Shown here: one piece after another, positions 1 through 64,000 of the stretch
Layout: each line of letters starts with the position of its first letter
Position numbering within the stretch: position 1 is the stretch's first letter
Origin: Solibacillus palustris
Lineage (GTDB): Bacteria; Bacillota; Bacilli; Bacillales_A; Planococcaceae
Assembly: GCF_022549215.1 (NCBI RefSeq)
Contig: NZ_JAKZFC010000004.1
Location: 62,001-126,000 of the forward strand
Length of the DNA stretch: 64,000 bases
Direction: 5' to 3'
Translations under genes and position numbers: made by a program
The notes under the pieces: model-generated
Told to the model about the DNA's origin: nothing
Seen by the model: only the letters and a program-made list of their open reading frames with translations
Databases searched by the model: none

Positions 1-1
1 A

Positions 2-1180
2 GATGAAATTCAAACACCAGAAGAAATTTACCTACCGGGTTATCAGCCAACTACAAAGCCGAACTATTTACAAATCCAAAAGGCAATCCAAGCGCTTTCG
101 TTAGCGAAAAAGCCGTTAGTACTTGCAGGCGCGGGTGTATTATTTGCCGATGCACGTGAGCAATTAACTGAATTTATAGAAAAATACAATTTACCAGTAG
201 TAAATACCTTACTAGGTCTTGGTAGCATTCATGGCGAGCATGAGCAATTCTATGGAATGGCAGGGATGCATGGTTACGCAACGGCAAACGATGCCATCAC
301 AAAATGTGATTTATTAATCAATATTGGTGCACGATTTGATGACCGTTTAACAGGTGATTTAGCAACATTTGCACCGAACGCAACGATTGTTCATATCGAT
401 ATCGATCCAGCTGAAATCGGTAAAAACGTACCGACCGATATTCCAATCGTAGCAGACGCAAAAGAAGCGCTATATGCGTTCTTGAAAAAGGATTTCCAAG
501 TGGCTGACACATCGGCTTGGATTCAATATTTAAACGATAATCGTGAAAAGTATCCATTATGGTATGAAGAAGCTGGAGAAGAAATTTTACCACAGCAAGC
601 GATGGAAATCATTCACCGTTTAACAGGTGGAGAAGCCGTTGTAACAACAGATGTAGGGCAACATCAAATGTGGGCAGCACAATACTACCGACTAAACAAT
701 CCACATGGCTGGGTAACTTCAGGTGGACTTGGTACGATGGGCTTCGGTTTCCCTGCTGCAATCGGTGCACAATTTGCCAAACCGGATAAAAAAGTAATTT
801 CAATTGTTGGGGATGCCGGTTTCCAAATGACAAACCAAGAACTAGCGCTATTAAAAGAGTTCAACTTACCAGTAAAAGTTGTCATCATAAATAACAGCTG
901 TTTAGGCATGGTACGTCAATGGCAAGAAACGTTTTACGAGGAACGCTATTCTCAAAGCTTAATGCCGATTCAGCCTGATTTCGTAAAATTAGCGGAAGCA
1001 TATGGCATTCAAGGGGTTCGCATCGAAAAGCTATCTGAAGCAGAAGCGATGTTTGCTGAAGCGATTAATTCTGATGAGCCAGTCGTAATTGATTGCCGGG
1101 TGAAGCAGTTAGTGAGCGTATTCCCAATGGTAGCACCTGGTAAAGGATTACATGAAATGATTGGAGTGAAAAAGCCATGA
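2..1180 (+). CDS. ilvB: Acetolactate synthase large subunit (5' end outside window)
   Basis: Catalytic subunit of acetohydroxyacid synthase, the ThDP/FAD enzyme that condenses two pyruvates, or pyruvate with 2-ketobutyrate, as the first common step to valine, leucine and isoleucine. The reading frame is open from base 2, so the N-terminal pyrimidine-binding domain is cut by the window edge. Visible are the middle domain (ARFDDRLTG) and the C-terminal ThDP-binding domain, with GDAGFQM followed by a distal NN pair and the late motif GMVRQWQ. The stop overlaps the start of ilvN as ATGA, indicating translational coupling. The promoter and any T-box leader would lie upstream of the window. Confidence 0.97.
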
Positions 1181-1692
1181 AACGTGTTATCACTGTGACA
1201 GTAATTAACCAAAGTGGTGTATTAAACCGCGTGACTGGTTTATTAATGAAGCGTCAATTTAATATCGAATCAATTACAGTAGGTCATACGGAGCAATTAA
1301 ACTCCTCAAAAATGACCTTCATCGTAAATGTAGAAGACGAAACAAAAATTGAACAGCTGATTAAACAGTTGTCAAAACAAATTGACGTATTAAAGGTCAA
1401 TGATATTACTGAAAAGGCCATTGTTTTACGTGAATTAGCGTTAATCAAAGTCGTATCACCACCAAACTTACGCTTAGAAATGAACTCAATTGTAGAGCCA
1501 TTCCGCCCACAAGTAGTGGACACATCGAAAAACGTTGTAACGTATGAAGTGGTTGGTCATCCAGAAAAAATTGACGCGTTTATTGAGTTAATCCGCCCAT
1601 ATGGCATTAAAGAATTAACACGTACAGGAGCAACAGCAGCAATCCGCGAAGCACAAAAAGTAGAAGGACCTCAGCTGTCGATTTTGAAATAA
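1177..1692 (+). CDS. ilvN: Acetolactate synthase small (regulatory) subunit
   Basis: Regulatory subunit of acetohydroxyacid synthase; in this family it binds valine for feedback inhibition and stimulates the large subunit. The 171-residue protein has the expected N-terminal ACT domain (start [19 protein letters not shown], with the NQSGVLNR turn) and a C-terminal AHAS-type ACT-like domain. The length fits the long form found in Bacillus. The ATG overlaps the ilvB stop by four bases, so the subunits are probably made in a coupled way. Confidence 0.96.
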
Positions 1693-2787
<1,095 letters not shown>

Positions 2788-2788
2788 T

Positions 2789-4333
2789 ATGCGAAAAATT
2801 GACATTTTTGATACAACATTGCGCGATGGGGAGCAATCGGCTGGTATTAATTTAAATACAGCAGAAAAGCTAGAAATCGCAAAGCAAATAGAGCGTTTAG
2901 GTGTCACAATTATTGAGGCGGGATTCCCTGCCTCATCTCCTGGTGATTTAGAGGCGGTATCTTTAATTGCCAAAACGGTGAAAAACTCAATCGTGACAGG
3001 CTTAGCACGTGCAGTTAAAGGTGATATCGATGCAGTTTGGGAAGCGATTAAACATGCGGAGCAACCACATGTCCACACATTTATTGCTACAAGCCCAATC
3101 CACATGGAATACAAACTAAAGAAAAATCCAGATGAAGTCGTAGAACAGGCAGTTGCAGCAGTAAAATATGCAAAAGAAAAATTCTCATTAGTGGAATTTT
3201 CTGCAGAGGATGCATTCCGTTCTGACAAGGAATTTTTAGTACGTATTTGCCAAGAAGTTATTAAAGCAGGAGCAACAACAATCAACATTCCAGATACAGT
3301 TGGTTATGCGTCCCCTGAAGAATACGGTGCATTATTCCGTTACCTACGTGAAAATGTGATCGGTTCTGAAAACATTAAGTTCTCAGCTCACTGCCATGAC
3401 GATTTAGGGATGGCGGTAGCGAACTCGATTGCAGCCGTACAAAACGGTGCAGACCAAGTAGAATGTACAATTAACGGTATCGGTGAACGTGCCGGAAACG
3501 CCGCATTAGAAGAAATCGGTGTTGCACTTCATATCCGTAAAGACTTCTATGGTGTCGAAACAGGTTTGAACTTAAAAGAAATTAAACGTACATCACAATT
3601 GGTAAGCCGTTTAACGAATGTAGTCATTCAACCGAACAAAGCGGTTGTAGGTAAAAATGCATTTGCACATGAATCAGGCATTCACCAAGATGGCGTTCTG
3701 AAAAATCCTGAAACATACGAAATCATCTCACCAGCACTTGTAGGTGAAGACGAAGTGCCATTAGTTTTAGGGAAGCACTCTGGTCGTGCTGCATTCCGTG
3801 ATCGTGCGGAAACAATGGGCTTCCAGTTATCAGACGAAAAACTAAACAAAGCATTCGCCGAGTTCAAAAAATTAGCGGATCGCAAAAAAGAAGTAACCGA
3901 AGAAGATTTGACAACGATTTTAACCGAACAACAAGTGTCAATCGAAAACGTGCCACTATTCGAGTTAAAATCAGTGCAAGTTCAATACGGTACTGAAAAT
4001 ATCCCAACAGCGACAGCATCCGTTGTAACGCCTGAGGGAGAAGTAAAAACACTTGCTGCTACAGGCTCTGGTTCAGTAGAAGCAATCTTCAACACATTAG
4101 AGCAATTAGTAAACGGTACAGTGAACATTTTAGATTACCGCGTAAAATCAGTAGGCAAAGGCCGCGACGCACTTGGTGAAGCTGTTGTTAACTTAAAATA
4201 TAATGGATTCACATCAACAGGCCGCGACTCAGCACAAGACGTACTAGAAGCGTCAGCCAAAGCCTACCTAAATGCAATCAATCGTCAATTAATCCAACAG
4301 CGCGTTCGCGAGGAACAAGCTGTGATGAACTAA
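2789..4333 (+). CDS. leuA: 2-isopropylmalate synthase
   Basis: Condenses 2-ketoisovalerate with acetyl-CoA, the committed step of leucine synthesis. The 514-residue protein has the DRE-TIM metallolyase barrel beginning [14 protein letters not shown], the metal ligand motif HCHDDLGMA, and the GNAALEEI segment. A C-terminal LeuA dimer domain (about residues 385-510) usually binds leucine for feedback inhibition. It begins one base after ilvC, so it is co-transcribed and probably coupled; the SD is weak. Confidence 0.97.
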
Positions 4334-4443
4334 TTGGTAAAATTTAAGTAAGTGCCCATTATTTTTGATACAAAACGAGCGCCATCAACTTGGTGGCGTT
4401 TCTACTACAAGTAATTTCACGTCGAAAGAAAGGTGTTTTTCAA

Positions 4444-5544
4444 ATGGAAAAGAAAATTACAGTACTACCAGGTGATGGCATTGGTCCAGAAGTTGTTGCA
4501 AGTGCAGTAAAAGTATTACAAGTAATCGGGAAGCGTTTTAATCATACGTTTCATTTAGACTATGCGGCAATTGGTGGTGCAGCAATTGATCAATATAACA
4601 ACCCACTTCCAGATGAAACAATTGCAAAATGTGAAGCGAGCGATGCGATTTTATTAGGCGCTGTTGGAGGTCCAAAATGGGATAACAATCCACCAGAATT
4701 GCGCCCAGAAAAAGGTTTGTTAAAAATTCGTAAGCACTTTGATTTGTTTGCCAATTTACGTCCTGTAAAAGCATTCCCAAGTTTACTTGCGTCTTCTCCA
4801 TTAAAACGTGAAGTTGCGGAAAATGTTGACTTAATGATCGTCCGCGAATTAACAGGAGGGCTTTACTTTGGAGAGCCACGTAAAAAAACAGATGCAGGTG
4901 CTATTGATACATGTGTGTATTCCCGTGAAGAAATCGAGCGAATTGTAGAAAATGCTTTCGAATTAGCTCGCTTACGTCGCGGCAAACTTTGCTCGGTAGA
5001 CAAAGCAAACGTACTTGATACTTCACGTTTATGGCGTGAGATTGTTGAAGAAAAGAAAAAGCAGTACCCAGATGTAGAAACAGAACATAATTTAGTGGAT
5101 TCAGTAGCAATGAAGCTGATCACAAATCCTGGTCACTATGATGTCGTTGTGACAGAAAATTTATTCGGCGACATTTTAAGTGACGAAGCTTCTGTTATTA
5201 CGGGTTCTTTAGGTGTATTACCTTCTGCTTCAATTCGCGGCGATAACTTTGGTCTTTATGAGCCAGTACATGGTTCAGCACCAGAAATCGCAGGCCAAGG
5301 TGTCGCAAACCCAGCTGCTACGATTCTTTCAGTGGCAATGTTATTACAATATTCATTTGGCTTAAAAGATGAAGCAGCAGAAATCGAACGTGCAGTTGCC
5401 GCAGTATTCGATGATGGCTACTATACAGCCGACTTAGCACAAGAACATACACGTTCACTTTCTACAAATGAATGGACAGAAAAAGTACTAAATGAAATCG
5501 ACGCAAGCTTCGTTTCAGATAGCATTATGATTTCATATAACTAA
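4444..5544 (+). CDS. leuB: 3-isopropylmalate dehydrogenase
   Basis: NAD-dependent oxidative decarboxylation of 3-isopropylmalate to 2-ketoisocaproate. The protein shows the family start ITVLPGDGIGPEV, the substrate/metal region VRELTGGLYFGEPR, and the cofactor-side motif FGDILSDEASV followed by PVHGSAPEIAG. A GTG at 4390 is in frame, but ATG 4444 lies behind AAAGGTG at normal spacing and gives the usual 366 residues. It sits 110 bases after leuA in the same operon. Confidence 0.96.
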   Translation: MEKKITVLPGDGIGPEVVASAVKVLQVIGKRFNHTFHLDYAAIGGAAIDQYNNPLPDETIAKCEASDAILLGAVGGPKWDNNPPELRPEKGLLKIRKHFDLFANLRPVKAFPSLLASSPLKREVAENVDLMIVRELTGGLYFGEPRKKTDAGAIDTCVYSREEIERIVENAFELARLRRGKLCSVDKANVLDTSRLWREIVEEKKKQYPDVETEHNLVDSVAMKLITNPGHYDVVVTENLFGDILSDEASVITGSLGVLPSASIRGDNFGLYEPVHGSAPEIAGQGVANPAATILSVAMLLQYSFGLKDEAAEIERAVAAVFDDGYYTADLAQEHTRSLSTNEWTEKVLNEIDASFVSDSIMISYN

Positions 5545-5559
5545 GGAACGGTGAAAACT

Positions 5560-6969
5560 ATGGGGAAAAATATAATTGAAAAAGTGTGGGAACAACATGT
5601 CGTACATCGTGAAGATGGCAAGCCAGATTTACTGTACATTGATTTACACTTAATTCATGAAGTAACAAGCCCGCAAGCGTTCGAGGGACTACGCTTAGCT
5701 GGCCGTAAAGTACGTCGCACAGACCTATGCTTTGCTACAATGGACCACAATGTACCAACAAAAAACCTACCAACAATTAACGATCCAATTGCGAAAAAGC
5801 AAATTATGACACTTGCTGAAAACGCAAAAGAGTTCGGAGTTGAACTTGCAGATATCGGTCACCCAGATCAAGGAATAGTACACGTTATTGGGCCAGAGCT
5901 AGGGCTTACGCAACCTGGTAAAACAATTGTTTGTGGTGATTCACATACAGCAACGCACGGCGCATTCGGTGCTATCGCATTCGGTATTGGTACTTCAGAG
6001 GTTGAGCACGTACTTTCAACACAAACATTATGGCAATTAAAGCCACCAACAATGGAAATCCGTGTTAACGGAGAGCTAGGTGTTGGCGTAACAGCAAAGG
6101 ATATCATTTTAGCAATTATTGCGAAATGGGGCATCGGCGTTGGTACAGGGCATATTGTCGAGTACACTGGGGAAGCAATTCGCAAACTATCAATGGAAGA
6201 ACGTATGACAATTTGTAATATGTCAATCGAAGCAGGTGCAAAAGCTGGTTTAATTTCACCAGACGAAACAACAGTAGAATTCCTACGTGGTCGTCGTCAT
6301 GCTCCACAAGGCGAAACGTTTGAAGAAGCGACAAAATACTGGTTAAGCCTAGCTTCAGATGCAGATGCAACATATGATGTTGTCCTTGAAATCGAAGCGG
6401 ATGAAATCGAACCAATCGTAACTTGGGGTACAAACCCAGCAATGGGCGTTGGCGTATCAAAAACGGTACCTACAGCGAGCGATTATGATAATGAAACAGA
6501 CAAAGCAGCTTTAGATAAAGCACTTGCCTATATGGATTTACAAGCAGGTCAAAAAATTACCGATATCGAGATTCAGCACGTGTTTATTGGCTCTTGTACA
6601 AACTCACGCATTAACGACTTACGCGCAGCAGCCGAAATCGTCAATGGTGAAAAACTAGCACCAGGCGTGACGGGCATTGTTGTTCCAGGATCTTGGTCAA
6701 CTAAAAAACAAGCAGAAGAAGAAGGCTTACACCAAATATTCATAGATGCAGGTTTTGAATGGCGCGAATCAGGCTGCTCGGCATGCTTAGGGATGAACGA
6801 AGACGTAATTCCTTATGGTGAGCGCTGTGCATCAACATCAAATCGTAATTTTGAAGGACGTCAAGGCGCGGGTGCTCGTACGCACTTAGTGTCACCAGCA
6901 ATGGCTGCAGCTGCGGCTATTCACGGTCGTTTCGTAGACGTTCGTCAACTACAAAAGCAAGAGGCGTAA
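5560..6969 (+). CDS. leuC: 3-isopropylmalate dehydratase large subunit
   Basis: Large subunit of isopropylmalate isomerase, an aconitase-family [4Fe-4S] enzyme converting 2- to 3-isopropylmalate. The cluster cysteines are visible in GSCTNSR and the later GCSACLGMN motif, with [10 protein letters not shown] earlier. ATG 5560 gives [10 protein letters not shown] and 469 residues, close to the family. A GTG at 5551, nearer the AAGGA sequence, is the alternative start. It is followed directly by leuD, its partner subunit. Confidence 0.96.
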
Positions 6970-6980
6970 GGAGAGATTGT

Positions 6981-7571
6981 ATGAAACCGATTAATATCGT
7001 GAACAGCATTTATGCGCCGCTAGATCGCAAAAATGTTGATACAGACCAAATTATTTCAAAAGAATTTTTAAAACGTATTGAGCGTACAGGCTTCGGTCAA
7101 TTCGTATTTTTTCACTGGCGTTTTGATGCGAACGACAATCCAATCGAGGACTTCGTATTAAACAAACCAGCATACAAAGGTGCAGAAATTTTAGTTGCGC
7201 AAGATAATTTCGGCTGTGGTTCATCACGTGAGCACGCACCATGGGCTATTTTAGATTATGGTTTCCGTGTCGTTATTGCACCAAGCTTTGCGGATATTTT
7301 CCACAATAACTGCTTCAAAAACGGGATTTTACCGATCAAATTAATGGAAGCAGAGTGTGACGAATTACTTGAAAAAGGGATCGCAGAAGCACAAGCAATC
7401 GAAGTCAACCTTGAAGCACAAACAGTAACAACTGGCTACGGTAAAATGTATACATTTACAATTGACCCGTATTATAAAGAAATGTTACTAAATGGCTGGG
7501 ATGAAATTTCGTTAACATTCAAATACGAAGAGCAAATCGCAGCATACGAGAAAAATCGTGTAGCATATTAA
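6981..7571 (+). CDS. leuD: 3-isopropylmalate dehydratase small subunit
   Basis: Swivel-domain subunit of isopropylmalate isomerase, completing the active site formed with LeuC. The 196-residue length is normal for Bacillales. Motifs include DTDQIISKEFLKR near the N-terminus and the conserved loop NFGCGSSREHAPWA. SD GGAGAG lies 7 bases before ATG 6981, and the gene starts 11 bases after leuC. It is the last gene of the operon, followed by a strong terminator. Confidence 0.96.
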   Translation: MKPINIVNSIYAPLDRKNVDTDQIISKEFLKRIERTGFGQFVFFHWRFDANDNPIEDFVLNKPAYKGAEILVAQDNFGCGSSREHAPWAILDYGFRVVIAPSFADIFHNNCFKNGILPIKLMEAECDELLEKGIAEAQAIEVNLEAQTVTTGYGKMYTFTIDPYYKEMLLNGWDEISLTFKYEEQIAAYEKNRVAY

Positions 7572-7576
7572 ATGTT

Positions 7577-7624
7577 TAGACTAGGTTAAAAGCACAGGCT
7601 TTCAACCTAGTCTATTTTATTTTT
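7577..7624 (+). terminator. Terminator of the ilv-leu operon
   Basis: A long near-perfect hairpin has arms TAGACTAGGTT and AACCTAGTCTA (7577-7614), then a T-rich run. It lies six bases after the leuD stop and closes the operon. Confidence 0.92.
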
Positions 7625-7713
7625 ACATAAATTGGTACGAGATAATATTGTTGCTTATAAAGATAAGTGGTATAATTTTACATAATTGTAAAGTTTAGAT
7701 TAGGGGTGTTTTC

Positions 7714-8286
7714 GTGAAAAGTTTTTGGGGCATTATAGGGATTATTTTTGTGGTCTTACTGATTATTGGCTTTATTATGAGTTATTGGCTGTATATCGTA
7801 GGCGCCATAGCTGCATTTTACTTTGTGAAATGGTTGCTAAAGTTTAAGAAAGAACGACAATTGCAAAAGATTGAGCAAGAAGAGCGGAGACGGGAGTTAG
7901 AGCATCAATCCACTCTTGAGTACAAAATGAATCGACTATTAAAGCTTGCCAACTATAATACGAATAATCCGAATGTTCGTCATGCCTATCAAACGAAATC
8001 TGTATTGAATTTGCAGGATTATTGGCATCAGTACATAGATTTACGCGCAAAACTTTCATTGAATGATACGAATACATATCGTGAAGAAAGTGTAATTGAT
8101 TTAATGTGCGATGAGCTGTTACAACGATTAGATAACGCTGAGTATGAAACAACGGATGTTATTAAGAAGGAATTTATTGAGTCTAATTTAACGCCTTTGT
8201 TAAAAGACGTAGTAGAAATTATGGATGGTATTAGCCCTGAAACATCGATTAACATTAATGCATATCAGCTGTTAAAAGCAAAGTAA
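7714..8286 (+). CDS. Membrane-anchored protein with cytoplasmic helical tail
   Basis: Family not recognised. The 190-residue protein has two adjacent N-terminal membrane segments (about residues 5-22 and 24-42). A highly charged coiled-coil-like stretch follows (about 44-70, rich in K, E, Q and R), then a soluble helical domain to the end. The GTG start at 7714 follows TTAGGGGTG. It is a single-gene unit between the leu operon terminator and its own terminator, with no functional clue from neighbours. Confidence 0.75.
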   Translation: MKSFWGIIGIIFVVLLIIGFIMSYWLYIVGAIAAFYFVKWLLKFKKERQLQKIEQEERRRELEHQSTLEYKMNRLLKLANYNTNNPNVRHAYQTKSVLNLQDYWHQYIDLRAKLSLNDTNTYREESVIDLMCDELLQRLDNAEYETTDVIKKEFIESNLTPLLKDVVEIMDGISPETSININAYQLLKAK

Positions 8287-8320
8287 GTGATAGAAAAACG
8301 GCATTTATTACACGCTCAAC

Positions 8321-8367
8321 GCCCCGCGACCTAAACATACCATTTGTTTAGGTCATGGGGCTTTTTA
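8321..8367 (+). terminator. Terminator after the membrane protein gene
   Basis: The hairpin has arms around GCCCC...GACCTAAACA and TGTTTAGGTC...GGGGC (8321-8361) followed by five T residues. The stretch from 8368 to 8510 contains nothing I can assign. Confidence 0.88.
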
Positions 8368-8510
8368 ATGTCCGTGATTTATGTGGAAGGAACATCCATT
8401 TTTCCCCTAGCTGCTCTTGCAGTGTATAAGGAGAAAACAATGATGCCTTGCCCATTCAAAATCGAAAAATGCTTTAAATGAATGTCGCTATTAATGAAAT
8501 GAAACTATCA

Positions 8511-8547
8511 AAAAAAGATTCTCGGCGCAACATTTGCCGAGAATCTT
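8511..8547 (-). terminator. Terminator of the peptide ABC ATPase gene (minus strand)
   Basis: Perfect 12-base-pair inverted repeat AAGATTCTCGGC / GCCGAGAATCTT (8515-8547). On the minus strand it is followed by a run of T residues (A run 8511-8516 on plus). It sits seven bases past the ATPase stop. Confidence 0.92.
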
Positions 8548-8553
8548 CCTGTA

Positions 8554-10290
8554 TTAAATCGCTACCCAATGCCCGTCAGAAACCTCAACAAGCTTCGTAT
8601 TCTCTACATCAAAACGATTGGACAATAACTGTTCTTCAGTCATAACTTCACGTTTTTTTTGTTTTTCGATTGCTGGGTCTGGAATTGGGATTGAATTTAA
8701 CAGCATTTTTGTATAAGGATGCTGTGGATTCGCATATAATTCTTCGCTTTCTGCTAGCTCCACAATTTTACCACCATACATCACAGCTACACGGTCACTA
8801 ATATGTTTAACCATCGATAAATCATGCGCAATAAATAAGTAGGTCAATCCAAGGCGTTGCTGCAAATCTTTAAGTAAATCGACAACTTGCTTCTGAATCG
8901 ATACATCAAGTGCAGATAATGGCTCATCACATACGATAAATTGAGGCTCAACTGCCAGTGCACGTGCAATGCCAATTCGCTGACGCTGACCACCACTAAA
9001 TTCGTGTGGGTAACGTAGAGCATGTTCTTTATTCAAGCCAACAAGTTCGAGCAATTCCTCTACACGTGCGCGGCGCTGTTCCTTTGATGTTGTTAGCTTG
9101 TGTAAATCTAACGCCTCGCCAATTATATCAAGCACCTTTTTACGTGGGTTTAATGACGAATAAGGGTCTTGGAAAATAATTTGCATATGACGACGCATGC
9201 ATTTTAATTCTTTTTTCGTTAAGCGGCTTACAGGAACCCCTTTATATAACACTTCACCATCTGTTGGCTCATGTAATTGAAGAAGCGTACGACCCGTAGT
9301 TGATTTACCAGAACCGGATTCTCCAACGAGACCTAAAGTTTCACCTGGATAAATTTGAAACGATAAATCGTCAACCGCTTTTAAGACATTGCCTTTCGCT
9401 AGTTCGAAATGCTTTGAAATATGCTTTACTTCAACAAGCGGTACATTAATATCAAGCTCCGGTGCTAAATTCGGCATCACTTTTGGTTCTTTCTTTTCAT
9501 GCAGTTTTGGTAGTGCGTTCAGTAAGCGTTTTGTATATTCATGTTGAGGATTTTCGAAAATGTCTTCCGTTGTCCCTTGCTCGACCACTTCGCCCTCCTT
9601 CATAACAATAACGCGGTCACACATACCTGCTACAACACCTAAATCATGGGTAATTAAAATGATTGATGTCCCAAGACGTTGCTGCATTTGCTTCATTAAT
9701 GAAAGAATTTGCGCTTGAATCGTAACATCGAGTGCAGTTGTTGGTTCGTCAGCTATGAGTAGGGAAGGATTACAAGCAAGTGCCATGGCAATCATTACGC
9801 GCTGTCGCATACCACCACTAAATTCATGTGGATATTGATTATATCGTTCTTCACTATTTTTAATTCCGACTAATTTTAATAGCTCAATTGTTTTGGTATG
9901 TGCTTCTTTTTTCGACAATCCTTGGTGCTTAATCAAGCCTTCTGCAATCTGTTCACCGATACGGATCGTTGGGTTCGTTGAAGTCATCGGATCTTGGAAA
10001 ATCATACTAATATCTTTTCCGCGAATCGCTTCCATTTGCTTTTCGCTTTGCTGTACGAGATTTTTTCCTTGAAATTCAATTGTACCTGATTTCAAATACG
10101 AAGGCGGGGAAGGTAATAATCGCATAATCGAACGCGCAGTTACACTTTTACCACTTCCTGATTCGCCTACAATGCCGACTGTTTCGCCAGCATTCACATG
10201 AAAGCTTACACCTTTTACAGCTTCAAATTCTGACTCATTCGTAATAAAAGAAACACGTAAGTCCTTTACGTTTAGCAGTTTTTCACTCAT
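8554..10290 (-). CDS. Dipeptide/oligopeptide ABC transporter ATPase, fused OppD-OppF type
   Basis: A single 578-residue polypeptide carries both ATPase halves of a nickel/peptide (Opp/Dpp) importer. Half 1 (about residues 1-270) has Walker A GESGSGKS at 42-49, signature FSGGMRQRV and Walker B LLIADEP. Half 2 (about 285-550) has a second [18 protein letters not shown] and FIVCDEP. Each half ends with the oligopeptide-type C-terminal region. It is divergent from the two permease genes and the binding-protein gene that start at 10444, which are its likely partners. Fused DppD/DppF-type ATPases are known in other bacteria. The substrate cannot be read from sequence. Confidence 0.93.
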
Positions 10291-10443
10291 TTTTTACTCA
10301 TCCTTTAAAAAATTTTGAATATTTGATATTGACGAAACGTTGTTACTAATACATACTGTACTAAACAGGTAGGAATTATGCAATATAAAGTTTTGAACTA
10401 TTCCGTATCATGTACATAAGAATAGTAGAAAGGGGTTGCACAG

Positions 10444-11847
10444 GTGAAAGTAGGGCAGATCTTGCATGATAGCTTTGAAAAAAACGCTTCACATAAAAGC
10501 TATTTCGTTGCCTATATTTTATTAGGCTTCATCGTGCATATTGTCACATATCTTCTATATATAAGTGGCGGTATGAAAACGAAAAACAGTAACAAAACTG
10601 TGGAAATCGAAAAGCAACTAGTTGATGATGGCCATGTACTTAGATGGACAAATGAATATGAAATACAAGAGCGAGCGAAAGCCACATTTTTTAAGCAGAC
10701 AATTGATGACAAAAAAATCAAGATGCAAGCACAGCAACTAACGCTGCAAAAATTAGAACGAGTGATAGCTAAAGAGCTTGCAGCACAGGGGATAGAGCAA
10801 AATACGTATAGTTATTATTTTGGGCAACTATTAAAAAAACCACAGTTTTTATTCATTAGTTTTATACCTGGAATATTCATGTATGTACTACTTTTTATTT
10901 CTAGTAATCCATTTATTCGATTTATCTTTGAAAGAATCCTTCAAAGTATTTTCGTAATTTTAGGGGTTGCGACACTTGTTTTTACGATTTTGTACATTTC
11001 GCCATTCGATCCTGCTCGTAACTTACTCGGAGCAGAGGCAACGGCAGAGCAAGTTGCCAACTTTAATCGATTATATGGCTTAGATCAACCGTATTTGGTA
11101 CAGCTATGGCATTCATTGTCTGGATTATTTACGTTTGATTTAGGAACATCATTTGCTGGGAAAGAAGATGTAACGCAGAGTATTTTAAATAAATTCCCGG
11201 TAACGTTGGAAATCGCGCTATTCTCGTTATTAATGGCGGTAGCAATTGCGATACCAGTAGGGATTATTTCAGCGGTACGTCCCAATTCATTTGTAGACTA
11301 TGTATTTATGTTGATTGCATTAATCGGTCTTTCGATTCCAAGCTTCTGGCAAGGGTTAATTTTCATTTTAACGTTCAGTTTAGAACTAAAATGGTTTCCA
11401 GCTACTTACAATCCAAACAACTGGATGTCGCTCGTTTTACCGATTGTCGTACTAGGAACTTCAATTACAGCTTCCATTGCACGTATGACACGTTCGAGTA
11501 TGCTGGAAGTAATTCATGAAGATTATATTATTACTGCAAAGGCAAAAGGATTGTCAGGGCGTAAAGTCATAACCAAACATGCGATTCGCAATGCGATGAT
11601 TCCGATTATTACGGTAATTGGTTTATTATTCGGTGGGATGCTAGGCGGAGCGTCTGTAACAGAAAAGGTATTTAATATTAGCGGTCTTGGTAGTTATATA
11701 GTAGATAAGCAATTCATTCCTGATATTCCTGCTATTTTAGGTGGGGTTGTTTACATTGCAATTACTATTTCAATCGTCAATATGCTTATAGATATTTTAT
11801 ACGCATTCTTTGATCCACGTATTCGTTCAAAAATGAAGAAGTCATAG
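10444..11847 (+). CDS. Peptide ABC transporter permease, OppB type with long N-terminal extension
   Basis: Inner-membrane permease of the Opp/Dpp importer. The C-terminal part, from about residue 160 (FERILQSIFVILGVATLVF), is a typical OppB domain ending in the EAA loop (YIITAKAKGLSGRKVITKHAIRNAMIPI) region near residues 360-385. The protein is 467 residues, against roughly 310-330 for usual OppB. The first 160 residues add a membrane segment near 20-40, a charged mostly helical stretch of about 80 residues, and another membrane segment near 137-155. The GTG start follows AAAGGGG. oppC-like follows 13 bases later. Confidence 0.9.
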   Translation: MKVGQILHDSFEKNASHKSYFVAYILLGFIVHIVTYLLYISGGMKTKNSNKTVEIEKQLVDDGHVLRWTNEYEIQERAKATFFKQTIDDKKIKMQAQQLTLQKLERVIAKELAAQGIEQNTYSYYFGQLLKKPQFLFISFIPGIFMYVLLFISSNPFIRFIFERILQSIFVILGVATLVFTILYISPFDPARNLLGAEATAEQVANFNRLYGLDQPYLVQLWHSLSGLFTFDLGTSFAGKEDVTQSILNKFPVTLEIALFSLLMAVAIAIPVGIISAVRPNSFVDYVFMLIALIGLSIPSFWQGLIFILTFSLELKWFPATYNPNNWMSLVLPIVVLGTSITASIARMTRSSMLEVIHEDYIITAKAKGLSGRKVITKHAIRNAMIPIITVIGLLFGGMLGGASVTEKVFNISGLGSYIVDKQFIPDIPAILGGVVYIAITISIVNMLIDILYAFFDPRIRSKMKKS

Positions 11848-11860
11848 GAGAGGGTAATAG

Positions 11861-13357
11861 GTGAAATTCATTTCTGATGTAAAACTGCTATTGAAAATCA
11901 CACAAGAATATGTAAATGCACAGTTTACCATTGCTTTTTCGGCGATTTTTTCAATGTTGTTTTTACTTTATAGTTTTAATTTTAATGAACAAAATTGGCG
12001 ACCAATTGTGTTAATATTTTTCGCCATATATGGAGTAACAACGCTTTATGTCGCCATTCTAGCATTATTGATAAAGAAGGATTTGGCTGCTCATAGTGAA
12101 ATTTCGAAGCGAACTAGATTGTTAGGAATCCCACTAATTTTAACGATTCTCGTAGGTAATGTGTTTGCGGCAGGCTTTGGCTTTATGCTCGCAACGAAAA
12201 ATAAAACAGTGGAATATACATTTATCGTTTATGCATTTAATACACAAATTTTTCTATTATTGATTTCAAGTTTAAATATTTTTAAACCGTATGTTGTTGA
12301 TACGTTTTTAGTGGCGATGGGGGCGTTTATTGCGCTAGCGGTGGTGTTTTTAGTCGTAGCGATTTTAGTTGCACGCCAAGTGACACCAATAACTGCACCT
12401 AAATGGATGTTTTGGCTTGGGGTTGTGCTACTTATCCCAGTTATTACGGGAAATTTCTTCTCCCTACTGGCGGGCATTACATTAATTCGCAAGGCACGCA
12501 ATGCGGATCCATCTGCCGTTGAAAAATGGCAAAAAATGTGGGATAAAATTTTGCGCAATACGATGGCATTATTCGGCTTATTTTTCATTGTCTTTATGTT
12601 TAGCTTATCCGTTATTAGCCGCTGGACTTTTGACTATGATTTTGCAGTGGAAAATAACTACAGTGCGCTATTATTAACGCCGACATTGGAATTTCCATTA
12701 GGTACAGATAACTTCGGGCGTGACTTGTTTTCAAGGATTGTGTTCGGGGCGCAAATTTCACTAATTGTTGGTTTTTGTGCCACAGTCATTCCCGCCTTAA
12801 TTGGTGGCGCGCTTGGTGCAATTTCGGGGTATTATGGAAAAAATACGGACAATATCATTATGCGCGCATTGGATATTTTATATGCGATTCCTGGTATTTT
12901 ATTAGCCATTGCGATTATTGCAGCATTTGGTGCGAATACAACGAACTTAATCATCGCATTAAGTGTCGGCGCAATCCCGACTTATGCAAGGACGATGCGT
13001 GCAAACGTCATGCAAATTTCCAACTATGAATTTGTAGAATCTGCTCGTGCTTTAGGTGCAAGTGACGGTGCGATCATATTCAAGCATATTGTTCCGAATG
13101 CACTTGCTCCAATGATTGTTAAAGCAACATTAACTATTGGTGGCGCTGTTATTTCTACAAGTAGTTTAAGTTTCCTTGGGCTTGGGATTGAACCTCATAT
13201 TCCAGAGTGGGGCAATATTTTAAAAGTCGGTAGCACATACCTTGAGTCACAATCTTATTTAGCCATTTTCCCAGGGTTATGTATTATGCTACTTGTTTTA
13301 TCATTTAACTTTTTCGGTGATGGCTTGCGTGATGCACTTGACCCGAAATCTAATTAA
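11861..13357 (+). CDS. Peptide ABC transporter permease, OppC type with multi-TM N-terminal extension
   Basis: Second permease of the importer. The canonical OppC domain begins around residue 225 (WDKILRNTMALFGLFFIVF), with the periplasmic-loop motif LGTDNFGRDLFSRIVFGA, the EAA loop around FVESARALGASDGAIIFKH, and the C-terminal FFGDGLRDALDP signature. The first ~220 residues are an extra block of about six hydrophobic segments, absent from ordinary OppC proteins of ~300 residues. Both permeases of this locus are extended, so the extensions may pair with each other or with the unusual binding protein. Confidence 0.9.
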   Translation: MKFISDVKLLLKITQEYVNAQFTIAFSAIFSMLFLLYSFNFNEQNWRPIVLIFFAIYGVTTLYVAILALLIKKDLAAHSEISKRTRLLGIPLILTILVGNVFAAGFGFMLATKNKTVEYTFIVYAFNTQIFLLLISSLNIFKPYVVDTFLVAMGAFIALAVVFLVVAILVARQVTPITAPKWMFWLGVVLLIPVITGNFFSLLAGITLIRKARNADPSAVEKWQKMWDKILRNTMALFGLFFIVFMFSLSVISRWTFDYDFAVENNYSALLLTPTLEFPLGTDNFGRDLFSRIVFGAQISLIVGFCATVIPALIGGALGAISGYYGKNTDNIIMRALDILYAIPGILLAIAIIAAFGANTTNLIIALSVGAIPTYARTMRANVMQISNYEFVESARALGASDGAIIFKHIVPNALAPMIVKATLTIGGAVISTSSLSFLGLGIEPHIPEWGNILKVGSTYLESQSYLAIFPGLCIMLLVLSFNFFGDGLRDALDPKSN

Positions 13358-13377
13358 CTTTTTGGAGGAATTTACTT

Positions 13378-15192
13378 ATGAACAAGAAATTATTTACGTT
13401 AGCTTCAACTGCAACAGTTGCAGCGGTGGCATTAGCAGGTTGTGTAGAAACAAAATCGGATGTAAAAGAAAATGATGGCAATACAACGGAAACAGCAAGC
13501 GCAAAACCATCAATTGAATTACTAGGGATGGCTTCTTCAGAGCAAGATATGAACATTGTACGTGACCAATTAGTGAAGAATGGCTTTGATGTTAAATTAA
13601 ACATTCAACCAGATTATGGCTCGTTCAAAGCTCAACAAGATGCCGGAAATTTTGATGTTTCGATATCAGGTTGGACTACAGTAACAGGTAACCCTGACTA
13701 TGCAGTACGTGGTTTATTTAAAACAGGTGGCGACTATAGCAATACTTCAGATGAAACGGTTGATAAATTAATTGATGAAGCAAGTACATTAACAGGTGAC
13801 GAAGCAAAAGAAAAGTATAAAGAGCTAGAACAAGCGTTAGTATTCGACAATGCTTATATCGCACCATTATATATATCTCAAAAATTCCAAGGGATATACA
13901 AAGCAGAAGTAAATCCAGATACAGTGCGTTTACCGAAATCACGCGCACAAGCTTGGGAAACAATCTCATTCAATGATGAAGGGAAAAATGATAGTGAGAC
14001 GTTAAATTTACACCAAGCGTTAGCATCATTAACTTCACTTGACCCTGTAAAAGGAAACGACGGCTCGATAAACACATTAAATACAAATATGTATGTACGA
14101 TTAGTAAATTTATCAGATACAGATGAAGTTGTTTCAGAGGGTTCATTATCATATGATCATGTAGCTGCTGAAAATAACGAAGAATACTATTTTGTATTAC
14201 GAGATGACATCAACTTTGCAAAAGTAGAAGGTGAAAAAGCAGTAGATACGGGTGATTTAGTATCGGCAGAGGATGTCGTGTTTTCATTAAACCGTGCAAA
14301 GGATAAAGAATCGGTACCAGATCACCGAACTTATTCAATTCACGAAAACATTGATACAGTAGAAATCGTATCAGATATTACAGCATTAGAATCAGTGAAA
14401 ACGGCTGACGGTAAATCTGTGTTAGAAGAGCTTTCTGATAAATTACCTGCAGCGATTTCAGAAATCGTAACAGATGAAAAAGCAGTAGATAACGCAGCTG
14501 GGAAATACCAAGTGGTAAAACTAACAACGCCAAAACCATTCCCACAAGTATTAAACTATTTAGCGCATCAATCTGGTGGTATTGTGTCAGAAGCAGCCGT
14601 AACAGCAGTCAATACGTTTGACGTAGCAAGCTATGATCCTAATAAGGATATCGCTTACGGTGACCAATCAACAGTGACAGAAGGCGCAACGTATGCCAAT
14701 CATTTAGCAGCATCAGGTCCATACATTTTAGTAAAGAAAAATGACTATGAAGCAAAATTCGTAAAAAACCCTGCTTACCAAGTAGGTACTGAAAATGAAC
14801 CGAAAATTAATAACATTTCAGTTCGCTTCATCCAAGACAACGACAGTGCACTTTCAGCATTACGTAACGGTGAAATCCACGTGTTACAATCAGTGCCAGA
14901 AACAAAAACAGATGTAGTAGAAGGGGATTCAAATTTACAATTGAAAACAGCGGACAGCAACGCAGTATCTTACTTATTATTTAACACAACTGGCCGTGAA
15001 ACTTCAAAATCAGCTGATTTACGTAAAGCCGTTCTTTACTCAATCAACCAAGATGAATTCATCAGCTACTACCAAGGAAAGAAAAAACCAGCCGTATCAA
15101 CAGTTTCTCCTTTAGTAGACACAGGTCTTAAATTAGAAGCAGATGCAGCAAAAGTAAAAGAATTCTTAAACGCATATAACGAATCTAAGTAA
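13378..15192 (+). CDS. Peptide-binding lipoprotein, SBP_bac_5 family, apparently circularly permuted
   Basis: Extracytoplasmic substrate-binding lipoprotein (604 residues) of the adjacent importer. Lipobox LAGC puts the lipidated Cys near residue 21, followed by an acidic linker. Residues ~40-190 look like the part that is normally C-terminal in this family: GFDVKLNIQPDYGSF, FDVSISGWTTVTGNPDYA, YSNTSDETVDKLIDEAS, YIAPLYISQKFQGIY. Residues ~205-600 look like the part that is normally N-terminal: LNLHQALASLTSLDPV, FVLRDDINFA, SAEDVVFSLNRAKD, GPYILVKKNDYEA, and it ends at DLRKAVLYSINQDEF plus a short tail. The order is therefore swapped relative to ordinary family members. The frame is continuous, with SD TTGGAGG. 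Confidence 0.88.
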   Translation: MNKKLFTLASTATVAAVALAGCVETKSDVKENDGNTTETASAKPSIELLGMASSEQDMNIVRDQLVKNGFDVKLNIQPDYGSFKAQQDAGNFDVSISGWTTVTGNPDYAVRGLFKTGGDYSNTSDETVDKLIDEASTLTGDEAKEKYKELEQALVFDNAYIAPLYISQKFQGIYKAEVNPDTVRLPKSRAQAWETISFNDEGKNDSETLNLHQALASLTSLDPVKGNDGSINTLNTNMYVRLVNLSDTDEVVSEGSLSYDHVAAENNEEYYFVLRDDINFAKVEGEKAVDTGDLVSAEDVVFSLNRAKDKESVPDHRTYSIHENIDTVEIVSDITALESVKTADGKSVLEELSDKLPAAISEIVTDEKAVDNAAGKYQVVKLTTPKPFPQVLNYLAHQSGGIVSEAAVTAVNTFDVASYDPNKDIAYGDQSTVTEGATYANHLAASGPYILVKKNDYEAKFVKNPAYQVGTENEPKINNISVRFIQDNDSALSALRNGEIHVLQSVPETKTDVVEGDSNLQLKTADSNAVSYLLFNTTGRETSKSADLRKAVLYSINQDEFISYYQGKKKPAVSTVSPLVDTGLKLEADAAKVKEFLNAYNESK

Positions 15193-15202
15193 TTTCTTAA
15201 AA

Positions 15203-15238
15203 GCCGAAGCCACGATTGATCGTGAGCTTCGGTTTTTT
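15203..15238 (+). terminator. Terminator of the peptide transporter operon
   Basis: The hairpin has arms GCCGAAGC(CACGA) and (TCGTG)AGCTTCGG followed by TTTTTT. The rest of the gap to 15447 shows a small CCAACA/TGTTGG repeat (15279-15293) and nothing else assignable. Confidence 0.9.
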
Positions 15239-15447
15239 GGTGAGATAAAAGTTATATTTATCTTGGAAATTTGTAACCAACATCGTGTTGGCTCCCCGTA
15301 TTGTAGCAGAACGCATTCTATGAAAATAAATCTCTCCCATCATATGGTGGAGAATCAAATATACATAAAATAAGGAAAATCAAACAACCAATGCTAATTT
15401 CATGTTACACTACTGTTACGATTGAAATTCTAGAAAGGTTGATTGAC

Positions 15448-17265
15448 ATGAATAACAAAAAATCAGCATTTTTACTATCAATAGCCGCAATTCCAGCTGC
15501 CGTGACATTTGTAAGTAATGATGTGTCTGCCAACAATACATATGACTGGACCCAAATTCAAGAAGTTATCAAATTAATCGATAAAATCGACCCGACAAGC
15601 ACTACATATAATTACTATTTGACAGAAGCGTACAATGCATATTATCGCCTGTCAGAATATGAGCGCCAATATGTTTCGAATTCTTCTCGCTTATTTAATT
15701 ATTATAATAATACAGACTCTAATGGTAATTATATACAAAATAGTTTAGATGTCTTTATTAAAAAAATGAATTCGATTTCGATTAGTAAATCTTCATTTTT
15801 ACGTGATGTAAAAGAAGCGAATCGTTATTATGATGCCTTATCCGCAGCACAAAAGGCGGGGCTTTCACAATACTATGTGAAGCAGCTTACTACATATAAT
15901 ACAAATATTGCTAAAATGACAGAGGTGGAAAATAGCTTCAATGCGCTCGATGTAATGGATGCTAACTATGTGGACAATTATTTAGCTGCGTTACGCGACT
16001 ACAATAGGCTCGATTATAGCTATCGTAAGCTAATCGAAACAGTAGTAAACAAAAAGATAGAGCAATACAATCAATACCATAGCGCAGATTATAATCGTTC
16101 CATTGCACAGCAGGTTATTACAGCTATATCCAAATTGACGACTTCATCAAATGGAGCGGATGTTGTGAAAGTTCGCGCCTTATATAACGGGCTAACAACC
16201 ATCCAAAAAAGCTATATCTCGAACTATCGCGACCTGCAATATATCGAGGATGTACAAAAGAATATCGAAAATGGCTGGAATCCCGACTATGAAAATGAAG
16301 ATGAAGAGGATATCCCAAAAGACGAGATTTCTGTCATTGAAAGTGGAACTACCTACACGGTTTATTTGCCAGTTGCAAAAATGAAAAAGCATTCCTCTAC
16401 TACGATTAAAGTGTCTGATACAATCACGCTGTCGATTCCAAAGTCAGCCATTCCTGAATCAAATAAAAGTGCCGTAGTCGTGATAACAATTGACGATTAT
16501 GAGGATTATGGATTAAATTTTAATGCAACAATGTACGATAAGGAACTTGAATTTTCAACGTATATCGATATTATTGTCAAAGGCTTGAGCGCAAGCGATA
16601 CGATTTTAAAAGTGGCAGAAAACGGGGATACTGTGGCCGCGCCATTTAAACGTGCATCACAGCAACATACGATTAAAACAAAGACATCAAATGAATATGT
16701 CGTTGAAAATGTGGAGCCGCACTTTTATGATATCGCCAAAGAACCACTCCAATACGAAATTATGCAATTAGCAAAGCGTAAAATTGTATCGGGCTTAGAA
16801 GAAAATTATTACAAGCCTAAAGCAAACGTAACGATTGCACAATACGCAGTGATGATTAGCCGCGCGATGGATTTAACGACATCGGACCATGCTACATATA
16901 GCGACATTCGCGGGAAATGGTTTGAAGATGCCATTGAATCACTTATTGCAGCCAATATTTTAGACAGCAATTCAGGCAGCAATTTTTACCCAAATCAAAT
17001 CGTGACACGAAAGCAAGCGGCACAAATGTCCATTCGAATGTTAGAGCATGCAGGAGTTGCCATTACTGAACCTAACTATTCAGCCGTGGCGTTCAAAGAT
17101 TTTAAACAAATGACAGGAACTGAACGTTATTATGCGGCAGTTGCTAATGAATTAGGAATTTTCGGTGGGAAAGCAGATGGTCGCTTTGATCCAAACGGTC
17201 AATTAACACGCTCTCAAATGGCAAAAGTTTTATACCGTACACTACAAATTGCTAAAATGATGTAA
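15448..17265 (+). CDS. Secreted cell-surface protein with three C-terminal SLH domains
   Basis: Exported 605-residue protein with a Sec signal peptide (about residues 1-30, ending ...NDVSA). A long N-terminal helical region rich in Y, N and K follows (about 35-275), then a beta-rich middle domain (about 285-430), then three S-layer homology repeats (about 445-600: HFYDIAKEPLQYEIM, TYSDIRGKWFEDAIESL, AFKDFKQMTGTERYYAAV). SLH domains attach proteins to pyruvylated secondary wall polymer. The ATG at 15448 follows AAAGG; a longer frame from 15391 lacks an SD and would precede the signal peptide. The ligand or enzymatic role is unknown. Confidence 0.88.
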   Translation: MNNKKSAFLLSIAAIPAAVTFVSNDVSANNTYDWTQIQEVIKLIDKIDPTSTTYNYYLTEAYNAYYRLSEYERQYVSNSSRLFNYYNNTDSNGNYIQNSLDVFIKKMNSISISKSSFLRDVKEANRYYDALSAAQKAGLSQYYVKQLTTYNTNIAKMTEVENSFNALDVMDANYVDNYLAALRDYNRLDYSYRKLIETVVNKKIEQYNQYHSADYNRSIAQQVITAISKLTTSSNGADVVKVRALYNGLTTIQKSYISNYRDLQYIEDVQKNIENGWNPDYENEDEEDIPKDEISVIESGTTYTVYLPVAKMKKHSSTTIKVSDTITLSIPKSAIPESNKSAVVVITIDDYEDYGLNFNATMYDKELEFSTYIDIIVKGLSASDTILKVAENGDTVAAPFKRASQQHTIKTKTSNEYVVENVEPHFYDIAKEPLQYEIMQLAKRKIVSGLEENYYKPKANVTIAQYAVMISRAMDLTTSDHATYSDIRGKWFEDAIESLIAANILDSNSGSNFYPNQIVTRKQAAQMSIRMLEHAGVAITEPNYSAVAFKDFKQMTGTERYYAAVANELGIFGGKADGRFDPNGQLTRSQMAKVLYRTLQIAKMM

Positions 17266-17309
17266 AGAATGACAGAGATATCAGAATACAACATTTGACA
17301 AATGACTTG

Positions 17310-17360
17310 CGTCTAACCTAGCATTAGAAAACCTGCTAAGTGGGGGAACCAATTTGTTTT
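17310..17360 (+). ncRNA. Possible remnant of a c-di-AMP (ydaO/yuaA) riboswitch 5' half
   Basis: The segment runs from GTCTAACCTAGCATTAG to GCTAAGTGGGGGAACCAA. Its TGGGGGAACCAA block, with the preceding paired GCTAAG, resembles the conserved 5' part of ydaO-type riboswitches. The second conserved half is not visible downstream, and no plus-strand gene follows before the 17.4 kb terminator. Read as a truncated relic or a chance match. Confidence 0.3.
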
Positions 17361-17406
17361 AGCAAAGTTATATTTACATCAAAAAACTTAAAACATGAGA
17401 TAAACT

Positions 17407-17455
17407 AAAAAGATGTTCGGAAATTGGTACACACCATTTCTGAACATCTTTTTTA
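17407..17455. terminator. Bidirectional terminator between SLH gene and heme oxygenase gene
   Basis: The inverted repeat AAAGATGTTC ... GAACATCTTT (17409-17451) is flanked by A-rich and T-rich runs. It suits both the plus-strand transcription from the SLH side and the minus-strand heme oxygenase gene. Confidence 0.85.
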
Positions 17456-17478
17456 TTTGCGTTGATTCGATAGGGTTG

Positions 17479-17793
17479 TTATTTAGCTAACACCCCAGCA
17501 ATTTCAGAAATGACGACACGATTTGAAATAACAGGAGACTCACCGCTACCGCTAGCTTGACGGCTGTGTATCGCTTTGAAGTCATCCGAAATTCTCCAAG
17601 ATTCAAATTGCTCCAATGTATCCCAGTAGCTCATAATATTCATTTCATCGTGATCTTCAGGTTGTGTACAAACATTTACTTCCACTTTGTTGAAGCCATC
17701 CCAATTTAATAATGATTTACTAGCTATAAATGCGGGTGCCATTTTGTGACCGAAGCCCTTTTTTACACAAATACGGTTTGTAACTGTGAACAT
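17479..17793 (-). CDS. IsdG-type heme-degrading monooxygenase
   Basis: Small ferredoxin-like-fold (ABM domain) enzyme, 104 residues, the same size class as staphylococcal IsdG/IsdI and Listeria/Bacillus relatives that open heme to release iron. Family residues are in place: an Asn near position 6 (VTNRI), Trp in the SYWDTLEQFESW segment, and a His in FKAIHSRQ that matches the proximal ligand position. It has no signal peptide, so it is cytoplasmic. Its promoter region carries Fur-box-like palindromes, matching an iron-starvation gene. It stands alone; no heme importer is adjacent. Confidence 0.85.
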   Translation of the reverse strand: MFTVTNRICVKKGFGHKMAPAFIASKSLLNWDGFNKVEVNVCTQPEDHDEMNIMSYWDTLEQFESWRISDDFKAIHSRQASGSGESPVISNRVVISEIAGVLAK

Positions 17794-17821
17794 ATTTCCA
17801 GCTCTCCTTTATTATTTTTAT

Positions 17822-17845
17822 TTGATAATGATAATCAGTTGATAA
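17822..17845. promoter_or_regulatory. Fur-box-like site 1
   Basis: The sequence TTGATAATGATAATCAGTTG continues to GATAA and matches the Fur core TGATAATnATTATCA well in its left half. It lies just upstream of the heme oxygenase SD, so Fur-Fe would block that gene. Confidence 0.7.
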
Positions 17846-17910
17846 TAAAACATAGATTAATTGAGAATACAATATCTTGTTTTAAAGGTTTGTTTATCGT
17901 TATTGATTAC

Positions 17911-17929
17911 TGACAATCATTATCATTTA
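17911..17929. promoter_or_regulatory. Fur-box-like site 2
   Basis: TGACAATCATTATCATTTA matches the Fur consensus, with clear ATCATTATCA. It is located between the divergent heme oxygenase gene and the broken ORF at 17991. Confidence 0.65.
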
Positions 17930-17947
17930 AATAAAATGAAATTTATT

Positions 17948-17966
17948 ATTGATAATGAGAATCAAT
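17948..17966. promoter_or_regulatory. Fur-box-like site 3
   Basis: ATTGATAATGAGAATCAAT is a near-perfect 19-base Fur-type palindrome. It sits 25 bases before the ATG of the truncated plus-strand ORF, so that lost gene was probably also iron-controlled. Confidence 0.7.
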
Positions 17967-17990
17967 AAGCTATAAATTAGTATTAATTAT

Positions 17991-18101
17991 ATGAAAAAAT
18001 GGAAGTGTTTATGCACGGCGATGCTGACAATGGCACTAGCAGCATTGGATTTACTTAATTATTGTTTTGAAAAGGTAATAAATATATCATATGCATTATA
18101 G
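17991..18101 (+). pseudogene. Truncated N-terminus of an exported, Fur-controlled protein
   Basis: A 36-codon ORF starts MKKWKCLCTAMLTMALAA, a signal-peptide-like stretch with a positively charged head and hydrophobic core. It then runs into unrelated sequence and a stop. A Fur-like box sits directly upstream. The likely explanation is the 5' stump of a deleted iron-uptake or surface heme-binding gene. A genuine short exported peptide is the alternative. Confidence 0.45.
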
Positions 18102-18149
18102 GAATACGCACAAATGTTTGCTAAAATTAAGTAGTAAGGGGGCGTTTAA

Positions 18150-18602
18150 ATGAATTCATTTATGGAACGAGCAATCGAGCTAGCAATTGCAAATGTTAAA
18201 GAAGGTGGCCAGCCTTTTGGCGCGGTGCTAGTGAAGGACGATCAAATTATTACAGAAGGTGTAAATGAGTTACATATCGTACATGACATTAGTGGGCATG
18301 CTGAGTTACTTGCAATTCGCCGTGCACAGCAACAATTAAACACGAATGATTTAACAGGCTTTACGATGTATGCAAGTGGTGAACCGTGCCCAATGTGCTT
18401 AGCCGCGATGTATTTTGCAAATGTGAAAGATATTTACTTCGCAGAATCAGTAGAGCAAGCAGCGAAAGTCGGTCTTAGTAAATCTAAATTTATTTATAAC
18501 GAATTAAAACAAGATAAACATGACCGTTCAATGATGATAAAGCAGCTACCAATTGAAGAAAAATCAATCAGCCCGATGCAAATCTGGAAAGATAATCAAT
18601 AA
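18150..18602 (+). CDS. guaD: Guanine deaminase-like cytidine-deaminase-fold enzyme
   Basis: Zinc-dependent nucleobase deaminase, 150 residues, close to B. subtilis GuaD in length and motifs. It has GQPFGAVLVKDD, the catalytic HAE (residues ~50-52, GHAELLAI), and the zinc-binding PCPMC (SGEPCPMCLAAM). The C-terminal SPMQIW resembles the GuaD tail that covers the active site. Guanine to xanthine is the likely reaction. Close homologues can act on other amino-bases, so specificity is inferred. It has its own SD (AAGGGGG) and terminator. Confidence 0.8.
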   Translation: MNSFMERAIELAIANVKEGGQPFGAVLVKDDQIITEGVNELHIVHDISGHAELLAIRRAQQQLNTNDLTGFTMYASGEPCPMCLAAMYFANVKDIYFAESVEQAAKVGLSKSKFIYNELKQDKHDRSMMIKQLPIEEKSISPMQIWKDNQ

Positions 18603-18608
18603 TACACG

Positions 18609-18644
18609 ACTACTATGCATTTTTGATGTATAGTAGTTTTTTTT
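18609..18644 (+). terminator. Terminator after guaD
   Basis: Twelve-base arms ACTACTATGCAT / ATGTATAGTAGT (one G-T pair) are followed by eight T residues. Confidence 0.9.
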
Positions 18645-18781
18645 GTGGGTAGAAATGTATAAATCTTCGAATACAGTCCACATCAGAAAAGCGAATTGAC
18701 ATGATTAGCCGTGAAATATATTCTTCTAAACTAGTGTTATACGAAGCGGATCAGACCCTTTTAACAAAATTTAAAAATTAT

Positions 18782-18811
18782 TTAAACTTTTTCCTCTACC
18801 TTAACCGTCTA
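18782..18811 (+). promoter_or_regulatory. Candidate autoregulatory ECF promoter for sigV
   Basis: TTAAAC (18782-18787), then 18 bases, then CGTCTA (18806-18811), 38 bases before the sigV ATG. The -10 CGTCTA and -35 AAC core match ECF promoter style; the spacer is one or two bases longer than usual. ECF operons are commonly autoregulated. Confidence 0.45.
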
Positions 18812-18848
18812 TTAAGTGTAGATAAAAGAAAAGAAAGGGTCCTACAAG

Positions 18849-19352
18849 ATGAATTCACACATAGAACAGCTATTTATTAACTATGTACGGGACAACAAAA
18901 ACCAGCTTTACATACTGGCATATAGCTATGTAAAAAATGAGCAAGATGCACTCGATGTCGTTCAAGATAGTATTCAAAAAGGTTGGACGGCGTTAGATAC
19001 TCTTGAAAATCAACACCAAATAAAAAGCTGGTTATATAAAATTGTTGTGCGTACAGCCATAGATTTTTTACGTAAAATGAAACGCATTCAAGTTACAGAA
19101 GACGATACTTTGAATTACTTAAGTGAACAACAGCAAGATGCCTATCGTAATGTTGATTTGGAAAGTGCACTGGAAAATTTACCTTTTTCATTGAAGCAAA
19201 TAATTATTCTCCGATTTTTTGAAGACTTAAAGCTAGAAGATGTAGCTAATATTTTAGATATTCCATTGAGTACAGCGAAATCTAGACTTTATAAAGCGTT
19301 AAAGCTTTTAAAAATTGATATGGAAGATGAGGAGAAAATACATCATGGATAA
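18849..19352 (+). CDS. sigV: ECF RNA polymerase sigma factor, SigV-like
   Basis: Group IV sigma factor of 167 residues. Region 2 lies at about residues 20-85, with AYSYVKNEQDALDVVQDSIQKGW and SWLYKIVVRTAIDFLRK. Region 4 lies at about 105-155, with LPFSLKQIIILRFFEDLKLEDVA and the HTH segment LDIPLSTAKSRLYKALKLL. The adjacent gene encodes an RsiV-type anti-sigma protein, which identifies it as SigV. In B. subtilis SigV responds to lysozyme. The downstream gene overlaps by eight bases. No oatA-type O-acetyltransferase follows here, unlike the B. subtilis operon. Confidence 0.87.
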   Translation: MNSHIEQLFINYVRDNKNQLYILAYSYVKNEQDALDVVQDSIQKGWTALDTLENQHQIKSWLYKIVVRTAIDFLRKMKRIQVTEDDTLNYLSEQQQDAYRNVDLESALENLPFSLKQIIILRFFEDLKLEDVANILDIPLSTAKSRLYKALKLLKIDMEDEEKIHHG

Positions 19353-20217
19353 AAAACTAAGGGATTTAAAAAAGCAGTATCAAAATATTTCAATACCTAA
19401 AGAGTTAGATGATGTTGTTGAGCAAGCATTGCAACGCAAAAAGAAAAAACAATGGAAACCACAATGGTTCTTCACATTAGCAGCAGCGTCTGTTTTGCTC
19501 TTTACAATTTCAATAAATACCAACTCAGTTTTTGCTAAAAATATGGCGAACATCCCGATCATCAATTCAATTGTAGAAGTACTCACATTTTCAAAAATAG
19601 AAGATCATCAAGGCAATCATGAAGCATCGATTGAAATCCCAAAAATTACAGGGGATTCAGAGGAAATTGCCGCGCTCAATGCCCAGTATGCTGCAGAGGG
19701 TAGAGAAATTTATGAGCAATACTTGGAATTTTCTGCGGAAATGGATAAGGACGGCCATTTTGGTGTAGAAAGCGGATATCAAGTGTTAACAGATAATGAA
19801 CAAATCTTGTCCTTTGCACGCTATGTTGTAGAAATGGTAGGTTCATCATCAACTATAATGCGCTATACAACGATTGATAAAGCACAGCAAATTGCGATTA
19901 CATTGCAAGGTCTATTTAGAGATGAACGCTATGTTGAGACAATTAGCAGCTACATTGTAGAGCAAATGAAGCTAGAGATGGAACAATCGAAAGGTGAGAA
20001 AGTTTACTGGGTAGCGACAGGGAAAGAAGATGATGCACTCTTTGAAAATTTCGAAAAGATTCAAAAAGAGCAAAACTTCTATATTACAAATGATGGCAAG
20101 CTTGTCATCTCTTTTGATAAATATGAAGTTGCGCCAGGCTATATGGGCATTGTAGACTTTGAAATCCCAACCGAACTTATTCAGCCTTTACTCGTAAGCA
20201 ATACGTATATTAAATAA
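19345..20217 (+). CDS. rsiV: Anti-sigma factor RsiV-like (DUF3298/DUF4163)
   Basis: Single-pass membrane anti-sigma factor, 290 residues. A short cytoplasmic sigma-binding N-terminus (MDKKLRDLKKQY...) and a basic stretch KKKKQWKPQW precede one membrane helix (about residues 41-60). A large extracellular domain of the DUF4163/DUF3298 type follows. In B. subtilis this domain binds lysozyme and triggers stepwise proteolysis that frees SigV. ATG 19345 follows GAGGAG and overlaps the sigV end, giving co-translation. The longer frame from 19315 lies inside sigV and is unlikely. Confidence 0.87.
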   Translation: MDKKLRDLKKQYQNISIPKELDDVVEQALQRKKKKQWKPQWFFTLAAASVLLFTISINTNSVFAKNMANIPIINSIVEVLTFSKIEDHQGNHEASIEIPKITGDSEEIAALNAQYAAEGREIYEQYLEFSAEMDKDGHFGVESGYQVLTDNEQILSFARYVVEMVGSSSTIMRYTTIDKAQQIAITLQGLFRDERYVETISSYIVEQMKLEMEQSKGEKVYWVATGKEDDALFENFEKIQKEQNFYITNDGKLVISFDKYEVAPGYMGIVDFEIPTELIQPLLVSNTYIK

Positions 20218-20291
20218 TTGCTTGAAAATTACAGCAAAATATAGCTTTGGATTTGGGAAATAGTTAAACGGTCACTAATTTTAAGCACACG

Positions 20292-20334
20292 AAAAAGTAC
20301 AATTTTTATGCAAAGAGAAATTGTACTTTTTTTA
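20292..20334 (+). terminator. Terminator of sigV-rsiV
   Basis: AAAAAGTACAATTT ... AAATTGTACTTTTT forms a 14-base-pair stem followed by more T residues. The rest of the gap to 20504 shows no gene. Confidence 0.88.
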
Positions 20335-20504
20335 GAACGACGTTTAAATAAAGATACTCTTTGTTATACTCAACACTTGGAGATGAGCTAATAAATGTAT
20401 AAATAACCCAATAATTTAACAAGGAATACAATATTTTCTAATTTATTTATGTTATAATTGTTTTTGTTCTATGCATATTTATATATTTGTAAGGGGATGA
20501 ACTC

Positions 20505-21857
20505 ATGAATAAATTAACAAAAACAGCTTTTGCAACAACAATAGGGGCATCGTTACTATTAACGTCCGTAGTGCCGTTAGTAAAAGCAGAACAATTAATG
20601 CCGAGCATTAGCGATTGGGCAATTGAAACGTTAAATGAAGGGGAAAAATACGGGATTTTCCCACTTGAATGGTATTATGAAGATTTTCAAACTGCCATTT
20701 CTCAAGAGCGATTAAATACATTATTACAATTAACAGAAGAGAAAATAGCCTCTCTTGAATTAGAAAAAAATGCGCAATTCAAACCAGCTGTAGTAAAAGG
20801 TAATAATACGCGTGGTGATATTGTTAATCGTTTATATAATATTGCTGCTCAGTATAATATTGGTTCAGGGAAAGACCCAGTTACAGATTTGCAGCAACGT
20901 AATGTATTGCGTGGATCTGGAACAGGGCTGATGCTTGAAGAGAAGGCAACAACACAGCAGGCTGTCATTTTTGCCATTCGTTTAATTCAGAATGTTTATG
21001 AGCAAGCAAACGCTGGAGCCAAGGGAGTTGCTTGGGTAGTAGCGGACGAAGATACGACAGTTTATTTATTAGGCTCGATTCATCTAGGCGTGCCAGATAT
21101 GTATCCAATGCATAAAAAGCTAACAAATGCCTTTAATGAATCACAAGGTTTATTTGTAGAAGCGAATATCGTAGATCCAGAAGGTATGGAATACTATATG
21201 GAAAAAGCGATATATGAAGAAGGCAAATCTATAAAAGACGATATTAGTGAAGAAGCGTATGCCAAGCTACAAGAAGTTGCTGAGCTGCTAGAGATGCCAA
21301 TCGAAGAACTGGAAACAATGAAGCCATGGTTAATTACTAATAATTTTTCAACATTAGCGATGGATGGAGCATTTGGTTTATCGGTTGAGGAAATGGCAAT
21401 GCATGGAATCGATATGCAGTTTTTACTAAAGGCTTATTTACAGCAAAAGCCGATTTATGAGCTAGAGGGTGTCAATGCACAGGTTGATATGTTTGATGGA
21501 TTATCAAAAGAAGCACAAGAAGAATCTCTAGTTGGTGTGCTTGATAGCATTTTAGAGCCAGTAGAACAAACGGATGAAGACATTGCATTACTGTCAGAAT
21601 GGTTTATGAACTGGAAAGTTGGAGATGTTGATAAATTCGCGAAGAGCTTAACTGAAGTCGAAGGCGATGAATCAGAATATAATAAAATGCTATTCGGTAA
21701 ACGTGACGAAAACATGGCGAATTCGATTGTGGAAGTCCTTAAAAATGAACCAGGTAAATTCTTTGTCGTTGTTGGGGCAGGACATTTCTTAGTCGATAAA
21801 AATATTCGCTACCATTTAGAGCAAGCTGGATATAGTGTAACACCATTTTACGAATAA
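20505..21857 (+). CDS. Exported TraB/GumN-family protein (Tiki-like)
   Basis: 450 residues with a signal peptide (about 1-28, ending VKAEQ). An SLH-like helical N-terminal half (SDWAIETLNEGEKYGIFP, about 30-160) is followed by a TraB/GumN domain (about 172-450). The TraB hallmarks are present: the first GSIH motif (LLGSIHLGVPDMYP) and the late GxGH motif (VVGAGHFLVDKNI), plus internal glutamates. The fold is related to erythromycin esterase and Tiki metalloproteases. Bacterial members are suspected metal-dependent peptidases, not firmly assigned. Monocistronic. Confidence 0.83.
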   Translation: MNKLTKTAFATTIGASLLLTSVVPLVKAEQLMPSISDWAIETLNEGEKYGIFPLEWYYEDFQTAISQERLNTLLQLTEEKIASLELEKNAQFKPAVVKGNNTRGDIVNRLYNIAAQYNIGSGKDPVTDLQQRNVLRGSGTGLMLEEKATTQQAVIFAIRLIQNVYEQANAGAKGVAWVVADEDTTVYLLGSIHLGVPDMYPMHKKLTNAFNESQGLFVEANIVDPEGMEYYMEKAIYEEGKSIKDDISEEAYAKLQEVAELLEMPIEELETMKPWLITNNFSTLAMDGAFGLSVEEMAMHGIDMQFLLKAYLQQKPIYELEGVNAQVDMFDGLSKEAQEESLVGVLDSILEPVEQTDEDIALLSEWFMNWKVGDVDKFAKSLTEVEGDESEYNKMLFGKRDENMANSIVEVLKNEPGKFFVVVGAGHFLVDKNIRYHLEQAGYSVTPFYE

Positions 21858-21875
21858 CATTTCTCCATTGTAACA

Positions 21876-21915
21876 AGCTCCAAAGCATGATATTAACTAT
21901 GCTTTGGAGCTTTTG
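21876..21915. terminator. Convergent bidirectional terminator
   Basis: AGCTCCAAAGCAT ... ATGCTTTGGAGCT (21876-21911) then TTTT; it lies between convergent genes, 18 bases from the TraB stop. Confidence 0.9.
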
Positions 21916-21919
21916 TGAT

Positions 21920-23287
21920 TTAAATAAGTTTATATGGGTTCAATATATTTTTTGGGTCAAGTGCATGCTTGATTGCTTTCATTGCTGCAAGTGCATTGCC
22001 ATGCTCTTGTTGCTGATATTCCATTTTTCCAACACCAACTCCATGTTCGCCAGTACAAGTACCCCCGATAGACAAAGCATATTCTACAATTTTTTTATTG
22101 TATTGCTTCGCTCGTGTAACCTCATCTGCATGATTCAAATCAATCATTATTAACGCATGGAAGTTGCCATCGCCTACATGGCCAGTCAGCCCTCCAATTA
22201 AACCGCTCACTTCTAACTCTTTGCGCGCAAACTCAATCGCATTTGCTAATTCGTTAATTGGCACACAAACATCGGTAGACATAAGCTTTTTACCGGGATT
22301 GGCATGAATAAATGCGTACGCTAAATTATGGCGTGCATTCCATAATTGATTACGGGCGGCGGTGTCCGATTCAAATTGTATATGGGAACAACCAAAATCT
22401 TGTAAAATTTCCGTAGCAAATTCTATATCCTGTTGTAAACCAGCTTCATTGCCGTGAAATTCTAAAAATAATGTAGGCTGTTCTGGATAATCTGTTTCAC
22501 TATATTGATTTACCATACGGATTGATGCAGGGTCTACCAACTCAACACGACCAATTGGAATCCCTGCATGTTTTATTGCAGTAACAGCTTGCACCGCAAT
22601 ATTGGTTGAAGAAAATACTGCACGGCCAGCCACTTCATGTTCTGGAATACCATATACACGCAAGGTAAGCTCTGTAATACAGCCTAATATTCCTTCTGAT
22701 CCAACAAACAAGCCATTCAAATGCAAACCTGACGAAGATTTAGCAGCCGAATTACCTGTATGAATAATGTCGCCATTCGCCAAAACAACCTCTAAATCAC
22801 GCACTTGATCGCGCATAACCCCATAACGTACCGCCGTCGTACCACTAGCATTTGTAGCAGCCATTCCACCTAATGAAGCATCTGCGCCAGGGTCAACTGA
22901 GAAAAATAAGCCATGCTTTTTAAGCGCTTGATTTAGTTGAGAGCGAGTGACACCAGGTTGTACTTTTACGAGTAAATTTTCAGGTTCAATGGCTAAAATC
23001 GCATTCATTTCATTAAAATCAATAGAAATACCACCATTGTATGGAATGATATGACCTTCCAAACTCGAACCGCGTCCAAATGGAATGACGGGAACTTCAT
23101 ACGTATTTGCTATTTTTAAAATGTCACTAACCTCTTGTGTTGAGCGAGGAAAAACAACTAAATCTGGTAATGCGGGTACGTGATAGGATTCGTCTTGTCC
23201 ATGTTGAGCACGAATAATGTCATTATCAGAAACTTGTTCAGGCGTTAAGAAAGCAAGTAACTCAACTTTTATTTGTTCATAATGCAT
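21920..23287 (-). CDS. FAD-binding oxidase, GlcD / D-lactate dehydrogenase type
   Basis: VAO/PCMH-fold flavoprotein of 455 residues oxidising a 2-hydroxy acid such as D-lactate or glycolate. The FAD-binding domain shows PFGRGSSLEGH and VDPGADASLGGMAATNASGTTAVRYG. The C-terminal FAD-oxidase domain shows GGLTGHVGDGNFHALI with a metal-type His, and GGTCTGEHGVGVGKM. Neither the GlcE nor the GlcF iron-sulfur subunit is adjacent, so it may act alone like YsfC-type proteins. ATG at 23287 has SD GGGGG at 7 bases and replaces a longer frame starting at 23323. Confidence 0.87.
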   Translation of the reverse strand: MHYEQIKVELLAFLTPEQVSDNDIIRAQHGQDESYHVPALPDLVVFPRSTQEVSDILKIANTYEVPVIPFGRGSSLEGHIIPYNGGISIDFNEMNAILAIEPENLLVKVQPGVTRSQLNQALKKHGLFFSVDPGADASLGGMAATNASGTTAVRYGVMRDQVRDLEVVLANGDIIHTGNSAAKSSSGLHLNGLFVGSEGILGCITELTLRVYGIPEHEVAGRAVFSSTNIAVQAVTAIKHAGIPIGRVELVDPASIRMVNQYSETDYPEQPTLFLEFHGNEAGLQQDIEFATEILQDFGCSHIQFESDTAARNQLWNARHNLAYAFIHANPGKKLMSTDVCVPINELANAIEFARKELEVSGLIGGLTGHVGDGNFHALIMIDLNHADEVTRAKQYNKKIVEYALSIGGTCTGEHGVGVGKMEYQQQEHGNALAAMKAIKHALDPKNILNPYKLI

Positions 23288-23408
23288 AACATTGCCCCCA
23301 ATAATCGTAATGTACGTCAACAATAACGAAATTTCTTGAAATTGTAAATGTGTTTCTGAATTTTCTTGATATTAAGGATTGTATATTTATTGAAATAATA
23401 ATAAAATT

Positions 23409-23437
23409 TTCAACCATCATACATTTCGCCTCGTTAT
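23409..23437 (+). promoter_or_regulatory. Candidate ECF promoter for the second sigma/anti-sigma pair
   Basis: TTCAACC (AAC at 23412-23414), 17 bases, then CGTTAT (23432-23437), 24 bases before the sigma gene start. The AAC / CGTT pattern and spacing fit ECF autoregulation. Confidence 0.5.
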
Positions 23438-23461
23438 ACTAAATAGAAGGGAGTGAAAACC

Positions 23462-23977
23462 GTGAATGAACAGCAGCTCGACTTACTAATGAAACAACAT
23501 AGTGCGCAACTTCTGCGCATTGCCTATTATTACACGAAAAATTTACATACAGCTGAAGACATTGTGCAGGATGTGTTTATAAAGTTTTATCATTTGAGGC
23601 AGCCCATAGATCCGACAATAACCGAACGATATTTAATAAAAATGACAGTCAATAAAGCGAAGGACTATTTAAAAAGCTGGCATTATCAGCGACTCGTTTT
23701 TCAAGAAAAATGGCTGTCTTTAAAAACTTCTCAACAGGATGCACTCATCGTGCGTGATGAGGAACAGCTAATAAGTGATGCGGTACTAAACTTACCAATG
23801 AAAGAGCGAGAAATTGTTGCGTATTACTATCTAGAAGGGTTGACGTTAAAGGCAATTTCGGAGCTTCTTCAAATTAATGAAAATACATTAAAATCACGGC
23901 TAGTAAAAGCAAGAAAGCTATTAAGAGTGCAATTACAAGAAGTGGAATGGGAGGTGTTAAAGGATGACACGTTATAA
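23462..23977 (+). CDS. ECF RNA polymerase sigma factor
   Basis: 171-residue group IV sigma factor. Region 2 (about residues 10-75) includes YYYTKNLHTAEDIVQDVFIKFY, and region 4 (about 105-160) includes LPMKEREIVAYYYLEGLTLKAI and the recognition segment NENTLKSRLVKARKLL. The subfamily is not recognised. GTG 23462 has SD AAGGGAG at 8 bases; an in-frame GTG at 23453 sits on the SD itself. The next gene overlaps by 14 bases and encodes a membrane protein that is its probable anti-sigma partner. Confidence 0.88.
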   Translation: MNEQQLDLLMKQHSAQLLRIAYYYTKNLHTAEDIVQDVFIKFYHLRQPIDPTITERYLIKMTVNKAKDYLKSWHYQRLVFQEKWLSLKTSQQDALIVRDEEQLISDAVLNLPMKEREIVAYYYLEGLTLKAISELLQINENTLKSRLVKARKLLRVQLQEVEWEVLKDDTL

Positions 23978-25256
23978 ATTAAAACAAGTAAAGCAAACTG
24001 ATGAAATCGAACAGCGTATACGACAAAAGGTGCAGCAGCAAATTAGCCAACCAAAGCGACAACGCAATTTTCTTATTCCGATATTAACGATCGTCGTAAG
24101 TACAGCCCTTATCTTTTTACTCATTCAGCTATTAACACCGATTGACACACGACACAATACAGCAAGCAAGCCAACCTTAATGAATATTTTTCACGAAATA
24201 GAAGGAGATGGCGTCACCTATAATCAAAATTATATGGCTTTCGATATGCAGCATATAAGAACACTTAAATATTATAAAGAAGTTCCATATACCGAATTTT
24301 TACAAAAGACCAACGTGAGTACAATTGATATTCCTACACCATTTCAAGTAAAGGATGGCAACGTAATTGCAGTCAATGATGGGTATTTTACCGAACTTCA
24401 ATTCCATTTTCCACACGAAGAAGAGTTTATCAATATTTCGATGTCAAGAACATACTTTGAACCAATCGATTATGACACGCTTGCTGCAACACCAGCAGAT
24501 GCTTACGGAACACCGATTGAGCTAGAGCGCTTAAATCCTTCGACAACACTAGTAAAAAAATTTTTAGAGGGTAATGGGGGATTAGTGTACACGTATTATT
24601 CTTATGATGAAGAGAATAATAGCGTTCATTTGACAGCGACGACTGCTAATGAATTTTATACGATTGCAGATGGCTATATTTATTACATCGGATTTAGTGA
24701 AAATAGCTCGTTATCAAAAACACAAATGACGGAATTCGTGAAAACTTTTATTGAACACAATGAATTTAAAACGCTAGAATTCGAACAAGCAACATATGAA
24801 GCTTCATGGCTTACTCGTGGTGGAAAAACAATGCTCATTTGTTTAGTAATCGCGATTGTCAGTTTAGTGGGTGTGCCGCTACTCATACAGAAACGTTCGC
24901 AAAAGGTACAAAAAATGGTATGGTCACTCGTATGGATTGTCATTCAAACGCCAATTTTGACATGGCTTATTGGTTTTTCCGTAGGCACGTTGTATCGTGA
25001 CGGTTTTGCCGCTATTGGTATGATGTTGATCACATTCCCATCATTACTGATTCTCGGGATACTAATCATCATTTTTGCAAACAAAAACCGAATAACATGG
25101 CTGGTCATCCTGCATGTTCTTACATTTGTCTTTGCTTTTAGTACGTCGATATGGAACGAAATCGGTCATAATACAGAAAATGATGCAGCAATGTATGATT
25201 TCCCTGTACCGAACTCAACCGAACTCGACTCGACAAAAACCATCAGTCATGAATAG
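23964..25256 (+). CDS. Probable membrane anti-sigma factor with extra C-terminal TM bundle
   Basis: 430 residues. A basic cytoplasmic N-terminus of about 35 residues is followed by a membrane helix (about 38-58). Next comes an extracellular domain of about 210 residues with no recognised family, then four hydrophobic segments (about 286-305, 315-335, 340-370, 375-395) and a short polar tail. The position directly after an ECF sigma gene with a 14-base overlap argues for anti-sigma function. The C-terminal multi-span part is unusual for such proteins and could be a sensor or a permease-like module. No conserved zinc HxxxCxxC motif is seen. Confidence 0.65.
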   Translation: MTRYKLKQVKQTDEIEQRIRQKVQQQISQPKRQRNFLIPILTIVVSTALIFLLIQLLTPIDTRHNTASKPTLMNIFHEIEGDGVTYNQNYMAFDMQHIRTLKYYKEVPYTEFLQKTNVSTIDIPTPFQVKDGNVIAVNDGYFTELQFHFPHEEEFINISMSRTYFEPIDYDTLAATPADAYGTPIELERLNPSTTLVKKFLEGNGGLVYTYYSYDEENNSVHLTATTANEFYTIADGYIYYIGFSENSSLSKTQMTEFVKTFIEHNEFKTLEFEQATYEASWLTRGGKTMLICLVIAIVSLVGVPLLIQKRSQKVQKMVWSLVWIVIQTPILTWLIGFSVGTLYRDGFAAIGMMLITFPSLLILGILIIIFANKNRITWLVILHVLTFVFAFSTSIWNEIGHNTENDAAMYDFPVPNSTELDSTKTISHE

Positions 25257-25302
25257 AGTTGAGATCAGGTAAGTTGCATTTCTCACCCGTATTAAAAAAC
25301 GT

Positions 25303-25336
25303 AACCGCGCTCCTCGTAAATGAGAAGCGCGGTTTT
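25303..25336. terminator. Convergent terminator
   Basis: AACCGCGCT...AGCGCGGTT with inner CTC/GAG pairing, then TTTTTT on plus and a T run on minus. It ends both the sigma operon and the small membrane gene at 25338. Confidence 0.9.
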
Positions 25337-25337
25337 T

Positions 25338-25676
25338 TCAGCTTTGTAGCATGGCCATAATCGGCTTACCGATCACCATAAACACAATATAAATCCCAAG
25401 CGCACTTAGTACGGCTTGACCTGGCTTCCAAATGCTTGAGAAATAAAATACTAGGCTTGTAAACAGCACCATACCAATCGCACCGAAAATCGCATTTTGC
25501 TGCACAAGCTGAAATGTTTCCGCCGTCATGCTTTTCATTTGCAGGCGCATATTAAGCAGCGTTAAAATCGGCAACAGTGTAATAACACCCGATAAAAAAT
25601 GCAAGTTCGAACGACTTAACCATGAAGCAAGCAGCATCACGGTGCCGCCAATAATAAATTGAATAATGTAAAACAC
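25338..25676 (-). CDS. Small GlpM/DUF3147-like membrane protein
   Basis: 112 residues with about four hydrophobic helices (5-22, 27-45, 60-80, 85-105). The pattern of an N-terminal FIIGGTVMLLASWLS helix, then an SGVITLLPILTL segment, then FGAIGMVLFTSLVFY resembles the GlpM family of small inner-membrane proteins. The molecular function of that family is unclear. It stands alone on the minus strand, converging on the second anti-sigma gene. Confidence 0.6.
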   Translation of the reverse strand: MFYIIQFIIGGTVMLLASWLSRSNLHFLSGVITLLPILTLLNMRLQMKSMTAETFQLVQQNAIFGAIGMVLFTSLVFYFSSIWKPGQAVLSALGIYIVFMVIGKPIMAMLQS

Positions 25677-25810
25677 TCAATAACTCCCTCAATTCCACTA
25701 AAATACAATTACTATATCGTAGTGAGAATGTTTGCACAATAGTATTTACTACGGAATAGCAACAAAGCCAACATGAAAGAAATAACCAAACAATTTTTAG
25801 CAAAATTTTG

Positions 25811-26264
25811 CTCGCTCATATTAAAAAAGTCCATTTAACGACCGGCTATTAACAAGCACGAATTATTGAAGACTTAAATGTGTCGATACCTGAAGGCAAG
25901 GTGACGACGATTATTGGTCCGAATGGTTGTGGAAAATCAACATTATTAAAAACGCTTGGTCGTATTTTAAAAAAAGAGCGTGGAGATATTTTTCTTCAAT
26001 AAGAAAATATGAATTCAATGTCTACAAAAGAAATCGCAAAAAAATTAGCACTCCTTGCACAATCACCTTCTGCACCTGGGCAATTAAAGGTGCATGAATT
26101 GATTGCTTATGGCCGTTATCCGCTCCGTAAAAATGTCGATCGCCTAACAAAAGAAGACGTTGAAAAAATCAACTGGGCGATGGAAGTTACACAAACAATC
26201 GAATTTCGTGAACGTGAAATCGCAGCATTATCAGGGGGGCAGCGTCAGCGTGTGTGGCTTACAA
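25811..26264 (+). pseudogene. Broken siderophore ABC transporter ATPase (FecE/FhuC type)
   Basis: One frame encodes a recognisable iron-siderophore ATPase: an N-terminal fragment HIKKVHLTTGY, then RIIEDLNVSIPEGKVTTII, Walker A GPNGCGKST, GRILKKERGDIFL, TKEIAKKLALLAQSPSAPG, LIAYGRYPLRKN, and signature LSGGQRQRV. It carries two in-frame TAA stops (near 25850 and 25998), lacks a start, and ends abruptly right after the signature, before Walker B. The downstream sequence belongs to a different gene, so a deletion joined them. Non-functional. Confidence 0.85.
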
Positions 26265-26546
26265 CACCCGCTTGTATTTACAAAATATGTAGCACTAAGC
26301 CCATCGATTTGGTGGAACGATCACGAATCACTAGGCATTTTACAAAGTACCGATTTACAAAATCCAGCACCACTTTATATTACAGTTGGTGGTGAGGAAG
26401 GCGATATTGTTGACGATGCACAAAAATTCCATGAAATTGCCCACACAAAAGGCATTCAAAGTGAGTTTTATGTCGCAGAATGTGAAAATCATGCGTCGAT
26501 TATACCGACAACAATGAGCCGTGTATTACGATTTATAAAGGCATAA
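26262..26546 (+). pseudogene. C-terminal fragment of a siderophore esterase (alpha/beta hydrolase)
   Basis: Just after the ATPase signature, the third frame reads as the C-terminal third of a Fes/BesA-like siderophore hydrolase: HPLVFTKYVALSPSIWW, then PAPLYITVGGEEGDIVDD, and CENHASIIPTTMSRVLRFI with the expected catalytic His. The N-terminal part with the nucleophile Ser is missing. With the ATPase fragment this records a deletion that removed most of a siderophore uptake and processing locus. Confidence 0.8.
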
Positions 26547-26555
26547 TGATGTAGG

Positions 26556-26587
26556 AAAAAGGCTTTTGCTTCGGTAAAAGCCTTTTT
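26556..26587 (+). terminator. Terminator of the former siderophore operon
   Basis: AAAAAGGCTTTT ... AAAAGCCTTTTT, nine bases after the esterase stop; kept although the operon is dead. Confidence 0.85.
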
Positions 26588-26778
26588 GAAGATTCGAAAT
26601 AGTGGAATGTATTTCTGGAGAGAAAGTAATACGAAGCAAGGTTTATACCAAACAGAGCATCTAAAAGAAGCAATAGACCAAGAGAAACGTAATTCTACAA
26701 AATATTGCGAAATTCTCGTAATAAAATGTAAAGAGCCAAATGACACCACTCGCGCTAGTATGTTGCGAGTTTTTTTTA
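26588..26778 (+). other. Unassigned stretch ending in a terminator
   Basis: An open frame of 74 codons (26586-26810) runs through this interval but has no SD and no recognised similarity. A compact hairpin ACTCGC/GCGAGT (26748-26770) followed by eight T residues ends inside it. A short untranslated RNA or the tail of a lost gene is possible. Confidence 0.3.
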
Positions 26779-26875
26779 CTAAAGAAAAACTTCCAAAATT
26801 TCAGAGTTAATACTGTTGTAAATGTAAAAAATAGTGTACGATATTTACGTTACAAATAATGCAAGCAGGTGAATC

Positions 26876-27637
26876 ATGAAAAAATTACAATTAAGCTTAT
26901 TGTTATTAAGCACAACAATTTTATTAGCAGGTTGTCAAAGCGTTGAAAATAAGGAAGGCTTCTTCTATGGAACGTTTGTTAAGCCGATGAACTGGGCACT
27001 CGATACATTAGGAAATGCCTTTGATGGTAGCTACGGTTTAACAATTATCGCCATTACATTAATTGTTCGTTTAATCTTACTACCATTTATGTTGAAAACT
27101 TATAAGAGTCAATCCGAAATGAAAGTAAAAATGGACAGAGTTCGTCCGCAAATGACTGACATTCAGACGCGATTGAAAGAAGCAAAAACGCAAGAAGAAA
27201 AAATGAGCGTTCAACAAGAAATGATGGCCTTATACAAAGAGCATAATTTAAACCCATTAAATGTAGGGTGCTTACCGACGCTTATCCAAATGCCAATCGT
27301 AATGGGACTTTATTTTGCAATTTTGAATTCGACTGAAATTAAAACGCACTCGTTCTTATGGTTTGACCTTGGTTCTCCTGATTTAATCATGACGGCAATT
27401 GCAGGTATTGTCTACTTCATCCAAGCAAGAGTATCATTACAGACCGTTCCAGAAGCGCAAAAGGCACAAATGAAATTAATGATCTATATTTCGCCAATTA
27501 TGATTGTGTTTATTTCATTATCATCTATGGCTGCACTTCCATTGTATTGGGCAGTGGGAGGAGCATTTTTAATTATCCAAACGTATATAGGAAGAAAGCT
27601 ATATCCACCAGCACCTGTTGCAGAAAAAAATGAATAA
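26876..27637 (+). CDS. yidC: Membrane protein insertase YidC2 (YqjG/Oxa1 family)
   Basis: 253-residue lipoprotein-type YidC with lipobox LAGC (Cys near residue 19) and five membrane segments. The conserved Arg in the hydrophilic groove lies in IIAITLIVRLILLPF. A cytoplasmic coiled hairpin with MKVKMDRVRPQM and the core motif PTLIQMPIVMGLYFAI follow. It inserts membrane proteins with or without SecYEG. The gene is not beside rpmH-rnpA, so it is probably the second paralogue. No MifM-like stalling ORF with a membrane segment was found upstream. Confidence 0.93.
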   Translation: MKKLQLSLLLLSTTILLAGCQSVENKEGFFYGTFVKPMNWALDTLGNAFDGSYGLTIIAITLIVRLILLPFMLKTYKSQSEMKVKMDRVRPQMTDIQTRLKEAKTQEEKMSVQQEMMALYKEHNLNPLNVGCLPTLIQMPIVMGLYFAILNSTEIKTHSFLWFDLGSPDLIMTAIAGIVYFIQARVSLQTVPEAQKAQMKLMIYISPIMIVFISLSSMAALPLYWAVGGAFLIIQTYIGRKLYPPAPVAEKNE

Positions 27638-27643
27638 ACGTTT

Positions 27644-27680
27644 AAGACTACTGGCTAAACTGTCGGTAGTCTTTTTATTT
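27644..27680 (+). terminator. Terminator after yidC2
   Basis: AAGACTAC ... GTAGTCTT stem (27644-27672) then a T-rich tail. Confidence 0.85.
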
Positions 27681-27785
27681 TGTGGAAATGAAAGGATAAG
27701 TTTTTCAATAAAATCTACATTAGAAAAGATGTAAAAACGCGGAAAAGCAGCAATAATTGTGCTTTGAAATGACTTTATAAAAGTT

Positions 27786-27802
27786 AGTTACTTTTTGTAA
27801 CT
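27786..27802. promoter_or_regulatory. Palindromic operator 1 upstream of the FMN reductase gene
   Basis: AGTTAC-TTTTT-GTAACT is a perfect 6-base-arm palindrome lying just upstream of the -35 box. This style is typical of operators for HxlR/MarR-type redox repressors such as YodB relatives. Confidence 0.5.
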
Positions 27803-27808
27803 TATTTG

Positions 27809-27837
27809 TTGACACATACTTTGCGACGTGATATATT
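27809..27837 (+). promoter_or_regulatory. SigA-type promoter of the FMN reductase gene
   Basis: TTGACA (27809-27814), a 17-base spacer, then TATATT (27832-27837). Near-consensus vegetative promoter, flanked by two palindromes. Confidence 0.75.
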
Positions 27838-27843
27838 TATCTC

Positions 27844-27864
27844 GAATTTAAAATAATTAAATTC
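27844..27864. promoter_or_regulatory. Palindromic operator 2 over the transcription start
   Basis: GAATTTAA-AATAA-TTAAATTC, with the preceding TATCTC, recalls MhqR-type TATCTCGAA half-sites. It lies just after the -10 box, so a bound repressor would block initiation. Confidence 0.5.
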
Positions 27865-27897
27865 AAGGTAAAATATTTAAATGAGGTGACTTAAGTC

Positions 27898-28488
27898 ATG
27901 AGCTTTTTCAATAAATTATTTGGTAAACACAAAGAGGAGGATTTACAAATGACACAAACATTAAACATCGGGATTATTATCGGTTCAACTCGTGAAGGAC
28001 GCGTATCTCCACAAGTAGCTGCATGGGTAAAAGAAGTAGCTGACAAACGAGGCGATGCAAATTATACAATTATCGACATCGCGGATTACAACTTACCATT
28101 TCTAGGAACGGCTGATGCACCAGGCGCAGCAGATTGGTCTAAAGCGGTTGGCGAACAAGATGGATTCGTATTTATCGTACAAGAATATAATCACTCAATT
28201 ACAGGGGCACTTAAAAACGCATTAGATTACTTACGTGTGGAATGGAACAATAAAGCAGCTGGTATCGTTTCGTACGGTTCAGTTGGTGGAGCACGTGCAG
28301 CCGAGCATTTACGCGGTATTTTAGGGGAATTATTGGTAGCAGATGTACGCGTACATCCAGCATTATCATTATTTACAGATTTTGAAAATGGTACAAAATT
28401 CACTCCGAAAGATGTACAAAAGGATTCTGTAAACCAAATGTTAGATCAAGTAATTCCATGGTCAACAGCGTTAAAAACGATTCGATAA
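27898..28488 (+). CDS. NADPH-dependent FMN reductase (flavodoxin fold, quinone/azo/chromate type)
   Basis: Flavodoxin-like oxidoreductase. It has the FMN phosphate-binding loop GSTREGRVS, the EYNHSITGALKNALDYL segment, and YGSVGGARAAEHLR, as in the YwqN/ChrR/azobenzene reductase group. Two starts are credible. ATG 27898 (196 residues; SD GAGGTGA) adds a 17-residue basic/acidic leader MSFFNKLFGKHKEEDLQ. ATG 27949 (179 residues; very strong SD GAGGAGG) matches the usual family start. The palindromic operators and the nitroreductase gene next to it suggest a role against quinones or other electrophiles. Confidence 0.85.
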   Translation: MSFFNKLFGKHKEEDLQMTQTLNIGIIIGSTREGRVSPQVAAWVKEVADKRGDANYTIIDIADYNLPFLGTADAPGAADWSKAVGEQDGFVFIVQEYNHSITGALKNALDYLRVEWNNKAAGIVSYGSVGGARAAEHLRGILGELLVADVRVHPALSLFTDFENGTKFTPKDVQKDSVNQMLDQVIPWSTALKTIR

Positions 28489-28506
28489 TATGGTAGAATA
28501 GTGAAT

Positions 28507-28550
28507 GGAATGTCCGAAAGGATTTTTCGTGACAACCCATTCCTATTTTT
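28507..28550 (+). terminator. Probable terminator between the two oxidoreductase genes
   Basis: GGAATG ... CATTCC outer arms with inner CGAAA/TTTCG pairing (28507-28543), then TATTTTT. Confidence 0.6.
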
Positions 28551-28580
28551 CATACATAATATATAAAGTGAGGGGTTAAG

Positions 28581-29213
28581 ATGGATTTCGAACATTTAGC
28601 AACAGCGCGTCATTCAGCAGTTAATTTTGAAAAAGACTTTAAAATGACAGAAGCAGATTTTGAAAAAATTTTCAACTTAACAAAAACCGCGCCGAGTGCA
28701 TACAATTTACAATTTACAAACTATTTAGTTGTTATGGACGATGATAAAAAAGAACGTGTACGTGCATTAAACTACGAACAATATAAAATTCATTCTGCAA
28801 GTGCTGCGGTTATTGTAATGGGGAATCGACAAGGCATTGAGATGGAAAATGCAGAAAAAATTTATGGTCCAATGAAAATGCTAAAAATGATGGATGAACA
28901 TACATACGACATGACAATGGATCTAATTCGTGGTTATTCAGAAGGCTTAAAAACAAATAATACATTAGTAAGAGAGGAGATTATCCGTAACTCCGGTCTT
29001 CATGCGATGCTGTTCATGCTTGCTGCAAAACATTATGGCTTTGATACTTGTCCTATGCATATTCATAATGTGGCAGATTTGAAAAAGGAGTTTAATATTC
29101 CAGATCACCTTGAGCCAATAATGCTAATTACGATTGGTAAAAGCGTAGACAAAATTCGTCCACGTGGTTACCGTAAGCCTGTTGGAGAATTTGTACAATT
29201 TAATAGTTTTTGA
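28581..29213 (+). CDS. Nitroreductase family protein, MhqN-like
   Basis: FMN-dependent NAD(P)H nitroreductase-like protein, 210 residues. Typical elements are the N-terminal ARHSAVNFE (phosphate-contacting RHS), APSAYNLQFTNYLVV, the central SGLHAMLFMLAAKHYGFDTCPM, and the C-terminal RPRGYRKPVGEFV. These match B. subtilis MhqN/YodC-type proteins, induced by methylhydroquinone and other thiol-reactive electrophiles. SD GTGAGGGG. The location beside the FMN reductase with MhqR-like palindromes supports an electrophile-detoxification pair. Confidence 0.82.
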   Translation: MDFEHLATARHSAVNFEKDFKMTEADFEKIFNLTKTAPSAYNLQFTNYLVVMDDDKKERVRALNYEQYKIHSASAAVIVMGNRQGIEMENAEKIYGPMKMLKMMDEHTYDMTMDLIRGYSEGLKTNNTLVREEIIRNSGLHAMLFMLAAKHYGFDTCPMHIHNVADLKKEFNIPDHLEPIMLITIGKSVDKIRPRGYRKPVGEFVQFNSF

Positions 29214-29220
29214 TTTTAGA

Positions 29221-29257
29221 AACTAACTGTGATGAACTGCTGCAGTTAGTTTTTTTC
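29221..29257 (+). terminator. Terminator after the nitroreductase gene
   Basis: AACTAACTG ... CAGTTAGTT (29221-29251) followed by T residues. Confidence 0.88.
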
Positions 29258-29421
29258 TGCTGTTGGGTGGGGCGGAACATTAGAGCAGCCTGAATACGAG
29301 CATATCGAATATAATGAGTTTTTTTAGTGGATAAGAAATAGTCACTTTCATCTATCGGGCGTTGCTAGCAACCCTCTGTAGAAGTGCGATGATACCGTTT
29401 TTATATGTACCCCAAAAAATA

Positions 29422-29458
29422 AAGGAGCGTTCTAATATACAGAATGCCCTTAATTTTT
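29422..29458. terminator. Terminator of the MFS gene (works both ways)
   Basis: AAGGAGCGTTCT ... AGAATGCCCTT imperfect stem flanked by an A run (29414-29419) and a T run, adjacent to the MFS stop. Confidence 0.8.
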
Positions 29459-29460
29459 TA

Positions 29461-30651
29461 TTAAACCGTATGTTGAAAGTTGTTTTTTAGCAATAAGACA
29501 AAGTTAAATAATATCACTGCCGCACTTAATAAAAAGATTGGAGCAACTGGCAAGATGTCTGCCCAGATCCCGCCGATAAATAAACCTACTGGTAATGCGA
29601 GCTTCATTATCATCGAAGTGGTACCCGCAACACGGCCGAGTAAATGATTTGGTGTCGTTTCTTGTCGGATTGCTAAATACACAATATTGGTCATGGTGGA
29701 AGTTGCAGTTCGAATGGCCAATAAAAAGCCCATCAATAGCCAATGCCCACTGAAAAACATGAGTGTTAAAGCAGTTGCATCTGCTAACATACTAAACGTA
29801 TAAATTTGTCCACGTGTAAAGCGTATACGCAATGGATGGATTAATTTAGCTCCGATAATCCCTCCGAATGCAGATACAGTAAACATAAAGCCTAACTGTT
29901 CTTTCGTAAAATGCAGCTGATCTAACACATAAAATGTGAGGACGCCAATAACTAGGCTTGATGCAAAATTTGAGAAAAAGATCGTCCATGTTTGTAATAA
30001 TAACGATGGATTCCCTACCAAAGCATGTATACCTTCTCTCATCTCAGCGATAATTGAGCTTTTATTATTGCGTTTTGGTGTCGGTACGGAATCAACAAAT
30101 AGTGCAATAACCGTTATACAAAGCTGGCAAAAAACAAAGAGCCATAAAAACAATTCATTTGAAAGCCATAAGAGCAGCATCCCAAGTAGGCCAGGTCCGA
30201 TAATAGTAATCATTGTACTTAACAGTGAAAACTTAGCCTGCATGTCTGTCATAAGTGCCTTATCAAACAATTGTGGCATAATCGCGTTTAACGCACTTCC
30301 CACTGTATAGCCAATTGTCGATAATAAAAACCCAAGAACATACACATGCCACAGCACAAAATCTGTCGCAGTTAATATGTATACAAACGTTAAGGAAATA
30401 ACTAATCGAATTATATTGCCGTATACTAAAACGAATTTTCGATTGATTCGATCTACAAAAACCCCAATCAGCATTCCGAGTAAAATATTTGGCAAGAAAT
30501 CCATCATCCGCATTGTGCTCATCGCGAGTGCAGATTTTGTTAAGTCATACAAAATAATCGGTAAAATAAATGAAAAAATGGTCATTGAAATATTGACGAA
30601 AAAATGCATGGTATAAATTTTTCGAAAAGTATGATTTTTATATATATTCAT
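29461..30651 (-). CDS. MFS transporter, drug/sugar efflux type
   Basis: 396-residue major facilitator protein with about 12 membrane segments. It has a loop 2-3 motif of the type GVFVDRINRKFVLVYGN and the central GIIGAKLIHPLRIRFTRGQ. The family resembles MFS_3 exporters (enterobactin exporter/macrolide efflux-like). ATG 30651 lies 8 bases after AAGGAG; a GTG three codons upstream overlaps that SD. It is divergent from an SgrR-type regulator that very probably controls it, so the cargo may be the ligand sensed by that regulator. Confidence 0.85.
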   Translation of the reverse strand: MNIYKNHTFRKIYTMHFFVNISMTIFSFILPIILYDLTKSALAMSTMRMMDFLPNILLGMLIGVFVDRINRKFVLVYGNIIRLVISLTFVYILTATDFVLWHVYVLGFLLSTIGYTVGSALNAIMPQLFDKALMTDMQAKFSLLSTMITIIGPGLLGMLLLWLSNELFLWLFVFCQLCITVIALFVDSVPTPKRNNKSSIIAEMREGIHALVGNPSLLLQTWTIFFSNFASSLVIGVLTFYVLDQLHFTKEQLGFMFTVSAFGGIIGAKLIHPLRIRFTRGQIYTFSMLADATALTLMFFSGHWLLMGFLLAIRTATSTMTNIVYLAIRQETTPNHLLGRVAGTTSMIMKLALPVGLFIGGIWADILPVAPIFLLSAAVILFNFVLLLKNNFQHTV

Positions 30652-30742
30652 ATCCCTCACTCCTTAAAATCAGTGTAAACTAATAAAAGGAGAACAAAAA
30701 GTGAATAGTAATTTTGATTACTTCACCTTTTAGGAGGTAGCT

Positions 30743-32395
30743 ATGAATTATGAACTAGCATTATTCAAACATTTCGAGCCGCATCAACGGACAGAAACGT
30801 CAATTGAGTTAATTGCATCCATTTGGCATTGTTCGACACGACATGCGAAAACACAATTGCATCGTTTACATGATGAGCAACTGATTCAGTGGGAACCGTT
30901 TAAAGGGCGCGGAAAAAAACCGTTTTTAACAATTACTGCAGAAGAAATTGACATACTGCTTTATGCAATGAAAACATTTTGGAAGAAAAATAAATATGAA
31001 GAAGCCATTCAACTAGCAAAGGACATGGAAAAACTCAATCATTCAACAATTCAACAATGGCTGAATGATCAATTTGGCTTGCAAAATGAAAATAACAACC
31101 ACGTCTTTCGTCAAACCATGTATTATGTGGAACTTTGTTTAGATCCATTAAAGGCCTTGTCTCGCCATGATATGCATGTGTTAGAGCAAATTCATGAAAC
31201 GTTATTTAAAATAGACGATTGTGGCATTGCACAACCGAATTTATTATTTCATTACGCTACGAAGGACTCTCGTACTTGGCATTATATCTTAAAAAAAGGT
31301 GTACAATTTCATCACTTGCAAGAATTGACTGCTCAAGATGTTGTAGCAACACTTATAGCCTCTGCCCATTACTTTTCTCATTTATTTGAAATGGTATCAA
31401 TAAAAGCAAGGGGACGTTACGAATTTTATTTAGAATTGAAAAAGCCCTGTGCACTCTTACCGTATTTTTTAGCGAGCACACGTCTCGTTATTTTACCAAC
31501 GGATCGGTCGCCACAAATTGGCTGTGGGGCATTTAAGTTAAAGGCGAGTAGTGATAAGGGGTTAACACTGCAAGCATTTGATAATTATTTTAATGAACGT
31601 CCTTGGATTGACAAAGTGGATATTGTATACAATGAGGCGTTTCAAAGTGATTCGATTCGTTATGATCCTTTCGACAAATCCATTCCGAGTCGAAAAATTG
31701 TATATAAAGAACCGGGAGCTTGTTACATGTGTCTCAATAGCCGCTATGGCCCATTAGTAGATAAAGAGTTGCGTGCATCTATTTGGCATAGGATAAAGGC
31801 GTCAGAGTATATACTGCTTGAAGAAAACGAATGCGTGGCACATGGTTGGCAGTTAGATGCAACACCAATTAATTTAGTAGAATCTAATAAAAAGCTGTCA
31901 TTTGCAGGACAATTAAAGATTGGTTACCAACAAATTCGTGAAGGGGTTAACCATAAAGAAAAGGCCGAAGTTTTGCAAAAGCAACTAGCAAATATGGGGA
32001 TCGCTTCAACCTTACAATGCATTAATTTTAAGGAAACACAGGAAGATTTAAATCAACGAATTGATATTTTTATCGGTGGAATTGCGATAGGGAAAAATGT
32101 CCCTTTATCACTCGTACAAATGTATTTAGCCGAACCTAAACCTATGATGCAATTTGCGACGATTGAAGAAGAGGAACAAATTACAAAACGATTGCAAACA
32201 GTCTTAGAAACGAATGCAGACCTTACATCTTTCGAAGGGATGGAGCATCGTTTACAGCAAAATTATTCGTTGAAATTTTTAACGCATCGTCATCATATTT
32301 ACTACGTTAGAGAAGATACACCCTACAAACACGTTCAGTTTGATAAAAATGGTCGTATTGATTATCGAAATATGTATTATTCAATGGATACTTAA
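30743..32395 (+). CDS. SgrR-type transcriptional regulator (winged helix + SBP_bac_5)
   Basis: 550 residues. The N-terminal SgrR_N winged-helix DNA-binding domain (about 1-115: LIASIWHCSTRHAKTQLHRL, KGRGKKPFLTIT) is joined to a cytoplasmic solute-binding-protein-like domain (about 165-545). In enterobacteria SgrR senses sugar-phosphate stress and activates sgrS and the efflux gene setA. Gram-positive relatives sit beside MFS genes, as here. SD AGGAGG precedes the ATG. The ligand is unknown; a divergent operator should lie in 30652-30742. Confidence 0.85.
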   Translation: MNYELALFKHFEPHQRTETSIELIASIWHCSTRHAKTQLHRLHDEQLIQWEPFKGRGKKPFLTITAEEIDILLYAMKTFWKKNKYEEAIQLAKDMEKLNHSTIQQWLNDQFGLQNENNNHVFRQTMYYVELCLDPLKALSRHDMHVLEQIHETLFKIDDCGIAQPNLLFHYATKDSRTWHYILKKGVQFHHLQELTAQDVVATLIASAHYFSHLFEMVSIKARGRYEFYLELKKPCALLPYFLASTRLVILPTDRSPQIGCGAFKLKASSDKGLTLQAFDNYFNERPWIDKVDIVYNEAFQSDSIRYDPFDKSIPSRKIVYKEPGACYMCLNSRYGPLVDKELRASIWHRIKASEYILLEENECVAHGWQLDATPINLVESNKKLSFAGQLKIGYQQIREGVNHKEKAEVLQKQLANMGIASTLQCINFKETQEDLNQRIDIFIGGIAIGKNVPLSLVQMYLAEPKPMMQFATIEEEEQITKRLQTVLETNADLTSFEGMEHRLQQNYSLKFLTHRHHIYYVREDTPYKHVQFDKNGRIDYRNMYYSMDT

Positions 32396-32770
32396 ATCGC
32401 AAATTAATTTGCCAATGTGACGGATTTGTAACCTTTTAATTAGGGCCTCATAACGAGTATTTTTCAATACAAAATTTGGAGGCAAGTGCATGTAATATTG
32501 TATACAGCGTACTAATTTTTTCATCAACGCCGCCTCGCGATAGCGCAAGCGGCAGCATTTTGCGCTCTTAAAAATATAGAAATGCAACATTTTAGTTTGG
32601 TGGGCCTTGCATGCGGCATTAAAGACAGTAGTATGGACACGTACCACGTGGCCATAATGCAGTCATGCCGTAGCCCGCCAAAAATAAGTTACACTGCACT
32701 TAATCCATTTTTTGTTAGTGAATTTACTCAAAGTTAGTTAAATAACTGCGATTTCTAGATTTAATTACAA
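32396..32770. other. 375-base intergenic stretch with no assigned gene
   Basis: The part from about 32520 to 32690 looks richer in G+C than its surroundings. A minus-strand frame of 88 codons (32381-32647) crosses it but has no convincing SD or family. It could be relic or foreign DNA. No promoter or repeat could be supported. Confidence 0.3.
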
Positions 32771-32773
32771 GTA

Positions 32774-32815
32774 AAAAGTCGATTCATACTAAAAAATTTA
32801 GTGTGAATCGACTTT
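32774..32815 (-). terminator. Terminator of the DUF2252 gene (minus strand)
   Basis: Nearly perfect hairpin AAAGTCGATTCATACTAAA / TTTAGTGTGAATCGACTTT, followed on minus by TTTTTAC. Confidence 0.9.
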
Positions 32816-32832
32816 CAGTGCCTAAAAGCGTG

Positions 32833-34155
32833 CTAGATGGACTTTTCTAACTGTGAGTTCATATGTTGCGCTTCAAAGTGCTGTAAATAATCTGTAAACA
32901 ATGCGTAATCGGCGTTAACAATCTGCTTATAGCGCATTGCTTGTAGAATAATTGCCTCGATAAAAATTTCCTCATTTCCGCGCAATTGTTTTAAAATTTC
33001 ATCCTCGCTGTGATACGTAAAGACAGGTGAATAATCCAAATCAGCACGTGCGTGAATTTTAGCTGCGATTTTCCCCATAATTTCAGTTGTCGTGTAGTAA
33101 TCCTCTAATGTGCGGTAGTTTTTTGGCTTCACTTTCCGTTTGTACGGGGAACGCTCCCGAATATAATATTCCTTGTCGTTCATTGTCACATATGCTAAAT
33201 GTGGGTCCTGTAAATGGTGCATGGCCTTTTGTGTCCCGACGACACGTGCCCCCTGATGCACATAATGGTTCCAAAATGGCTTATTGTAAGGCAGGAAATA
33301 GGCAGGTATCGCTGAACGTACTTCTTTCATTTCTAGCACTAAATCCTTACCACCAAGTGCATCTTGATGGCTATTTACAAGTAAATAATAGCGTTCCAAT
33401 CCGATTGATGCCGTACCGGAGCCATATTTAATGGCAATATCTTTTACATGATAGTTTGGGACAAGTGCTACAATTTTCGCAAAAAGTGCATTGTCAATTG
33501 GTTGAATTTCGTCATTCCAAATAAACACACGTTCTCCATTTGCGTTTATTTCTGTAATGTCATCTATTAGTGCTTCACGTTGGCGTTTTTCTAATTTTTT
33601 TAACACACGCTTAATTGGGCCTTTTGTTTTCTGTTGCGTAAATACAAAACTAAGTGCGTCATCCTTTTTACTTTGGAATCGCTTTAATTGCTTTATGTAG
33701 GCTTGTAAAAAGCGCTCAATTGCTTGCTGTTGCGTGGATTCATCAAGCTGCTGCTCCTCTAAATAAAGTCCGATACTAATGCTCATACGAAGTACATCGT
33801 ATAAAAACGATCCAACATAGCCTTCGTCAAAATCATTGACATCAAAAACAATGTCGCCATTTTCATTTTGGAAGGCACCAAAGTTGTCCATATGCATATC
33901 GCCCATAATCCATGTCGGACGATCCTCAGGCGTATGGAACGGAGAAGGTGAATTTGTCGTGTCGTAATAAAAAAGGTAAGCACTGCCACGGAAATAACGA
34001 AACGGGCTATCCGCCATTTTTTTATATTTTTCGATGCGCTGTTCAGGCGTTAAGTGCAATTTGTGATGGTCAAATTGTTCAAAAATTGTTTGTATCTGTT
34101 CTTTACGCAATAAAATTCGTGTGTTTTGTACACTATCGAATAGTTGTTGTGTCAT
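32833..34155 (-). CDS. DUF2252 family protein with kinase-like fold
   Basis: 440-residue DUF2252 protein. Visible motifs include PFRYFRGSAYLFYYD, then the kinase-like catalytic and metal signatures IMGDMHMDNFG and DVNDFDEG, and later the KYGSGTASIGLERYYLLV stretch. These resemble aminoglycoside phosphotransferase/choline kinase HxDxxxxN and DxD elements, so phosphoryl transfer is a reasonable guess; the substrate is unknown. The start at 34155 follows GGGGG at 9 bases; the longer frame to 34203 has no SD. Monocistronic. Confidence 0.82.
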   Translation of the reverse strand: MTQQLFDSVQNTRILLRKEQIQTIFEQFDHHKLHLTPEQRIEKYKKMADSPFRYFRGSAYLFYYDTTNSPSPFHTPEDRPTWIMGDMHMDNFGAFQNENGDIVFDVNDFDEGYVGSFLYDVLRMSISIGLYLEEQQLDESTQQQAIERFLQAYIKQLKRFQSKKDDALSFVFTQQKTKGPIKRVLKKLEKRQREALIDDITEINANGERVFIWNDEIQPIDNALFAKIVALVPNYHVKDIAIKYGSGTASIGLERYYLLVNSHQDALGGKDLVLEMKEVRSAIPAYFLPYNKPFWNHYVHQGARVVGTQKAMHHLQDPHLAYVTMNDKEYYIRERSPYKRKVKPKNYRTLEDYYTTTEIMGKIAAKIHARADLDYSPVFTYHSEDEILKQLRGNEEIFIEAIILQAMRYKQIVNADYALFTDYLQHFEAQHMNSQLEKSI

Positions 34156-34334
34156 TATTAAAAACCCCCAATTAAGATTGTAACGATTGTATATGCTATT
34201 CATTTTACCTTATTTTGGTGAACAGCATCAATATAACTAGGGATCTGAGAAATTGAAAAGTAAGAAAATAGAATCCTGTAGTTGAAAAATTACAATAAAG
34301 ATGTAAAATTACACTAAAAGGGAGGGGTTTGTCT

Positions 34335-34790
34335 GTGGAGAAACAACAATTTATTGCACTCATATCACAAAAAATTAAACTCGTGCGTACAGAGCAGGAT
34401 TATTCGCAAGACAAAATGGCGGAACTACTTGGTATTTCGAAAAAAACGCTCGTTCAAATTGAAAAGGGGCGCAGTGAAGCAGGCTGGACAACGGTAGTCG
34501 CATTTTGTGCAATTTTTAATCGGAGTGAGCTCTTACAAACGATTCTTGGCGATGAACCATTGTATTTTGTTCAGTTGTTAACGAATAAAAATGAGATTGT
34601 ACCAAAGGATAAAACACTTGGTGGGAAAGTATGGTGGAAGGAAATTGAGGTGCGAGGTGAATTTCGTTTGCAGCAAAATATAATTAGTAGCCATTACCGA
34701 ATTTTAGATGGCGAGCATTTTCGTATGTATAGTTCGTTTGATTTGCAAGATGCAAAAAAAAGACTGCAAGAGCTTTGGCAAGTAGTATAA
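34335..34790 (+). CDS. XRE-type HTH transcriptional regulator
   Basis: About 151 residues. The N-terminal Cro/C1 HTH (about 10-65: IKLVRTEQDYSQDKMAELLGI and KKTLVQIEKGRSEAGW) is followed by an unrecognised C-terminal domain containing KVWWKEIEVRGEFRLQQN and YRILDGEHFRMYSSF. SD GGAGGGG favours GTG 34335; TTG 34329 is the alternative. It overlaps the next small membrane gene and probably controls that cassette. Confidence 0.8.
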   Translation: MEKQQFIALISQKIKLVRTEQDYSQDKMAELLGISKKTLVQIEKGRSEAGWTTVVAFCAIFNRSELLQTILGDEPLYFVQLLTNKNEIVPKDKTLGGKVWWKEIEVRGEFRLQQNIISSHYRILDGEHFRMYSSFDLQDAKKRLQELWQVV

Positions 34791-34996
34791 AAGACATTAT
34801 TTTAGGAAATCTGATTTCATATTTCAGTTCCATTTATTTTGTTTATTCAATGCAAGCTTTGGAAGGGTGGGACGGTTATTTTAAACCTTTAACAGCGATG
34901 CAGCTACTCTTATTCGTCAGTCTGCTTAATATAGTGCCACAATATTTTATTGTGAAACGAATAAATGGGAAAATGGGGAGGCTAGATAATGAATAA
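34775..34996 (+). CDS. Small membrane protein, cassette ORF 1
   Basis: 73 residues with two hydrophobic stretches (about 8-25 and 40-58) and a basic C-terminus. The TTG start at 34775 overlaps the end of the XRE gene and lacks a clear SD, suggesting coupled translation. No family recognised. Confidence 0.55.
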   Translation: MASSIKDIILGNLISYFSSIYFVYSMQALEGWDGYFKPLTAMQLLLFVSLLNIVPQYFIVKRINGKMGRLDNE

Positions 34997-35231
34997 ACGG
35001 TTATTCTTCTTTTGGATGGTTATTGTATTTAGCTTTTGCGTCAATCTCATGCCATCTTTGAAATATCCAGACAGTACTTTAACGAGCATCCATTTTCTAT
35101 TTTCATGTGTTGTCATATTAGCTCTCTTGCTTTTAACGAATAAACAATTGAAAATGGTTCTTTTCATAAGTGGTATCGCAGGAGCCCTTATATATTCATC
35201 AACTTATCAGTGGTCAGTAAAGCGCGGGTAA
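34989..35231 (+). CDS. Small membrane protein, cassette ORF 2
   Basis: 80 residues with three hydrophobic segments (about 5-22, 34-50, 56-72). ATG 34989 overlaps the end of ORF 1 and has SD GGGGAGG. No family recognised. The next frame continues with further membrane segments and no gap, so ORFs 2 and 3 may be one gene split by a frameshift near 35210-35231. Confidence 0.55.
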   Translation: MNKRLFFFWMVIVFSFCVNLMPSLKYPDSTLTSIHFLFSCVVILALLLLTNKQLKMVLFISGIAGALIYSSTYQWSVKRG

Positions 35232-35425
35232 ATAATTCATTATTAGATATTTTATTATCAATTGAATACCCGCTTTATGCCATAATCGTAACGCCCTTAT
35301 TTGGATTAAACTTTTTATTTTCAATAGATTATGCACATTTTGCGTTAGGCATAGCGACAATAAGCGGTGTAGTTTTACTATCACTTGTCCTACTTAGACG
35401 AGAGAAACGTGCTGAAAACATGTAG
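35210..35425 (+). CDS. Small membrane protein, cassette ORF 3 (or frameshifted C-terminus of ORF 2)
   Basis: 71 codons with two hydrophobic segments (about 18-35 and 45-62) and a charged tail RREKRAENM. The GTG start overlaps ORF 2 by 22 bases and has no SD. Joining ORF 2 and ORF 3 would give a normal five-span protein of about 145 residues, which I find as likely as two separate proteins. Confidence 0.45.
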   Translation: MVSKARVNNSLLDILLSIEYPLYAIIVTPLFGLNFLFSIDYAHFALGIATISGVVLLSLVLLRREKRAENM

Positions 35426-35454
35426 AATTTTCGATTTTACTAAGCTAAGTAAAA

Positions 35455-35520
35455 AAGTGACTTGAAATCATGACGGAGAGAGGGTTACTTCTTACTTTCA
35501 CAATCTTTAGCAAGTCACTT
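35455..35520. repeat. Inverted repeat with 10-base arms and 46-base interior
   Basis: AAGTGACTTG (35455-35464) and CAAGTCACTT (35511-35520), preceded by an A run and followed by ATTTAA. It may be a long-loop terminator or a small mobile-element relic. The remaining gap to 35673 has nothing assignable. Confidence 0.5.
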
Positions 35521-35673
35521 ATTTAACCAGGCTAAATATTTGAACCATAAACTAGTCGAATCGAAATGGCCCAACAAAATGGGAATGCAATTTAGGAAAA
35601 ACATAAATAGAACCATTTCCTACTATTTTCTTCATTGTGCGATGTACTCCTTTTGAAATGCACAAATACTACA

Positions 35674-36333
35674 TCATAAAGTATCTTTTTTGACCCAAAA
35701 CCAAAGAGGCGTATTTTCATCGCAGATAATCGTTTCTAAGGCAAGAGATTTTAACAATGGCACATTAAGTGCAGTGTTGGATAGGTAAGTCGTTACGAAG
35801 GAATCAAAACGACTTAACCAAACAATTGACATTGTTTCATTGGAAACGAGTAATTCCTGTTCAGGTAAATTAACAAATAATTCCGGTTCAACGAAATCAA
35901 GTGGTAATACAGAGCTTTGCTGAATAATAGGGCTCGACCAGTACAGTTTTTTACTATTGCTCTTGATTAAAAGCTTTAAAAACGCTGGCCATAAAAGTGG
36001 TGACGTTTCATCGGAAGTTGGGAAAAATATATTTTTCGGCAAATATTTATGTAATTGTTCCACTAAATCTGGTCGTGCATAGGGCTCGAGTAAGGCATCA
36101 GAGTCGGAAAGTAACGCGAGTAATACATCTTCTTTACGTTTAAAATGACAAAGCTGACAAATCGTTTCCCAACGGACAGGTTTTCCGTACTGCATTTGTT
36201 GTTCGGTTGTTGGGTATTGGATAAAATGTTCTGGCATTTCAACAAACGGGTGTAAAATAAGTGCGGCACTTTTATAGTAATCCGGTATTTGCGATAAAAT
36301 CGGATCTATATGCTCTATCCAAATATAATGCAT
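35674..36333 (-). CDS. Hypothetical protein, 219 residues
   Basis: Family not firmly recognised. It is a soluble protein without signal peptide, rich in aromatic residues, starting MHYIWIEHIDPILSQIPDYY. A central ICQLCHFKRKEDVLLALLSD segment looks like a helical or HTH-like element. SD AGGAGGG precedes the ATG. It is isolated on the minus strand between the membrane cassette and the RsgA leader. Confidence 0.6.
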   Translation of the reverse strand: MHYIWIEHIDPILSQIPDYYKSAALILHPFVEMPEHFIQYPTTEQQMQYGKPVRWETICQLCHFKRKEDVLLALLSDSDALLEPYARPDLVEQLHKYLPKNIFFPTSDETSPLLWPAFLKLLIKSNSKKLYWSSPIIQQSSVLPLDFVEPELFVNLPEQELLVSNETMSIVWLSRFDSFVTTYLSNTALNVPLLKSLALETIICDENTPLWFWVKKDTL

Positions 36334-36534
36334 GCAAAAACCCTCCTAAAATAAATGATTTTGACCACAATTTTGCAATAAATTATTAAATAAATTATTC
36401 CAAGTTGCTCTTAAATATACAATATTCAAAAAGTGAAAAAAATTTAGCGTGATTTTAAAATGAAAACGCTTTAAGCTTTGTTATGCAAGACTTTGTGCAG
36501 CTTTTAATATTTTAAAACAAACTGTCAGATTGTA

Positions 36535-36564
36535 TTGACAAAACATTTGTAAGCCTGTTATAGT
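36535..36564 (+). promoter_or_regulatory. SigA-type promoter of the RsgA-paralogue leader
   Basis: TTGACA (36535-36540), an 18-base spacer, TATAGT (36559-36564). It lies 34 bases before the leader-peptide ATG. The upstream gap 36334-36530 is AT-rich with no gene. Confidence 0.75.
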
Positions 36565-36597
36565 GATGATAACAAATTTCGGAAGTAGGTGAGGAAT

Positions 36598-36672
36598 ATG
36601 ACAAATCAATTAGAGAATGTATTCATGCAATGGGACTTGTCATATGTTGCTCACCATACGTGTGCCTTTTAG
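36598..36672 (+). CDS. Leader peptide (24 aa) of the RsgA-paralogue attenuator
   Basis: MTNQLENVFMQWDLSYVAHH then TCAF, ATG to TAG. SD GGTGAGG (36588-36594) gives correct spacing. It sits between a near-consensus promoter and an intrinsic terminator that precedes the GTPase gene, the layout of ribosome-mediated attenuation. The Tyr/His/Cys/aromatic end could be the stall-sensitive part. Similar layouts upstream of antibiotic-resistance genes respond to ribosome-targeting drugs; a link to ribosome status suits the RsgA product. Confidence 0.6.
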   Translation: MTNQLENVFMQWDLSYVAHHTCAF

Positions 36673-36699
36673 GTATATGCTTCTTTAACGTACGTGTGT

Positions 36700-36742
36700 A
36701 GCCTTATGAGAAGCTTCTATTGCCCATCATAAGGCTTTTTGT
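36700..36742 (+). terminator. Attenuator-type terminator inside the leader
   Basis: Perfect stem AGCCTTATGA / TCATAAGGCT (36700-36736) followed by TTTTTGTTT. A competing pair GCTTCT (36680-36685) / AGAAGC (36709-36714) would enclose the 5' arm and could act as antiterminator. Confidence 0.8.
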
Positions 36743-36782
36743 TTGCCTAAAAACAAAAAAATCATACGCCTAGGAGGCAAAC
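36741..36782 (+). promoter_or_regulatory. Shine-Dalgarno-masking hairpin before the RsgA paralogue
   Basis: GTTTGCCT (36741-36748) is exactly complementary to AGGCAAAC (36775-36782). The second arm covers half of the SD AGGAGG (36772-36777). If formed, it would hinder translation of the GTPase gene. Confidence 0.5.
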
Positions 36783-36786
36783 GGAA

Positions 36787-37842
36787 TTGAATAAACAACT
36801 ATTAGGATTTAATGAATTTTTTGAACAGCAACTTGAACAATTTGAAACAACAAATAAATTAGTAGGTCGCGTGATGTTAGAACATAAGCATTCGTACCGT
36901 GTGATGACAGAGCAGGGAGAGCTATTAGCTACCGTGTCTGGTAATTTTGCTTACCATGCATTTTCACGTAAAGATTATCCTGCAGTTGGGGACTTTGTGT
37001 TAGTTGAAAAAATGCAAGGCGAGGAGCGCGCAATCATTCATGAGTTATTTGAGCGCAAATCAAAATTTACGCGTAAAATGGCAGGTCTAGAAATTGATGA
37101 ACAAATTGTAGCGGCTAATGTAGATTTAGTTTTTTTAGTAATGAGCTTAAATGCGGATTTTAATGTACGTCGTTTAGAGCGCTATTTAGTAGCAGCTTGG
37201 GATTCGGGGGCAACACCAGTTATTGTATTAACAAAGGCTGATCTATGTGAAGATGTGGAAAGCTATGTTGGTGAAGTCGAGGCAATTGCCTTTGGGGTAG
37301 ATGTCCTTGTTGTCAGTGCCTTATCAGGGAAAGGCATCGAGCACTTAAATAACCTTTTAATAGAAGGTAAAACTGCGGCATTATTAGGCTCTTCAGGCGC
37401 AGGGAAATCGACCTTAACAAATGCTTTATTAAACAGCGAGCAAATGAAGGTTTCTCATATTCGTGAGGACGACGCAAAAGGCCGTCATACAACAACACAC
37501 CGAGAGCTTGTTGTATTACCAACAGGCGCTTGTTTAATCGATACACCTGGTATGCGCGAATTACAGCTTTGGGATCAGGGAGATAGCTTGGCAGCGAGCT
37601 TTGCTGATATTGAACAGCTAGCGGAAAATTGCCGTTTCCGAGACTGCACACATAAAAACGAACCTCATTGCGCGGTACAAAAAGCCATTAAGCAAGGCGA
37701 AATAGAACCCGCACGTTTAACGAGCTACTTTAAATTACAGCGTGAACTTGCTTATATTGAAAAGAAAACGAATACCGATGCACAGCTAGCAGAAAAGCGA
37801 AAATGGAAACAAATATCAAAGTCGTTGAAAAAACTGAAATAA
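36787..37842 (+). CDS. rsgA: RsgA/YjeQ-family ribosome-associated GTPase (paralogue)
   Basis: 351-residue circularly permuted GTPase. The N-terminal OB-like region (about 20-75, SYRVMTEQGELLATVSG) is followed by the G domain in the order G4 (VLTKADLC), G1 (LGSSGAGKSTLTN), G2 and G3 (DTPGMREL). A C-terminal zinc knuckle contains CRFRDCTHKNEPHC. RsgA matures the 30S subunit and also responds to stress nucleotides. The usual copy sits beside prpC/prkC and rpe; this one stands alone with its own leader, so it is probably the second, longer paralogue. TTG start 9 bases after AGGAGG. Confidence 0.88.
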   Translation: MNKQLLGFNEFFEQQLEQFETTNKLVGRVMLEHKHSYRVMTEQGELLATVSGNFAYHAFSRKDYPAVGDFVLVEKMQGEERAIIHELFERKSKFTRKMAGLEIDEQIVAANVDLVFLVMSLNADFNVRRLERYLVAAWDSGATPVIVLTKADLCEDVESYVGEVEAIAFGVDVLVVSALSGKGIEHLNNLLIEGKTAALLGSSGAGKSTLTNALLNSEQMKVSHIREDDAKGRHTTTHRELVVLPTGACLIDTPGMRELQLWDQGDSLAASFADIEQLAENCRFRDCTHKNEPHCAVQKAIKQGEIEPARLTSYFKLQRELAYIEKKTNTDAQLAEKRKWKQISKSLKKLK

Positions 37843-37844
37843 CA

Positions 37845-37886
37845 AAAAGCAGATGTGTTTCATTATGAAGCGCATCTGCTTTTCTT
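37845..37886 (+). terminator. Terminator after the RsgA paralogue
   Basis: AAAAGCAGATG ... CATCTGCTTTT stem (37845-37883), then TCTTT. Confidence 0.88.
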
Positions 37887-37977
37887 TAAGATACTTACAT
37901 ATGAAATTTGCAATTCTTATCATAAAATAAATTGGTTGCTCGTTTTCAGTGTCATTTCATTAAAAAAGGGGATACAT

Positions 37978-38367
37978 TTAGTTAATGAAATTTTGAGGAA
38001 TACATTCACGAACACCAGAATTTCTCATAGAGTTAAATAATGCTGCACCGATTCTTAATAGAACATTGTTATCAGTGCCATTTTCTAAATCATAGATTAC
38101 ATAATATGCATTATCAACTGAAAAAATACATTTACGTTCTAATTTAAATCCAGGTGGTACTGTTGGAAGTTTAAAAACTGGGACAATCACAGGTGTATCT
38201 CCTTCAGCTCTTATTAAATTGAAAGTTTGTTGATCAATCTCATAGATATTCACTGGATCAATCTCCACACCTTGATCTGGAATTGTAATTTCATCTTCAA
38301 CTAATAGGAAAAAGCGTTCGTTTCGAAAATTGAAAAGACTTCTCGCTCCAATCTCAAAGGATGCCAT
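37978..38367 (-). CDS. Hypothetical soluble protein, 129 residues
   Basis: No family recognised. Mixed alpha/beta pattern starting MASFEIGARSLFNFRNERFF, with a proline-rich turn VFKLPTVPPGF in the middle and a C-terminal INMRNSG-type polar end. No signal peptide or membrane segment. It is a real gene by its strong SD GGAGGTG seven bases before the ATG. Spore-surface genes occur nearby, but no motif here ties it to them. Confidence 0.65.
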   Translation of the reverse strand: MASFEIGARSLFNFRNERFFLLVEDEITIPDQGVEIDPVNIYEIDQQTFNLIRAEGDTPVIVPVFKLPTVPPGFKLERKCIFSVDNAYYVIYDLENGTDNNVLLRIGAALFNSMRNSGVRECIPQNFIN

Positions 38368-38393
38368 TTTATATTCACCTCCTTTTCTATTTT

Positions 38394-38416
38394 AGTAAGG
38401 TAACGTTAGCCTTACT
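38394..38416. promoter_or_regulatory. Palindrome upstream of the 129-residue gene
   Basis: AGTAAGG ... CCTTACT (38394-38416) with an AACGTT core. It is too short-looped and promoter-proximal to be clearly a terminator, and may be an operator or 5' hairpin. Confidence 0.35.
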
Positions 38417-38895
38417 TTATTAACATATGATTTGAAAAAGAAATTTGATTGGATAATTGTCTATTAAGTAATGAATTACTTTTACAAAAAAAAAATAGTT
38501 GATAGTCCATTTTAAGATTTCATTTTTGTACGTTAGTACCATTTTTAATGGAAAAGTGTGCTGGACACGTGGGCGTTTCACATTCGGCTATTTCGTAACA
38601 GGTAATTTTAACAATAACGTTAGGCGTTATATGGTATGGAAGTTATCGGGGCTAAATAGAAATACATCGCTAACGATTATAGTGTTTACGGATGAGAAAA
38701 AGCAGATAATGCAAAAATTAAAGAGTTGTTTTACCAGTATGAAAAAGATGAATATTTCGGCAACTACGAAAATAAACGCAAGAAATTAAGGAAGAATGGG
38801 GCAGTGGGGGATATGAACTTTCTGCTCTAAAATCCAAATTAAATTAATCGAAAAATCGTGAAGAAGTAACAAAGCATTCCGTCAATGACATTAAG
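38417..38895. other. Unassigned 480-base stretch, possibly decayed coding sequence
   Basis: Several frames hold protein-like but interrupted segments, for example KELFYQYEKDEYFGNYENKR near 38720-38785 ending at a stop near 38828, and a 96-codon frame at 38499-38789 without an SD. This looks like eroded foreign genes; no family could be named. Confidence 0.35.
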
Positions 38896-39462
38896 TTGAA
38901 CAAGGAAAATGAGAACAGTAAGTTATTCTTAGAAATGATTGAGGAAAAGAGGGTAGAAAAAATGGACATGAATGCACGAAAAGCAAGGTTAGAGCTGCTA
39001 TTACAAAAGCAAAAAGAGAAAGAAAAAAATGATGAAATGCAAATGCAATTAGGCTTGATGTTAAAACCTTTTTCAACTAAAGAAGGTATTTGGCAGTTAG
39101 ATGATAAGGAAAGGGGAAAAATGAAAACTGAACTTATAGAGAGTATCCCAATAATTGAGTGGGTTAGCCTTGATTTAGAGAAAATGCACAACAAGTTCGT
39201 GATACCCAATGTTAATAGCGATAAGGTGGCATCGTTTTTTATAGATAAAGAACTATACACGGAGAATTCAGTTTATCTTTTCTTACAAGACGACCTGCCA
39301 CCTTTTAGCACATGGCCGTGGGTAAAGATGCCACTATCAAAAATTATTGAAGATATTATTGATCTAGCAGCAGAAGATGCCTATCCACAGTATGTATTTA
39401 GCCCATTACCCAAATTTGTAATAGAATTCATTGAACCAGACGTAATAACCGTTGCTTGGTAA
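38896..39462 (+). CDS. Hypothetical protein with N-terminal coiled coil
   Basis: 188 codons from TTG 38896; ATG 38962 behind AGAGGG is an alternative start. Residues ~1-50 are a highly charged helix (EMIEEKRVEKMDMNARKARL, KQKEKEKNDEMQ). The rest is a compact domain with PPFSTWPWVKMPLSKIIEDI and a C-terminal PKFVIEFIEPDVITVAW. No family recognised. AT-rich codon use and surrounding debris suggest acquired DNA. A prophage or immunity-type origin is possible but unsupported. Confidence 0.5.
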   Translation: MNKENENSKLFLEMIEEKRVEKMDMNARKARLELLLQKQKEKEKNDEMQMQLGLMLKPFSTKEGIWQLDDKERGKMKTELIESIPIIEWVSLDLEKMHNKFVIPNVNSDKVASFFIDKELYTENSVYLFLQDDLPPFSTWPWVKMPLSKIIEDIIDLAAEDAYPQYVFSPLPKFVIEFIEPDVITVAW

Positions 39463-39561
39463 CGGTGAACTTAACTTAGTTACTCCAATAAAGAAACATA
39501 ATACGTAAGAAGATAAGAATGAGTAGGTGGAAGTTTGTAATGAGCCAATTAATGAGCAATC

Positions 39562-39747
39562 GTGGTTAAGTATCAAAAGAAACAAACAGAGTGTCGTTGT
39601 TGTGGCAGAGATTTTTACGAGAGCGATTTAAATTTGGAAATGTTAAAGAAATTTGAAGTTACTGTTAATGGTTTTTTCAAATGGACTGAGAAAAGTAATG
39701 GAAATAAGGTAGAAAATAAAAAAACCGGTAAAAAAATACCGGTTTAG
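39562..39747 (+). CDS. Small Cys-rich protein or fragment, 61 residues
   Basis: From GTG 39562 the product contains CRCCGRDFYES, a CxxC-type metal-binding knuckle with only one pair of cysteines, and a lysine-rich tail. The SD is poor. It may be the remnant of a zinc-ribbon protein. Its end overlaps the terminator of the convergent spore-protein gene. Confidence 0.35.
   Translation: MVKYQKKQTECRCCGRDFYESDLNLEMLKKFEVTVNGFFKWTEKSNGNKVENKKTGKKIPV
39717..39745 (-). terminator. Terminator of the gamma-SASP gene (minus strand)
   Basis: AAACCGGTA / TACCGGTTT stem (39722-39745), followed on minus by a run of seven T. Confidence 0.85.
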
Positions 39748-39765
39748 AATGGAGAATGAATAAAC

Positions 39766-40122
39766 TTAATTTGTATTGTTTTCGTTATTTAGAAAACTAC
39801 CAGAGGCTTGATTTTTATTAGCTTCTGATTTTTGGAGTTGTTGTTTGACTTGGTTAACGTCGGTCTCCATTCCGAATTCTACGTTCATTGAGTTCATTGC
39901 ATTCGGAGTTGCAAAACTACCAGAGGCTTGATTTTTATTAGCTTCTGATTTTTGGAGTTGTTGTTTGAATTGGTTAACGTCAGTCTCCATTCCGAATTCT
40001 TCGTTCATTGAGTTCATTACATTCGGAGTTGCAAAACGACCTGAAGCTTGAGTTTTGTTAGCTTCTGCCTGTTGAATCTTTTGTTTGATTTGGTTAAGGT
40101 ATTGATTGTTGTTATTTGGCAT
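39766..40122 (-). CDS. sspE: Gamma-type small acid-soluble spore protein
   Basis: 118-residue storage protein of the spore core, degraded at germination to supply amino acids. The family repeat is obvious: EFGMETDVNQVKQQLQKSEA followed by NKNQASGSFATPN occurs twice, with a related N-terminal IKQKIQQAEANKTQASGRFA copy. Composition is rich in N, Q, S and A with no Cys or Trp. ATG 40122 lies 6 bases after GGAGGTG; a GTG three codons earlier overlaps the SD. It is expected to be under SigG in the forespore. It proves the organism is a spore former. Confidence 0.93.
   Translation of the reverse strand: MPNNNNQYLNQIKQKIQQAEANKTQASGRFATPNVMNSMNEEFGMETDVNQFKQQLQKSEANKNQASGSFATPNAMNSMNVEFGMETDVNQVKQQLQKSEANKNQASGSFLNNENNTN
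39793..40095. repeat. 120-base tandem repeat inside sspE
   Basis: Two nearly identical 120-base units begin at 39793 and 39913, with a more diverged partial third from 40033. Each encodes a 40-residue SASP repeat. The very low divergence between the first two points to recent duplication or gene conversion. Confidence 0.85.
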
Positions 40123-40270
40123 GAATTTCACCTCCCGAATTTAGTCTGTTCAGAAGAATTTTTATTATCCTTAGATTTTTTCGGGTTGCATTTAAACTTA
40201 AATTTACCCATTAAACAATCAAGAATAGATTCTCTCATAAAGGTTAATTTAACCTTAGGAGGTGATGACA

Positions 40271-40435
40271 TTGTCGAATAAAAAGCAGAACAAAAATGAA
40301 GCAAATAAAGAAGAATTTGCAGAAGATTTAAGTCCTGATGATTTGGATATCCGCGAAGAGAATGATTTAACGGAAGAACAGTATAAGAATTCAAATCAAG
40401 GAAAACAATCCGATAATACTAATAATAAGAAGTAA
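40271..40435 (+). CDS. Small acidic/polar protein, 54 residues, divergent from sspE
   Basis: Product begins MSNKKQNKNEANKEEFAEDL and continues with SPDDLDIREEND; almost entirely charged and polar, so likely disordered, with no hydrophobic core. The TTG start lies 8 bases after a perfect SD (AGGAGGTGAT, 40257-40266), and a terminator follows at once, which supports a real gene. It is divergent from sspE with a short shared promoter region, so a sporulation-linked role is an inference. No family recognised. Confidence 0.7.
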   Translation: MSNKKQNKNEANKEEFAEDLSPDDLDIREENDLTEEQYKNSNQGKQSDNTNNKK

Positions 40436-40440
40436 AAAAA

Positions 40441-40461
40441 TCCCCAGTTTTAAACTGGGGA
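40441..40461 (+). terminator. Terminator of the 54-residue ORF
   Basis: TCCCCAGTTT-T-AAACTGGGGA stem, then ACTAATTTTT; five bases after the stop. Confidence 0.88.
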
Positions 40462-40508
40462 CTAATTTTTAACCCGCTGTATAAATACATATTATTTTCC
40501 TGGATGAT

Positions 40509-40862
40509 TTACTGTAATGGTGGAGGCACTAACCACCCCTTATTTTTGTTGAGGCGTAATAGTTTAGCGCCAAGCGGTGCTTTAGCTGTATGAAATTGAC
40601 CATACATTAGTGCGATGACTTCTCTATTACACATCCCCATTGATTGCCTACATGCAACTAAACCTGGAGCAGCGTCTAATGATAATGCCGCACTTATTTC
40701 AGGATCATTAAATTTTGCTCCAGGAGGAATATCTTCTGGTCTTGCGTATGGACGTTCAGGAGGCGCTGGAGGTAAGGCAATACCGTTTGTTATTAGAATC
40801 TCTTGTACCTTAGTTAGACATTTTGAAAAAGATGCACAATAATGGTAACTAGTCCGCAGATG
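40509..40862 (-). pseudogene. 5'-truncated DUF3231-family gene
   Basis: The minus strand encodes the C-terminal two thirds of a DUF3231 (spore-associated CotF-like) protein: KVQEILITNGIALPPAPPER, PEDIPPGAKFNDPEISAALS, AAPGLVACRQSMGMCNREVI, LMYGQFHTAKAPLGAKLLRL and NKNKGWLVPPPLQ to the stop. The expected N-terminal ~60 residues are absent and no start codon precedes the homologous part; a stop lies at 40863-40865. Read as a truncated pseudogene. Confidence 0.75.
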
Positions 40863-40900
40863 CTATATTGGTACATCTTAGTTACGATAGGAGTAAAACT

Positions 40901-41410
40901 ATGAACAAATTTAATAAGACGTTAGCATATGCAAATAAATTACTTTATGAACCGAATAATTTAACAATAAAAAACTTCCGTGAAGAAACTCAAAATTCAG
41001 ATTATGGGGCTGGGATATTTCAGTTAAATTCTAAATTGGTTAGATTTAGAGTAGCAAAAATAACACCTACCAAGATAGGACAGTTTGTTTCCTTTTGGGA
41101 AAAGGATAACACTAACAAAAACCAGGCATTTTCATTTGACAATGCCACTGATTTACTGGTAATAAACACTTTTAATGATAATGGTGATTTTGGTCAATTC
41201 GTTTTTCCAAAAGAGGTACTTTTAAAACAAAACATCCTTAAAACAGCTAATACAAAGGGGAAAATGGCAATAAGAGTTTATCCTAGTTGGGATACACCCA
41301 CAAGCAAACAAGCTATAGCCACACAAAAATGGCAATTACCATATTTTGTTAAAGTGGGTGAAGCTGCTAGTTTGCAAATACAAGAGCTATTAAAGTTATA
41401 CTCCAACTAA
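40901..41410 (+). CDS. mepB: MepB family protein
   Basis: 169-residue protein matching the MepB family, named from the Staphylococcus aureus mepRAB multidrug efflux operon. Shared segments are RVAKITPTKIGQFVSFWEKD, TDLLVINTF, GQFVFPKEVLLKQNIL, KGKMAIRVYPSWD and IATQKWQLPYFVK. The biochemical function of MepB is not known; it is cytoplasmic with no cofactor motif. MepA and MepR homologues are not adjacent. ATG 40901 has SD TAGGAG; the longer frame from 40868 has none. Confidence 0.87.
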   Translation: MNKFNKTLAYANKLLYEPNNLTIKNFREETQNSDYGAGIFQLNSKLVRFRVAKITPTKIGQFVSFWEKDNTNKNQAFSFDNATDLLVINTFNDNGDFGQFVFPKEVLLKQNILKTANTKGKMAIRVYPSWDTPTSKQAIATQKWQLPYFVKVGEAASLQIQELLKLYSN

Positions 41411-41853
41411 AATTAGATGCTTTAATACAAAAGGATTATCGGGAAAATATGATTAAAAACCGTTAAAACAGGTGCATGTTCCAGTTACAATAATTTGAGA
41501 CTAATGGAATTTTCCTAATTTTATGTCGTCGCATTATATATATTGTCTAGGTATTTTACTGCGAGAGCGATGTATACAGGGGTTTATTTAGTGATGAATT
41601 GCTATAAGAAGTAGCTACCTTTAAAAAAATATCCAGTTAATAAGCAAGGAATTGCACATGAAAAAATAATTGCAGATGATGAGGTTGGCTTAAAAACCGT
41701 GCTCAATTATAAATCGAATTCCTTTATGTGTGAATTTATTGGTCTATTAGAGATCACAAAATGGTATCATCTAAAAGTAATAGGTTTATTTATTGTCATT
41801 TGGGCAATTGTAATGAAAGCTTATAATTAAAAATTCAAATCGGGGTGAAATCC
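41411..41853 (+). other. Intergenic stretch with a broken membrane-protein fragment
   Basis: No complete gene. The frame 41615-41830 encodes 71 residues ending in a membrane helix (LKVIGLFIVIWAIVMKAYN) but begins directly after a TAG and has no SD. In-frame MNCYKK precedes that stop. It is likely the C-terminal remnant of a small membrane protein of unknown family. Confidence 0.35.
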
Positions 41854-43302
41854 ATGACAGTCGCTAGTGTATTGACAATTACACTCTATGTATTAAACAT
41901 TATTTTTGCACTTATTGTTATTTTTATAAGTAGAAAAAGTCCTTCATCCACATGGGCTTGGCTATTCGTATTCTTTTTCTTGCCAATTGTAGGATTTTTC
42001 CTATATTTATTATTTGGAAGAAATTTACGAAAGAAACATTTCGTTCGTTGGCGAGCAATTCACCAACACGAATTATTAGATACGTATAAAGAACAACAAC
42101 AGCATATTCATAATGGTACATATGATTATCCGAATGCAATTTCAAAAAAATATGCACCGTTAATTCAAATGAATGTCGATTATAATCACGCGATGTTAAG
42201 CGCACATAATGATGTGAAACTATTCACAAATGGGAATGAAAAGTTTGATGCTGTAGTTGAGGACATTATGCAGGCGAAGGAATCGATCCATATACAATAC
42301 TATATTTACAAAATGGACGATGTCGGCAAACGAATTTTTAATGCATTAGTGCAAAAGGCAAAAGAAGGGGTAGAAGTTAAGCTAATTTATGATGATTTGG
42401 GTTCGCGAAAATTACGAACGCGCCATTTACAACAATTAATCGATGCAGGTGGACAAGCTGTGGCGTTCTTTTCATCGGTTTTCAAAATTCTAAATCCACG
42501 TGTCAATTTCCGCAATCACCGAAAGTTAGTAATTATCGATGGCAAAATAGGTTACATCGGTGGCTTTAATGTCGGGAACGAGTATGTTGGTTTAGATGAA
42601 AAATTCGGCTATTGGCGTGATACACATTTACGAATCGAAGGGCATTCAGTCTATAGTATGCAAGCCCATTTTTTATTCGATTGGCATCAAGCACGCAATG
42701 AAGAATTTAAGTCAGGGGATGAAAAATATTTTCCTTCATTTAAAATAGCAAAAACGATACCGGTTCAAATTGTTTCTAGCGGGCCAGATACCGATTTTGA
42801 GTCGATTAAAAATAGTTATATTCGCATGATTCTTAGTGCAAAACGCTATGTATATATTCAATCACCATACTTTGTCCCTGATGAGGCCTTTTTACATGCC
42901 ATTCAAATTGCGGCAAGTTCTGGAGTAGATGTGCGCGTGATGACACCAGAAAATACCGACCACCCATTTATTTATGGGGCAAACTCAGCCTATAATGGTG
43001 ATTTACTTGAGCATGGTGGACGCGTATTTCGTTATACGAAAGGTTTTTTACATGCGAAAATGCTTGTCATTGATGATGAAGTGGCTACGATTGGTACAAC
43101 AAACATTGATGTACGAAGCTTTAGTTTAAACTTTGAAATTAATGCCCTTATTTATGATTCAGATATTGCAATGCAATGCCGTCAATTATTTGAACAAGAT
43201 CAGCAAGATTGTTTTGAAATGACTAATGAGCGATTTGCACAACGAACGAAATGGACAAAAGTACGTGAAGCCATTTCACGATTAATCTCACCGATACTTT
43301 AA
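41854..43302 (+). CDS. cls: Cardiolipin synthase (PLD superfamily)
   Basis: 482-residue membrane enzyme making cardiolipin from two phosphatidylglycerols. Two N-terminal membrane helices (about 5-25 and 35-55, PLDc_N) precede two PLD domains. The HKD motifs are NHRKLVIIDG with GYIGGFN, and HAKMLVIDDE with TIGTTN. ATG 41854 behind GGGGTG gives the standard length; the frame from 41845 starts inside the SD. It is monocistronic here. Confidence 0.94.
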   Translation: MTVASVLTITLYVLNIIFALIVIFISRKSPSSTWAWLFVFFFLPIVGFFLYLLFGRNLRKKHFVRWRAIHQHELLDTYKEQQQHIHNGTYDYPNAISKKYAPLIQMNVDYNHAMLSAHNDVKLFTNGNEKFDAVVEDIMQAKESIHIQYYIYKMDDVGKRIFNALVQKAKEGVEVKLIYDDLGSRKLRTRHLQQLIDAGGQAVAFFSSVFKILNPRVNFRNHRKLVIIDGKIGYIGGFNVGNEYVGLDEKFGYWRDTHLRIEGHSVYSMQAHFLFDWHQARNEEFKSGDEKYFPSFKIAKTIPVQIVSSGPDTDFESIKNSYIRMILSAKRYVYIQSPYFVPDEAFLHAIQIAASSGVDVRVMTPENTDHPFIYGANSAYNGDLLEHGGRVFRYTKGFLHAKMLVIDDEVATIGTTNIDVRSFSLNFEINALIYDSDIAMQCRQLFEQDQQDCFEMTNERFAQRTKWTKVREAISRLISPIL

Positions 43303-43326
43303 TATTAACTTGCTAAAAAATAAAAG

Positions 43327-43396
43327 TCCCGGCAGATGTCACCGATTTGAGGAGTTTTTCGAGAGTCGAGAGTGTTTGTAAAAAATCTGGACGGGA
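43327..43396 (+). other. Potential structured RNA between cls and pepF
   Basis: TCCCG-CAGAT at 43327-43337 pairs with ATCTG-CGGGA at 43385-43396, and the interior has a second purine-rich hairpin (TTTTTCGAGAGTCGAG region). It is not a simple terminator; function unknown. Confidence 0.3.
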
Positions 43397-43417
43397 GTAA
43401 TTCGAGAAATAATTGAT

Positions 43418-43462
43418 AAGCCTACATGATTTCTTTATATAGAAATTGTGTAGGTTATTTTT
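43418..43462 (+). terminator. Terminator upstream of pepF
   Basis: AAGCCTACATGATTTC ... GAAATTGTGTAGGTT stem followed by ATTTTTTATTT. It closes the cls transcript. Confidence 0.85.
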
Positions 43463-43553
43463 TATTTCAATTTCCGAAATAAATACGAGATTTTTTTACG
43501 AAAGTTTAGTAAAATGGGAATTGAATTACAATTCTGAAAGTGAGGCGTTTTAC

Positions 43554-45350
43554 ATGACAATCACAACGTATCCACAAGTATGGGACTTAGATGTATTTTT
43601 CCCAGGAGGCTCAGCTTCACCCGAGTTAAAACAGCATATTGAAAACTTGAAACCAAAGTTTGATGTATTAAAAGAAAAGGTGGATCGATTAGAAATCCCA
43701 ACTTCTACAGATGCTGCTCCAACGTTATTATCAATTTTAGAGAGCATTAAAGAAACGTTTATGCACATTTCACAAGCGGGTGCGATGCTTTCGTGTTTAA
43801 CAGCGCAAGATATTAATGACCGTGAAGCACTTTTATTACAAGGTCAATTATCAGGAATTGCGGCAAACTTCTCGCCGATTTTAGAAAGCTTCAACCAAAA
43901 GCTTGGTCAAATCGAGCAAGCAACATTTGATGAATTAGTGAATGACACAGATTTAAACGAATTTGAGTTTATTTTAACGGAATGGCGCGAACACTCAAAA
44001 GAGTCATTGTCTGAAGAAGAAGAAGCATTAATTTCAGCGTTAGGTGTAGATGGTTACAGTTCATGGGGTCAGTTATATAGTATGCTAATTGGCGACATTA
44101 AAGTGGAAGTAGAAGTGGACGGCGAGAAAAAATTATTATCAGTCGGTCAAGCGAATAACCTATCTTCTCATAAAGATCGCACAGTGCGTAAAGCGGCGTT
44201 TGATGCGTTGGAGAACGTGTTTACAGAGCGTGAGGAATTTTTCGCTAAAACGTTAAACCACTTAGCTGGCTTCCGTTTAGCTGTTTATAAAAAGCGCGGA
44301 TGGGAATCGGTAACAAAAGAGCCACTACAAATTAACCGTATGAAGCAAGAAACAATCGATGCCATGTGGGGTGCCATTACGTCTCGCAAAGCAACGTTTG
44401 CCAACTACTTAACACATAAAGCGAACATGCTTGGCACTGAAAAGTTAGATTGGTTCGATTTTGACGCACCGGTAACGGATTCAACAGCGACAATGCCGTA
44501 TCAAGAGGGAGCAGAGTTCATTTTAAAACATTTCGGCCGTTTCGGTAAGGAAATGGAAAGCTTTGCACGTAAAGCATTTGAAGATGGTTGGATTGAAGCA
44601 GAAGATCGCGACAACAAACGTCCAGGTGGTTTCTGTACAGGCATGCCGTTATCTGAGCAATCACGTATTTTCATGACATACTCAGGTTCAATGTCAAACG
44701 TTTCAACATTAGCGCACGAGCTTGGACATGCATTCCATACGTATGCATTACGTCCAGTGCATCCATTAAACCGCCGCTATGCAATGAACGTTGCTGAAAC
44801 AGCCTCAACATTCGCAGAAATGATCGTAGCCGATGCTGCGGTGCAAGAAGCAACAAATGAACAAGAAAAAATCGCATTATTAGAAGATAAAATCCAACGT
44901 TCTGTGGCATTCTTCATGAATATCCATGCACGCTACTTATTTGAAACAAGCTTCTATGAAGAGCGAAAAAACGGTGTTGTATCAACAAAACGTATCAATG
45001 AGCTAATGGAAGAAGCACAAATTGAGGCACATGCAGGAGGCTTAGGCGAAACACACCCACACTTCTGGGCATCAAAAATGCATTTTTACATTACTGGCGT
45101 GCCATTCTACAACTTCCCGTATACATTCGGTTACCTTTTCTCTTTAAGCATTTACGCAAAAGCGAAAGAAGAGGGTACAGGCTTCGAGGAAAAATACATG
45201 GCGTTACTACGCGACACAGCGATTATGACAGTAGAAGACCTTGCGATGAAACATTTAGGTGAGGACATTACAAAACAAGACTTCTGGTTAAAAGGCATCG
45301 CACTATGTGAAGAAGATGTAGTAGAATTTATTGCATTAACTTCGAAATAA
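43554..45350 (+). CDS. pepF: Oligoendopeptidase F (M3B family)
   Basis: 598-residue cytoplasmic zinc metallopeptidase that cleaves oligopeptides. The HExxH site is LAHELGHAFHTY, and the third ligand Glu follows about 27 residues later in NVAETASTFAEM. Length and architecture (helical N-terminal half, M3 catalytic C-terminal half) are standard. ATG 43554 has SD GTGAGG at 8 bases; the longer frame from 43446 overlaps the cls-side terminator and is rejected. Confidence 0.94.
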   Translation: MTITTYPQVWDLDVFFPGGSASPELKQHIENLKPKFDVLKEKVDRLEIPTSTDAAPTLLSILESIKETFMHISQAGAMLSCLTAQDINDREALLLQGQLSGIAANFSPILESFNQKLGQIEQATFDELVNDTDLNEFEFILTEWREHSKESLSEEEEALISALGVDGYSSWGQLYSMLIGDIKVEVEVDGEKKLLSVGQANNLSSHKDRTVRKAAFDALENVFTEREEFFAKTLNHLAGFRLAVYKKRGWESVTKEPLQINRMKQETIDAMWGAITSRKATFANYLTHKANMLGTEKLDWFDFDAPVTDSTATMPYQEGAEFILKHFGRFGKEMESFARKAFEDGWIEAEDRDNKRPGGFCTGMPLSEQSRIFMTYSGSMSNVSTLAHELGHAFHTYALRPVHPLNRRYAMNVAETASTFAEMIVADAAVQEATNEQEKIALLEDKIQRSVAFFMNIHARYLFETSFYEERKNGVVSTKRINELMEEAQIEAHAGGLGETHPHFWASKMHFYITGVPFYNFPYTFGYLFSLSIYAKAKEEGTGFEEKYMALLRDTAIMTVEDLAMKHLGEDITKQDFWLKGIALCEEDVVEFIALTSK

Positions 45351-45355
45351 TAAAA

Positions 45356-45393
45356 CAGGCTGCTACGCAATTTGACGTAGCAGCCTGATTTTT
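45356..45393. terminator. Convergent terminator between pepF and the nucleoid-protein gene
   Basis: CAGGCTGCTACG ... CGTAGCAGCCTG, a perfect 12-base-pair stem, then ATTTTTT on plus; TTTTATTA on minus. Confidence 0.92.
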
Positions 45394-45398
45394 TACTA

Positions 45399-46463
45399 TT
45401 ATAATGTTTTCTTACGCAATTTAAAGTCAACTGCATCGGCATCACGAATGGTAATTGTAAATGTGCCGTTTACTTGGTCTTGATGTACTTCGATTTTGTC
45501 GTCTAAACGTTTGTCATAACGGAAAAATATTTCACCTTCAGCAGATTTATAAATAACATTTAAATCATCACGCTTTACTTCGAACATAGGGGTGAAATCT
45601 GGGTTGCGATCTGTGAATTCGTTAATGAATAATTTCGCGCCTTGCTCGACAAAATTCTCGTCATTATTTTCCGGTGCAATGGCTGTGTATATATTGTGTA
45701 CGGATGCATCTAGCTCGACATATTTTCCGTGTTCAAATTCATCATCAATGACACGTTGTAGGCGCGGCTTTTCTTCGTCTTCCATAGATTCAGCTATTTT
45801 TTCGTACAATTCCTTCATCAGCATTTTTGTTTTCTTTTTGTCAGATGCAATAGGTGTTGCTTGTAGGAATGTTTCCATGAAAAACTTTGCAGGCTCACCG
45901 TCTGATTGCTTATCAAGAACATAGACGTTTTCTTCAAGTGGGTTATAATCCATGCGAATCAATGCACATTTTTGCACGCGGCTAGTGGCGTCAGGTAAAA
46001 TGTTTTCTATGGTTGACAGTTCTAACGTTTCTAAATCAATTTGAACGGCGTCTTTTGGATCTAGTTTTAACAATAAAATATAATTCTCACCAATCATTTC
46101 AAGATGCGCAACGAACACTGAGCCATTTGAATTCGATACATTCTGCATAATTTGATAGAGCTTGTTCGAAAGGTCATTTGCTAGCGACAAAAAGTGTGTA
46201 TCATCGGTAAATTCAATATAACGATTCATTTTTGTTAAAATGTCGTTGTCGCGATCTAAAAACTTACATGCGACCGCTTTTGGGCTGTTCATAGTCGCAT
46301 CAATATAGCTTTCGAAAAATTCGCTATAAACACCTGATTCAAGTTGTGTTAAGTCCATTGTTTGACTTGCTGATACAAATCGGCTTTGCTGCATATCAAG
46401 CAATGTTACCGCCATTCGCTTCATTTTGATGGCTAATGTTGTTTCTTCTTGTAATTCTGTCAT
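45399..46463 (-). CDS. Nucleoid-associated protein, YejK/NdpA (NA37) family
   Basis: 354-residue member of the 37-kDa nucleoid-associated family. Recognisable features are the N-terminal DMQQSRFVSASQTMDLTQLE region, the central NSNGSVFVAHLEMIGENYIL strand-rich core, and the C-terminal KRDDLNVIYKSAEGEIFFRYD. In E. coli YejK associates with DNA and topoisomerases; its role is not settled. Gram-positive homologues are often in accessory regions. ATG 46463 is preceded by AAAGGAG; the upstream 20 codons of the longer frame have no SD. Confidence 0.78.
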   Translation of the reverse strand: MTELQEETTLAIKMKRMAVTLLDMQQSRFVSASQTMDLTQLESGVYSEFFESYIDATMNSPKAVACKFLDRDNDILTKMNRYIEFTDDTHFLSLANDLSNKLYQIMQNVSNSNGSVFVAHLEMIGENYILLLKLDPKDAVQIDLETLELSTIENILPDATSRVQKCALIRMDYNPLEENVYVLDKQSDGEPAKFFMETFLQATPIASDKKKTKMLMKELYEKIAESMEDEEKPRLQRVIDDEFEHGKYVELDASVHNIYTAIAPENNDENFVEQGAKLFINEFTDRNPDFTPMFEVKRDDLNVIYKSAEGEIFFRYDKRLDDKIEVHQDQVNGTFTITIRDADAVDFKLRKKTL

Positions 46464-47087
46464 TTTCCCGTACTCCTTTACTTCACATTCACTTAGTATA
46501 TCGAACAAACGATGTAAGCTCAATTCTTTACAAATACGAACGTATATGCTAGTATAATAATGTGCTATTTTAGGTAGTACTATAAATAAATTGGCATTTC
46601 TGCTAGTGTTTTTGAGGATACTTATTCACACTGGCGCAAGCTTAAGGGCTGCAAGGACATAGTAGCAGGTAGGGACTATGTTGCTTAAGTTAGAAAAGAT
46701 TAGTGGAATTTTACCGCGGTTAAAACAGAAGGACATGCACTTCTAATGATATTAATTCCCCGGATGATCGGGTTGAGACTTACATTTATTTATACAACTA
46801 TCTATTAAATACTAAAGGGGGTTCCTGACATTCAGGAGCCCCCTTGTCCAATATATTAGGCAACTACATACATGTGGTTGCTTTTTACATTGGACAAAAT
46901 AAAAATCCTTTCAGCTGCATAAGCCGAGTGTGATTTTTGCATTTTGATTCTATTCCCAGTTTCCAGTATAAATAACCGACATACACTAGGCAGAAAAGTA
47001 TATTCTTTTCTAAATGGGCATTTCCAATAGGTTAATTTTTCAAGTACACATACAGATAGCAAGACAATAAAAATGGGAGGGAAAAGA
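46464..47087 (+). other. 624-base gap with several RNA-like inverted repeats
   Basis: No gene supported. Structures seen are CTTAAG (46641-46646) / CTTAAG (46684-46689) enclosing ACATAGT (46657-46663) / ACTATGT (46675-46681); a strong GC hairpin AAGGGGGTTCCTGA / TCAGGAGCCCCCTT (46814-46844) without a good T tract; and GCAACTACAT / CATGTGGTTGC (46860-46881) followed by TTTTT, which is a plausible terminator. It may be the noncoding end of a lost mobile element or an RNA leader. Confidence 0.4.
46860..46886 (+). terminator. Short terminator before the CotB-like gene
   Basis: GCAAC-ACAT / ATGT-GTTGC stem then five T residues. Confidence 0.65.
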
Positions 47088-47594
47088 ATGAACAAAAAAA
47101 TGCTTATGTCATTAGTTGATAAAGTTGTAAAGGTGGATCGAGGAGGTCCAGAATCGCGAGTTGGAAAGTTATTGACAGCTGGAGACGATCATTTTGTGTT
47201 ACTAACAGAAAAAGACGGTATCGTTTATTATAGAACGCAACACATTAAAAGCATTACCCACAATACAAGAGAGGGTATGGAATTTAATGTTGAAGTTCCA
47301 GAGGATCAAACTTATTTACTGCCAACTGATTTTAGATCAGCTGTCAGTAATTTACATCATCAATGGGTGAAAATAAATCGTGGTGGACCAGAAATGTTAG
47401 AAGGAATAATGGATGAGGTCACAGATGATTATATTACCATTTTCTCAAAAGATGAAATTATCCGTCTTGCCATGTATCACGTTCGTAATATTAGTTTAGG
47501 AACGACTAGTAAAAAAGAAAAGGAAGCTAATAAGGACGAGAACACTGAAGGCAATAACGATAAGGAAAGAAGTTCTAGAAATCGAAAAAGCTAA
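47088..47594 (+). CDS. Spore coat protein, CotB-like (two-repeat form)
   Basis: 168 residues with two copies of a Sm-like small beta domain. Copy 1 contains VDKVVKVDRGGPESRVGKLL and YYRTQHIKSI. Copy 2 contains HHQWVKINRGGPEMLEGIM and YHVRNISLG. Both match the CotB repeat, with its RGGPES signature. The C-terminus is a short charged Ser/Asn/Lys tail ending SSRNRKS, much shorter than the Ser-rich tail of B. subtilis CotB. It is a likely outer-coat component made under SigK. ATG 47088 follows GGGAGGG. Confidence 0.83.
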   Translation: MNKKMLMSLVDKVVKVDRGGPESRVGKLLTAGDDHFVLLTEKDGIVYYRTQHIKSITHNTREGMEFNVEVPEDQTYLLPTDFRSAVSNLHHQWVKINRGGPEMLEGIMDEVTDDYITIFSKDEIIRLAMYHVRNISLGTTSKKEKEANKDENTEGNNDKERSSRNRKS

Positions 47595-47640
47595 TGTTTT
47601 TTTGTATACAGTTTGGCTATAGAAAGGAGGAAGGAATTTG

Positions 47641-48220
47641 ATTATGCTCCTTTACTTCTCTATCATTGGTGGTTTATTTTATAAACTATTTCTTGCTACA
47701 CCTATAGATCGTAGCCAAGAGATTACAATAAATTCTACTCATTACAACTCCAATCATTATACACATAGTCAAAATCCTTCATTTTAAACCTCATCAAGTA
47801 TTACCTTATTTAATTTCAGGGGCACTGATTGCTACAGCTGCTAGTGCTCCTATTCCGGTAAGTAATATTTCTAATCTGATTGCTCTAGAAATTGTTGGGC
47901 TAAGTTTAAATAGTTACGTGGAAATGGTTTTTGTCCCATCAATGACTGGAATTATTACTATTACGCTTTTGTTAAATTTCTATTTTAAAAGTCTATCCCC
48001 AAAAGAACGAAACCTATTCCGATCAATATGAATATAAATGAACAGCTGTTGCATTCTCACCCATATAGGTGCACTATTAACGCCTATAGGAACTATAGCA
48101 ACGCTCTTTCGGATGTTTATTTTAAAAAAACATGGAATCTTAATTACTTTGGGTAATTATCTAAAGGTAACCATTCTGGTAATCCCTAGGCTTAATTGTA
48201 AGCTTATTTAGTTTATATAT
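47641..48220 (+). pseudogene. Decayed ArsB/NhaD-type permease gene
   Basis: Fragments of a permease closely related to the intact gene at 49994-51352. One frame reads ITTPIIIHIVKILHFKPHQV, LPYLISGALIATAASAPIPV, SNISNLIALEIVGLSL and a stop near 48030. After a deletion and frameshift the C-terminal part reads GALLTPIGTIATLFRMFILK and HGILITLGNYLKVTILVIP. The N-terminus and central loop are missing. Dead copy lying between the two CotB-like genes. Confidence 0.85.
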
Positions 48221-48258
48221 ATGGGTCGCCTTAATATTTGAAAAGAGGAGGGGAGACA

Positions 48259-48936
48259 TTGAAAAATTTGATTCATGATATAGATAAAGTAATTGTTAAA
48301 GTGGAAATAACAGGGAAAAATATACTTAGAGGAATATTAATAGATAGTAGTAGCGAGTTAGTTGTATTATTTAACGGTAAAGAATATTTTTATATTCCTT
48401 ATCGTCATATTCATGAGATAAAAATAGATTACTTTAACGAAGATGGTCTCAAAATCCCATCAATTGATACACAGCATAAACTATTTAACGGTATCAATGA
48501 AGAAATGACGTTTGAAAAAGTTCTTACAAATTCTATTGGGACCTATTTAGAAGTCCACGTGTTAAATAACCAGCCATTACATGGATATATATCCAATATA
48601 CTAAAGGATTATATTGTATTCCAATCTCCCATTTACAAAAAGTTACTTGTTTCAATGAAACATATAAAGACAATAATTCCTTATAATAACAACCTGAAAC
48701 CGTATCAATTATCAGACAATGAGTTTTTTATTGAAGAATGTAACGAAAATTTCCAAGATACTTTTGAAGCACAAATTGGAAATTTAAGAAATAAACTAAC
48801 CGTATTAAATGTAAGTGAAAAGAATAATTTTACCGGAGTTATAACTGATGTAAATGGGTCAATTATTGAGTTTCGATCAGCTAAGGATAACTTCTATTAT
48901 AATATTCAGCATATAAAAACGATACACACGTCTTAA
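48259..48936 (+). CDS. Divergent CotB-like / spore-coat beta-repeat protein
   Basis: 225 residues with three diverged copies of the same small beta domain: KVIVKVEITGKNILRGILID with FYIPYRHIHEIKI; IGTYLEVHVLNNQPLHGYIS with KHIKTIIPY; and GNLRNKLTVLNVSEKNNFTG with YNIQHIKTIHTS. The RGGPES signature is lost but the HIKxI ends are kept. TTG 48259 follows GGAGGGG; an earlier TTG at 48238 has none. Probable coat protein paralogous to the gene at 47088; lower confidence because of divergence. Confidence 0.68.
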   Translation: MKNLIHDIDKVIVKVEITGKNILRGILIDSSSELVVLFNGKEYFYIPYRHIHEIKIDYFNEDGLKIPSIDTQHKLFNGINEEMTFEKVLTNSIGTYLEVHVLNNQPLHGYISNILKDYIVFQSPIYKKLLVSMKHIKTIIPYNNNLKPYQLSDNEFFIEECNENFQDTFEAQIGNLRNKLTVLNVSEKNNFTGVITDVNGSIIEFRSAKDNFYYNIQHIKTIHTS

Positions 48937-49033
48937 TGTGAGTAACGAGTTAATTTTTTATTGAATAATAATAAGTACAATGTATTTCATTTGTATAAAT
49001 GGATTTCACAAGCAATTAAATGTACCTATAAGA

Positions 49034-49785
49034 TGGACACTTTTGAAAAAGTCCTTCTTGTAGGGTACTTTTGTATATCATGAAAAAAGATGTTGGAGCT
49101 GATCAAAAATGACAAAAAAGATTCTTATCGAAATAACCAAGCACTACGAAAGGGAAATTCTTAAGTAATATCAGTCACCGATAAATCAATTATTAACCTA
49201 CCCGCAAAGAGCGAAGGTAACGAAGAAACACCGTACATGCATGTCGGAACGAAATAAAGCGCAACTTCAAGCAAGGTGTGGCAGGGAAAGTATTGCTAAC
49301 AAACATCACGCATTTGACGTATCAAAACGGAAACGTGCTAATTTATCAACGATTAAAAACACCTAAACGAACGAAATTTTAGCTCATGAGGGGGCAGATT
49401 ATCTATCCTTAGATAATGACCTCAATATGCTAAAGAAATTAAGGAAACATAATGGTTTAGCAGAAGTGGCCATTATTCCCTGAGATCAAGGGTTCTATTA
49501 TACAAGTACGATCTATCAAGCATTAGTGAAGAAAATGGGCATAGAACGGTCCATGTCATGCCGTGGAAAAAGTTGGGATAAGGCGCCTCAAGAATCATTT
49601 TTTGGCCATATTATATAAGAAACATTTATAAAAGATTGCGTAACACTGGTAGAAGTAAAATGAAAAATCAAGAGTTACATTACATAATATAATAACTATC
49701 GAGAGTAATGAAGATTTATAAACTGCCGCCTGTAAAATACAGACAGCAGCTTCAACAAGTTTCCTAAGCTTTTTCAAAATGTCCA
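49034..49785 (+). mobile_element. Degenerate IS3-family (IS150-like) element
   Basis: Ends carry inverted repeats TGGACACTTTTGAAAAAG (left, 49034-49051) and CTTTTTCAAAATGTCCA (right, 49769-49785). Inside, broken frames encode an IS3-type DDE transposase: GVAGKVLLTNITHLTYQNGN, HNGLAEVAII then DQGF-YTSTIYQALVKKMGIE, SMSCRGKSWDKAPQESFFGH and the C-terminal KLPPVKYRQQLQQ. Many frameshifts and stops, and the 5' half is deleted (~750 bases against >1.2 kb for intact elements). Immobile. Confidence 0.85.
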
Positions 49786-49993
49786 TTACAAAGGGGACAC
49801 TTTAAACTTAATATGACTTTCACATTTTTTCATAAGCTAGCATATATTATAAAGAAGGAAGGCAATGTTTATATGAAAATACTACTCTAATCAAAGGTAA
49901 TCTTTATATTTAGTAGCTCAACTAATAAATATAAAGATTATTGACATTATAGGCTGAAAAATGGTTGGATATTTAAAAAGTAAAATTATTCTT

Positions 49994-51352
49994 TTACTTA
50001 AGAAAAACTAATTGAACCCAATAGAAGAGCAGAAAAAGTGTGAATACTGTTGTAATTGGAATAACAATCATTGAAACGCTTAAATATTCTTTCCATTTCA
50101 CTTTAATTTTATTTTGCTTTAAAATATGCATCCAGATGAGCGATGCTAGAGTTCCAATCGGTAATAATAATGACCCTATATCACTACCAATAATATTAGC
50201 AAGATAAATCGTTTTTAATGTGATCGGGTCTAGCCCCATTTCTGTTAACGTAATGGTTCCAATCATTAATGCTGGATGATTGTTAAAAATATTAGATAAA
50301 ATTGAAACTAATCCACCCATAATAAAGCTTGCTTGGAATAATCCTTGATTTACGATGGGCTCACAAAATTGAACGAGTATTTCTGTCAAACCGATATTAT
50401 GCAATCCATATATGAGAACATACATTGAGAAAGCAAAGATTAAAATATGCCAAGGTGTTTTCTTTAAAATGTCGATTGGATTTGTACCTAATTGATACCA
50501 TCTCCAAACCAGTAGAACGACTGAACCAAGTACAGCAACTAGCGCGATTGGAATAGCGAAGTATGAAGCAACGAAAAGTAAGCATCTGATGATAAAAACA
50601 AACAATAACACTTTTAACATAAGTTTTGTTCGCTTCTTTTTTGTATCAACTGAAATAGTTCCTTTTAATGAATGATATTGCTTAGTGAAAAATAACTCTT
50701 CAATATCATACGCCGTATCTGGTAACTTCTTTGGTAATTTCTTTTTTATAACGATAAACATAATGTATGACATAAATAATAAACCAATTGTTGCAGGTAC
50801 GAACATCATTGCAGTATGCATATAAAGTGTCATATGGATAATTTCTAATGCGATTAGATTCACGATATTACTAACACCAATCGGTGCACTGGAAGCTGTT
50901 GCAATTAGAGCTCCACTTAATAAATAGGGAATCATTTGGTGTGGTTTTAGACGAAGATTTCTTAAGAGTAAAATTAAAATGGGAGTTGTAATTAAAATGC
51001 TACCATCATTATTAAATAATAGGGTCATTAAAAAGCAAAGTAGTTGAATATACCAGTATAGCCTGTATCCTGATCCTTTAGACAATACCGCTAACCGTGC
51101 AGCTGCCCAGTGGAAAAATCCAAAACTTTCTAAGATAACTGCCATAACGATTGTCGCCATAATGGTTATGGAAGCCCCTCCAATTTTATCAATGATATCC
51201 ATAACATCACCTTGTGACACAGTCCCTGTTAATAAAATAACTCCTGCACCGAATGCAGCCGGCCAGGTTTCATTTAAACCACCTGGTCTCCAAAATATAA
51301 TTGATATCGTCATTAAGAAAACGAAAATGGTTAATCCTATTTCAAATGTCAT
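49994..51352 (-). CDS. ArsB/NhaD-like ion transporter (IT superfamily)
   Basis: 452-residue membrane protein with about 11-12 segments. Features are NETWPAAFGAGVILLTG near the start, LLFNNDGSILITTPILILLL, SGALIATASSAPIGVSNIVN (the conserved re-entrant-type hairpin), and the symmetric C-terminal LSNIFNNHPALMIGTITL and IIGSDIGSLLLPIGTLASL. This matches arsenite permease-like transporters. No arsR or arsC is nearby, so arsenite is not assured; an organic anion or ion antiport role is possible. SD GAGGGAGG at correct spacing. A decayed paralogue lies at 47.6-48.2 kb. Confidence 0.82.
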   Translation of the reverse strand: MTFEIGLTIFVFLMTISIIFWRPGGLNETWPAAFGAGVILLTGTVSQGDVMDIIDKIGGASITIMATIVMAVILESFGFFHWAAARLAVLSKGSGYRLYWYIQLLCFLMTLLFNNDGSILITTPILILLLRNLRLKPHQMIPYLLSGALIATASSAPIGVSNIVNLIALEIIHMTLYMHTAMMFVPATIGLLFMSYIMFIVIKKKLPKKLPDTAYDIEELFFTKQYHSLKGTISVDTKKKRTKLMLKVLLFVFIIRCLLFVASYFAIPIALVAVLGSVVLLVWRWYQLGTNPIDILKKTPWHILIFAFSMYVLIYGLHNIGLTEILVQFCEPIVNQGLFQASFIMGGLVSILSNIFNNHPALMIGTITLTEMGLDPITLKTIYLANIIGSDIGSLLLPIGTLASLIWMHILKQNKIKVKWKEYLSVSMIVIPITTVFTLFLLFYWVQLVFLK

Positions 51353-51517
51353 GATTCTATTCCTCCCTCTATAAATGTTGATATATCAATAACTAACGCC
51401 ATTTTTGAATGCCATAAAATTATTTTCGACATATATATTTATCAGAATTTCGTAAGTGTCGATTTTTTTAACAATCTAATTGAAAGCTCCACTAAATTAA
51501 TAACTATTTAATGGGTA

Positions 51518-52070
51518 TTTATTCCTTTATCCAGTACGATACTTAAATGCACTTTTGAATCTCTGCTTTGCTTAAAATGTCGGGCCTCACGTAGTTTACA
51601 ATTACCTTGTTTAGAAATGCGCTTTTGTCCATTTTGCTGAACAGGAGAGTTTTCGCGTAATGTGAGCCACGCTAGATTAATTAATTGGAGTAGATCTTTA
51701 AGTAAACACTAAACGGGAAATGACGAACGCATCCTTTTGGTTATTTTTTTGTCTGAAGGTTGACATCTAATTTCTTCGAGCTATTGAAGTACATTGGATC
51801 GCCCATTACAAATGGAATCAGGTAGTTGTTAATAAACGATGCTAAGTTCATCCAATATTGACCTGTTGATTCGAAACCTACCGGGATTCCTTGTTTTTCA
51901 TGTGATGCTTTTAATGTAAGCAGATGTTCATAAAACGCTTCAAATTCGATACGTGACTGTAAGATTGGAAATGATTTTTGGAGCACACGGCCAAGAACAT
52001 CGATAGCACAAGCGATATGATTGTGTTTGGCGATGTCGATGCCGATCACGAGTGTATTTTCAGAAACTGA
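51518..52070 (-). mobile_element. IS110-family transposase remnant with internal deletion
   Basis: The N-terminal part (about 51741-52070) encodes the RuvC-like DEDD domain: LVIGIDIAKHNHIACAIDVL, GFESTGQYWMNLASF. An A-run frameshift near 52075 separates it from an ATG. The C-terminal part (51518-51700) encodes the Transposase_20 end: LAWLTLRENSPVQQNGQKRI, SKQGNCKLREAR. The region between the two domains is deleted. The 52071-52200 flank contains the 5' noncoding part, where IS110 elements encode their guide (bridge) RNA. Confidence 0.82.
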
Positions 52071-52453
52071 TTTATTTTTTCATTCGTATTAAAATTCATT
52101 AAACGGAGTCCGCTCTGTAGATGTATGAGTCAATGACCGTTGACACTCAAGCATCTTACAGGAGGGCTTTTTTGTTTTTATGTCCCCGAAAATGTTTCTA
52201 ACAAAAATCCTTGGAATGGTAACACTTTTGAACAACTTTTTTAAGGGTTTCTTTTAAGCATAAGGGACGGACAGGTTGCTTGAGATGGAGTCTCTATAGG
52301 TATGATTCGTTGCGCCAAGAATCCTGCTAGATAGGGGGTGACTTAGCCAAGTGAGGCTATCATGCCCAATGCTCCATATAAAGCCCTTCTTAGTTGAAGG
52401 AGATAGTAATTGATTCTTATTCTCTATAAAAACTGTCCATTAAGTGTAGCCTA
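52071..52453. other. Noncoding stretch between IS remnants
   Basis: It holds the likely IS110 5' flank (to about 52200) and further transposon-end-like sequence, including TGTCCATTAAGTGTA at 52435-52449, which resembles an IS3-type terminus. No gene seen. Confidence 0.35.
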
Positions 52454-52660
52454 TCAACCTCCTTTCTCTTCGAAATAATTGGATTTTTCATTATAAAAAT
52501 AAACTTCTTTATATGTATACTCATCCTTACTAAAAGTAACTGGATAAATATCTAAAGAATAGAAAATATATGTCTCTTCAGAACAAATAATGGAACTAAT
52601 TGAAAAGGAATCATATGATACATAACTTGTCTTGTAAGTGAAATTAGATGATGCTGTCAT
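52454..52660 (-). CDS. Short ORF of uncertain reality, 68 residues
   Basis: A Tyr/Ser/Thr-rich frame from ATG 52660, with SKDEYTYKEVYFYNEKSNYF near the end. No good SD and no family. It lies between relics of insertion sequences and may be the C-terminal scrap of a larger gene. Confidence 0.25.
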   Translation of the reverse strand: MTASSNFTYKTSYVSYDSFSISSIICSEETYIFYSLDIYPVTFSKDEYTYKEVYFYNEKSNYFEEKGG

Positions 52661-52668
52661 GGAGAACT

Positions 52669-52815
52669 CTTTGGTTTATAAACGGCTGAATTACCTTATT
52701 ATCAAGGATTTGAAATAAGGCAATTCAGAAGTGGAGCAATATATTTATTATTACTACCACAAACGAGTCAAGGGGAAGTTAAAAGGAATGAGCCCTATTC
52801 AATACTGAACTAACT
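52669..52815 (+). mobile_element. C-terminal scrap of a second IS3-type transposase
   Basis: One frame gives AELPYYQGFE and the next gives VEQYIYYYYHKRVKGKLKGM then SPIQY before a stop, which is the characteristic C-terminus of IS3/IS150 ORFB. Two frames are needed, so it is dead. It is a different copy from the 49 kb relic by sequence. A GCCCTAT/ATAGGGC hairpin follows. Confidence 0.75.
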
Positions 52816-52861
52816 CCCATTCCAATTGTTTATAGGGCTTTTTAAAATGTGTCAGTAATAC

Positions 52862-52898
52862 AAAAAAAGATTGAAGCTTAATAGAAGCCTCAATCTTT
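52862..52898 (-). terminator. Minus-strand terminator
   Basis: AAAGATTGAAGCTT / AAGCCTCAATCTTT stem; on minus it runs into seven T residues. It could end a transcript containing the tiny ORF at 53097-53168. Confidence 0.75.
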
Positions 52899-53096
52899 CC
52901 ACCTTACCTATTTCCGTACATATGCCGCTTATAGTATTTGTTTGCTCCAATTAGCCTCAGAGCGACTCAAATCAGGGTCACACCTGCTCCAATATAAAGC
53001 ATTAGTATACATTAAATGAAATTCAAAAATAATAGCTGAAACTGTATGATGCGGCATTTTACAAACGAATTGTTTTTTGTATGCACTTATACTAAA

Positions 53097-53168
53097 TTAG
53101 TCCGTGAAGCATAAAGAAGTCATATAACCAAGCATACATAATAAGCCTAAGCCGATTGCAATTGTCAT
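53097..53168 (-). CDS. Possible 23-residue membrane peptide
   Basis: ATG at 53168 reads MTIAIGLGLLCMLGYMTSLC then FTD and stop; almost entirely hydrophobic, one membrane span. SD GGGAGG (53180-53185) lies 11 bases upstream, slightly far. A minus-strand terminator lies about 200 bases downstream. Plausible small membrane protein, unproven. Confidence 0.4.
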   Translation of the reverse strand: MTIAIGLGLLCMLGYMTSLCFTD

Positions 53169-53316
53169 AATTTTGTAAACCTCCCTTAAATAACTCACAA
53201 TATCTTCCTTTTTATTGTACAATGTTTATAAGGAAGATGAAACCTTTTCTTAGGACATACGTATATATTTATAGAAGAAGTTTAAAAATTATACATAATT
53301 AAAGTAGGTGGAAATT

Positions 53317-53913
53317 ATGAAAAAATGGCTTTATAAATCACTTGTAGCATCCGTTGCATTTTTAACATTAGGTCTGATAACGCCAAATCATGAAATTTGG
53401 GCAAATTTTGACGAAGACCGTGGTAATAACAAACCCATTATTGACCGCCAAACAGATAACCAAATTTCAGCAGCTTATCAGCTAGATGAAATCATTGTTG
53501 CCCAACAGCAATTACCGACTGTTGATACATTCATTGATGCAGCGAAAGAACAGTCATACATAAAATTTGGTACACGCATTGGGCCAGTAATTGAAGATGA
53601 ATTTGAGACGAATATTTTCCCTAAAATCGAAGAAGCTATTGCTATGACAGTGGATCGACTTGGTGTAGAATCTCTATCCAACTTAAGTATTTCTGAAAAA
53701 CCGAGTGGCGAGTATTCAGAGAAAATTTTCCACATTGTCAATAACGATTCAAAAAAGGATGTCATTCGCTTCCACGTGCGTACAGAAAACCGCCCGTTCG
53801 AAGGCTATTACTATAATTTCCATTACCACACAATTGAAGATAATTATCAAACGCACTACACCCTAGGGGATATATACTGGAGCAAAAACACTCCGCCTAA
53901 GTGGTTGTCATAA
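53317..53913 (+). CDS. ypjP: YpjP-like exported protein
   Basis: 198 residues with an N-terminal signal/anchor (about 5-25, KSLVASVAFLTLGLITP). A YpjP-type domain follows with DTFIDAAKEQSYIKFGTRIG, IFPKIEEAIAMTVDRL, HFHYHTIEDNY-like FHYHTIEDNYQTHYTLGDIY and the terminal WSKNTPPKW. Function unknown. Position near thyA-dfrA mirrors B. subtilis, where ypjP lies close to thyB-dfrA, which supports the call. ATG 53317 follows AGGTGG. Confidence 0.83.
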   Translation: MKKWLYKSLVASVAFLTLGLITPNHEIWANFDEDRGNNKPIIDRQTDNQISAAYQLDEIIVAQQQLPTVDTFIDAAKEQSYIKFGTRIGPVIEDEFETNIFPKIEEAIAMTVDRLGVESLSNLSISEKPSGEYSEKIFHIVNNDSKKDVIRFHVRTENRPFEGYYYNFHYHTIEDNYQTHYTLGDIYWSKNTPPKWLS

Positions 53914-53965
53914 TATTGATAGGTACTTTTATAAATAGTAAGTCGTATTATTACTAGAGAATCTG

Positions 53966-54006
53966 AAAAACAGACTAATTCACACGTTGAATGTAGTCTG
54001 TTTTTT
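53966..54006 (+). terminator. Terminator after ypjP
   Basis: AAAAACAGACTA ... TAGTCTGTTTTTT stem (53966-54005). Confidence 0.88.
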
Positions 54007-54127
54007 CTTGTCTCAAAAATTAATGTATGGTGATTTTACTTAACAATGTGATGTCCCATCCATTCCCAAAGTGTATTTATAGAGCCAAAGTGTAAAAAAT
54101 TTTTTTATCAAAAAGGAGGTTTTAGTA

Positions 54128-54232
54128 GTGAATTTTTTTGTGCAACGATGTAAAATAAGTGTATACACATTTTTGCAGTCGATTAATTATGCTGCAAAAT
54201 GTAAAATTATACCAAAGGGGGACTGCCGATGA
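54128..54232 (+). CDS. Tiny ORF a of the mini-operon, 34 residues
   Basis: GTG start 8 bases after AGGAGG (54115-54120). The product begins MNFFVQRCKISVYTFLQSIN and ends KIIPKGDCR: basic, with two or three cysteines and a weak amphipathic helix. Its stop overlaps the ATG of the next ORF as ATGA, typical of coupled translation. Too short for most gene callers; the SD plus overlap favour a real or leader ORF. Confidence 0.5.
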   Translation: MNFFVQRCKISVYTFLQSINYAAKCKIIPKGDCR

Positions 54233-54420
54233 TAACCGGTCAGTTAGAGCGAGCATTCCAATTAGCGGAAAAACATAAGCTCGACGTAAATACAATTTTA
54301 GAATTAAACAAAGTAATTGCAAAGGAAGTAAACAATTCAGTAAAAGTGGAGGAGAAGATTTTACTTCAAATCATTCAATTACTTGAAAACAACAAAACCA
54401 TTCTTAGGGAGGCAACATAA
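54229..54420 (+). CDS. Small helical protein, 63 residues (ORF b)
   Basis: SD AAAGGGGG precedes ATG 54229. The sequence is a probable two- or three-helix bundle: QLERAFQLAEKHKLDVNTIL, ELNKVIAKEV, EEKILLQIIQLLENNK. The loop position and length recall Spo0E-like phosphatases, but the catalytic SQELD motif is absent, so I do not assign it. It lies between two even smaller ORFs in one unit closed by a terminator. Confidence 0.65.
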   Translation: MITGQLERAFQLAEKHKLDVNTILELNKVIAKEVNNSVKVEEKILLQIIQLLENNKTILREAT

Positions 54421-54423
54421 AAA

Positions 54424-54471
54424 TTGGAAAAAACAATTGAGCTATATGATGATTTAGACACATTTGATTAA
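54424..54471 (+). CDS. Tiny ORF c, 15 residues
   Basis: TTG reads MEKTIELYDDLDTFD and stop. SD AGGGAGG (54405-54411) is about 12 bases upstream and inside the end of ORF b. Acidic peptide; its stop abuts the terminator stem. Could be a signalling-type peptide or noise. Confidence 0.35.
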   Translation: MEKTIELYDDLDTFD

Positions 54472-54515
54472 AGGCGCTACTCAACCCATGTAAAACGAGT
54501 AGCGCCTTTAATTAT
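54470..54515 (+). terminator. Terminator of the mini-operon
   Basis: Perfect AAAGGCGCTACTC / GAGTAGCGCCTTT stem (54470-54511) followed by AATT. Confidence 0.88.
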
Positions 54516-54590
54516 GCAATTTTTTATACATATTGTATAAATTGTGGTAAAATATAACAAAAAATGTAGTACAAGAGAGTAGGTATTTAG

Positions 54591-55307
54591 ATGATTCCAT
54601 TAGTGTACGATCAAGTGAATAGCAGGGGGATAGATGAAGATTTCTATCTAGTTTTATTAAATAAAATTGATGTAAAAACGATTGCAGATTTGGGTTGTGG
54701 CACAGGAAGGTTGACTACAAAATTTGCGAAACAAGGCTATCAAATTACCGCAATTGACCCAAATGAAGAAGCGATTTCGTATGCAAAAAGTAAACCAAAT
54801 GTAGGGAGTATTACGTGGATTGTTGGAGATAGCTCAAATTTACATACAGCAGCATATGACGCAGTGATCATGACGGCTAATGTTGCGCAAGTATTTCTTA
54901 CAGATGAAAGTTGGCAACATGTAATTTCAGATGCATACCACGCATTAAAGCCTGGCGGACACTTCATTTTTGATACACGTAATCCACTAGCAAAAGCGTG
55001 GGAAGAGTGGCAGCTAGATGATACCCCTGATAGAGCAATAGACCCGTTGACTGGTAATCCACTTGAAATTTGGACGTCTTATGAAGGATTCACGGATGAT
55101 GTTTTTACATATTATGAAACGGTGAAAAATGCACATACGAATAAAGAGATTATCCATCTAAAAATGCAACTAATATTTAGAGCGAAAGAAACAATCGAAT
55201 CCTCGTTACAAAAAGTAGGCTTTAAAACAACGAATGTCTATGCAGATTGGGCATTGAAGCAAGCCACTTCAACAGCAAACTCTTTTATTTTCCACTGTAT
55301 CAAGTAA
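54591..55307 (+). CDS. Class I SAM-dependent methyltransferase
   Basis: 238 residues. SAM-binding motif I is IADLGCGTGRL, motif II is the acidic AIDPNEEAI, the post-I VGDSSNLH contacts adenine, and ALKPGGHFIFDTRNPLAK is the motif III region. This is a Methyltransf_11/25-type fold and the substrate is unknown. ATG 54591 lies after GAGAGTAGG. It stands between the mini-operon and thyA with separate signals. Confidence 0.82.
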   Translation: MIPLVYDQVNSRGIDEDFYLVLLNKIDVKTIADLGCGTGRLTTKFAKQGYQITAIDPNEEAISYAKSKPNVGSITWIVGDSSNLHTAAYDAVIMTANVAQVFLTDESWQHVISDAYHALKPGGHFIFDTRNPLAKAWEEWQLDDTPDRAIDPLTGNPLEIWTSYEGFTDDVFTYYETVKNAHTNKEIIHLKMQLIFRAKETIESSLQKVGFKTTNVYADWALKQATSTANSFIFHCIK

Positions 55308-55456
55308 TTAGGCTTTAATTGATGAACTGTAGTGAAAGCATAGATGTTTTTTGCTATAGTTTTTTTCTGTTGAGAGATTCCCGACATAACTGCCTATACA
55401 AATTTGGGTACCATACTTATATAATAGAACGATACAGTTATCAAGGAGTGAACATT

Positions 55457-56437
55457 TTGACAAACCAAGCAGACCAAGAATATTTAAAGCTTCTTCAACA
55501 CATTTTAGACAATGGCACAGACAAATCCGACCGCACAGGAACAGGTACGAGAAGCGTATTTGGCTATCAAATGCGTTTTGATTTATCTAAAGGCTTCCCG
55601 CTTTTAACAACAAAGCGTGTAGGTTTTAAGACTGTGGCAAGCGAACTATTATGGTTTATTAAAGGAGACACAAATATTCGCTATTTACTTCAAAATAAAA
55701 ACCACATTTGGGACGAATGGGCATTCAAAAAATGGGTGGAATCAGATGAATATCAAGGTCCAGAGATGACAGATTTCGGCCGCCGTGCAATAGTCGACGA
55801 AGCATTTAACACTGAGTATCAAAAGGAGTTAGCTTCATTTTGCGAGCGCGTATTAAACGATGATGAATTCGCACGTAAATACGGTGATTTAGGAAATGTC
55901 TATGGTAAACAATGGCGCAATTGGACAACCTCAGAGGGGGAATCACTAGATCAGCTGCAAGATGCCATCAATCAAATTAAAAATAATCCTGATTCTCGCC
56001 GCATCATTGTCAATGCATGGAACCCAGAGGACGTAATTGATGCTGGGGCAAAGGGAAGTAAGGCAGCATTACCACCTTGTCATGCGATGTTCCAGTTTTA
56101 TGTAACAAATGGCAAACTAAGCTGTATGTTAACACAACGTAGTGGTGATACTTTTTTAGGGATTCCATTTAATATTGCTAGCTACGCATTATTAACGCAT
56201 TTAATCGCACATGAATGCGGCCTTGAAGTAGGGGAATTTGTTCACAGTATTGGAGATGCACATATTTACGCAAACCACTTTGAGCAAGTAAAAGAACAGC
56301 TAGCACGTGCACCTAAAACATTGCCAACATTAAAGCTAAACACAAACAAGCAATCGATTTTTGATTTTGAGTTAGAGGATGTTTCAGTGGAAGGTTATGA
56401 CCCACATCCATCAATTAAAGCACCGATTGCCGTGTAA
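55457..56437 (+). CDS. thyA: Thymidylate synthase
   Basis: Converts dUMP and methylenetetrahydrofolate to dTMP and dihydrofolate. 326 residues, the long ThyA form with an insertion after residue ~90. Motifs are [13 protein letters not shown], the catalytic Cys in [13 protein letters not shown], and [20 protein letters not shown]. The TTG start at 55457 follows AAGGAG. The longer frame from 55319 runs through noncoding sequence. dfrA follows 13 bases later, recycling its dihydrofolate product. Confidence 0.96.
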
Positions 56438-56450
56438 AGGAGGAAAAGCA

Positions 56451-56921
56451 ATGATTTCATTAATCGTGGCACATGATAAAAACTATGTTATCGGCTATGA
56501 AAACGATATGCCTTGGCATTTACCGGGTGATTTACAGTACTTTAAAGAAATGACAATGGGGAAGCCAATCATTATGGGGCGTAAAACGTTTGAATCCATT
56601 GGTCGTGCATTACCTGGTCGTCGTAATATCGTGATTACGCGCAACGAAAATTACACTTCTGAAGGTATTGAAACAGTATCAAGTTTAAATGCCGCGTTGG
56701 AATTAGTACAAGATGCTTCAGAAATTATGATCATCGGCGGGGCACAAATTTTTGAGCAAGCAATGTCTATAGCTGAAAAATTATACATTACGCTAATTGA
56801 CCATGAATTCAACGGGGATACATACTTCCCACGCTACGATGCCTGGCGCTTAACGTCTAGCCAAGAAGCAGTTGATTCTGGCAAAGGTTATACATTCCGT
56901 TATTGTATATTTGAGAAATAA
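56451..56921 (+). CDS. dfrA: Dihydrofolate reductase
   Basis: NADPH-dependent reduction of dihydrofolate, the trimethoprim target. 156 residues with MPWHLPGDLQYFK (catalytic acid-bearing region), the NADPH motif IMGRKTFESIGRALPGRRN, IMIIGGAQIFEQ and a C-terminal FRYCIFEK. SD AAAGGAGG; ATG 56451. An earlier in-frame codon lies inside thyA and is rejected. Operon with thyA. Confidence 0.96.
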   Translation: MISLIVAHDKNYVIGYENDMPWHLPGDLQYFKEMTMGKPIIMGRKTFESIGRALPGRRNIVITRNENYTSEGIETVSSLNAALELVQDASEIMIIGGAQIFEQAMSIAEKLYITLIDHEFNGDTYFPRYDAWRLTSSQEAVDSGKGYTFRYCIFEK

Positions 56922-56924
56922 GTA

Positions 56925-56964
56925 AAAGGCTGAACAAAAAGTGAATACTTTTTGTTCAGTCTTT
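56925..56964 (+). terminator. Terminator of thyA-dfrA
   Basis: AAAGGCTGAACAAAAAGT / ACTTTTTGTTCAGTCTTT stem with four-base loop. Confidence 0.9.
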
Positions 56965-57113
56965 TCACATGTATAAATAATCCGCAATAGACAGTGTTTC
57001 AATGGTTGCCTGCAATAGAATAGAAAATCACTACTTCCTGTGACAACGCATTGATACTTAGCGTCGAGCTAACCTCCATCCTTAGTGTAATATTGCCGTT
57101 ATGTTTTCTTCAT

Positions 57114-57755
57114 CTATAAATAAAAATACACACATCCAACCATGCAACCACAGCCCGCAATAACAAACAAATGCCAAATCGCATGATTATACGGTAGCTT
57201 TGTCCACATATAAAAAATCGAGCCAAACGTGAACAACACACCACCGGCAAGTAACAACATAAAGCCATCAAATGTTAAATAACTATAGAGAGGACGAATT
57301 AAAAAAATAATCAACCATCCCATCACTATGTACAATGCTAATGAAAACCTCTCAAAACGGTGGATAAACAAAAATTTAAATACAACACCCAAAATTGCTA
57401 TTGTCCAAATCACACAAAGCATTACGATACCTAACACACCATCAATTGCAATTAGTAAAAAGGGCGTATACGTTCCAGCGATTAATATATAAATAGACGA
57501 ATGATCTAAAATAGAGAAAACGCGTTTATATTTCTCTGGCATGCTATGTAAAAGTGTAGACATTAAGAATAATAAAATGAGTGACGCACCAAATATAGAA
57601 AAGGCCGTAATTTGTTTAGCCGAACCATTTTGTGCAGCATAAATAATAAGCAATATACAGATGGGAATATACAGTAATAGCCCAATTCCGTGTGTTATCG
57701 CATTCCAGCGCTCTTCTTTTAATGTTTTATAGTCAAATGCTTCAATTGTTTGCAT
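57114..57755 (-). CDS. Hemolysin-III-family membrane protein (YplQ/YqfA-like)
   Basis: 213 residues with seven membrane segments, of the PAQR/HlyIII superfamily. Family residues are seen: ERWNAITHGIG (first-helix His), LLHSMPEKYKRVFSILDHSSIY (Ser and His/Asp pair) and the C-terminal HAIWHLFVIAG (metal-type His pair). PAQR-like proteins bind zinc in the membrane; the hemolysin name is historical. Related B. subtilis yplQ lies in the same chromosomal neighbourhood. Monocistronic. Confidence 0.87.
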   Translation of the reverse strand: MQTIEAFDYKTLKEERWNAITHGIGLLLYIPICILLIIYAAQNGSAKQITAFSIFGASLILLFLMSTLLHSMPEKYKRVFSILDHSSIYILIAGTYTPFLLIAIDGVLGIVMLCVIWTIAILGVVFKFLFIHRFERFSLALYIVMGWLIIFLIRPLYSYLTFDGFMLLLAGGVLFTFGSIFYMWTKLPYNHAIWHLFVIAGCGCMVGCVYFYL

Positions 57756-57954
57756 ATTTTTTCACACTCCTTACTTTCTTACAATAATTTAAATAGTGAT
57801 TGTTTGCGAATGTGCATTGTCATTATGTTATACTGCAATATGTCATACATACAATATGATAATTAGAGTTTCGAAAGAATGACAAACGTCATATTGGTAA
57901 AAAAATAGTAATTCTTTATAATAGTAAAGAAGATTTAAAAAGGAAGTGTTTACT

Positions 57955-58800
57955 TTGACTCAAATCCATATTGTAACGGATTCTACATGTGATTTAACAG
58001 ATGCAGAAATTAAAAAACACGACATTCATATGGTCCCATTATCAGTGCAAATTGATGACAAGACGTATACAGATCGTGTGAACTTACAGCCGGATACCTT
58101 TATTGAATTAATGAACAAAGCAGAAAATTTACCTAAAAGCTCTCAGCCAGCTCCAGGTGTATTTAAGGAAATTTATGATGAGCTAGGTAAGGACGGATCA
58201 CAAATCATTTCTATTCACATGACTGGTGGTATGAGTGGTACATATCAATCAGCATGTCAAGCTGCGGAAATGTCTGATTCAAATGTGACGGTTGTAGACT
58301 CTCGTTATATTGCGTTTGGACTAGCATTCCAAATTCGTGAAGCGATTCGTTTACGTGATGCAGGTGCGAGCGTAGAGGAAATCGTAGCAAGTCTAAATCA
58401 AATTCGTGAAAATACACGCCTTTTCGTAGTGTTAGACACATTAGAAAACATGGTAAAAGGTGGGCGTATTGGTAAAGGGAAAGCAGTTGTCAGCTCATTA
58501 CTAAACATTAAGCCAATTGGACATTTAGATATTGGCGAAGTGACAATTTGCGCTAAGCCTCGTAGCCACAAGCAAGTTGTGAAATTTTTAATCAGTGAAT
58601 TTGAAAAAGATACAAAAGGTAAAGTAGTAAAATCTGTAGGTATTTCTCATGCCAATTCGTTGGATACGCTAGCAAATCCTTTAATTGAGCAACTACGTGC
58701 AACTGGCTATAATGGCGATGTTGAAATGGCTTTCACTTCACCTGTAATTAGTACACATACAGGTGAAGGTGCAATGGGCTTTGTCTATTTTACCGAGTAA
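57955..58800 (+). CDS. DegV family fatty-acid-binding protein (FakB-like)
   Basis: 281 residues. The N-terminal STCDLT motif, the HMTGGMSGTYQSA loop and VDSRYIAFG are typical of DegV/FakB proteins. These hold a fatty acid for phosphorylation by FakA. The C-terminal domain includes FVVLDTLENMVKGGRIGKGK. TTG 57955 lies 8 bases after AAGGAAG; GTG 57946 sits on the SD. Single gene with terminator. Confidence 0.9.
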   Translation: MTQIHIVTDSTCDLTDAEIKKHDIHMVPLSVQIDDKTYTDRVNLQPDTFIELMNKAENLPKSSQPAPGVFKEIYDELGKDGSQIISIHMTGGMSGTYQSACQAAEMSDSNVTVVDSRYIAFGLAFQIREAIRLRDAGASVEEIVASLNQIRENTRLFVVLDTLENMVKGGRIGKGKAVVSSLLNIKPIGHLDIGEVTICAKPRSHKQVVKFLISEFEKDTKGKVVKSVGISHANSLDTLANPLIEQLRATGYNGDVEMAFTSPVISTHTGEGAMGFVYFTE

Positions 58801-58885
58801 TTTCTATCGTGTACTGAGCTTAGTTTCAGCGCGCTTCTGTAATGTTGTTACAGTAAGATTGTTTGAAAAAAGTATAAATTAACAA

Positions 58886-58927
58886 AAGGGCTTGTTCAGA
58901 AAGTAATTTCCGGACAAGCCCTTCATT
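58886..58927 (+). terminator. Terminator after degV
   Basis: AAGGGCTTGTTC ... GACAAGCCCTT stem (58886-58923), weak T tract (CATTT). Confidence 0.75.
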
Positions 58928-59068
58928 TGTCAACAATGTAAATTGTAGCGCACCCTTGAGCATTTCATAAAGGAAGTTTCTACAGCGTTTGTAATAGTCA
59001 TTGTAATAGAGTGAACGAAAATATTAACTGTAACGCTTATTTTACGTTTCTTATTTCTTCGTTTTTTG

Positions 59069-59230
59069 TCACCGCACAACTCCATAGTTTAATGCATCGC
59101 TGTAAGCAACTTGAATCGTTTGGTGCTGTGGTGGTGATTTTGCTTCAAATTGAAATACAGTTGAATAAAAAGCATCTGAAATGGCGATGAAATAGATGAA
59201 GAATAAAAAATATTTGGTTCAATGTAACAA
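59069..59230 (-). pseudogene. Small exported-protein ORF interrupted by a TGA at codon 4
   Basis: On minus, SD AAAAGGAGA (59241-59249) precedes TTG 59230. The frame reads MLH, TGA, TKYFLFFIYFIAISDAFYST and continues VFQFEAKSPPQHQTIQVAYS to a stop at 59069. Without the TGA (one base from TGG) it would encode a 53-residue secreted or membrane-anchored peptide. The rest of the 58928-59386 gap has no gene. Confidence 0.35.
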
Positions 59231-59386
59231 AAAAATCGTTTCTCCTTTTAAATAACAAAATGTACTAATACATACGATATAAAGTAAAAAAAAGATTCGT
59301 CTTTTAATAAATTTCTAGGCAAACAATTCCATTCTTTTTCACAAATATCTTATAATAGTATAATAAAGAACTAAAGGGGAGATTGT

Positions 59387-60301
59387 ATGTGGCGTATATT
59401 ACTAACGATTTGTCTCATCACGCTACTATCAGCATGTTCGGTATCAATTGACCCGGAAACTGAAGAAAAGCTACCTGTTGATCAATCCTCACAAAATGGG
59501 GTTACAATCATTTCAGACATTGCACCAAAAATAGAGGATGAAATATCGAGGACCGAGCGTATTAAAGAAATAATTAGTGATGTGTTTCATTTAGATTGGG
59601 AGGATCTAAAAGATGAATACGCACAAGATATTTTTTACTTAGCGCTTGGTGATTCTTTAACGCGCGGTGTAGGGGATGAAAAACAGGATTATGGCTATAC
59701 TGTTCGATTACAGAAGCAATTAGAACAATGGTCAATGATCAAATCCGTAGAGCTAGATAATCGTGGCAAAAACGGCCGCCGCAGTAATCAGCTATTAGCA
59801 TTATTGAAAAAAGGGCATTATGATGAGGAACTGGCAAAAGCCAATCTTGTTACAATAACCCTTGGTGGGAATGATGTCATGAAAATAGTGAAGAATAACT
59901 TGTTTACAATGGAACAATCGATGTTTGATAAAGAATTGCCTAAATTTATTAATCGTTATGATGAAATACTTCAAGAAATTCGTCTTCGTAATGCAGATGT
60001 ACCGATCATTTTAATAGGCTTTTATAATCCGATGTCAATTGTGGTTGATGAAGTGACGCCATTTGAGTCCATCATATCAGAATGGAACACAGAAATAGAT
60101 AACCTAAGCTTGGCATATAACAATGTATGTTTTGTGCCAGTAGAGGATTTATTTGTATCGAATGAAGATATGGTATATCATGTAGATTTCTTCCATCCGA
60201 ATAGTACGGGTTATGATCGGATGGCAGAACGCGTAATTGAAACGATGCAATCCTGTGATATTGAGTCTATGTCGAATGGTTTATTAGGTTTTGGAGAGTG
60301 A
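59387..60301 (+). CDS. ypmR: SGNH/GDSL-hydrolase lipoprotein (YpmR-like)
   Basis: 304 residues. Lipobox LSAC (Cys near residue 17), an acidic linker, and a SGNH esterase domain (about 85-295). Block I is LALGDSLTRGVG, the Gly/Asn blocks are DNRGKNGRRSNQL and ITLGGNDVMK, and block V is HVDFFHPNSTGYDRMAE with the catalytic Asp/His. Probable extracellular lipid or cell-wall esterase. ypmS follows at once, as in Bacillus. Confidence 0.88.
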   Translation: MWRILLTICLITLLSACSVSIDPETEEKLPVDQSSQNGVTIISDIAPKIEDEISRTERIKEIISDVFHLDWEDLKDEYAQDIFYLALGDSLTRGVGDEKQDYGYTVRLQKQLEQWSMIKSVELDNRGKNGRRSNQLLALLKKGHYDEELAKANLVTITLGGNDVMKIVKNNLFTMEQSMFDKELPKFINRYDEILQEIRLRNADVPIILIGFYNPMSIVVDEVTPFESIISEWNTEIDNLSLAYNNVCFVPVEDLFVSNEDMVYHVDFFHPNSTGYDRMAERVIETMQSCDIESMSNGLLGFGE

Positions 60302-60306
60302 GCAGC

Positions 60307-60879
60307 ATGAATAAATGGAAAGTAGCATTTTTTGTTTTAGCAGGCGCGATAATTATGGTACTTGTTAGTATAGTGTATTTAGCAACTTCGGACGTTGAGC
60401 AATCCAGTTTGAGAGAGCCGACTGCGCTTGAGGGCAATATATTAACCGTTGAAACAACAGCGAAAGAATTCGAAGCAATCGCCAAGCAATATTTAATGGA
60501 GGCGATGAATAATTCACCGGTTCCAGTGGAGCTCGCTATCGAAGAAAAGATTTATTTATATAGTACGTTAACAGTATTTAATTTTGAACTTCCAATTCAA
60601 ATGGATTTCAATCCCGTTGTAAGTGATGGGAATATTATTTTAAAACAGGATGCCGTCCATGTCGGCAAGATTAACATTCAACCGAAACAAGTGTTAAAGC
60701 TAATGAAGGATGCAGTAGAATTCCCATCTTGGATTACCGTGCAGCCAAACGATGAGCAAATTTATGTAGACTTATCACGCATTAACATTGCAAGCGGATC
60801 CCGTGTACGAGCACAAGAAATTGATTTAGAAAATGACAAGATTGTCTTACAAGTGGTCATTCCAAACGAAACAAAATAA
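60307..60879 (+). CDS. ypmS: YpmS family protein (DUF2140)
   Basis: 190 residues: one N-terminal membrane helix (about 4-26) and an extracytoplasmic DUF2140 domain with the motifs [20 protein letters not shown] and [18 protein letters not shown]. Function unknown. ATG 60307 lies after GGAGAGTG, five bases past the ypmR stop; a GTG at 60298 overlaps that stop. It shares the ypmR-ypmS-msrA-msrB unit. Confidence 0.88.
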
Positions 60880-60889
60880 GGGGCGAAAT

Positions 60890-61420
60890 ATGGTGGCATT
60901 ACAAAAAGCAACATTTGCAGGTGGCTGTTTCTGGTGTATGGTTAAGCCGTTTGATACGCAGCCTGGCATTATTGAAGTTGTATCGGGCTATACAGGTGGA
61001 CATGTTGATAAACCAACATATGAGCAAGTATGTAGTGAAACAACAGGCCATTTAGAAGCCGTACAAATTACGTTTGACCCAAGTATTTATCCATACGAAA
61101 AATTAGTAGAGCTGTACTGGACATTGATTGACCCTACCGATGCGGGTGGGCAGTTTTATGATCGAGGAGAATCGTACACAACAGCGATTTTTTATCATGA
61201 CGAGGTTCAAAAGCAAATTGCAGAGTTATCAAAGGCAAAGCTAGAGGCATGCGGTAAATTCCGTGCACCAATCGCCGTGAAATTATTACCAGCAAAACCA
61301 TTTTATGAAGCAGAGGACTATCATCAGCATTATTATAAGAAAAATCCTGCCCATTATGAGCGCTATTCTATAGGCTCAGGACGCACTGGATTTATCGAAC
61401 AGCATTGGGGGAAACGTTAA
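60890..61420 (+). CDS. msrA: Peptide methionine sulfoxide reductase MsrA
   Basis: Reduces the S-epimer of methionine sulfoxide in proteins. 176 residues with catalytic GGCFWCM, the [16 protein letters not shown] motif, and [15 protein letters not shown]. The start region has SD AAGGGGCG. A longer frame from 60833 runs inside ypmS. msrB overlaps its stop by one base (TAATG), so both stereospecific reductases are made together. Confidence 0.96.
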
Positions 61421-61848
61421 TGGATAAAAATGAACGCTTAAAACAGTTAACAGATATGCAATTGCATGTGACACAAAATCAAGGAACAGAACCACCGTTT
61501 CGCAATGAGTATTATGATGTTTTTGAAGACGGGATTTATGTTGATATCATATCAGGCAAAGCACTGTTTAGCTCAACAGACAAATTTGATGCTGGCTGCG
61601 GTTGGCCTTCATTTTCAAAACCTATTGATGTTCCAGAGGTAACTGAACATTTTGATACTTCACATGGAATGCGTCGCGTGGAAGTACGCAGTAAAACAGC
61701 GGATTCGCATTTGGGACATGTATTTCCAGATGGCCCGCGTGAATTAGGTGGCTTACGATACTGCATTAACTCAGCATCGTTACGCTTTGTGCCAATTGCA
61801 GATTTAGAAAAAGAGGGCTACGGAGAATATCTTTCATTATTCAAATAA
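61420..61848 (+). CDS. msrB: Peptide methionine sulfoxide reductase MsrB
   Basis: Reduces the R-epimer of methionine sulfoxide. 142 residues with [23 protein letters not shown] and catalytic Cys in [13 protein letters not shown]. The four zinc-binding cysteines of some MsrB proteins are absent, as in the Bacillus form. The start overlaps the msrA stop. Ends the ypmR-msrB unit. Confidence 0.96.
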
Positions 61849-61849
61849 A

Positions 61850-61890
61850 AAACTCGCTCTTGTTGTGAAATTCACAATGAGAGCGAGTTT
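61850..61890. terminator. Bidirectional terminator between msrB and the chemoreceptor gene
   Basis: AAACTCGCTC ... GAGCGAGTTT with inner TTGTGAA/TTCACAA pairing, then TTTGCTT; an A run on the left serves the minus strand. Confidence 0.9.
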
Positions 61891-61894
61891 TTGC

Positions 61895-63685
61895 TTATGT
61901 TTTAAATTCAGCGACGACACTGCGTAAATCATCTGCCTGTGCTGCGAGTTCAACCGCAGAAGCATTGATTTCTTGCATGGAGGCCGAACCTTGCGTAGCA
62001 GCTGTAGCACTAAGCTCGGTATTTGCTGCAGTATTCTCAGCTATGGCTGAAACATAGATGAACGAAGAAGTGACATCTTGAGAATGTTTTAATGTTTGTT
62101 CGATTTGAATGCCCATATAACTTAAAATTTCCGATGTTTTCTCCGTTTGTTGCAAGATGTTGTGTAAAGATTCGGTTGTTTCATTCGTTACTTCCACACC
62201 GCGAATTACTTTTTGAACTCCGGTTTCATTTTGCGTGATAATAGAGTTAACCTCAGTTTGAATAGATCGAACTATTGATGAAACTTCACTAGCAGCCTGT
62301 TGTGATTGTTCGGCTAACTTTCGAACTTCTTTTGCGACTACAGCAAAGCCTCGCCCATGTTCACCAGCGCGTGCAGCTTCAATTGCCGCGTTTAGGGCTA
62401 ACAGGTTCGTTTGTTCAGCAATTGCTGTAATTGTGCTGATAATAGACGTAATATCATCCGATTTACGCCCTAATTTTTCAACGGTTGCCGAAGTAGAAGC
62501 CATTGTTTCCTCGATTTCAAGCATTACATTGGAAGATTGCGTGACTGAATTGCTTCCTAATTGTGCCGATTGTTGCATCGCAGTAGCTGCTAGTTGTACT
62601 TCAAATGCTTTGTTGTTTAATTCGTGAATCGAAATTTCAAGCTTATTCATTTCGTTTGCTGATTTACTAATGCTTGTCAAAATTTCGTTGCTGTCATTGG
62701 CGATATCTAGTGTTGAGTTTGCTATTGAGTCGATTGTGCGAGCATTTTCTTCTGCTAATCCCATTAACCCTTGAGAGCTGCTAGATACGTTTTCCGCTAG
62801 GTTCGACACACGTTTCACAAGCTTTGATATCGATTCGATTAAAATATTTGTAGAATATGCGATATGTGCGAATTCATCTTTCGTCTTTACTTCAACGCGA
62901 CGTGTTAAATCACCACCGGCTTGTGCAATATCTAAAATCGAGTGATTAATAGCATTTGTATTACGGAGAATAGATTTCCATAAAATATAGCCTAAAGTCA
63001 CGGAAATAAACAATGCGATCCCTGAAAGTACGAAAAATGAAATTTTCGAAGCAAGTGCAAACTGCTCAAGATCAGACAAAGTTTCCTCGTTACGCTGTTG
63101 TAGCATTTTAATAAGCTTAGATGTATTTTCATCGATATAGTTTTTAAAGCTTTGACTTCCACTTGTTTTAAACATGATTGCCGCGTTTTCATAGCCATAC
63201 TTTTGACGGACTTCTATCGTCGATTTAGAATAAGATAAGTAATTGTCATAAAATTGCTGAATAAGCACTACTAACTTTATTTCCTCCTCTTGATTTTCAA
63301 GGGAGCTTTGTATGGTAGATAAATTTGCATTGATTGTTTCCTTCAAGTCTTCGTAGGATGTTAAATGATAATTATCACCAGTAATGATATACCCTTGTTC
63401 ATGGCTAGAAAGCTTGGCGATATCAGTGACTAAGGTATTAATGAGCATTTGCTGTTCTAAATTTTCATCTGAAAACTCCCGTAGGTTATTTTGCAAATTC
63501 GTAATATTGATGTACGATAAAATTTGCATAGCAATTATAATAGTCATCAAAACTGAAAATGCGAGGACAATTCTTCCTCTAATGAGATGAATAAATTTGA
63601 AATTGGATTTTTTGCTTTTTTTCTCTTTTGCTTTTTTAGCTTCTATAGGTATTGAATTACTTCTTTTAAGCAAAATAATCACCAA
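61895..63685 (-). CDS. Methyl-accepting chemotaxis protein
   Basis: 596-residue chemoreceptor. A long basic cytoplasmic N-terminus ([14 protein letters not shown]) precedes TM1 (about 38-58), an all-helical extracellular CHASE3-like domain (about 60-215, [20 protein letters not shown]), TM2 (about 213-235), HAMP (about 236-290), and the signalling coiled coil with the hairpin tip [20 protein letters not shown] and [20 protein letters not shown]. Start uncertain: TTG 63685 has no SD, whereas TTG 63673 follows GGTGAT. No che gene is adjacent. Confidence 0.9.
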
Positions 63686-63776
63686 CTTTCTGAAAAATCA
63701 ATTTTTTAATATTTTACTACATTGAGGATATTATTACACTATTAAATGGAAAATTTATAAAATAGGGGGAATTTTA

Positions 63777-64000
63777 TTGAAAAAGTCATTTTATCATTAT
63801 GCTTTGACGTTTAGAGGGGGAGATTGGAATGACAATAAAGTACGTTTTGCGGAAAGTATGTTTATAGATCATGGGTTTCCGAAAATGTCTGAAGATTTTC
63901 AAGAACTATCTGACTATATAGAAATGCAATCTGATGAGTATTTGACAACAGAAGCATTCGATTCGCTGTGGGCACTGTACGAGCTGAAATTCCAATGTTA
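63777..64000 (+). CDS. yozE: YozE family protein (UPF0346), 3' end outside window
   Basis: The TTG start, with SD AGGGGGA at 63764-63770, gives [20 protein letters not shown], then [29 protein letters not shown] and FDSLWALYE. These match the SAM-like three-helix YozE protein (about 74 residues in B. subtilis). The last visible codons run off the window, very near the expected stop. Function unknown. Confidence 0.88.

Follow-up and report, generated by a model that had tools for sequence, protein, structure and literature searches.

How should a peptide-binding lipoprotein be understood when its sequence elements appear to run in the wrong order? The question is raised by a 64,000-nucleotide stretch of the Solibacillus palustris genome (contig NZ_JAKZFC010000004.1, positions 62,001 to 126,000), here called the window, whose positions are used throughout. 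A preliminary description had proposed a binding protein with permuted lobe order, in which residues ~40-190 carry elements of the C-terminal end of SBP_bac_5 proteins and residues ~205-600 carry those of the N-terminal end, in a continuous frame with its own signal, Shine-Dalgarno sequence and terminator. The gene and its parts are as follows.

13364 to 13369, forward strand: Shine-Dalgarno-like GGAGGA, read directly, eight bases ahead of the ATG at 13378
13378 to 15192, forward strand: circularly permuted SBP_bac_5 lipoprotein (GisD-type), 604 amino acids (ORF, Pfam, PDB and profile comparisons)
13378 to 13443, forward strand: signal peptide and LAGC lipobox, with Cys22 encoded at 13441-13443
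13501 to 13947, forward strand: residues 42-190, the C-terminal part of canonical proteins (PDB matches, profile comparisons)
13690 to 13698, forward strand: residues 105-107, with N105/D107 here, exchanged in Staphylococcus-type homologues
13948 to 14022, forward strand: residues 191-215, linking the former C-terminus to the former N-terminus (hhalign)
14023 to 15174, forward strand: residues 216-599, corresponding to the N-terminal portion (GsiB ~36-340) of canonical proteins (profile comparisons)
15199 to 15237, forward strand: intrinsic terminator hairpin with T-run (folding against shuffles)

The ORF at 13378-15192 opens with ATG and encodes 604 amino acids, and all the signals claimed for it were found: GGAGGA, LAGC with Cys22, and the hairpin at 15199-15237. 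For the 53-nt terminator stretch the folding energy is -24.5 kcal/mol (z -5.9), and 0 of 200 shuffles were equally stable. A loosely defined lipobox-like motif occurs in 83 of 84 homologous rows, the exception (L039) reading LFGC, and Cys22 is kept in at least 98% of the rows.

In Pfam, SBP_bac_5 (PF00496, cluster C) was the sole family matched by the lipoprotein at E <= 1 (E 3e-40; 138.9 bits against a cut-off of 32.4), and at the same threshold no homology to the cluster B sugar-binding families was found. The preliminary description had predicted two PF00496 hits in swapped order. Two stretches were indeed counted, with coordinates for the better one only (residues 265-595 on profile positions 14-271 of 368), and the swapped order of two SBP_bac_5-type matches was borne out by independent profiles and by PDB sequences. 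First, phmmer against the PDB aligned residues 434-558 with 189-310 of 5u4o and residues 59-163 with 380-488 of the same entry, and a seven-sequence profile gave the same swapped matches as the single query. Second, a family profile was run against E. coli GsiB (named record L089) and three canonical proteins of the host genome, and the matches were rotated in all four. Third, hhalign against a single canonical profile returned two matches, at probability 99.65 for residues 216-599 (canonical positions 11-315) and at 91.6 for residues 42-172 (positions 320-463), as the preliminary description had supposed for both segments. When the canonical profile was doubled, the two fused into one match of residues 42-599 on positions 320-802 of 974, covering 462 columns (probability 99.83, E 7e-30). 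All five permuted proteins from different hosts gained from the doubled profile, whereas for the three canonical controls the alignment to GsiB was collinear along almost the entire protein, and doubling brought no gain. The collinear N-to-C order of canonical SBP_bac_5 members is thus not what this protein has; the order is swapped. A collinear PF00496 match with residues 40-190 from another family, the outcome that the preliminary description had set against its own reading, was not what we found.

The rotated order is not peculiar to this gene. The homologue set comprised 84 full-length rows including the window; with 11 genomes entered twice, it holds 73 distinct sequences in 32 clusters at 90% identity, and it reaches down to 38% identity with the window protein. 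In the reverse test, in which a canonical profile was run on each row, the order was swapped in 84 of 84 (73 distinct), in agreement with the earlier claim that no assembly join is involved. Within the host's own family, 165 of 261 genomes (own included) were matched at E <= 1e-10, and full-length copies in the window order number 108, from 107 of the 261 (own included), at 60-100% identity; one of these copies (G165) has an internal stop. The remaining matches listed for this family are partial and mostly ordinary relatives at 29-33% identity, mostly over residues ~435-597, and among the matches listed, permuted-type genes are also represented by a few short pieces (e.g., in G179 and G048, and at a second position in G215). 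At E <= 1e-25, relatives were found in 35 of 398 genomes at the class level (own included; one only over residues 385-603) and in 4 of 398 at the phylum level (own included), so that further Bacilli families besides that of the host possess the protein. Named relatives come from Solibacillus, Metasolibacillus, Ureibacillus, an Oscillospiraceae MAG, Metabacillus and Staphylococcus aureus. Many related bacteria have the rearranged version, apparently staphylococci among them. No relative of the permuted protein was detected in the viral contigs scanned with a seven-sequence alignment, and the ORFs of at least 120 amino acids in 29 stretches around homologous loci included no binding-protein gene in tandem or of double length. 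That a normal gene was rearranged during assembly or cloning, which we regard as next to inconceivable, is refuted by the same order in 84 of 84 rows and by the 108 full-length copies counted in 107 of the 261 family genomes.

Where was the canonical chain opened? Residues 42-172 align with GsiB ~345-488, residues 173-190 only loosely, and the cut lies between GsiB precursor residues ~340 and ~345 (KARELLKE / AGYP / NGFSTTLW), so that almost nothing of the canonical sequence has been lost. The opening ~63% of a canonical binding protein corresponds to residues 216-599 and the closing ~30% to residues 42-172; within 216-599 the permuted protein has ~80 extra residues, chiefly around ~333-375 and ~411-435. 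When permuted sequences were taken singly, the N-terminal match was weak (probability 2.6-7.6 in the five tested), and the case therefore rests on the profile and its collinear extension. This modest match of the N-terminal segment when taken alone (91.6 even with the profile) would favour a fusion of a C-terminally truncated SBP_bac_5 protein (residues 205-604) behind an unrelated or duplicated domain (residues 40-190). However, the N-terminal segment is exactly the part missing from the C-terminal segment, leaving about four residues at the cut unmatched, no substantial canonical part is present twice, and the order is constant in every row; we therefore consider a fusion very improbable. 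At the level of sequence, the lipoprotein is confirmed as a complete circular permutant of SBP_bac_5. Of the proposed permuted lobe order, the circular permutation stands, but the lobes are not simply swapped; there is a single cut at GsiB ~340/345.

What does this rearrangement mean for the fold? AlphaFold2 on the seven-sequence alignment gave a pLDDT of 34 and a pTM of 0.30; a predicted structure at pLDDT 34 is unusable, and the fold assignment therefore rests on sequence homology, which covers residues 42-599. In canonical SBP_bac_5 proteins, the N- and C-terminal ends sit together in lobe I. In the permuted protein these old ends would be joined at residues ~191-215, and new ends would be opened between the K-A-R-E-L-L-type helix and the following strand of domain III; by the domain limits of OppA/DppA, we take GsiB ~340/345 to fall in this domain, which is part of lobe II. 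Given the whole-length homology, the two-lobed fold and the hinge closing on the ligand are probably unchanged. Because the cut site would place the new N-terminus in domain III, the lipid anchor is predicted to leave from lobe II instead of lobe I.

The permuted lipoprotein gene is the last of a conserved importer operon, with two permease genes upstream and a divergent gene for a fused ATPase.

8554 to 10290, reverse strand: fused two-domain ATPase (GisA-type, OppD-OppF like), 578 amino acids, divergent (ORF, Pfam)
10444 to 11847, forward strand: permease (GisB-type), 467 amino acids (Pfam)
10444 to 10911, forward strand: GisB-type permease extension, residues 1-156, two hydrophobic segments around an 87-residue loop
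11861 to 13357, forward strand: permease (GisC-type), 498 amino acids, with OppC_N/BPD_transp_1 after the extension
11861 to 12505, forward strand: GisC-type permease extension, residues 1-215, mostly hydrophobic, preceding OppC_N/BPD_transp_1

On either side of this locus lie adjoining Aconitase and Aconitase_C genes (5551-7571, leuCD-like by order), upstream of the ATPase, and a gene for a large S-layer-homology (SLH) domain protein (15391-17265), the next downstream of the lipoprotein. The permease genes and the permuted protein gene stand together in the loci examined (29 stretches); in 26 of these, the permease-permease-lipoprotein operon is intact with one ATPase gene divergent from it, and in L076 and L039 two separate ATPases are located inside the operon. 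In L039, from the Oscillospiraceae MAG, genes for a DUF4438 protein and an M24/prolidase-type peptidase (7513-9520) follow the operon. In a linear S. aureus 'plasmid' record (L040; NZ_CP077929.1, 15231-29845), the gis locus appears duplicated in inverted orientation, with broken gene copies; this may be an assembly product.

Neither of the N-terminal permease extensions matched a Pfam family at E <= 0.01. Among the 398 class genomes the second one was detected in 33, all of which belong to the 35 that have the permuted protein; the two others are a Staphylococcus-type genome with a shorter permease and the genome with the partial protein match. This co-occurrence fits joint inheritance of the operon and does not necessarily mean direct contact. 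A periplasmic loop of MalF serves the docking of maltose-binding protein, and by analogy the permease extensions may have a docking role for the permuted lipoprotein.

Which importer is this? The gisA and gisBCD-ggt genes of S. aureus have been reported to import glutathione and glutathione disulfide (PMC10355420). The Gis-type layout, an ATPase gene divergent from permease, permease and lipoprotein genes, is found in the window, and the two systems have in common the divergent ATPase, two extended permeases and a lipoprotein. Three loci assigned to a Staphylococcus type from their layout (L069-L071) have a divergent ATPase, two permeases and a permuted protein, followed by an ORF of 669-670 amino acids, which in L069, the one locus tested, is a gamma-glutamyltranspeptidase (PF01019, E 8e-158). 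This is the arrangement published for S. aureus gisA and gisBCD-ggt (PMC10355420). The Staphylococcus-type copies have the permuted order and 38-41% identity to the window protein, and window residues 21-225, which span the join, have a 43% match in a named record from S. aureus. From the gis-ggt layout and this match across the join, we infer that GisD itself very likely belongs to the permuted family. Unlike S. aureus GisABCD-Ggt, the window operon has no ggt, adjoining or otherwise within it; one ggt is located elsewhere in the same genome. A further difference lies in the motif W-TTV-(T/F)-G-x-P-x-Y, which has N105/D107 in 81 of 84 rows and D105/N107 in the three Staphylococcus-type rows, so that GNPDY in the window protein stands against GDPNY in theirs. 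Because the acidic residue occupies two alternative places, ligand or binding mode may differ, and a change of specificity or substrate is possible.

A second line of evidence comes from the ATPase-permease intergenic region.

10329 to 10357, forward strand: promoter-like TTGACG-17-CATACT (promoter scan; conserved in related intergenic regions)
10362 to 10386, forward strand: conserved operator-like element TAAACAGGTAGGAATTATGCAATAT, CymR-box-like (intergenic conservation, pattern and matrix searches)

As a class, promoter-like sites were fewer in this region than in shuffles. The operator-like element follows TTGACG-17-CATACT and reads TATACTATACnnnTnGGAATTATACAATAT family-wide, and GGAATTAT is the element of the permease-lipoprotein operon promoter. 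From the CymR consensus, we take TAAACAGGTAGGAATTATGCAATAT to resemble a CymR box. Scoring was applied to 25 of the 29 stretches (the other four had no gene pair or an intergenic region that was empty or shorter than 100 bases), and 19 of the 25 exceeded the 99.9th percentile of simple shuffles; this figure only describes conservation, because the consensus was drawn by eye from the same sequences. The operator was unrecognisable in the intergenic regions of the Staphylococcus-type loci.

A 22-base pattern gave 11 sites in the host genome at <=3 mismatches, against 7 for the reversed control. At <=2 mismatches there were only two, one at the importer operon and one 67 bases before a gene for a 460-aa transporter of the SDF family, whose plasmid homologues are annotated as L-cystine transporter (best 65% identity). 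When 12 other genomes were searched at <=2 mismatches, the pattern turned up in the gis intergenic regions and at other sites mostly inside genes; the short pattern alone is therefore weak, and a matrix test is better evidence. The matrix was built from 16 operators, the window's own being left out, with 238 other upstream regions as background. Nine of 21 regions upstream of cystine-transporter homologues scored above the background 99th percentile, two of the nine with the best site on the reverse strand (L131 and L145), and 12 fell below; six of the 21 exceeded the background maximum (rank test 1.4e-9, for genomes that are related and not independent, L092 and L128 being one species). In B. 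cereus, the cystine transporter gene tcyP has been grouped with the putative regulon of CymR (PMC3519770). The operator-like element thus suggests sulfur (cysteine-responsive) control of the importer operon. Rfam at gathering scores revealed no riboswitch or T-box in the window; the sole match was the sRNA BsrC (RF01410) at 46606-46694 on the reverse strand (49.9 bits, gathering 38).

An importer function is inferred because of the S. aureus GisABCD system and the promoter element held in common with the cystine-transporter gene. By analogy, the permuted lipoprotein would most likely capture a small sulfur peptide, e.g., glutathione or its disulfide, and hand it to the two extended permeases, with uptake powered by the divergent fused ATPase. 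We also weighed the possibility that the permuted protein is real but binds ordinary di- or oligopeptides, or another ligand, and not glutathione or sulfur compounds. The ggt gene does not adjoin the window operon, the exchange of N105/D107 for D105/N107 points the same way, and the DUF4438 protein and M24 peptidase encoded after the L039 operon would fit general peptide use; against this stand the promoter element common to the cystine-transporter gene and the homology of the whole operon to the glutathione importer layout. Such a ligand is a serious possibility, if not the one that we would expect. The best explanation of the whole is, in our judgement and with good though not complete confidence, that the protein is the lipoprotein of a Gis-type importer and a natural, complete circular permutant, with a sulfur peptide as its putative ligand and with fold and anchor as predicted above.

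How does this compare with known binding proteins? E. coli GsiB, an SBP_bac_5 protein for glutathione, is homologous to the window protein over its full length after rotation, but has the canonical order, whereas the window protein is cut at GsiB ~340/345, is ~80 residues longer over 216-599 and is lipid-anchored. GsiB appears in the PDB as 1uqw under its former name, YliB. A rearranged order between homologous binding proteins is known from the betaine-binding proteins OpuAC and ProX, which belong to another cluster and exchange whole domains. The permuted lipoprotein is presumably cut, judging from the domain limits, in domain III, unlike Tp0684 of Treponema pallidum. That protein, Tp0684/MglB-2, is described as a circularly permuted binding protein in PMC4990184. 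The window protein resembles it, by sequence, in having a circularly permuted binding-protein fold, but Tp0684 has a cluster B (sugar) fold with a rearranged N lobe, and the permuted lipoprotein belongs to cluster C.

Among the papers listed by searches of the open-licence PMC literature, no permuted SBP_bac_5 protein was found. In word searches, 'permut' was absent from the main texts of two Gis papers, including PMC10355420, and a preprint on finding permutants (PMC12667903) had no mention of ABC transporter, oligopeptide or lipoprotein. As far as we searched, the Gis family has been functionally studied in one species and its permutation has apparently gone unrecognised. Because permutation is known in other clusters and none was found for SBP_bac_5, the protein represents a new topological variant. 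We tentatively speculate, with rather more doubt than conviction, that Gis proteins could form a topological class 'cluster Cc' (cf. the published 'Bc'), in which a lobe-II-anchored lipoprotein co-evolved with a permease docking platform and of which GisD would be the founding member.

SBP_bac_5 peptide-binding proteins are common bacterial surface proteins and models for hinge-bending receptors, and a natural, long-conserved permutant tests which features of the chain order matter in folding, anchoring and docking. Permuted SBP_bac_5 proteins can appear truncated in linear profile searches, and the modelling of Staphylococcus GisD would change if GisD is permuted. The pairing of a permuted lipoprotein with extended permeases leads to a specific and testable docking hypothesis.
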